From a virus, in IMG/VR virus record IMGVR_UViG_3300021368_000012, positions 1 through 27,804 of that record: 27,804 nt of DNA; one strand, given 5' to 3'. The notes beneath the pieces are model-generated. The model was not told where the DNA came from and made no database searches. It was given only the letters and a program-made list of their open reading frames with translations. A program made the position numbers and the translations under genes. Shown one piece after another: positions 1 to 27,804 of this stretch. How positions within the stretch are numbered: position 1 is the first letter of the stretch; each line of letters begins with the position of its first letter.

Positions 1-1
1 T

Positions 2-70
2 AGTAGCTTTGTCCATGTTGACATCCGCGACCTTGACGGTAATGAGTCTCCTGTAATGTGGACGTACTAG
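2..70 (+). CDS. C-terminal end of a probable M15-type peptidase (endolysin), cut by the left edge
   Basis: Only the last 22 codons are present, ending in TAG at 68-70. The residues include FVHVDIRD and the frame ends in MWTY. An HVD motif close to the C-terminus is typical of the M15 D-Ala-D-Ala carboxypeptidase/endopeptidase families used as phage endolysins; there the His and Asp lie in the zinc and catalytic site. The next gene (terminase) begins one base after the stop, so the two are likely co-transcribed. If the call is right, the endolysin lies about 10 kb from the membrane proteins at 9774-10853 that could act as holins. The assignment rests on one short motif. Confidence 0.45.
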   Translation, partial: SSFVHVDIRDLDGNESPVMWTY

Positions 71-71
71 C

Positions 72-1325
72 TTGACTGATTTAAAGGTTGAGTTACTGCC
101 GTGGCAACAAGAGGTCTACAACGATCCTACACGGTTTAAGGTTATTGCCGCAGGTAGACGTACAGGTAAGAGTAGGTTAGCTGCTTGGTCACTGATACTG
201 AACTGCTTGTCAGCTAAGAAAGGTCAGGTGTTCTACGTTGCCCCTACACAGGGACAGGCTAGGGACATCATGTGGCAGATGCTACTGGAGCTAGGGCATA
301 GTGTCATAGCCTCTAGCCATGTCAACAACCTACAGATTAAGTTTATCAACGGTGCGTTGCTGACGCTAAAGGGTGCTGATAGACCAGAGACTATGCGTGG
401 TGTTAGTCTAAAGTTCTTGGTTATGGATGAGTACGCTGACATGAAGCCAGAGGTGTGGGAGCAAATCCTACGCCCTGCTCTTGCGGATCAGAAGGGTGAT
501 GCGATGTTCATTGGTACGCCAATGGGACGTAATCACTTCTACGAACTATATACATACGCTTGTGTATCTGAAGACCCTACATTCAAAGGTTATCACTACA
601 CGAGCTTTGACAACCCGTTGCTAGACCCGAAAGAGATTGAAGCTGCTGAAAAGAGTATGTCAGCCTTCTCCTTCCGACAGGAGTTCATGGCAAGTTTTGA
701 GGCTCATGGTAGTGAACTCTTTAAAGAAGAGGATGTTAAGTTTTGTGAGGAAGAGCCTGTTGACGGTGATTATTATATCGCTGTCGATTTGGCAGGATTT
801 GCAGACGTACAGAAAGTCACAACCAAAACAAAGAGGCTTGACCAAACAAGCATTGCGGTTGTTAAATGTGGTACTACTGGTTGGTGGGTTAGCAATATCA
901 TCCACGGGCGGTGGGGCGTTGAAGAGACAGCTAGACGTATCTTCCAAGCGGTACGAGATTATCAGCCTGTTGCCGTCGGCATTGAGAAAGGAGCGTTAAA
1001 GAACGCTGTGTACCCTTACCTCAACGATGAGATGAAGAAGAACCAACGATTCTTCCGTATAGAGGAACTCACCCACGGTAACAAGAAGAAGACAGATAGA
1101 ATCGTGTGGGCGTTACAAGGACGCTTTGAACACGGTAACATAACATTAAACAAGGGTAAGTGGAATACTCAGTTCCTAGACGAGTTGTTTCAGTTTCCTA
1201 ATCCACTAGTTCACGATGACTTGATAGACTCACTAGCATACATAGATCAGTTAGCCAAAGTTAGTTATGCTTATGACTACGAGGAAGAGGACTACGAATT
1301 TTTAGATAAATACGCAGGGTATTAA
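72..1325 (+). CDS. terL: Terminase large subunit
   Basis: This is the motor ATPase and nuclease that packages DNA into the procapsid through the portal. The 417-residue length is usual for the family. The ATPase domain has a Walker A of AGRRTGKS (residues 27-34), a Walker B FLVMDE (115-120) and a coupling motif IGTP (147-150). The nuclease half has an RNase H-like fold signature: AVDLAG with D239, GIEKGA with E305, and HDDLIDSLAY with D382/D383, which would bind the metal ions. The start is a TTG at 72. It lies one base after the previous stop and gives an N-terminus (LLPWQQEVYNDPTRFKV) that matches usual terminase starts. No small terminase gene is visible in the window. Portal follows two bases downstream. 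Confidence 0.95.
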   Translation: MTDLKVELLPWQQEVYNDPTRFKVIAAGRRTGKSRLAAWSLILNCLSAKKGQVFYVAPTQGQARDIMWQMLLELGHSVIASSHVNNLQIKFINGALLTLKGADRPETMRGVSLKFLVMDEYADMKPEVWEQILRPALADQKGDAMFIGTPMGRNHFYELYTYACVSEDPTFKGYHYTSFDNPLLDPKEIEAAEKSMSAFSFRQEFMASFEAHGSELFKEEDVKFCEEEPVDGDYYIAVDLAGFADVQKVTTKTKRLDQTSIAVVKCGTTGWWVSNIIHGRWGVEETARRIFQAVRDYQPVAVGIEKGALKNAVYPYLNDEMKKNQRFFRIEELTHGNKKKTDRIVWALQGRFEHGNITLNKGKWNTQFLDELFQFPNPLVHDDLIDSLAYIDQLAKVSYAYDYEEEDYEFLDKYAGY

Positions 1326-1327
1326 CT

Positions 1328-3310
1328 ATGGAACTAGAAGGCGCAGATAACTTTACTCTGGAGCAAGACCTAGAAGGTTGGGTCGTAGAGAAGTGTGACA
1401 GTTGGCGTGATCATTACGAAGCTAACTACTCACAACGATTTGATGAATACTACCGCCTATGGCGTGGTCAGTGGTCAGCACAAGATCAGACCCGTCAGTC
1501 AGAGCGATCTAAGATTATATCTCCTGCACTACAACAAGCCGTAGAGTCCTCTGTTGCTGAACTAGAAGAAGCTACCTTTGGCCGTGGCAAGTGGTTTGAC
1601 ATTAAAGATGATGTCAGAGATCAGAACCCTGCCGACATTGCAGCCCTACGTAACTACCTAGAGGAAGACTTTGCTAAGAACAAGGTGCGGAAAAGTGTTG
1701 CAGAGTGCCTAATTAATGCGGCAGTTTTTGGTACAGGTATTGCGGAAGTTGTATTAGAAGAAGAAAAAGAAATGGCTCCCGCTACACAGCCTGTCATGGG
1801 TGGTGAGCTACAGGCGGTAGGTGTCAGCATTAAAGACCGTACTTGTGTTAAGCTGCGCCCTGTCATGCCACAGAACTTCCTGATTGACCCAGTAGCTACG
1901 GACATCAACTCTGCACTAGGCTGTGCTGTAGATGAGTTTGTATCTAGCCACTTGGTTGAACAGCTACAGGAAAGCGGTGTATACCGTGACGTACCTCTGT
2001 CAATAGCCTCTAGCGACTTTAACCTAGAGCCTGACCAAGACCTCACTACCTTTGCAGAGGATAAGGTTAGACTGACCAAGTACTACGGCTTAGTCCCTAC
2101 GCACCTGCTTAAGGCTGCTATGGAAGACCCTGAAGCAGTAGATGAAGAGGTTGTAGAGTTTAGCGAGGAAGAGGAAGAAAGCTACTACACTGAGGCAATG
2201 GTTGTTATTGCTAACGGTGGTATTCTGCTCAAGGCTGAGAAGAACCCTTACATGATGCAGGATCGTCCTATTGTCGCATTCCCTTGGGATGTCGTTCCTA
2301 GCCGCTTCTGGGGCAGAGGAGTATGTGAGAAAGGATACAACAGCCAAAAGGCGTTAGACGCAGAACTACGCGCTAGAATTGATGCTCTTGCTCTGACCAT
2401 ACACCCAATGATGGCTATGGACGCATCACGTATGCCTAGAGGTGCAAAACCTAGCATACAGCCAGGGAAAACTATTTTAACCAACGGCAACCCTGCTGAA
2501 GTTCTACAGCCGTTTAACTTTGGTAACGTAAGCCAGATTACCTTTGCACAAGCACAGTCTCTACAGACTATGGTGCAGACTGCCACAGGTGCTATTGACT
2601 CAGCAGGTATCGCAGGGTCTATCAACGGTGAAGCTACAGCAGCAGGTGTCTCTATGTCGCTAGGCGCTATCATCAAGCGTCACAAGCGTACACTGATTAA
2701 CTTCCAAGACTCCTTCCTGATTCCGTTTGTACAGAAGGCGGCATGGCGTTACATGCAGTTTGAGCCTGAGCTATACCCAGTAGCTGACTACAAGTTTAAC
2801 ACCTCTAGCTCACTAGGCATTATTGCCCGTGAGTATGAAGTAACACAGCTTGTGCAGTTGCTACAAACCATGTCACCAGATACACCTATGTATCCTAAGT
2901 TGGTCATGTCCATCATTGACAACATGAATCTGTCTAACCGTGAAGAACTAATCGCTACACTTGAGCAAGCCAATCAGCCTAACCCAGAAGCACAGCAACT
3001 GGCACAGGCGACACAACAAGCTCAGATTGCATTTCAACAGTCACAGACTAATGCACTCAACGGACAGGCGCAAGAGTCACAAGCTAGAGCGCAGAAGTTG
3101 GCTGTCGAAGCACAGGCTATACCACAGGAGCTTGAGATTGACCGTATCAAAGCGGCCACTACTAACCTCAAAGCAGGTGACGCAGATGACAAAGAGTTTG
3201 AGAAGCGTCTAAAGATTTCAGAGCAGTTACTGAAAGAAAGAGAAGTAGCAGTAAAGGAGGGTAATGTTGCTAATCAGGCAACTCCTCAACCAACACAAGG
3301 ACTACAGTAA
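1328..3310 (+). CDS. Portal protein
   Basis: This is a 660-residue protein directly after terL. Its length and layout resemble the portals of P22-like and related marine phages: an N-terminal helical region (residues 1-120), a central mixed region, and a long Gln/Ala-rich helical C-terminus (about 545-645) that would form the barrel or crown. The portal is the twelve-fold channel at one capsid vertex through which DNA is packed and ejected; the terminase docks on it and the adaptor binds below. I recognised it from position, length, the overall helical pattern and the conserved-looking central region (for example FPWDVVPSRFWGRG). No enzymatic motif exists to check. The stop overlaps the ATG of the next small gene (TAATG). 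Confidence 0.88.
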   Translation: MELEGADNFTLEQDLEGWVVEKCDSWRDHYEANYSQRFDEYYRLWRGQWSAQDQTRQSERSKIISPALQQAVESSVAELEEATFGRGKWFDIKDDVRDQNPADIAALRNYLEEDFAKNKVRKSVAECLINAAVFGTGIAEVVLEEEKEMAPATQPVMGGELQAVGVSIKDRTCVKLRPVMPQNFLIDPVATDINSALGCAVDEFVSSHLVEQLQESGVYRDVPLSIASSDFNLEPDQDLTTFAEDKVRLTKYYGLVPTHLLKAAMEDPEAVDEEVVEFSEEEEESYYTEAMVVIANGGILLKAEKNPYMMQDRPIVAFPWDVVPSRFWGRGVCEKGYNSQKALDAELRARIDALALTIHPMMAMDASRMPRGAKPSIQPGKTILTNGNPAEVLQPFNFGNVSQITFAQAQSLQTMVQTATGAIDSAGIAGSINGEATAAGVSMSLGAIIKRHKRTLINFQDSFLIPFVQKAAWRYMQFEPELYPVADYKFNTSSSLGIIAREYEVTQLVQLLQTMSPDTPMYPKLVMSIIDNMNLSNREELIATLEQANQPNPEAQQLAQATQQAQIAFQQSQTNALNGQAQESQARAQKLAVEAQAIPQELEIDRIKAATTNLKAGDADDKEFEKRLKISEQLLKEREVAVKEGNVANQATPQPTQGLQ

Positions 3311-3459
3311 TGGTAAGCACAAGAGATTTAGAAAACGTAGTAGCTCAAGTAAATGTAAAGTTTGAGGAACTGTTTAATAAGATTGTACAGCTTGAGAAAC
3401 AAATAGCTGAGAATACAGGAGCAAAGAATGCCAGTAAAAAAAGATCCAAGACTAGCTAG
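3310..3459 (+). CDS. Small coiled-coil protein (49 aa), unknown function
   Basis: The frame starts at an ATG that shares its A with the portal stop codon (TAATG) and ends at TAG 3457-3459. The product is 49 residues. An amphipathic helix spans about 6-35 (VVAQVNVKFEELFNKIVQLEKQ) and is followed by a Lys/Ser-rich tail. The last 32 bases overlap the start of the next gene. The coupled start and the helix pattern favour a real gene. It could be a minor head or assembly protein, but nothing in the sequence fixes a role. Confidence 0.6.
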   Translation: MVSTRDLENVVAQVNVKFEELFNKIVQLEKQIAENTGAKNASKKRSKTS

Positions 3460-3718
3460 AGCAGGTGTAAGTGGTTATAACAAACCAAAGCGTACCCCTA
3501 ACCATCCGAAGAAAAGCCATGTTGTTGTGGCGAAGGAAGGTGACAAAATCAAGACGATTAGGTTTGGAGAACAGGGGGCAAGCACAGCAGGTAAGCCTAA
3601 GGCGGGTGAATCTGCTCGTATGAAGGCAAAACGTGCTAGTTTCAAAGCTCGACACGCAAAGAACATAGCTAAAGGTAAAATGTCTGCGGCATATTGGGCA
3701 GATAAAACTAAGTGGTAA
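3428..3718 (+). CDS. Small basic protein (96 aa), unknown function
   Basis: The product is strongly basic (Lys/Arg throughout). Its C-terminal segment runs from RMKAKRASFKARHAKNIAKG to SAAYWADKTKW. I recall similar C-termini in small virion-type proteins of marine phages and some large DNA viruses, but I cannot name the family. The start codon lies inside the end of the preceding 49-residue gene. The next gene follows after a clear AGGAGG site. Its position between portal and capsid genes, and its charge, suggest a DNA- or capsid-associated role; that is inference only. Confidence 0.75.
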   Translation: MPVKKDPRLARAGVSGYNKPKRTPNHPKKSHVVVAKEGDKIKTIRFGEQGASTAGKPKAGESARMKAKRASFKARHAKNIAKGKMSAAYWADKTKW

Positions 3719-3733
3719 TCATAGGAGGCTATT

Positions 3734-3826
3734 ATGCCATACGGTAAAGGTACATACGGTAGTAAAGTAGGCAGACCACCGGCAAAGAAGAAAGCAAAAC
3801 CTAAGAAGAAGCCTGTTAAACGATGA
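3734..3826 (+). CDS. Very small Lys-rich protein (30 aa)
   Basis: The frame is ATG 3734 to TGA 3824-3826, with a strong ribosome site (AGGAGG, about 3722-3727) at good distance. The N-terminus MPYGKGTYGSKVGRPP is followed by a Lys/Pro/Ala tail. The same N-terminal pattern is one I have seen in small proteins of marine phages next to portal and capsid genes. The stop overlaps the next start (ATGA). No function is known to me. A short basic peptide like this could bind DNA or capsid. Confidence 0.65.
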   Translation: MPYGKGTYGSKVGRPPAKKKAKPKKKPVKR

Positions 3827-3948
3827 AAGGTCAGACCCACGGTGGTAAAGGTAGCGCCCAGAGAAAGACAGACCAGAAGAAGTTTGCAAGCAACTGGGAC
3901 GCTATATACAACAAAACTGCACAGAAGTCAAGTAAAAATAAGAAATAA
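3823..3948 (+). CDS. Very small basic protein (41 aa)
   Basis: The ATG at 3823 overlaps the previous TGA (ATGA). The product has a Gly-rich basic start (THGGKGSAQRKTDQKKF) and then NWDAIYN. The pattern HGGKGS...KF..NWD.I recurs, as I recall, in small proteins of marine podoviruses, which supports coding. It is the last gene before a sigma70 promoter at 3952-3980. Function is unknown. Confidence 0.65.
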   Translation: MKGQTHGGKGSAQRKTDQKKFASNWDAIYNKTAQKSSKNKK

Positions 3949-3951
3949 TGC

Positions 3952-3980
3952 TTGACTTTCTTATGCTTTTATGTTATAAT
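3952..3980 (+). promoter_or_regulatory. Sigma70 promoter upstream of the head-assembly genes
   Basis: TTGACT (3952-3957) and TATAAT (3975-3980) are separated by exactly 17 bases. TG at 3972-3973 gives an extended -10. Transcription would start near 3987, leaving a leader of about 40 bases before the ATG at 4029. It would drive the two small genes, scaffold and major capsid protein, up to the hairpin at 6314-6337. Confidence 0.85.
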
Positions 3981-3984
3981 AACA
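3972..3984. promoter_or_regulatory. 13-bp palindrome over the -10 box (possible operator)
   Basis: TGTTAT-A-ATAACA is a perfect inverted repeat centred on 3978 that covers the whole -10 element. A repressor bound here would block polymerase. The -10 box is itself AT-rich, so some symmetry is expected by chance. No regulator gene is recognisable in the window. Confidence 0.3.
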
Positions 3985-4028
3985 GGGTACACTAACATTA
4001 ACTCAGCTGTCCTAATAGGAGAAACAGT

Positions 4029-4286
4029 ATGATAGACCCTAAGCTAGAACTATATTACCGCAACATGAAAGATATGTTTCGTTCAGAAGGTTGGAAACAA
4101 CTGTTAGAAGACCTGAACTCTAATGCGGTAATGATTAACTCAGTAGAATTAACTAAAGATGTGGAAGACCTGCACTTTCGTAAAGGCCAACTTTCAATCG
4201 TAGCTAATCTACTTAATCTTGAAGCACAGCTTGATACGGCTGAACAGCAACAAATAGAAGACGCACAACAAGAAGCTACAGAGTAA
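4029..4286 (+). CDS. Conserved-looking small phage protein (85 aa), unknown function
   Basis: The first gene after the promoter, with an AGGAGA ribosome site at 4016-4021. The product is mostly helical and acidic towards the C-terminus. Two segments stand out: RSEGWKQLLEDL (residues 18-29) and the coiled-coil-like HFRKGQLSIVANLLNLEAQL (49-68). I recall proteins of this type before scaffold genes in T7-like and marine podoviruses, without a known role. The stop shares a base with the next ATG (TAATG), so the two are likely translated together. Confidence 0.75.
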   Translation: MIDPKLELYYRNMKDMFRSEGWKQLLEDLNSNAVMINSVELTKDVEDLHFRKGQLSIVANLLNLEAQLDTAEQQQIEDAQQEATE

Positions 4287-4516
4287 TGCGTATTCTGGTT
4301 GACTTTAAGTGTGATGACGGTCACATCAACGAAAGACTAGTTGATTCTGAATGTACTCACATACCGTGTTTAGACTGTGACAAGATAGCACAAAGAATTG
4401 TAAGTCCTGTGCGTTCCAAGTTAGACCCTCTGTCTGGTGATTTTTTAGGTGCAACTAGACAGTGGGAGAGGAATAGAGCGCAGAAGCTACAACAAGAGCG
4501 TAAGGCCAACTCCTAA
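4286..4516 (+). CDS. FmdB-like zinc ribbon protein (76 aa)
   Basis: The N-terminal half carries likely zinc ligands: C9 and H13 (CDDGH) and C28/C31 (CLDC), in the layout of FmdB-type zinc ribbons. The second half (SPVRSKLDPLSGDFLGAT, residues 40-57) is a pattern I recall from many phage zinc ribbon proteins of this size, and it ends in a basic helix. Small zinc ribbons of this kind sit near capsid or scaffold genes in several phages, and their role is not established. The gene is coupled to the preceding one. Confidence 0.7.
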   Translation: MRILVDFKCDDGHINERLVDSECTHIPCLDCDKIAQRIVSPVRSKLDPLSGDFLGATRQWERNRAQKLQQERKANS

Positions 4517-4567
4517 CCGAATCCTTACATAATACACCTCCATAATGAGAAATCACGGAGTTTAATA

Positions 4568-5353
4568 ATGGCAACACTAATAGACGAGCGTCCAGAAGAA
4601 GAACTAGACAACAATGAAGAAGTAGTAGAGCAAGTAACTGAGGAACCTCAAGTAGAGGCAACTCCTCAAGAAGAAGAAATCCCTGACAAGTACAAAGGAA
4701 AGTCAACTGCTGAGATTGTACGGATGCACCAGGAGGCTGAGAAGTTATTAGGCCGCCAGAGCAGCGAAGTAGGGGAACTACGGAAAGTTGTTGACGACTA
4801 CATACAGACACAACTCGACACGACAACACAAGCACCACAAGAAGCTGAAGAAGATATAGACTTTTTCTCTGATCCCGACAAGGCTGTCGAAAGAGCGATT
4901 AAGAATCATCCTTCAATCAAAGCTGCTGAAGCACAAACACAGCAGTACAAGCAACAGACAGCGCAGTCTCAATTGCTACAACGTCATCCTGACATGCAAG
5001 AGATTCTGCAAGATGGTAAGTTTGTTGATTGGATTAAAGGATCAAAGATTCGTACTCAACTCTTTGCACAAGCGGATACGCAGTATGACTATGAAGCCGC
5101 TGATGAACTTTTCAGTTTATGGAAGGAACGTCAACAAGCTGTTGGTCAAACTGTAGCACAAGAGAAAGCAAGCAGGAAGCAAGCTGTTAAGACTGCCTCA
5201 ACAGGCGGTGCAAAGGGAAGTGGTGAAACAGCAACGCGAAAGGTTTATAGACGCTCAGACATTATTAAACTAATGCAGGATGATCCTGAAAGGTATTTGT
5301 CTTTGTCTGATGAAATCATGCAAGCATATGCTGAAGGGAGAGTCCGAAACTAA
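4568..5353 (+). CDS. Capsid scaffolding (assembly) protein
   Basis: The 261-residue product is highly charged: a Glu-rich N-terminus (residues 1-45), a helix-rich Gln-rich middle and a basic C-terminal third. It lies directly before the major capsid gene. Order, size and composition match scaffolding proteins, which guide coat subunits into a procapsid and then leave. There is a segment IPDKYKGKSTAEIVRMHQEA (38-57) of a kind seen in scaffolds of marine podoviruses. Ribosome site: GGAG at about 4556-4559. The family has no catalytic signature, so the call rests on context and composition. Confidence 0.82.
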   Translation: MATLIDERPEEELDNNEEVVEQVTEEPQVEATPQEEEIPDKYKGKSTAEIVRMHQEAEKLLGRQSSEVGELRKVVDDYIQTQLDTTTQAPQEAEEDIDFFSDPDKAVERAIKNHPSIKAAEAQTQQYKQQTAQSQLLQRHPDMQEILQDGKFVDWIKGSKIRTQLFAQADTQYDYEAADELFSLWKERQQAVGQTVAQEKASRKQAVKTASTGGAKGSGETATRKVYRRSDIIKLMQDDPERYLSLSDEIMQAYAEGRVRN

Positions 5354-5374
5354 TTTCATTATAGGACTTTTATT

Positions 5375-6301
5375 ATGACTGATTCAACTTATCCCGCAAT
5401 GGGCGGAGCAGTAGACAACACATCTGCTGCTAAATTTATTCCAGAAATCTGGAGTGACGAAGTAATTGCTGCATACAAGAGCAATCTTGTTCTAGCTAAC
5501 CTCGTTAAAAAAATGAGCATGACTGGTAAGAAAGGCGACACCATCCATGTTCCTAAGCCAACTCGTGGTGCGGCTCACGCCAAAGCCGAAGGTGTTGCAG
5601 TTACTATTCAGAACGCTGTTGAGTCTGAAGTACTGATTAACATCAACAAGCACTTTGAGTTTTCACGTTTGATTGAAGACATCACCGAAGTACAGGCTCT
5701 CGCTTCTTTGCGTCAGTTCTACACTGGTGACGCAGGTTACGGCCTAGCCAAGCAAGTAGACGATGATCTGTTTACTCTTGGTAAGTCTTTCGGTAACGGT
5801 GACGGTTCTTCTTGGGTACACAACGCTGCATTCCAGATCACTTCTGGTGGCGCTTTGGAAGCCTACGATGCTGACGGCACTGCTGACGTTAATGCCTTCA
5901 CTGACGGTGCGTTCCGCGCATTGATTCAGAAGATGGATGACGCAGACGTTCCTATGGACGGACGTAGCTTTATCGTTCCTCCTTCACTGCGTAACGCTAT
6001 CATGGGTATTGATCGCTACACTTCTACTGACTTTGTTAATGGCAAAGGCGTAGAGACTGGCAAGATTGGTAACCTCTATGGCGTAGATGTATTCGTTTCT
6101 ACTAACGTACCTACTATTGAATCTGGTGTACGTGGCGCACAGCTAATCCACAAGGACACCAATGTTCTTGCAGAGCAGCAAGGCGTTCGTTCTCAGACTC
6201 AGTACAAGCAAGAGTTCTTGGGTACTCTCTACACTGCTGATACGCTTTACGGTTGTCAAGTAATGCGTCCTGAAGCAGGATTCGTATTGGCTGTTCAGTA
6301 A
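5375..6301 (+). CDS. Major capsid protein
   Basis: The 308-residue protein follows the scaffold gene and is followed by a terminator hairpin, as expected for the most abundant virion protein. The N-terminal segment (FIPEIWSDEVIAAYKSNLV, residues 21-39) and the following KGDTIHVPKP motif (53-62) are typical of a large group of HK97-fold coat proteins. Later features also fit: a β-rich middle, GRSFIVPPS (196-204) and a C-terminus with YGCQVMRPEAGFVLAV. Codon choice looks more GC-rich and regular than in neighbouring genes, which fits high expression. The AGGA ribosome site lies about nine bases before the ATG. Confidence 0.92.
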   Translation: MTDSTYPAMGGAVDNTSAAKFIPEIWSDEVIAAYKSNLVLANLVKKMSMTGKKGDTIHVPKPTRGAAHAKAEGVAVTIQNAVESEVLININKHFEFSRLIEDITEVQALASLRQFYTGDAGYGLAKQVDDDLFTLGKSFGNGDGSSWVHNAAFQITSGGALEAYDADGTADVNAFTDGAFRALIQKMDDADVPMDGRSFIVPPSLRNAIMGIDRYTSTDFVNGKGVETGKIGNLYGVDVFVSTNVPTIESGVRGAQLIHKDTNVLAEQQGVRSQTQYKQEFLGTLYTADTLYGCQVMRPEAGFVLAVQ

Positions 6302-6313
6302 GCTGATGCAACT

Positions 6314-6360
6314 AAGGGGATTCTACGGAGTCCCCTTTCCCTTTTCCCTTTGTTTGTTTT
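6314..6360 (+). terminator. Rho-independent terminator after the capsid gene
   Basis: The stem AAGGGGA (6314-6320) pairs with TCCCCTT (6331-6337) around a ten-base loop. A pyrimidine-rich stretch with T runs follows to about 6360. It would reduce read-through from the capsid gene into the fibre genes. The T tract is interrupted by C, so termination may be partial. Confidence 0.65.
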
Positions 6361-6374
6361 CGTAGGAGTTATTA

Positions 6375-7943
6375 ATGGCTATATTTAGAGGTGACGGTGG
6401 TGCAGGTGATTCCAATACGGATGCCACGCTATTAGCCGTTACAGAACAAGCTGTCATAGCTACTACGAAAGCAAGCGATGCAGCGGCCAGTGCTGTTGAA
6501 GCGGCTAACTCTGCAACCACAGCATCTACCAAGGCAACTCAGGCAGCTACATCTGCAACTGATGCGGCCAACAGTGCTTCAGGTGTTGCAGGGTATGCCA
6601 CTGCCGCAAGTAACTCAGCGACTGCCGCAGCTACTTCAGAGACTAATGCGGCCACTAGTGCCACAGCGTCCGCTACAAGTGCTACAGCAGCCAGTGCCTC
6701 TCAGACAGCCGCAGGAGCCTCTGAGACAGCTTCCGCTGCTAGTGCTACCACTGCTACCACTAAAGCCGCAGAAGCCGCTACAAGCGCAACCAGTGCGTCT
6801 AACAGCGCATCTACGGCTACGACTAAGGCATCAGAGGCTGCTACTAGCGCATCTAACGCTTCCACCTCTGAGAGCAATGCGGCTACGTCAGGATCTAATG
6901 CGGCAACATCAGCTACGAATGCTAGTGACTCCGCTACAGCATCAGCAGGTTCAGCAAGCGGTGCAGCTACTTCCGCTACTAACGCAAGCAACAGTGCTAC
7001 AGCGGCTAGTACATCAGAAACTAATGCCGCTAGTTCAGCTACAGCAGCATCTACGTCAGCTACTAACTCTGCTAACAGTGCTACTGCGTCAGCGACTAGT
7101 GCGGCAACGGCAACAACTAAGGCAAGTGAAGCAAGCACCAGTGCCACAGCAGCCGCCTCTAGCGCATCTACAGCGTCTACCCAGGCAAGCAATGCAGCCA
7201 CTAGTGCTACAGCGGCATCCACTGCTCAGACCAATGCAGAGACAGCAGAGACTAACGCAGAGACTGCTGAGACTAATGCGGCAGCTAGTGCAACAGCAGC
7301 GGCTAGCAGTGCTACGTCAGCGGCTACTAGTGCATCCAATGCCGCTAGTACATTAGCATCAGCGGCACTGAAGGCTAACAACCTGTCTGACTTAGCTAGT
7401 GCAAGTACAGCTAGGACTAACTTAGGCTTAGGCACTGCGGCAACTACAGCGTCTACTGACTACCTAGCCTCTACAGGCGGTACAGTGACAGGGACTGTGG
7501 AGCTTGTTAGTACAGACACTAGCTCCTCTGCTGCTCCTATTCTATGCCTGTATCGCAACAGTGCATCTCCTGACGATGGTGACTACTTAGGTCAGATTAA
7601 GTTCCAAGGAGAGAGCGACACAGGTGTAACAAGGCTATTTGCTAAGATTACTGCCAAGACTTCAGATGTCACTAACGGGTCAGAAGATGGCTTGATAGAG
7701 ACAGCAGTGAAGCAAAACGGCTCTAATGTTATTGTTTCTCGTCAGACAAGTTCAGCTTTAAAACTTATTAATGGTTGTGCTATAGAAGTAGATGGAACAG
7801 TGACAGCGACAGGCGGTACATCTACTAACTGGAATACAGCCTACGGTTGGGGCAATCATGCTTCAGCAGGTTATTTAACATCTTCATCAACTTTAAATGC
7901 AGACAACGTGACTACTGGTACGCTTGATGGCGGCACATACTAA
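6375..7943 (+). CDS. Tail fibre with Ala/Ser/Thr heptad-repeat shaft
   Basis: The 522-residue protein has three parts. A short N-terminal part (MAIFRGDGGAGDSN) may attach to the virion. A low-complexity shaft (about 35-330) is built from seven-residue units of the type xxSATxA. A C-terminal part starts at NNLSDLASASTARTNLGLG (about 336-354), a linker motif common in side tail fibres such as lambda Stf. Heptad Ala/Ser/Thr shafts in such fibres are thought to form trimeric coiled coils. The C-terminus ends in TLDGGTY, similar to the end of the small protein at 15092-15325. There is no S74 chaperone in this protein; the next gene has one. The ribosome site AGGAG precedes the ATG by eight bases. 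Confidence 0.85.
   Translation: MAIFRGDGGAGDSNTDATLLAVTEQAVIATTKASDAAASAVEAANSATTASTKATQAATSATDAANSASGVAGYATAASNSATAAATSETNAATSATASATSATAASASQTAAGASETASAASATTATTKAAEAATSATSASNSASTATTKASEAATSASNASTSESNAATSGSNAATSATNASDSATASAGSASGAATSATNASNSATAASTSETNAASSATAASTSATNSANSATASATSAATATTKASEASTSATAAASSASTASTQASNAATSATAASTAQTNAETAETNAETAETNAAASATAAASSATSAATSASNAASTLASAALKANNLSDLASASTARTNLGLGTAATTASTDYLASTGGTVTGTVELVSTDTSSSAAPILCLYRNSASPDDGDYLGQIKFQGESDTGVTRLFAKITAKTSDVTNGSEDGLIETAVKQNGSNVIVSRQTSSALKLINGCAIEVDGTVTATGGTSTNWNTAYGWGNHASAGYLTSSSTLNADNVTTGTLDGGTY
6480..7365 (+). repeat. Degenerate 21-bp repeats encoding the heptad shaft
   Basis: Codons for Ala, Ser, Thr and Asn alternate so that the protein repeats every seven residues (for example STSETNA, ASSATAA, ETAETNA twice in a row near 7240-7280). 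The DNA repeat is degenerate, yet it leaves long stop-free stretches in other frames on both strands, and these are not genes. Confidence 0.8.
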
Positions 7944-7955
7944 AGGTATATAAAC

Positions 7956-9464
7956 ATGGCAACAAAAATTGTAACAAAGAATAGTTCAACTGCTTCTGCC
8001 GTCCCTACAGCAAGTGATCTTGTACAGGGTGAACTGGCGGTCAATGTAGCTGACAAACGATTATTTACTGAGGACAACGGTGGTAGCATTATTGAGCTTG
8101 GTACTAACCCTAGCACCATAGACATCAACGCAGGTTCTATTGACGGCACAGCCATTGGCGCATCCTCTGCATCCACAGGCGCGTTTACTACGCTGACTGC
8201 TAGTGGTGCATTCACAAGTGTTGGTATTGATGACAATGCAACAAGCACTGCAATCACTATTGATTCTTCAGAGAATGTGGGCATAGGGACTTCAGCCATC
8301 ATGCAGGACTTTGGTGGCGGCAGGACAACGCTTGCACTCAAAGGCACAGGTAGTGCTGATTACTCGACACTACAGCTAGGTAACTACGGCACTTCGTCCA
8401 ACGGCCAGATTCACGGCCTCATAAACTTCTATGACGGCACAACATCTGTATCAAGAATACAGAGCGTTAGGGCTTCAAATACCTCTGATGCTCATCTTGC
8501 GTTTTACACTGCGCCTTCCTCTGGTGGAATTACAGAGCGTATGCGCATCGACTCCTCTGGCAAAGTAGGCATAGGGACTACATCGCCTTCTACGGAATTG
8601 CACGTTGATGGCTCAATAACTTATGACGGTAGATTAAGACCTCACTCAACAGCATCAGATGGCTCTGCGGCTGTTCCCGCTATAGTAGTGGGTTACGATT
8701 ACGACACTGGGTTTTTTCACCCCGCTTCTAACACTATTGGCTTTACAACTGGCGGCTCAGAACGCATGCGTATCGACGCCTCTGGCAACCTGTTGGTGGG
8801 CCAAACTTCCGCTAACAACACTGTTAATGGTGTTCGTTTAAGTGGAAGCGGAACATCGTGGTTTACAGCAACTAGCGATTACCCAATGGGATTAAACCGT
8901 CAAACCTCAGATGGGCCAATTTTATGGCTAGGTAAAGACGGCTCATTAACCGGCTCAATAGGCACAGTATCAGGCGACATACGCATTGGTGGCCTTGATG
9001 ACAACCACGCATCATTAAGATTTGCCGCATCATCTAAGGCTGTACTGCCTGTTAAAAACAGTGACGGTGGCCTGAGCGACAACACTACTGACTTGGGTGC
9101 TTCATCTGCCCGCTTCCAAGACATCTACGCCACCAACGACACTATCCAGACATCTGACCGCAACGAGAAGCAAGACATTGAAGAACTCTCTGAAGCAGAG
9201 CAACGTGTCGCTGTAGCCGCTAAAGGCTTACTGCGTAAGTTCCGTTGGAAGGACTCAGTAGCTAAGAAGGGTGATGACGCTCGTATCCACTTTGGAATCA
9301 TTGCACAAGACCTACAGGCCGCCTTTGAAGCTGAAGGCTTAGATGCAGGTGACTACGCAATGTTCATCAGCACTACGTGGACTGACGAAGAAACTAACGA
9401 AGAAAAGACTAGGATGGGCGTTCGCTACAGTGAGCTACTCGCCTTCATCATCTCAGCAATTTAA
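7956..9464 (+). CDS. Tail fibre/spike with C-terminal S74 self-cleaving chaperone
   Basis: The 502-residue protein has an N-terminal module (ASDLVQGELAVNVADKRLFTEDNGG, cited here in part; residues 20-44) found at the start of many fibre proteins. A β-rich shaft follows, with repeated MRIDSSGKVGIGT and MRIDASGNLLVG segments. The last ~105 residues are an intramolecular chaperone of the S74 type, with the Ser-Lys pair S400 and K405 in SDRNEK. In endosialidase and related fibres this domain directs trimer folding and then cuts itself off before the Ser. Cleavage here would release about 103 residues. The 12-base gap to the previous fibre gene suggests the two are made together. It probably contacts the host receptor. 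Confidence 0.88.
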   Translation: MATKIVTKNSSTASAVPTASDLVQGELAVNVADKRLFTEDNGGSIIELGTNPSTIDINAGSIDGTAIGASSASTGAFTTLTASGAFTSVGIDDNATSTAITIDSSENVGIGTSAIMQDFGGGRTTLALKGTGSADYSTLQLGNYGTSSNGQIHGLINFYDGTTSVSRIQSVRASNTSDAHLAFYTAPSSGGITERMRIDSSGKVGIGTTSPSTELHVDGSITYDGRLRPHSTASDGSAAVPAIVVGYDYDTGFFHPASNTIGFTTGGSERMRIDASGNLLVGQTSANNTVNGVRLSGSGTSWFTATSDYPMGLNRQTSDGPILWLGKDGSLTGSIGTVSGDIRIGGLDDNHASLRFAASSKAVLPVKNSDGGLSDNTTDLGASSARFQDIYATNDTIQTSDRNEKQDIEELSEAEQRVAVAAKGLLRKFRWKDSVAKKGDDARIHFGIIAQDLQAAFEAEGLDAGDYAMFISTTWTDEETNEEKTRMGVRYSELLAFIISAI

Positions 9465-9480
9465 TTAGAGGAATAAAACA

Positions 9481-9774
9481 ATGGCAGTAACTTGGACAAT
9501 CTCAACCTTAGAACGCAACACTGATGACGGTGTTGTTGTAGCACACTGGCGTGCCTCAGACGCTGATGGCGACTACTCAGGTAGCTCATACGGCACTTGC
9601 GGCTTTACCCCTGACAGCACTGCTGATGGCTATGTAGCCTATGACAGCCTAACAGAAGAAACTGTAATAGGATGGGTAAAGGCTGACGTAGACGCTGACG
9701 CTATTGAGGCAAGCATTGCGGCACAGATTGCAGACAGCAAGGCTCCCGCAATTACTGTTGGAGTGCCTTGGTAA
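9481..9774 (+). CDS. Small virion-associated protein of marine phages (97 aa, DUF7936-like)
   Basis: The product starts TWTISTLERN, has VVVAHWRASDADGDYSGSSY (residues 19-38) and ends in a PAITVGVPW pattern. From memory this matches a family of small proteins near fibre genes in cyanophages and other marine phages (DUF7936). The role is unknown; it may be a fibre- or baseplate-associated subunit. The ribosome site AGAGGA lies about eight bases before the ATG. The stop shares a base with the next ATG (TAATG). Confidence 0.7.
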   Translation: MAVTWTISTLERNTDDGVVVAHWRASDADGDYSGSSYGTCGFTPDSTADGYVAYDSLTEETVIGWVKADVDADAIEASIAAQIADSKAPAITVGVPW

Positions 9775-10253
9775 TGATTGATCCCGTCACGGCCATCAGC
9801 ATAGCCACTAACGCCTTTGGCACGATTAAGCGTATGGTAGCTGCGGGTCGTGATGTGGAGGATACATTATCACAGATAGGACGTTGGTACGGAGCAGTAA
9901 GTGATTTAAATGAATGTCAACGAAGAGCAGAAAACCCGCCCTTGTTTAAGAAGATTGTTGCGTCACAGTCTGTTGAGCAAGAGGCAATGCAGGTATATGC
10001 TCACCAAAAGAAGATACAGCAACAAGAGAAAGAACTCAGGGAACTCCTGATGTATTCCTATGGGCCAAACGGCTACAAAGAGTTAGTAGAGTTACGTAGG
10101 AAGATTAAGGAGCAACGAGAAAAGACTATATACGCACAAGAGCGTAGACGTAAAGCAGTATTCTGGAACACAATACAAGCCGCAGGTATCCTGGTATTAG
10201 CCTCTGGTGTTTACTTAACAATCTCTTGGATCATAGGACAAGGAAATGGATGA
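9774..10253 (+). CDS. Tail-anchored coiled-coil membrane protein, possibly lysis-related
   Basis: I chose the ATG at 9774, which overlaps the previous stop (TAATG), over a TTG two codons earlier; it gives 159 residues. The N-terminus (residues 1-40) is a Gly/Ala-containing helix. The middle (about 70-125) is a strongly charged coiled coil. Residues about 133-155 (a hydrophobic stretch with GILVLASGVYLTISWII) form one C-terminal membrane segment. It sits before two probable holins, which suggests a part in lysis or in membrane attachment of the virion. Classical inner-membrane spanins have an N-terminal anchor, so the reverse orientation argues against a simple spanin call. Confidence 0.6.
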   Translation: MIDPVTAISIATNAFGTIKRMVAAGRDVEDTLSQIGRWYGAVSDLNECQRRAENPPLFKKIVASQSVEQEAMQVYAHQKKIQQQEKELRELLMYSYGPNGYKELVELRRKIKEQREKTIYAQERRRKAVFWNTIQAAGILVLASGVYLTISWIIGQGNG

Positions 10254-10434
10254 ACAAACGAAAGACATGTTGGATGTTACTGCAATATCTACGGCTATAT
10301 TATCGCTAGCATCTTGGCTACCGCCTGTAGCATCACTGCTGACAATCATCTGGCTAGGTATTCGCATCTATGAGTCTGACACTGTACAGAAACTTGTGCA
10401 TGGTGAGACAAAAGAACTTGACAAACAAGACTAA
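10246..10434 (+). CDS. Small membrane protein, probable holin (62 aa)
   Basis: The start lies eight bases inside the end of the previous gene. The product has a short charged N-terminus, a hydrophobic region that can form one or two membrane helices (about 12-44, including LPPVASLLTIIWLGIRIYES), and a charged C-terminal tail. The size and plan fit small phage holins, which open the inner membrane to let the endolysin out. Its last codons contain the -35 box of the next promoter. Confidence 0.65.
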   Translation: MDEQTKDMLDVTAISTAILSLASWLPPVASLLTIIWLGIRIYESDTVQKLVHGETKELDKQD

Positions 10435-10446
10435 ATAGTGTATAAT
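10418..10446 (+). promoter_or_regulatory. Consensus sigma70 promoter inside the holin region
   Basis: TTGACA (10418-10423) and TATAAT (10441-10446) match consensus at every position, with a 17-base spacer. Transcription would start near 10453, inside the first codons of the gene at 10449. Full-length translation of that gene would therefore need a transcript from upstream or an unusual initiation. The promoter would mainly serve genes from 10853 on. Confidence 0.8.
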
Positions 10447-10448
10447 AT

Positions 10449-10853
10449 ATGAGTATTTTAAATAGTTTAATAGGGCCAGTGACAGGTCTTTTAGATAAAT
10501 TCATAGAAGATAAAGATAAGAAAAACCAAATAGCCTATGAACTATCTACTATGGCTGAAAAACATGCTCAAGAATTAGCCAAAGGGCAGATAGAGGTCAA
10601 CAAGGCTGAAGCGGCACACAAGAGTTTATTTGTCGCGGGATGGCGTCCTGCTATTGGTTGGGTATGTGTCTTAGGTATGGCAGGGAACTTCATCACTATA
10701 CCAATCACTAACATGATCTTAGAACTAATGGGTTCAAGCGTTACAGTCCCACTAATCCCTACAGCAGAAATGATGCCTATACTGATGGGCATGTTAGGCT
10801 TAGGTGCTATGCGTACAGTAGAGAAGACTAAGAACGTACAGAGAGAACGATAA
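10449..10853 (+). CDS. Holin of the GTA three-membrane-segment type
   Basis: The 134-residue protein begins with SLIGPVTGLLDKFIEDKDKK (about 6-25), has a helical middle, and then FVAGWRPAIGWVCVLGMAGN (about 58-77) followed by two further hydrophobic segments. It ends in MLGLGAMRTVEKTK. This is the pattern of the GTA_holin_3TM family (PF11351). No Shine-Dalgarno sequence is visible before the ATG, which sits three bases after the -10 box. The N-terminus nevertheless matches the family, so I keep this start; coupling to the gene ending 14 bases upstream is possible. The next gene overlaps it at TAATG. Confidence 0.75.
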   Translation: MSILNSLIGPVTGLLDKFIEDKDKKNQIAYELSTMAEKHAQELAKGQIEVNKAEAAHKSLFVAGWRPAIGWVCVLGMAGNFITIPITNMILELMGSSVTVPLIPTAEMMPILMGMLGLGAMRTVEKTKNVQRER

Positions 10854-12916
10854 TGGCTTTACGGGGAAGAAGTAATATACTCAGAAAAGGAAGAGGCTTT
10901 ACTGCTCCTGTTCCTACTGTACAGCCTGTAAAAGAAGAGGTTGTTTCTTTAGCGAGTCCTTTTGATTTTAATGCTACTCCTTTTGCGTCTACTGTTACTT
11001 CACCTGTTATTAGTGAACCAGAGCCTATTAAAGTTATGGGTTCTAGGACTGAACCTACAACAACACCTAAATTAACTGAGTCTACTATGTATGGTACTCA
11101 GCATAAATTCCAACCTAAAACTCCAGAGTTGCTTCAATATGAAGCTAATTTAAAAGACCCAGAATACTTAAATAAATTAAAAGAAGGACTAAGTAATCTT
11201 CCTGAGATTGGCCCTATAGGTTCAGGAATAACACCAGAGTTTTTAGAAACTATTGAACCTAAAATGCAAGACATGCAGCTTGAAACTTTAGGTCTTACAA
11301 GAGAAGAAGTAAATCCTGATGTGTTTAAAGATACAGAATCTTTTGTTGAGTTTAAAGAAAAAGCTACAGAAGAAATGCAGGACATGCAGCTAGGTAATTT
11401 ACAAACATTAGCGTCTGAAGATCCCACACAGTTTAGCACAGTCTGGCCTACGCTTGACATACAAGATCAGATTCGTTATGTAGATGAACTAAATCTTGAC
11501 AAAGATGACCGTTTAAACACAATGGCTCAATCTTTACAATCACATGCTAATAATTATATGTATCAAGAAGATCCTATACATTATTATGTAGTAGATGAAG
11601 GAAAGGTGTGGCAAACTAGCATGGATTCAGAAGGGACTTTACGCTTTTTTAGAGAAGCAGACATCCCCGGCCAAGAAGCAGGCAAGCCCCGCTCTACTGG
11701 TAGTATGTTAGAGTTTGCTTTAAACAACCCTGTAACTCAAATAGCAGGTATAGTTAATCCTGCTGTTGCGTTAGCAACCACAGGAGCTAAGTTAGCTTCA
11801 GGTGTAGACGTATCTCCTGTTGAGTTAGCAAGCAGTTTAATGACTGGCTTAAACATGACAGGAGTAGTTAAACCTCCAGTACCTAATGTAGCGGGAGATA
11901 AAGGCACTGGCTTGTTTGGTACTACTTACGGACAAACACAGACTGCATTAAACGTAGCAGCCGCAGGAGATGCCAAAGGTGCTGCTCTTGCTTTGGTTGG
12001 TAACGATCTTATTAAAGGTGGTTTAGATAAAGTAGGGCTAGACCAAGCAACTATTGAACGCGCAGGTATTCAGTACGATGACTTTGAGGCAGGTGTAGGT
12101 AAAACTGTACAAAAGCTAGCAGCAGGTGAGGAGCTAGATGAGGCTCTTGCTCATGGCTTAGGTAAGTATATTAGAGAAGGCGGTACGCTAGGTTCTATTG
12201 ACTTACCTGAGACTAACATAGACTTAGGTGTTATTGAAGACGTTGTTAGAGATTTAGTACGTCCTATTGGAGAGATAGGTACTGCACTTGCTAATGTTGT
12301 TGAAGACGGAGTACAAGCAATAGGCGATGCTACTAGACCTATTATTAAAGCTATAGAAGAACCACTAAAGCCTATTGGTGATGTCATTGAAAATGTTGGT
12401 CAGGTTACTGGTGACGTTGTTGAAGACGTAGCTCAGGTTACTGGTGACGTTGTTGAAGACGTAGCTCAGGTTACTGGTGACGTTGTTGAAGATGTAGCAA
12501 GACCTGTTGGAGATGTTATAGAAGATGTGGCTCAAGAGTCTGGTGACGTTATTGAAGACGTAGCTCAAGCAACAGGTGATGTGTTGTCTGACTTAGACAC
12601 GGCTGTTAGAAAACATCTACCAAAGGTTAGTTTATCTGGTTTTGATTTACCTTTTGAGTTAAGACCTACACTTGTTTCAGACACAGGTGAAGACTTTATA
12701 CCATCGCCTACACGCACAACAGACAGCTTGTTTAATGATGAGCTATTTCAGTTTGAAACAGAGATAGGCATCAGCGATTATCCTATAGAGTCACAAGGAG
12801 AAGAACTAGAGTTGTTTTACCCAGAGTCTGCGCTACAGTTAGACTACGGGCGAGATGCTGACAACTTCTTTGAAAATACTATTTACGAAGCTAAACCACG
12901 GAGTTACAATTTCTAA
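10853..12916 (+). CDS. Large virion-type protein with 11-residue repeats, function unknown
   Basis: I do not recognise a known domain in this 687-residue protein. The N-terminal ~130 residues are Pro/Thr/Glu-rich and look unstructured. Residues ~130-240 are acidic and helical and contain a near-duplicated block: MQDMQLETLGLTREEV is echoed by MQDMQLGNLQTLASED. Residues ~285-400 are Gly/Ala-rich and hydrophobic (for example NPVTQIAGIVNPAVALATTGAKL), as in proteins that enter membranes during DNA ejection. Residues 507-583 are seven tandem 11-residue units. The acidic C-terminus is rich in Phe/Tyr. Its place just before the adaptor and nozzle genes suggests an internal or tail protein. The gene is AT-richer than its right-hand neighbours. 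Confidence 0.75.
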   Translation: MALRGRSNILRKGRGFTAPVPTVQPVKEEVVSLASPFDFNATPFASTVTSPVISEPEPIKVMGSRTEPTTTPKLTESTMYGTQHKFQPKTPELLQYEANLKDPEYLNKLKEGLSNLPEIGPIGSGITPEFLETIEPKMQDMQLETLGLTREEVNPDVFKDTESFVEFKEKATEEMQDMQLGNLQTLASEDPTQFSTVWPTLDIQDQIRYVDELNLDKDDRLNTMAQSLQSHANNYMYQEDPIHYYVVDEGKVWQTSMDSEGTLRFFREADIPGQEAGKPRSTGSMLEFALNNPVTQIAGIVNPAVALATTGAKLASGVDVSPVELASSLMTGLNMTGVVKPPVPNVAGDKGTGLFGTTYGQTQTALNVAAAGDAKGAALALVGNDLIKGGLDKVGLDQATIERAGIQYDDFEAGVGKTVQKLAAGEELDEALAHGLGKYIREGGTLGSIDLPETNIDLGVIEDVVRDLVRPIGEIGTALANVVEDGVQAIGDATRPIIKAIEEPLKPIGDVIENVGQVTGDVVEDVAQVTGDVVEDVAQVTGDVVEDVARPVGDVIEDVAQESGDVIEDVAQATGDVLSDLDTAVRKHLPKVSLSGFDLPFELRPTLVSDTGEDFIPSPTRTTDSLFNDELFQFETEIGISDYPIESQGEELELFYPESALQLDYGRDADNFFENTIYEAKPRSYNF
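12371..12601 (+). repeat. Tandem 33-bp repeats encoding hendecads
   Basis: Seven in-frame units encode 11 residues each, with the core GDVxEDVAQ. Units begin at 12371, 12404, 12437, 12470, 12503, 12536 and 12569. The second and third units are identical at DNA level and the fourth nearly so (last codons changed), which points to recent expansion. Hendecad periodicity typically gives right-handed or straight coiled coils. Confidence 0.85.
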
Positions 12917-13560
12917 TGACTTACTTACAACTGGTAAACAGCGTACTACGCAGACTGAGGGAGGATGAAGTAACTACTGTTGCTCAGACATCCTACTCTA
13001 AACTTATTGGTGAGTTTGTCAATGACGCTAAACGCACCGTTGAAGACGCTTACGATTGGACTGCACTACGCACTACTCTCACTGTGTCAACTACAGCAGA
13101 TACATTTAACTATGTACTCACTGGCTCACAGAACAGAATGAAGTTGTTAGATGTTGTTAATGACACATCAGATTGGTTCATGCAGTACCGTGGCTCACGT
13201 TGGATGGACAATGCTTTCTTAATTGAGACTCCACCTATAGGCGCACCACAGTTCTACAGCTTTAACGGTGTTGATGCTAATGGTGATAATGCTGTTGATA
13301 TTTACCCAAAGCCTGACGGTGTGTATCAGTTACGCTTTAACGTGGTGTTACGTACAGCAGACTTTACAGAAGACACAGACAAGCTAGGCGCACCTTCATC
13401 ACCTGTCATACAACTAGCTACTGCATTAGGTGCTAGAGAGCGTGGTGAGACTGGAGGCACTAGCGCGGCAGAGTTGTTTGCACTGGCAGATAATACCTTG
13501 GCTGACGCTATTGCTATTGATGCGTCACAACATCCTGAAGAAACTATCTGGTATTCTTAA
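12916..13560 (+). CDS. Head-tail adaptor / tail tube A-like protein
   Basis: The 214-residue protein begins MTYLQLVNSVLRRLREDEV and has FVNDAKRTVEDAYDWTALR (about 29-47), a helical N-terminal pattern shared by phage adaptor proteins such as P22 gp4 and T7 gp11 type tail tube A. The C-terminal third is helical again (VIQLATALGARERGETGG). In those phages twelve copies bind under the portal and carry the nozzle protein. The following gene is the expected nozzle partner, and both junctions are TAATG. Family assignment (P22-type or T7-type) cannot be decided by eye. Confidence 0.75.
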   Translation: MTYLQLVNSVLRRLREDEVTTVAQTSYSKLIGEFVNDAKRTVEDAYDWTALRTTLTVSTTADTFNYVLTGSQNRMKLLDVVNDTSDWFMQYRGSRWMDNAFLIETPPIGAPQFYSFNGVDANGDNAVDIYPKPDGVYQLRFNVVLRTADFTEDTDKLGAPSSPVIQLATALGARERGETGGTSAAELFALADNTLADAIAIDASQHPEETIWYS

Positions 13561-15092
13561 TGGCTCAACAATTACAGAACATTACCGTTGCCGCCCCTGG
13601 CTTTGCAGGTCTTAACACACAGGACTCGCCCATTGGTGTTGATCCATCGTTTGCCGCTGTTGCAGACAACTGTGTTATTGACAAGCTAGGCCGTATTGGT
13701 GCGCGTAAGGGTTGGGAAGCAGTGTCTACTAACGGCTCTTCTGTGCTAGGAAGTAGTCGTGGCATAGAGATGGTGTATGAATACATTGATAACTCTGGTG
13801 ACAAACGTATCATATCAGCAGGTAACAATAAATTATTCACAGGCACTACAACACTAACAGACGCTACACCAACAGGTTATACTCCAACAGCTAATAACTG
13901 GAAAGCTGTTACTTTAAACGATCATGTGTATTTGTTTCAACGAGATCACGAGTATGTGTTAGGTACAGATCATGGAGGTTCTTTTGTATTAGAAGAACAC
14001 TCAGCACACAGCCACGCTACAGGTACTCCTCCAGAAGCTAATGAAGTTTTAGCGGCCTATGGTAGACTCTGGGCAGCAGACATTACAGGCAACAAGCACA
14101 CTGTCTACTGGTCTGATACGCTTAATGGTCATCACTGGACAGGTGGTACGTCAGGCTCGTTAGACGTTACTACTGTATGGCCTACAGGCTTTGATGAGAT
14201 AACGGCTCTAGCGGCTCACAATGGCTTCCTAATCATCTTTGGTAAGAAGTCTATACTTGTGTACTCAGGTGCATCTAGCCCCGCCACTATGACGCTTACA
14301 GACACTGTAGAAGGCGTTGGCTGTATAGCTCGTGACTCAGTACAGCACACAGGCACTGATATTATATTCCTGTCTGATTCAGGTGTACGTAGTTTTGGTA
14401 GGACTATACAAGAAAAGTCTATGCCTATGCGTGACATCAGTAAGAATGTACGCACTGACTTGTTAAACTTGATACCGCTACAGACTAACCCTATCAAGTC
14501 TCTGTACAGTTCTGAAGAGGCTTTCTACCTACTGACGTTACCAGACAGCAACACTGTGTACTGCTTTGATATGCGTACTGCACTGCCTGATGGGTCACAA
14601 CGGGCTACAACGTGGTCAGGAATGTATCCTCTGTCGTTTGCTGTGTTGGAAGGTGGTGAGATATACATAGGTATCTCTAGCGGCATAGTTGAGTACAAGG
14701 GCTACATGGATGGTGCTGTTAAATACGAGATGAGATACTTCAGTAACCCTATGGACTTTGGTAACACTTCCAACCTGAAGTTCTTGAAGAAGTTTAACAT
14801 GACCATCATTGGTGGACAGAACACACCTACTACATTGAACTGGGGCTATGACTATACTGAAAGCTACACTAAACAAGCGTTTACATTCGGCTCTAGCAAC
14901 ATTGGCGAGTACGGTGTTTCTGAGTATAACACTACAGCAGAGTACACCTCCTCTATTCTAATCAACACACCAAAGGTTAACACTAGCGGTAGTGGTGAGG
15001 TAGTAACCATTGGTATTGAAGCAGAGGTTAATGGTGCTGCTTTTTCTATTCAAAAAATTGACATACACGCTCTACTAGGGAGACTTATCTAA
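13560..15092 (+). CDS. Tail nozzle / P22 gp10-like stabilisation protein
   Basis: The 510-residue protein is β-rich throughout, with a start (GFAGLNTQDSPIGVDPSFAA, residues 14-33) typical of the nozzle or tail tube B proteins of short-tailed phages. Later segments, such as LAAHNGFLIIFGKKSILVYS (about 219-238) and the C-terminal sheet region, fit the β-propeller body of P22 gp10 and T7 gp12-type proteins. It would extend the portal-adaptor channel and plug it after packaging. It follows the adaptor gene with a shared TAATG junction, as in related phages. Confidence 0.8.
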   Translation: MAQQLQNITVAAPGFAGLNTQDSPIGVDPSFAAVADNCVIDKLGRIGARKGWEAVSTNGSSVLGSSRGIEMVYEYIDNSGDKRIISAGNNKLFTGTTTLTDATPTGYTPTANNWKAVTLNDHVYLFQRDHEYVLGTDHGGSFVLEEHSAHSHATGTPPEANEVLAAYGRLWAADITGNKHTVYWSDTLNGHHWTGGTSGSLDVTTVWPTGFDEITALAAHNGFLIIFGKKSILVYSGASSPATMTLTDTVEGVGCIARDSVQHTGTDIIFLSDSGVRSFGRTIQEKSMPMRDISKNVRTDLLNLIPLQTNPIKSLYSSEEAFYLLTLPDSNTVYCFDMRTALPDGSQRATTWSGMYPLSFAVLEGGEIYIGISSGIVEYKGYMDGAVKYEMRYFSNPMDFGNTSNLKFLKKFNMTIIGGQNTPTTLNWGYDYTESYTKQAFTFGSSNIGEYGVSEYNTTAEYTSSILINTPKVNTSGSGEVVTIGIEAEVNGAAFSIQKIDIHALLGRLI

Positions 15093-15325
15093 TGTCTAAT
15101 TACACTAAGACAACTAACTTTGCTACAAAGGATTCTCTCCCTTCAGGCAATGCTGCTAAGATTGTGAGAGGTACAGAGATCGACACTGAATTTAACAACA
15201 TTGCCACTGCCAGTGCCACTAAAGCTGACACTGCTAGTCCTACTTTCACAGGTACTGTAACAGCCGCTACCGTGAACGTCACAGGAACACTGACGGCTGA
15301 CACAATTACTGGAGGGTCATACTAA
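15092..15325 (+). CDS. Small fibre-like protein (77 aa) with N-terminal fibre module
   Basis: The product starts MSNYTKTTNFATKDSLPSGN and continues with GTEIDTEFNNIATA and SPTFTGTVTAATV, a module found at the N-terminal side of many marine phage tail fibres. Here it stands alone, with only a short β segment behind it. It ends in ADTITGGSY, close to the TLDGGTY end of the fibre at 6375-7943. It may be a short adaptor that joins fibres to the nozzle protein encoded just upstream, or the remnant of a longer fibre. Both ends are TAATG junctions. Confidence 0.7.
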   Translation: MSNYTKTTNFATKDSLPSGNAAKIVRGTEIDTEFNNIATASATKADTASPTFTGTVTAATVNVTGTLTADTITGGSY

Positions 15326-16335
15326 TGGCTTTAACTGATCTACTCCGCGCAGGTGGAGAGTATTACTTAGGACAAGAAAACATTGCAGGAGCAGAACAGC
15401 TAGGGCGTGAAGCTCAAGCGGGAATGCAAGCGTTAGCTCAACAAGTACCTGAAGCTACACAATTTAGACCATACACTGTTACTAGTGGTCTAGCCAATGT
15501 AGCCACTACACCTGAAGGTGGCTTAGGTGTTACGTTATCTCCTGAGCAACAAGCGGCACAACAGCAACTACTAGGCCAGGCTACAGGTTTGTTTGGTCAG
15601 GTAGGTGCAGACCCTGCTACAGCACAGGCAGAGTTATTTGAGCAGATGAGAGCCGTACAGCGTCCTGAAGAGGAACGTCAGCGTCTAGCATTAGAAGAGC
15701 GTCTGTTGTCACAAGGCCGCTTAGGGTTATCCTCTGCCGCCTACGGTGGTGCTTCTCCTGAGTTACTGGCTCAAGAGACTGCACGACAGGAAGCTATGGC
15801 ACGAGCGAACCTAGCCGCTAGACAGCAAGCACAGGCAGAGCAGTTACAAGCAGGTCAGCTAGGTGGTATGCTACAGGCCGCAGGTTATCAGCCACAAGCT
15901 CAAGCGCTAGGATTATTTGGTGCTGCTCAGATTCCTGCACAGCTACAGCAGAGAGGTCAGTTAGCAGGGGCAGAGTTAGGTACTCAGCTACAACAAACAG
16001 GGCTAGAGGCTCGTCTACAAGCAGAAGACTTAGCTAATCGTTTACGTTTACAGCGTGATCAAGGCTTAATGACTAGCTTGTTAGGTCAACAGCCTACAAT
16101 GCAAGAACAGCTAATGAACAGAATCATTGGCGGTGCAAACGCTACAGACAGCGGTGGTTTCTTAGGCTCTATTTTAGATTACTTTAATAAAGACAAGCCT
16201 TCTTCTCCTAGTGCTTCAGCTTCTCAATTAATGTTTGGTAACGCAATGGGATTAACACCTGCTCAGTTACTTGCAGGTATTAGCGGCCCTAGTGCAGAAG
16301 AACAACTAGCACTAGAAGACTTAACAGATTACTAA
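15325..16335 (+). CDS. Internal virion / DNA ejection-type protein 1
   Basis: The 336-residue product is Gln/Ala/Leu-rich and almost wholly helical (for example LEERLLSQGRLGLSSAAYGG at about 133-152, then long Ala/Gln stretches to ~255). The C-terminus is Ser/Gly-rich. It is the first of three consecutive genes of 336, 414 and 580 codons downstream of the nozzle gene. P22 has three ejected proteins (gp7, gp20 and gp16) of broadly comparable sizes. Ejection proteins leave the head with the DNA and build a channel across the cell envelope. No residue-level signature proves it. Confidence 0.65.
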   Translation: MALTDLLRAGGEYYLGQENIAGAEQLGREAQAGMQALAQQVPEATQFRPYTVTSGLANVATTPEGGLGVTLSPEQQAAQQQLLGQATGLFGQVGADPATAQAELFEQMRAVQRPEEERQRLALEERLLSQGRLGLSSAAYGGASPELLAQETARQEAMARANLAARQQAQAEQLQAGQLGGMLQAAGYQPQAQALGLFGAAQIPAQLQQRGQLAGAELGTQLQQTGLEARLQAEDLANRLRLQRDQGLMTSLLGQQPTMQEQLMNRIIGGANATDSGGFLGSILDYFNKDKPSSPSASASQLMFGNAMGLTPAQLLAGISGPSAEEQLALEDLTDY

Positions 16336-16346
16336 GGAGAACAACA

Positions 16347-17591
16347 ATGGCTAGAACAGATATTGCAGGACTCCTTACAGGCGTACCTAGCGGTGGTATT
16401 GATCCAATGGCTGTAGGAGGCACTCCTGCACAACAGAGGTTAGCCTTTGGCGCACAACGCGCACAAGGACTACAACGCGCTGCTCGTGGTTTAATGGGAC
16501 AAGACACTAGAACTCCGTCAGAGCAACTACAGATGGCTATGGCGCAGTTGGACATGTCTAACCCTGATGACCTACGTAAGATTGCTCAGATACAACAAGC
16601 TACTGGCGACTTAGCAGGTGCTGCACAGACTGCGGCCAGGATTAAGCAGATGCAACAAGAAGAAGCATCTATTAAACAAACTTTAACGACTAGACAATCT
16701 TTAATATCTCGTTTGTCTCAAGATAAAAAATATGAAAATGTTATTCCTTTAGTTGCTTCAGGTGTTTTTGATAATAATTTTGCTGAGTTGTTGCCTATGT
16801 TAGCTCCTGAAGAAAAAGGTGTAGAGTTAAGTAAACCTTTTGCAGGTGAGCATAACGGTACTCCTATTATGTTGTCTGTCAAAAGCGAACAAGGGAAGGA
16901 CGATGTAGTTGTAAATGCTTTAACTCAAGAACCTGCACCTGCGGGTACTACTATAGATAAAAATGGTACATCAGTAGAAGTAAACTTAGGTCAAGAAGGA
17001 AGAAGCGCGTTTATAGAAAAACTAGGCGAAAAAAGAGCAGGAAGTCTCATAGATCAGTTTGAAGACGCTAAAGCAGCTTCTTTAAAAAGCGATGTTATAG
17101 ACACGCAATGGGATACAATAAGCCAAGGCGCAGGTATTCTAACAGGAACAGGGGCTGAGATAAAACTAGGCGCAGGTAAATTATTAAAAGCTGTCGGTCT
17201 AATAAGCGGTGAAGGAGAAGAATTAATAAGCAATACCGAAACATTTATAGCTAATGCAGGTAATCTTGTTGCTGAAGTTATTAAAGCGTTTGGCGCAGGT
17301 ACTGGTCTTTCTGACGCTGATAGGGAGTTTGCTAAAGGAATTGTAGGCGGTACAATAACTCTTGATGGTGAGTCTTTAAAGAGACTTATTAAGTTACAAG
17401 CTAGAGCAACTAGGAAAAAGATACAAGAGCATAATAAACAAATAGCTAAATTAGGTGGAGAAATAGCTCAATTTGGAATGACTGTGGATGTTCCTGAATT
17501 TGCTTGGGCTTATGACCAAAAGCCTAAAGTAGATGCTGAAATTCAGAAACTTATTGATTTATACACACCAAACTCAGGAGCGTCTAGATAA
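16347..17591 (+). CDS. Internal virion / DNA ejection-type protein 2
   Basis: The 414-residue protein is helical, with a Gln-rich basic N-terminus (residues ~25-60, including AQQRLAFGAQRAQG) and a middle region of mixed structure. The C-terminal segment has FGAGTGLSDADREFAKGIVG (about 311-330) followed by a charged coiled coil. That GTGLSDADREFA pattern is one I recall from phage proteins annotated as DNA transfer or internal virion proteins. Base composition changes inside the gene: up to about 16670 it resembles the GC-richer gene before it, after that it is clearly AT-rich, which suggests a mosaic join. The ribosome site AAGGAG precedes the ATG. Confidence 0.65.
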   Translation: MARTDIAGLLTGVPSGGIDPMAVGGTPAQQRLAFGAQRAQGLQRAARGLMGQDTRTPSEQLQMAMAQLDMSNPDDLRKIAQIQQATGDLAGAAQTAARIKQMQQEEASIKQTLTTRQSLISRLSQDKKYENVIPLVASGVFDNNFAELLPMLAPEEKGVELSKPFAGEHNGTPIMLSVKSEQGKDDVVVNALTQEPAPAGTTIDKNGTSVEVNLGQEGRSAFIEKLGEKRAGSLIDQFEDAKAASLKSDVIDTQWDTISQGAGILTGTGAEIKLGAGKLLKAVGLISGEGEELISNTETFIANAGNLVAEVIKAFGAGTGLSDADREFAKGIVGGTITLDGESLKRLIKLQARATRKKIQEHNKQIAKLGGEIAQFGMTVDVPEFAWAYDQKPKVDAEIQKLIDLYTPNSGASR

Positions 17592-19333
17592 TGGCTGAAT
17601 TAGACCCTGTATTACAACAAGCGGCAGATGCTTTAAAGGCAGCACACGCAGCTGGTGATGCTGAAAACGCTCAAAAACTTGCTAATTATATTAAAAACTA
17701 TAGCCCCGCGCCTGTTATAGATACTGCTGTAGAAGAGCCTGTTGGTTATCTAGATCAGCTTGCTACAATTCCTGATTTAATTCCTGACGCTGTTAATAGT
17801 TTTATGGAGAGTTTTGACGAAAGAGTTGAGTCAGCTAGGGGAACACAGCAAGCAGTGCGTGAAGGTAGAGTTCTGCCTGAAGTAGGAGCTACCATGAACA
17901 CAGTAGCATTAGGTTTCGGAGTTCCTATAGACGTAATAGCAGAAACAATAGGCACAGGAGTTAAAGGAGTCAGTCTGTTAATTCCTGACGCTATGGAAAA
18001 ACCTGTTGTTAATGCTTTTGCAACAGCAGTTAATACTGTATTAAGCACTTCAGCAGGACAACTAGCTTTACAGGCTTTGGACGGAGGAACAGAAGAGTAC
18101 CAAAGACTAAAAAAAGAAAACCCTGAAACATTTAAAGCAATAGAAGCCGCTGTAAACATACCTTTGCTTTTAGGGCCTAGCGTGTTTTCTAAGCCTGTGT
18201 CTAATTCAATAGGTTCGGCAGGGACTAGAATTGTAAACACTAGTGATAAAAAAATAGCTCAAACAAAAGAAAAGTTTGTTAATGACCTAATAAAACCAGT
18301 ACAAACAAAAAAGGTTTTAGAGGAACAGCTACCAAGAACAAGGGTAGAAGGTGTTTTACAGAAAGCTGTAGTAGAGTTAACTCCTGATGAGAAGGAGATG
18401 TCTGTACTATTACAAAACATTCCTAGCGTGTCTTACGGTAAAACTTTAAAACATAATGGGATTGTTATTCGCAATAATATATATAAAAAAGCAGACGATC
18501 TTATTAAAAAACTAGATAAGCAAGAAAAAAACAGAATAGCTGCTACAGGAGCTACTGGTCGTATTGATGTACAACAAGTATCTGACCGTTTAATAAAAGA
18601 CGTACAGGATTTAATTGAGACTAATCCTTTAATCAAAGGACAAAAACCTTTACAGGACACAGCTAATGCACTGCTAAATAAAACTTTACAGCTTTTAAAA
18701 GATAAGCCTTTAACTCCTGCAAATGTTTTAAGAGTTCGTCAAGACTTAGATAAGTTTATCTTAAAAAACAAAGGTAGTGTGTTTAACGCAGCAGACGAAA
18801 ATGCTTTGAGTGTTCCTTTCAGAACAATTAGAGAAACTTTAAACAGTGTTGTTGACGAGGCTGTGCCAAGCGCAGGAGTTAAAAAGTCTCTTAGAGAACA
18901 AACGCTGATGTACAGAGCGTTAGATAACATAAACCCTAAAGCAGCGGAAGAAGCCGCGACAATACTAGGAAGAACAGTACAGAATATAACCAAAGTTCTT
19001 CCTTATGATAGCCAAAGAGGGCTTTGGTTAGCTAATGCCGCAATGTTAGGAACAGCAGGGACTGCTTTGTCTTTTCCACAGTTGATACCGTACATGGCAG
19101 GTGGTTTAGCTTTGACAGGACTAAGCAGGGTCACTATGGGATCTGCTGCTCCTGCTAGAGTTAAAAAGTTATTTGGTCAATTATTACAAGCTACGGATAA
19201 AGCAATTAAAACTTCAAAAGACACTACAATGATAAAACAGTTACACGCTGATAGAATCTATATTGCTGATGCTTTAAAAGGATTGGCGACAGAAGAGGAA
19301 GAAGACGTACCAGAGTTACTTGCTAGACCATAA
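17591..19333 (+). CDS. Internal virion / DNA ejection-type protein 3
   Basis: The 580-residue protein begins with an Ala-rich helix (QQAADALKAAHAAGDAENAQ, residues 9-28), a motif seen at the N-terminus of several phage internal proteins. Amphipathic and hydrophobic stretches follow at ~105-185 and a membrane-capable stretch lies at ~487-510 (MLGTAGTALSFPQLIPYMAG). The central part (200-480) is Lys-rich and helical. Membrane-active regions in a late virion gene fit a role in crossing the host envelope. It ends just before the bidirectional terminator and shares the TAATG junction with the previous gene. It is AT-rich with many Lys AAA codons. Confidence 0.65.
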   Translation: MAELDPVLQQAADALKAAHAAGDAENAQKLANYIKNYSPAPVIDTAVEEPVGYLDQLATIPDLIPDAVNSFMESFDERVESARGTQQAVREGRVLPEVGATMNTVALGFGVPIDVIAETIGTGVKGVSLLIPDAMEKPVVNAFATAVNTVLSTSAGQLALQALDGGTEEYQRLKKENPETFKAIEAAVNIPLLLGPSVFSKPVSNSIGSAGTRIVNTSDKKIAQTKEKFVNDLIKPVQTKKVLEEQLPRTRVEGVLQKAVVELTPDEKEMSVLLQNIPSVSYGKTLKHNGIVIRNNIYKKADDLIKKLDKQEKNRIAATGATGRIDVQQVSDRLIKDVQDLIETNPLIKGQKPLQDTANALLNKTLQLLKDKPLTPANVLRVRQDLDKFILKNKGSVFNAADENALSVPFRTIRETLNSVVDEAVPSAGVKKSLREQTLMYRALDNINPKAAEEAATILGRTVQNITKVLPYDSQRGLWLANAAMLGTAGTALSFPQLIPYMAGGLALTGLSRVTMGSAAPARVKKLFGQLLQATDKAIKTSKDTTMIKQLHADRIYIADALKGLATEEEEDVPELLARP

Positions 19334-19335
19334 CA

Positions 19336-19371
19336 AAAAAGCCCTATGTAGTCATCTACATAGGGCTTTTT
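19336..19371. terminator. Bidirectional terminator between the converging gene blocks
   Basis: A perfect 16-bp stem (19336-19351 with 19356-19371) closes a TCAT loop. The stem has a GC-rich core and five A at one end and five T at the other, so both strands show a hairpin followed by a T run. It lies three bases after the last rightward stop and 14 bases from the last leftward stop, exactly where the two transcripts meet. Confidence 0.95.
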
Positions 19372-19385
19372 AGTACCTACAACAT

Positions 19386-21266
19386 TTACACTATCTCACA
19401 CGCACCACCTACACAGGCCAACTCCTGGCTACCTGTTGTGTTGTCATCCTGCTCAAACTGTTCCAGAGCAGACCACTCTACATTCACTGGCATAGCCGCA
19501 AGTAACTCCTCATACTTCTCAGCGTCTATGTCCTCATACGGAGCTTGTTGATATACATGATCGCTATACGGCAACAGACTAATACCACTACACAGATCAA
19601 AGTTATCCCATATCCACTGTGCAACTTCCAAGAACTCATCGTCTGTATAATAAACAGTAATGCTTGGTTTATGTTCACACCAATGGTTCTGGTAGGCTTT
19701 CCACAGCTTTAACTGCTCCATAGCACCTACTTGTTTAACTGTGGTGCAACCCTGTGGAGACTTGACAGGAAAGCTGAACACCAATGACGCTTGACTCATC
19801 AGGTCTTGCTCTACTGGGAATCCTGCTGTTTGCATAAACTGTGCAAGTGGGTCTTTCTTGTCACTACGTACTCTGCGAATGTAATGCTCAGAGAAGCGAG
19901 GATGGATGCCACTAGCAGAATCGACAAGCTGAGATACAGTACCGCTTGGCTTAACACATGTAATAGCCGCAGACTGATTAATCCCAAGTTTAGCCGCCCA
20001 CTTCTCGTTAGTTTTAACAGCAACGTCACGTATCTGTTCAAGCCACTTCTCCAAGTCAGGTGATTCGCCTTTGCTCAACAGGTAGTGATCCATGATGCCT
20101 GTCATGCTTACGCCTAGCAATGCTTCCTCTTCCGTATTTCTCTTCCATACATTCCGTAAATAGCGGAAGTCTGTCAACGTAGCCTGTAGTGTACCAATGA
20201 TAGCCGCTACCTCTGCCTTCTTCTTCAGCGTGTCTAGGTCATCTTCAGGACGCACTACAATCTCTGACAGGTTACAGAACTGATTACTACGTAGGATGAT
20301 TTCAGAGCAAGGGTTAGTACCAAAGTCCTGCTCAGGGTCACGCCTACCGTTACGTCCTGCAATCTTCTGAGCAGCAACTCGACTAAAGATACCACGCTCT
20401 CCTGCCTTGCTCTCGTACATGTTCTGCATCTCTGCCAAGAAACTCTCAAAGTCTGGCTTCTCAGTGTACGCCACAGAGTTGTTAGCAAGCCTACGCTGTC
20501 CTTCTGTGTCCCACCAGTTGCCATTTTTAGCCTTAGCCATGCGTGGATCTGACAAGTTAGACAGGCTAATCAGGGCTGACCTACGCACACCACCAACGAC
20601 TACAATGTCTGCAATCTTACAGCATACATCATGGCACTCAATAGAGGTTAGCTTACGTCCTGCTGACTTCTGGAATATGCCTACACAGAAGTGAAACAGA
20701 TCATCAAGAGGCTCTGGCCCACTAGCACGTCCACCGAATGTCTTTAGCCTAGCACCAGACTCTCGTATCTTGCTCATGTCCCACTTGGGTATCTTACCTG
20801 CGTACAGCAGACTGATTAGCTCACGGAACGCAGAAGCCCAACCAATCTTGCTGTCAGCTACGACAATGGTGCTGTCGCTAGGGTGGAACTCTTCAGCAAC
20901 GATGGGTAGTTTGTTAATGAAGTTACGCTCAACGCTGAAGCCTACGCCTGTACCGCACATCAGAACATACATCAACTCGTCAAAGCTACGTGGTGAGTCA
21001 ATGTGTAGGTAGCTACAGTTAAACCCTGCTACGTTGTCTTTAGCCAGTGCAGCCCCTGCTGTCATCATACAGCGCATAGAAGGCATTACATCCAGGTGTA
21101 GGATAGCTTCTTTGAGTAGGTTATAGTCTTTACCTTTTAGCTGTCCACGTTCTTTAAAGAAGTCTACATAGCGTGTGACTGTCTCTTCCCAAGTCTCTCG
21201 TCTACCTTCCTCTGGCAACCAACGAGCGTACCTGCTCTTGTGTATAAACTGCTGATACTGATCCAC
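19386..21266 (-). CDS. nrdJ: Adenosylcobalamin-dependent (class II) ribonucleotide reductase, monomeric type
   Basis: This enzyme reduces ribonucleotides, probably triphosphates, to deoxyribonucleotides for phage DNA synthesis, with vitamin B12 coenzyme as the radical source. The 626-residue product aligns by motif with the Lactobacillus leichmannii enzyme: C84 (NCSYLH), the radical Cys C320 in NPCSE with N318 and E322, and C331 eleven residues later, the same spacing as C408-C419 there. The C-terminal CVGGAC (C618/C623) is the CxxxxC pair that takes electrons from thioredoxin. It is shorter than the 739-residue bacterial enzyme. The start is a GTG at 21266 overlapping the previous TAG. It is the last gene of the leftward operon. 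Confidence 0.95.
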   Translation of the reverse strand: MDQYQQFIHKSRYARWLPEEGRRETWEETVTRYVDFFKERGQLKGKDYNLLKEAILHLDVMPSMRCMMTAGAALAKDNVAGFNCSYLHIDSPRSFDELMYVLMCGTGVGFSVERNFINKLPIVAEEFHPSDSTIVVADSKIGWASAFRELISLLYAGKIPKWDMSKIRESGARLKTFGGRASGPEPLDDLFHFCVGIFQKSAGRKLTSIECHDVCCKIADIVVVGGVRRSALISLSNLSDPRMAKAKNGNWWDTEGQRRLANNSVAYTEKPDFESFLAEMQNMYESKAGERGIFSRVAAQKIAGRNGRRDPEQDFGTNPCSEIILRSNQFCNLSEIVVRPEDDLDTLKKKAEVAAIIGTLQATLTDFRYLRNVWKRNTEEEALLGVSMTGIMDHYLLSKGESPDLEKWLEQIRDVAVKTNEKWAAKLGINQSAAITCVKPSGTVSQLVDSASGIHPRFSEHYIRRVRSDKKDPLAQFMQTAGFPVEQDLMSQASLVFSFPVKSPQGCTTVKQVGAMEQLKLWKAYQNHWCEHKPSITVYYTDDEFLEVAQWIWDNFDLCSGISLLPYSDHVYQQAPYEDIDAEKYEELLAAMPVNVEWSALEQFEQDDNTTGSQELACVGGACEIV

Positions 21267-21610
21267 TAGTTATTCTCCTCTGTTACCATTGCTGTTAGTT
21301 TGTTTAAGTACCAACCTGCCTTCTGTAAGTCCTGTACCTGCTTACCTTTGTACTCGTAACGCCACAGATACTTCATGCAGTTGCCCTTGAGGTAGCCTTT
21401 GAATGCAACACTGGACATGGACTCCTCTATTGCATCAATACACTCTATGTTGCCTGTGTTGTAGTGGCTAGGGTTATTCACTGGGTCTATCTCTTTAGCT
21501 TCTTCTTCAGCCAACTGTTGCCACTTCTCTAGTCCTGTCTTTACTGTCTTCTCGCTGTAGTCCTTGGTTACTCTGTCCCACTCAGCGGGGCTTACGTCAT
21601 TGAGTCTCAT
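21266..21610 (-). CDS. DUF3310 protein (114 aa), nucleotide kinase-associated type
   Basis: The C-terminal half carries the DUF3310 pattern: NNPSHYNTGNIECIDAIEES (about 45-64), then YLKGNCMKYLWRYEYKGK (73-90) and KAGWYLNKL. This family is common in phages and is sometimes fused to nucleotide kinases ("protein of unknown function in nucleotide kinases"). The N-terminal 40 residues are a charged extension. Being coupled to the ribonucleotide reductase gene, it may act in nucleotide metabolism; this is inference. Its ATG overlaps the end of the 55-residue gene upstream. Confidence 0.82.
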   Translation of the reverse strand: MRLNDVSPAEWDRVTKDYSEKTVKTGLEKWQQLAEEEAKEIDPVNNPSHYNTGNIECIDAIEESMSSVAFKGYLKGNCMKYLWRYEYKGKQVQDLQKAGWYLNKLTAMVTEENN

Positions 21611-21764
21611 GTTTAAAATCCTCTGCTAATTCTTCAAATCTGTCGTTGATGCGATCACTAAACTTGTTGACTAACTCTTCTGAGCTTATATCTAATATCT
21701 CTATGATTGTTAGCTCGTCTAGCATCGACATCTTCTCTAGTAATTCATAGTAGGTTAGAGGCAT
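21597..21764 (-). CDS. Small acidic helical protein (55 aa)
   Basis: The frame runs from ATG at 21764 to TGA at 21597-21599, with GGAG eight bases upstream of the start. It begins one base after the metallophosphoesterase stop and overlaps the DUF3310 start by 14 bases. The product (MPLTYYELLEKMSMLDELTI and on) is acidic and helical and has ILDISSEELVNKFSDRI. I recall similar small proteins with an EILDI...EEL motif in replication regions of other phages, function unknown. Without it there would be an unusual 155-base gap in an otherwise gap-free operon. Confidence 0.7.
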   Translation of the reverse strand: MPLTYYELLEKMSMLDELTIIEILDISSEELVNKFSDRINDRFEELAEDFKHETQ

Positions 21765-21765
21765 C

Positions 21766-22533
21766 CTAGTCTCCGTACTTCTCTCTCAAGTAGTTTATAC
21801 TAACAGGTAGCTCATCACAACCACCGTCTTTAACCTCATTAAGCATCCATATCCCTGACCAACTGCCATTAGTCTGTGGGTTAAGGTAGTCTTCATCGTG
21901 CTGATAGAAGATACCAGAGAACAGTCCTAGCATATTAGTACCATCAGCCTTCCTAGCATAGGCAATGTCCCTGTCCTGTACGTGTCCCATCACACACGAC
22001 ATATACTTCTTCTGTAGCATCAGCTTTGCACTGCTTACTGGTCTGCCCATAACACCACTGGTGAAGTAGTGGGCATAGGCTATGTCGTCAATGATGACAG
22101 GCTCCAGGAATGGATAAACTTCCCAACCAAACTCTTCTAGCTGAAAGTCTTTGTAGCTAATTAAACCGTCTAGCTTAGGGTCTGCATTGGTTGCTCTTTC
22201 TATGCGGTTCTCGTGGTTGCCTAGAGTGAACACTAGTCTAGGATTCCAACGCTTGTCTTTGTTGCGTATCAGGCGGTTCTGCTCATCCTTGATAGGACGC
22301 ATGAACATCTCCATAGCAGCAACACCTGCTTCTATGTCGTTGGTGTAGCGTCTGCCTTCAAAGCTACGAGTGCCTACATCGTATGATGAGAGACTAGGTA
22401 GATCAAACCAATCACCTATCATCACAATAACGTCAGGCTTCTTGTCTACAGCGTACTGCCCTGCCCATCGTAGATGCTCTATAGACTGGTCTGGCTTTAC
22501 TTGCGTGTCTGGTATTACTAAATGTTTAGTCAT
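21766..22533 (-). CDS. Calcineurin-like metallophosphoesterase
   Basis: The 255-residue protein has the metal-binding motifs of the family in order: PDTQ (D9), GDWFD (40-44, D41), GNHE (105-108), H155 in AHYFTSG, and GHVQ (183-186). The family cleaves phosphomono- or diesters with two metal ions. Phage members of this size are often found next to replication genes, and their substrate (nucleic acid end, nucleotide or cyclic nucleotide signal) is usually unknown. The first codons overlap the end of the previous gene. An anti-defence role against nucleotide signals is possible but not supported by anything specific here. Confidence 0.85.
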   Translation of the reverse strand: MTKHLVIPDTQVKPDQSIEHLRWAGQYAVDKKPDVIVMIGDWFDLPSLSSYDVGTRSFEGRRYTNDIEAGVAAMEMFMRPIKDEQNRLIRNKDKRWNPRLVFTLGNHENRIERATNADPKLDGLISYKDFQLEEFGWEVYPFLEPVIIDDIAYAHYFTSGVMGRPVSSAKLMLQKKYMSCVMGHVQDRDIAYARKADGTNMLGLFSGIFYQHDEDYLNPQTNGSWSGIWMLNEVKDGGCDELPVSINYLREKYGD

Positions 22534-22846
22534 TAAAAGATTCCTCTGCTAAATACCACGTAACACACTTTCTGTTGCATGAACTACATACACGAGCTAG
22601 TCCTTGCTTGGCTAGCCCTAAGTTTTTTAAATCAGGCAATCGTCTGCTGAATATCTGACGCTGTTGATACATATCTCCCTCAGACAAATCAGCCAGTTCT
22701 CTGCTTGTCAGTCCTTGATTATCAACTAAAATGTCATACACCATCGCTCTTTGTGTATCCATAGCACCAGAACTAAACATCTGTTGTGCTGCTAATTTAC
22801 TTGTTTCAGGGTCAGTTGGTCTGTAAAACATCTCTACTTGGTTCAT
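22526..22846 (-). CDS. Winged-helix-like protein with C-terminal Cys cluster (106 aa)
   Basis: The N-terminus has DPETSKLAAQQM (about 12-23), then a helix-turn-helix-like stretch (~33-75: RAMVYDILVDNQGLTSRELA continuing to RRLPDLKNLG). The C-terminal end has three Cys (C87, C90, C94) and ends in a VTWYL strand. This plan, a winged helix for reading DNA with a short Cys-rich wing, is seen in small phage proteins that may regulate transcription or help recombination or replication. The gene overlaps both neighbours by a few bases. The exact family is not recognised. Confidence 0.65.
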   Translation of the reverse strand: MNQVEMFYRPTDPETSKLAAQQMFSSGAMDTQRAMVYDILVDNQGLTSRELADLSEGDMYQQRQIFSRRLPDLKNLGLAKQGLARVCSSCNRKCVTWYLAEESFND

Positions 22847-23220
22847 TTTTTACGCCTCTTACGTTCTGCGTTAGTCTTAGCAGTGTGGCACTTGTGACAC
22901 AGTACTTGATACCCTTCAGCTTCTATGAACATTCTTTCAATGTAGGTGTTCCAATCTACAAAGCCTACTTCTGGATCTACTACTGGGTCTATGTGGTCTA
23001 CTGCTGCGTTATTACGTCTACGCTTCTTTCCTTCTAGCGGTGGTAGTGTAGCGGGAGAGCCTTTGCCACACTTGGCACACTTATAAACTCCCCTAGCTAC
23101 TCTAGCCGCTGACTTAACATCGTGCTTTACACCCCACTTAGCGTGAGCCTGACGGAGTGCGGAGACGATAAAGGAACGAAAACGTGCTTCTGTCCATCTA
23201 CCGTTATTCCTTGTCTTCAT
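22843..23220 (-). CDS. HNH endonuclease
   Basis: I place the start at the ATG at 23220 (125 aa), which has GGAG five bases upstream and gives MKTRNNGRWTEARFRSFI, the usual start of this type. An ATG 18 bases upstream (23238) is possible. Counting from the upstream Met, zinc-binding pairs are C54/C57 and C114/C117, and the ββα-metal motif has DHIDP (H82), N97 and H118 (CHKCH). HNH nucleases of this size in phages process recombination or packaging intermediates, or are free-standing homing enzymes. Its place inside the replication operon, overlapping the exonuclease gene, makes a replication or recombination role more likely. The C-terminus is very basic. Confidence 0.85.
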   Translation of the reverse strand: MKTRNNGRWTEARFRSFIVSALRQAHAKWGVKHDVKSAARVARGVYKCAKCGKGSPATLPPLEGKKRRRNNAAVDHIDPVVDPEVGFVDWNTYIERMFIEAEGYQVLCHKCHTAKTNAERKRRKK

Positions 23221-23896
23221 TGAAGCTCCATACCTCACCTTCGTAGCGTCTTAGCCAGAGCATCCTACCATTCTCTATCACTCTGGCCTCGTCACCATCG
23301 TACATCTCTACGCATTTGTCATAGAGTTCCTTCTCTGTAACACAGTCCTTCAATATCTTCTCTGACTTCTTATCGCCAATACCTTTGATACCTATGATGT
23401 TATCAATCCTGTCACCCATCAGTATCTGGCGGTAGAAAAAGCGTAAGCCGTCCTCTGGCTTTACATAGTACTTGTCCTGCTTTACAAAGTTGTAGTGCCA
23501 TCCTGGTATCTGGTCAAAGTCCTTGTCTAACGTAACCATGATAGCCTTGTCACCATGCGCTGTTGCCTGTATAGCTATGGCATCGTCTGCCTCTTCTCCT
23601 TCAGTAACTACAGCAGCCCATTTGTCGATAAGGTGTTGGCGTAGTGCCTGAATATGCACTGGCTTTGCCTTATCTTTTCGGTTTCCTTTGTATTCAGCAG
23701 TGACGGCATATTCCTTGCGGAAGTTTCCTTTGCCAGTGAGATACAGAACATAGTAGTCTGTTTCCTCGTCTACGTTTAGCTGTAACAAGATGTCGGAGAT
23801 GAAGCCATCGATGGTGCTGATGGCTGTCTTCTCTGATTCCTCGTTGCATGACCAACCTATGCGATAGACTAGAATGTCTGCATCAATTAAAATCAC
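23204..23896 (-). CDS. 5'-3' exonuclease of the FEN/T7 gp6 type
   Basis: The 230-residue protein has the acidic metal-binding residues of flap and 5'-3' exonucleases: D5 and D7 (LIDADIL), E101/D104/D105 (GEEADDA), D124/D126 (LDKDFD), and D162/D165 (GDRIDN). A helix-hairpin-helix follows (IKGIGDKKSEKIL, 170-182). In T7 the equivalent enzyme removes RNA primers, degrades host DNA and makes ends for recombination. The start is GTG at 23896 and overlaps the SSB stop by four bases (GTGA), which suggests coupled translation with SSB. Confidence 0.92.
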   Translation of the reverse strand: MILIDADILVYRIGWSCNEESEKTAISTIDGFISDILLQLNVDEETDYYVLYLTGKGNFRKEYAVTAEYKGNRKDKAKPVHIQALRQHLIDKWAAVVTEGEEADDAIAIQATAHGDKAIMVTLDKDFDQIPGWHYNFVKQDKYYVKPEDGLRFFYRQILMGDRIDNIIGIKGIGDKKSEKILKDCVTEKELYDKCVEMYDGDEARVIENGRMLWLRRYEGEVWSFNEDKE

Positions 23897-24306
23897 AACG
23901 CTTCGCCTAAGTCCACATCAGCTACGTCAGCACCGCCACCATAAGGAATGAGGTCAGTGACTACTAGCTTTAGCAGTGTAGGGCTACGTCCCGCTTGACC
24001 CGCAGGAGACTTCCAATCGTAGTAGCTTACTACTGCTTTGGCTTTAGAACCGTTGCCTACTAGGATGCCTTTGATCTCAGCACCGTCAGTGTCGTAGATG
24101 CGGATAGGGTGGCTAGACTTGGCGGTGATAAAGTCACCTTGGCCGTCTTTGTTTCGCACACTCAAGCCCATCATCTCCAGTGCCTCTACTGCTGCCTTGG
24201 ATAGGTTAGCTAAGTCTACTTGGTACTTACCTGACATACGGTTTACTTCAGTCAGACTAGACCACATCATGTCTGCGTTGATTGTTACTGGTTTTGCTTC
24301 ACTCAT
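23893..24306 (-). CDS. Single-stranded DNA-binding protein, T7 gp2.5-like
   Basis: The 137-residue protein has the conserved core of small marine phage SSBs: SGKYQVDLANLSKAAVEALE (about 25-44), a β-barrel middle with VRNKDGQGDFITAKSSHPI (about 50-68), and LVGNGSKAKAVVSYYDWKSP. It ends in an acidic tail (DVADVDLGEAL). Acidic tails of this kind bind polymerase and helicase in T7; T7 gp2.5 ends in Phe, while this one ends in Leu. It is the first gene after the strong leftward promoter, as expected for a protein needed in large amounts. The start is ATG at 24306. Confidence 0.85.
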   Translation of the reverse strand: MSEAKPVTINADMMWSSLTEVNRMSGKYQVDLANLSKAAVEALEMMGLSVRNKDGQGDFITAKSSHPIRIYDTDGAEIKGILVGNGSKAKAVVSYYDWKSPAGQAGRSPTLLKLVVTDLIPYGGGADVADVDLGEAL

Positions 24307-24330
24307 ACTAATTACCTCTTGGTTGTTTTA

Positions 24331-24344
24331 GATCACAACTGATC
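24331..24344. promoter_or_regulatory. Dyad GATCA-N4-TGATC at the start of the SSB transcript (possible operator)
   Basis: A five-base inverted repeat with a CAAC spacer covers about +2 to +15 of the transcript expected from the promoter at 24352-24381. A binding site here would control initiation. It contains two GATC sites, so Dam-type methylation in the host could also affect it. The symmetry is short and could be chance. Confidence 0.3.
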
Positions 24345-24351
24345 TACATAT

Positions 24352-24381
24352 ATTATACCATGAATGGTACGGATTTGTCAA
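24352..24381 (-). promoter_or_regulatory. Consensus sigma70 promoter for SSB and downstream genes
   Basis: On the minus strand TTGACA (24381-24376) and TATAAT (24357-24352) match consensus fully with an 18-base spacer, and TGG before the -10 gives the extended form. The -35 box overlaps the TGA stop codon of the polymerase gene. It boosts SSB, exonuclease, HNH, phosphoesterase and ribonucleotide reductase independently of the polymerase transcript. Confidence 0.88.
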
Positions 24382-26021
24382 TGTGTTTCAGCCCAATTGT
24401 TTCCTACATTGTACTCAGCATCAAGTGGGCATCGCAGGTCTAACACATCTCCTGCATTCTTGATTGCTCTTACTGCCGCTTTGCCTACTACATCAGCAAA
24501 ATTCTCTGGTGCTTCTATCTGAAATTCGTCATGCACGTTGGCCACTAGTTTGTGCGGTATATCGTATCTATGTAATGACTCTGACAACAGCACCAGTGCC
24601 TGTTTCATTACAATAGCTCCTGCACCTTGTAGCAATGTGTTCAGTGCCGCATGTTCACTTCTTACACGCAAGCGTCTACCATCTAGTGCAGGTAGTGTTC
24701 CTGCTGTGGCGTGTTTAGCTACCTTCTCACGCAGTTTAGCCAGTGCGGGTGTGTTGCGTAGGAACGAGTCTATAAGCTGTTGTCCTTCTCTGTAGCCACC
24801 GCCTACTATCTGCCCTATCTTGGCTGCTCCTGCACCATACAGGAATGCGTAGATGAATGTTTTAGCTTGGTTGCGGTCAGTGAGTCCTGCCGCCTTCATG
24901 TTAGCTGTGTGGATGTCACCACTTAGTATCTCGTTAGTGTATCTCTCGTCACGCATATAGTGTGCAAGCATACGTAGTTCTAAGCCACTGGCATCACAGC
25001 CTACGAGTTTATGTCCTTCAGGTACACGCCAGAATGAACGACACTCTCTACCATACGGTGCAGACACTGATGGCACTTGCGCCAGGTTGGGGCTGTGGTG
25101 CGTCATACGGCCTGTCACAGCACCGTTGGTGATAACCCTACCATGCACCCTACCATCCTTCTCATGGGTTAACCAAGAATCTATCTGCGCGGCACGTTTC
25201 TGTAGCATCAGGTACTCGTATATCATCTTAGCTTCTGGTATGTCGATACCTTCTAGCACCTTCTCATTGACGATGGTAGCACCTTTCTCAGTCTGTAGCT
25301 TAAACTTCACACCTACACCTTCTAGGCGTTCTGCTATCTGCTTGCGAGAGCCTACGTTAAACTCTGTCACCTTGTCCTTCAGACGCTTCCCTGTCTTCTC
25401 GCTCCAACGCTCCTCCACTATTGGTGGAAACACTTTCTGTAGTTCCGCTGTTATCGTCCTCATCTTGTGTGTTATGTCTTGCCACAACAAAGTTGCTTGC
25501 TCTACGTCTAGCATGAAGCCGTTGCGCTCCTGTTGAGCCGTAATGATAGCTACCTTCCTTTCTAAATCTACGCATTGCTCTGAAAATTCCTCCCGCTTCA
25601 GTGAATCAGTTAAGTGTTTATACAGCCTAGTTGTTAGTGCTACATCTTGTATGCAGTAGTTCACCATCTCTTGTGTTAGTCCACCATCATAGTCATCAAA
25701 GTCTATCTTAGGATCGCCAAAGCGTTTGCCCCAAGAGTCTAGGCTATGACCGCCTTCCAGAGAAGGGTTGTATAGTCTGCTGAGTACTAGAGTGTCTATT
25801 AGAATGTCTACTGGAATGTGTATTCCCCACACTCTCTCTAGCACTGGCGCATCAAAGCCTATGATGTTGTGGCCTATAACGCCTTCACAGTTGAGCAGCA
25901 AAGTCTCTAGGGTGTCAGAGTTGTAATGCTCTAGCACCTCGCCAGTGTCAACGTCCTGAGTAACCACTACCCAGATGTTGTCGTGACTGGTATTTGTTTC
26001 TATGTCCAACGTAATCAACAT
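24378..26021 (-). CDS. Family A DNA polymerase with 3'-5' exonuclease (T7 gp5-like)
   Basis: This is the replicative polymerase. The N-terminal proofreading domain has DIET (D6, E8), D57 in GFDAP and YCIQD (D126). The polymerase domain has motif A CDASGLELR (D343), motif B RNQAKTFIYAFLYGAG (R383, K387, Y391, Y395) and motif C VHDEF (D498). Y391 is in the position of E. coli F762 and T7 Y526, which controls discrimination against dideoxynucleotides. At 547 residues it is shorter than T7 polymerase (704) and probably lacks the thioredoxin-binding loop. The ATG at 26021 has GAGG seven bases upstream. The stop overlaps the next promoter. Confidence 0.95.
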   Translation of the reverse strand: MLITLDIETNTSHDNIWVVVTQDVDTGEVLEHYNSDTLETLLLNCEGVIGHNIIGFDAPVLERVWGIHIPVDILIDTLVLSRLYNPSLEGGHSLDSWGKRFGDPKIDFDDYDGGLTQEMVNYCIQDVALTTRLYKHLTDSLKREEFSEQCVDLERKVAIITAQQERNGFMLDVEQATLLWQDITHKMRTITAELQKVFPPIVEERWSEKTGKRLKDKVTEFNVGSRKQIAERLEGVGVKFKLQTEKGATIVNEKVLEGIDIPEAKMIYEYLMLQKRAAQIDSWLTHEKDGRVHGRVITNGAVTGRMTHHSPNLAQVPSVSAPYGRECRSFWRVPEGHKLVGCDASGLELRMLAHYMRDERYTNEILSGDIHTANMKAAGLTDRNQAKTFIYAFLYGAGAAKIGQIVGGGYREGQQLIDSFLRNTPALAKLREKVAKHATAGTLPALDGRRLRVRSEHAALNTLLQGAGAIVMKQALVLLSESLHRYDIPHKLVANVHDEFQIEAPENFADVVGKAAVRAIKNAGDVLDLRCPLDAEYNVGNNWAETH

Positions 26022-26133
26022 AGTATTGCCTCGCTGTGGTGTCTTTGTTGCTGTGTCTGTTGTACGGATTTACGTACGCTAGTTGAGCCTTGCTCTCTTG
26101 CCTCTCACTTATCCAACTGCCAATCTTGCTCAT
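25948..26133 (-). CDS. Possible small protein (61 aa) overlapping the polymerase start
   Basis: The frame starts at ATG 26133, with GGAG ten bases upstream, and ends 74 bases inside the polymerase gene. The N-terminal part, MSKIGSWISERQESKAQLAY, looks like a normal soluble peptide; the C-terminal part that overlaps polymerase is Arg/Gly/Tyr-rich and less natural. Without this gene an 83-base gap would separate the zinc ribbon gene from the polymerase, unusual in this operon. The real product may be translated mainly to bring ribosomes to the polymerase start. Function unknown. Confidence 0.35.
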   Translation of the reverse strand: MSKIGSWISERQESKAQLAYVNPYNRHSNKDTTARQYYVDYVGHRNKYQSRQHLGSGYSGR

Positions 26134-26311
26134 ATTCTTGACTCTCCATTACGTAGTCTGATTCTGACCGTAGGTCTTCTCTGTCGATAGTGTCAATGTC
26201 GTCAGTGTAAAAGTAGCAGTCATTGCACATATCTAAATACTCACCGCTTTGTGCGGATTTCCTAGTAGACTCAAAGTCTGATAAAGCCTTGTTACACGCT
26301 ATACATCTCAT
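26105..26311 (-). CDS. Small zinc ribbon protein (68 aa)
   Basis: Two Cys pairs, C3/C6 (CIAC) and C29/C32 (CNDC), make a compact zinc-binding unit. Between them lies KALSDFESTRKSAQSGEYLD (residues 8-27), a pattern I recall in small proteins of T7-like and marine phages. The rest is acidic. The ATG shares a base with the methyltransferase stop (TAATG). Such proteins may bind nucleic acid or a replication partner; no function is established. Confidence 0.75.
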   Translation of the reverse strand: MRCIACNKALSDFESTRKSAQSGEYLDMCNDCYFYTDDIDTIDREDLRSESDYVMESQEYEQDWQLDK

Positions 26312-27303
26312 TATAACATCCTCTCGCTTAAAACTGAATATGCTTTTGCTGCTGTCTGCGGGACTACTGCGTTTCCCAAGAGCCTAAGTCTGTCCACCCT
26401 GTTTCTATTCCCATCAAGTGTTCCACCCAGTAAGGGTTTAGTTTTCCAAACTGTTCTTGGTTGTTCCCACTCGTGTTGTTCTTGACCTGGCCCTGACGGC
26501 CAAGCCTGTCTTTTTGCATTTTGGGACGATCCACAGTCTGGCCATGTACCTCTGGGTGATTCGCCAAGCCTAGTTGTCCGTAATTCGGTCTGTTGCTTAC
26601 CTTCTGAGCTTGCGCTACATCTGGAGTTGGCCACATTTTCTCCGCTGTCTCTACAGCATCCTTCAGCTTCGCTCCGTACCACGGGCTGTCGGGGTCTTTG
26701 CTGTGCTTCGATCTCCACTGTCCGTTGACTAGCTGTGTCGGGTAGCTTCCACCAGTTACATCGAACACCGTTGCGGTTGGCCATGATGTAAACTCGCTTT
26801 CGTTGGTGTGGTGCGCCAACTTCACGCGCTGAGAATATTCCCCACGCTGTGCTGTAACCATCTTCTTCCAAGTCGCTAATGACTGTGTTGAGTCCAAGCG
26901 AGATGTGGCCTTCGACATTTTCAAAGAAGCACTGAACAGGTCTAATTGTTTCAACGTGCTTTCTGATGTATGGCCAGAGGTGTCTTGGGTCATCTCCTCC
27001 TTTGCGCTTTCCTGCTGCTGAGAAAGGTTGGCAGGGATAACCGCCAGTGATGATGTCAACTCTGTCTCGAAACACTTCTGACGGGAAGGTTTTAATATCC
27101 GTGTAAATAGGTGCGGGAGGTAGCTGTCCTGTTTCCATTTTCGACACCAAGTTTGCAATGGCATAGGCTTCGATCTCCACATAAGCGACGACTCTATGTT
27201 CAAGCCCTGCAAGGTCAAGTCCTCTTTCGATTCCACCATATCCTGCACAAAATGCGATGACAGTGGGTAGTTCTTTGGTAGTATCCACATTGTTAATCTC
27301 CAC
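26311..27303 (-). CDS. dcm: C5 cytosine-specific DNA methyltransferase
   Basis: This enzyme transfers a methyl group from S-adenosylmethionine to C5 of cytosine at a specific sequence, probably to protect phage DNA from host restriction. Motifs in the 330-residue product are: I FCAGYGGIERGL (18-29), IV GGYPCQPFSAAGKR (87-100) with catalytic C91, VI ENVEG (128-132), VIII QRKRVYIMA (167-175), and X RLRLLGNAVVPQTAAKAY (305-322). The variable region between VIII and X (176-290), where the target recognition domain should be, is rich in Arg, Gln, Ser and Cys and looks unlike a folded domain. The start is GTG at 27303, two bases after the helicase stop, with AAGG upstream. No restriction enzyme gene is visible. 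See the overlapping frame at 26364-27290. Confidence 0.92.
   Translation of the reverse strand: MEINNVDTTKELPTVIAFCAGYGGIERGLDLAGLEHRVVAYVEIEAYAIANLVSKMETGQLPPAPIYTDIKTFPSEVFRDRVDIITGGYPCQPFSAAGKRKGGDDPRHLWPYIRKHVETIRPVQCFFENVEGHISLGLNTVISDLEEDGYSTAWGIFSAREVGAPHQRKRVYIMANRNGVRCNWWKLPDTASQRTVEIEAQQRPRQPVVRSEAEGCCRDSGENVANSRCSASSEGKQQTELRTTRLGESPRGTWPDCGSSQNAKRQAWPSGPGQEQHEWEQPRTVWKTKPLLGGTLDGNRNRVDRLRLLGNAVVPQTAAKAYSVLSERML
26364..27290 (-). CDS. Overlapping 308-codon reading frame inside the methyltransferase gene (candidate overprinted gene)
   Basis: This frame is +1 to the methyltransferase frame and covers nearly the whole gene. It starts at ATG 27290-27288 with GGAG (27301-27298) seven bases upstream; that GGAG lies in the methyltransferase's own first codons. 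Its second half (residues ~165-308) looks like a real protein: SWPTATVFDVTGGSYPTQ (169-186), KLKDAVETAEKMWPTPD (208-224), NRPNYGQLGLANHPEV (233-248) and LNPYWVEHLMGIETGWTDL (284-302). From memory these match a phage protein type found beside or fused to C5 methyltransferases (WPTP and LNPxWVEWLMG motifs). The first half is Ser/Lys/Gln-rich and less convincing. It could be translated, be a relic of a frameshift, or be reached by frameshifting. Confidence 0.45.
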   Translation of the reverse strand: MWILPKNYPLSSHFVQDMVESKEDLTLQGLNIESSLMWRSKPMPLQTWCRKWKQDSYLPHLFTRILKPSRQKCFETELTSSLAVIPANLSQQQESAKEEMTQDTSGHTSESTLKQLDLFSASLKMSKATSRLDSTQSLATWKKMVTAQRGEYSQRVKLAHHTNESEFTSWPTATVFDVTGGSYPTQLVNGQWRSKHSKDPDSPWYGAKLKDAVETAEKMWPTPDVAQAQKVSNRPNYGQLGLANHPEVHGQTVDRPKMQKDRLGRQGQVKNNTSGNNQEQFGKLNPYWVEHLMGIETGWTDLGSWETQ

Positions 27304-27304
27304 G

Positions 27305-27804
27305 TTATAGACCTTCTTCTTTAATTTCAGTCATTCTACCTGTAGTCTGATCAAATAGCAACCCACCTGCCTTTCCTGTAGTGCCACAGAAGCGATTCTT
27401 TAGCACCCTGACATGGGTTGTATTCCTCTCTACAGGGTCATCAGCCTGACCATTTCTCTCCAGTCCTATCACCATATCAGATAGCTGTGCAATGGATGCA
27501 GAGCCTCTGAGTTGCGATAGACTGCTCACAGCACCTTCCTCATGGCCTTTGCCGTCTGGCCGCTTGAGGTGACTAACCATAAACAATGTTATGCCTGTCT
27601 CTTGCACTAGCATTCTCAGCTTGGTGCAGATTTCATCAAGAGCCTTGCGTTCATCACCGTTGCTCTGCGCTGACACAACAATACTAACGTGATCTAGAAA
27701 CAGAAACTTTGTGTCTAACGCCTTAGCCATGTAGCGACAACGTGCAATGATGTTATCAACACTGGTGCTACCAAAGTGGTCAAATAGATAGAGTCTGTTA
27801 GTAC
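27305..27804 (-). CDS. Replicative helicase (T7 gp4-like), C-terminal part, cut by the right edge
   Basis: The frame stays open to the window edge; an internal Met at 27730 is not the start, since the upstream codons (YLFDHFGSTSVDNIIARCRY) continue the conserved domain. About 166 residues are present. They hold the Walker B region (FLFLDHVSIV), the VSHLKRPDGKGHEEG segment, the DNA-binding loop region (SQLRGSASIAQLSDMVIGLE) and an arginine finger-type VRVLKNRFCG, all as in the RecA-like domain of T7 gp4 and DnaB-type helicases. Any primase domain would lie outside the window. It unwinds DNA ahead of the polymerase encoded three genes downstream. Confidence 0.93.
   Translation of the reverse strand, partial: TNRLYLFDHFGSTSVDNIIARCRYMAKALDTKFLFLDHVSIVVSAQSNGDERKALDEICTKLRMLVQETGITLFMVSHLKRPDGKGHEEGAVSSLSQLRGSASIAQLSDMVIGLERNGQADDPVERNTTHVRVLKNRFCGTTGKAGGLLFDQTTGRMTEIKEEGL

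Follow-up and report, generated by a model that had tools for sequence, protein, structure and literature searches.

A methyltransferase gene containing a second open frame

The DNA analysed here, referred to as the window, comprises an entire IMG/VR virus record (27,804 bases), with PHROGs matches to terminase, portal, major head, primase-helicase, DNA polymerase, exonuclease and ribonucleotide reductase proteins. Its replication module includes a C5-cytosine DNA methyltransferase gene that adjoins primase-helicase and DNA polymerase; the chain read from its main frame is called alpha, and a second chain, beta, is read from an open frame that starts 13 nt into alpha and overlaps 93% of it (Table 1). 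An initial sequence-only reading had described a 308-codon +1 frame inside a 330-codon gene, with its own ATG and a GGAG site seven bases upstream while the main frame uses GTG, and had pointed to WPTAT, WPTPD, YGQLGLANHPEV and LNPYWVEHLMGIETGWTDL in its product, and all of these were present. Directly 3' of the methyltransferase gene lies a 68-aa cysteine-rich ORF with CxxC pairs (26105-26311, minus strand), for which a search for a family match found none.

Table 1. Features of the overlapping methyltransferase genes in the window
Feature	Position	Strand	Details
alpha, C5-cytosine DNA methyltransferase chain	26311..27303	-	330 aa, GTG start; motifs I-VIII and X, no motif IX in frame
beta, chain in the +1 frame, wholly inside alpha	26364..27290	-	308 aa, ATG start; PHROG_1008 match, homologues, selection tests
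GGAG, Shine-Dalgarno-like, 7 nt 5' of beta ATG	27298..27301	-	within the first two alpha codons
alpha motif I, FCAGYGG	27232..27252	-
alpha motif IV, catalytic PCQPFS	27019..27036	-
alpha motif VI, ENV	26914..26922	-
alpha motif VIII, QRKR	26794..26805	-
alpha recognition-region element WPSGPGQEQHEWEQPR	26455..26502	-
alpha motif X segment RVDRLRLLGNAVVPQTAAKAYSVL	26329..26400	-	helices ordered in the AlphaFold2 model
beta WPTAT motif	26769..26783	-
beta WPTPD motif	26619..26633	-
beta motif IX-like segment LNPYWVEHLMGIETGWTDL	26385..26441	-	conservation and profile alignment to canonical motif IX

The second frame compared with chance

The figure of about 4 in ten million that had been offered for a chance frame of this length does follow from a simple stop-frequency model, but a codon-aware null, in which the same gene is shuffled synonymously, gives a weaker result. 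By this measure 6.35 +1 stops are expected across the beta span of the window gene, and the probability of finding zero is ~0.0002, which still does not describe chance. An accidental long nested ORF does occur in the same genome: a tail-fibre-like gene (6375-7943) contains a 292-aa +1 ORF (6478-7356, plus strand) for which synonymous shuffling predicts zero stops, so that it was rejected as a true gene and considered an artefact of Ala/Ser/Thr repeats; a search for a family match to it found none.

The possibility that beta, too, arose by accident from base composition and codon use was examined across homologues. A profile of the alpha C-terminus served to collect loci from viral contigs, and any that beta also retrieved were removed, so the sample was not chosen by the frame being scored. 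In the span from motif IV to the motif X site (7640 codons, 36 loci), the +1 frame contained 0 stops against 104.6 expected after synonymous shuffling and was open in 36/36 loci, while the +2 frame showed no avoidance (443 stops, 408 expected). Nor was avoidance seen in 12 canonical single-chain methyltransferases, which contained 75 stops in +1 (82 expected) and 124 in +2 (140 expected). Stops in the second frame of relatives, which the sequence-only reading had proposed to look for, were thus absent from the alpha-selected loci. This comparison of homologues is decisive: the open beta frame is not due to chance, and an origin from base composition is ruled out by the stop test.

Distribution of the beta family and conservation of its start

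The beta protein matches PHROG_1008 (E=4.9e-23), which carries the label DNA methyltransferase, and homologues were found in 140 phage records, so the database families anticipated for the second frame do exist; single-sequence searches of Pfam and NCBIfam with beta returned nothing useful, and no Pfam match. Among anchored loci drawn from GenBank, IMG/VR and GTDB, the LNPxWVExLMG segment of beta was in +1 relative to the PCQ of alpha in 83/83 and 76/76 loci that had both anchors. This places beta at +1 in 159/159 scorable loci of viral, bacterial and archaeal origin, the cellular ones coming from genomes of many phyla and including a few archaeal MAGs, and no beta without its alpha was found in any anchored locus (83 + 76). 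The start of beta is conserved as well, since a start codon was aligned in 35/40 relatives (30 ATG, 4 GTG and 1 TTG) and a Shine-Dalgarno-like site was present in 29/40.

Existing annotations treat these loci in various ways. Both frames are annotated in Paenibacillus phage Diva and Escherichia phage K1ind2, only alpha in phage C75C1, only beta in Synechococcus phage Ssp-JY39 (L002; alpha omitted), and only an 81-aa alpha-side piece in uncultured phage KM23-C739 (L003). Four plasmid loci were viewed; two of these stand among clear phage genes, and no restriction endonuclease was annotated near any of the four. One Roseovarius MAG chromosome has five apparently identical two-frame loci (L154, L155, L157, L158 and L159), for which repetition of a prophage or an effect of assembly is the probable cause. 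On plasmid pAP1 of Paenibacillus polymyxa (L283, 4619-4900) a single alpha gene is underlain by two +1 LNPxWVECLMG segments, and a separate short ORF holds the second of them; the arrangement looks like a duplicated motif IX segment. At three loci (L046, L055 and L083) the alpha frame is interrupted or short while beta is still open; these could represent sequencing errors, decay or further split variants.

Selection in both frames

Constraint imposed by beta on the synonymous sites of alpha was assessed in 14 loci with the beta start lying within alpha (family II). The fraction of identical four-fold alpha sites was 0.36 upstream of beta, 0.60 inside it and 0.29 after the beta stop, with random agreement at ~0.26-0.27; the difference between inside and upstream was 0.246 (0.166-0.324 on bootstrapping over loci). 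The reduction of synonymous change that had been sought in the main frame is strong and coincides exactly with beta, agreement being close to the random level on either side of it.

In the clade that includes the window, beta-frame identity exceeded a synonymous null across almost all of beta. It peaked opposite alpha residues 289-300 (beta 0.82, null 0.24, alpha 0.45), was also elevated in the N-terminal half of beta (0.65 versus 0.30 for the null opposite alpha residues 37-48), and fell to the null after the beta stop. The alpha chain was conserved across motifs I-VIII and X, and the intervening recognition region was variable in both frames. Because beta identity exceeds its null and alpha is conserved over its motifs, both frames are constrained, as had been suspected from the window. 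With selection in both frames and a protein family of its own for the second one, alpha and beta are a true overlapping gene pair. Stop avoidance, four-fold-site constraint, beta-frame identity across relatives and the database families matching the second frame all contradict an accidental ORF and, despite the example of the tail-fibre gene, leave that explanation with practically no probability.

Division of the methyltransferase motifs between the two chains

The proposal of a full set of catalytic motifs in the main frame did not survive closer inspection, since motif IX is missing and alpha holds motifs I-VIII and X only. Alpha matches PF00145 at 125.7 bits over residues 15-260 and reaches 94.6 bits against TIGR00675, under the cut-off of 100.65, and over residues 15-195 only. 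A single-chain enzyme as described by TIGR00675 has all motifs, including IX, in one frame and a score over the cut-off, and alpha shows neither of these properties; motif IX was absent from the alpha frame, where the profile alignment of alpha at that site gave E 0.63.

A resemblance to canonical motif IX, such as RRLTPLECERLQGFPDGWT in L181, is evident in LNPxWVExLMGxPxGWTDL, the conserved end of beta, of which LNP and LMG are invariant in 60 sequences. When a beta profile was aligned along the whole canonical methyltransferase, the LNP segment landed exactly on canonical motif IX, with E 0.033 for full beta and 0.0013 for the beta end; after removal of gappy columns the value was E 0.012, which was matched by 1/200 column shuffles, at another site. 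These statistics are modest because the motif is short, and they suggest that the LNP segment of beta is motif IX of the methyltransferase.

Further evidence for such a division comes from a set of split relatives (L032, L051, L059, L060, L067, L099 and L284), in which alpha ends before the motif IX site and beta carries motif IX followed by an LGNGVVP motif X. Profile alignment of the split-form betas to canonical IX plus X gave E 0.00021. In most of the split relatives alpha ends at, or shortly past, the WPSGPGQEQHEWEQPR element, and in several its stop comes right after the conserved WPxRPGxxQxxWExPR element; the two frames still overlap heavily. Parts of the methyltransferase have thus moved between frames, a pattern that is difficult to account for if the two chains do not belong to a single enzyme.

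These observations also bear on the possibility that beta is a genuine nested gene for an independent protein (for example, one with a counter-defence or regulatory function) and that alpha is self-sufficient. In favour of this are the lack of a Pfam match for beta and, in the window clade, the conservation of its N-terminal half, to which nothing in methyltransferases corresponds. However, motif IX is missing from alpha and is where the most conserved part of beta aligns, the betas of split relatives also carry the motif X lost from their alphas, and beta was never found apart from alpha in an anchored locus, so this explanation is improbable.

Still less probable is a model in which the second frame is reached from alpha by programmed ribosomal frameshifting, producing a single-chain methyltransferase with motif IX and requiring no separate initiation. 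In the split forms, a shift after motif VIII would indeed yield the canonical order I-VIII-IX-X, but the window would need a second shift back to reach motif X. In addition, a start codon and Shine-Dalgarno-like site are conserved at the beginning of beta, the conserved N-terminal part of beta would be left untranslated by a shift after motif VIII, and in family II the onset of constraint coincides with the beta start, which lies inside alpha.

Predicted structures

The AlphaFold2 model of alpha shows a confident catalytic domain (residues ~10-185) and motif X helices (~305-330), and pLDDT is high for most of residues 10-185 and 310-330. Two stretches, 191-265 and 284-304, are disordered in it. 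The model matches the solved C5 methyltransferases HhaI and HaeIII across ~170 residues. A profile of the alpha C-terminus found no match in the PDB. The model of beta alone was poor (mean pLDDT 57.6), and a fold search of the PDB with this low-confidence model returned no match, which for such a model carries no meaning; weak cyclin matches of a beta profile to PDB sequences were taken as chance. A poor model is what would be expected of a chain that folds with a partner, though it proves nothing. Because beta models poorly and matches no PDB fold, structural complementarity of the chains is argued from what alpha lacks.

A probable two-polypeptide methyltransferase encoded by one stretch of DNA

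Taken with the motif division, the overlapping genes very probably encode a two-polypeptide C5-cytosine methyltransferase, with both subunits read from the same DNA in two frames and a motif plan like that of M.EcoHK31I. The suggestion that one segment encodes two recognizable protein types therefore holds insofar as the overlapping pair is real, but its members are most likely parts of one C5 methyltransferase and not unrelated proteins. In the proposed mechanism, SAM binding and catalysis would fall to the alpha domain that bears motifs I-VIII, PCQ among them, and alpha would also contribute the motif X helices. Translated from its own ribosome-binding site and start within alpha, beta would bring in the motif IX segment and, probably, a large share of the small domain that recognizes the target. 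The conserved WPxRPGxxQxxWExPR element suggests that alpha also contributes to the recognition region. The two chains would then assemble into one active enzyme, most likely a heterodimer, and alpha alone should be inactive. For an orphan gene situated among the replication genes of a phage, the most likely role is to methylate the viral DNA so that host restriction is evaded.

Comparison with known systems

The plan of two subunits read from overlapping frames is already known from one bacterial enzyme, M.EcoHK31I, which acts at YGGCCR as part of a restriction-modification system and has an alpha of 309 aa and a beta of 176 aa, the small-subunit gene being nested in the large-subunit gene in another frame. 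M.AquI (CYCGRG) is also a two-polypeptide C5 methyltransferase. In M.EcoHK31I, motifs I-VIII and X are in the large subunit, to which the predicted recognition domain was assigned, and only motif IX is in the small subunit; M.AquI has a catalytic chain plus a second chain with motifs IX and X (PMC3404938).

By this described motif division, the window resembles M.EcoHK31I, since its alpha has motifs I-VIII and X but not IX, its beta has IX, and beta is nested in alpha in a different frame. It differs in that beta is 308 aa long, covers 93% of alpha and has an N-terminal extension under selection, and in that the window enzyme is a phage orphan. The second chain of M.AquI carries motif IX, as beta does, but motif X is in alpha in the window, and the combination of IX and X in the second chain is found only in the split relatives, which have an AquI-like motif split but a long frame overlap. 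These split relatives bridge the EcoHK31I and AquI plans. The single-chain enzymes M.HhaI, M.HaeIII and Dcm (PF00145/TIGR00675) share the catalytic domain fold and motifs of alpha, but carry motif IX in the same chain.

Another out-of-frame ORF in a phage methylase gene is the ShiLan domain, an HNH endonuclease inside an actinophage methylase (PMC11855218). The arrangement is similar to that in the window, but the ShiLan domain is a mobile HNH insertion of patchy distribution, whereas beta is universal in its family. An origin of beta as a homing insertion of this type was rejected, as beta has no HNH match and the +1 frame is open in 36/36 alpha-selected loci.

Implications

A literature search of incomplete coverage found no paper on this phage-wide dual-frame family. 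As far as the available literature shows, new features include the near-total overlap (93% of alpha) and the conserved N-terminal extension of beta in the window clade, the wide spread in phages and prophage-like loci of many bacterial groups, and the forms that bridge the EcoHK31I and AquI plans.

A broader reading, possible though rather doubtful when taken as a whole, is that dual-coded C5 methyltransferases form a superfamily that is old, for the most part unannotated, and shared by the phages and prophage-like loci of many bacterial phyla. Within it, beta of the window clade would have gained an N-terminal domain that overprints nearly the whole alpha catalytic domain and has a function beyond motif IX, which may be subunit assembly, recognition of a longer site or anti-restriction activity, and single frameshifts would move motif X between chains, linking the EcoHK31I and AquI plans.

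For many C5 methyltransferases of phages and prophages, annotation as a single protein probably does not describe a chain that can function by itself, since the second frame encodes an essential motif. Gene callers often give one frame only, so functional annotation and cloning screens for specificity can be misled, as can the cloning of methyltransferases as a way around restriction. In addition, the family offers a large number of natural examples of fully overlapping genes in which both products form part of one enzyme, which makes it useful for studying the evolution of overlap and for the engineering of split methyltransferases.
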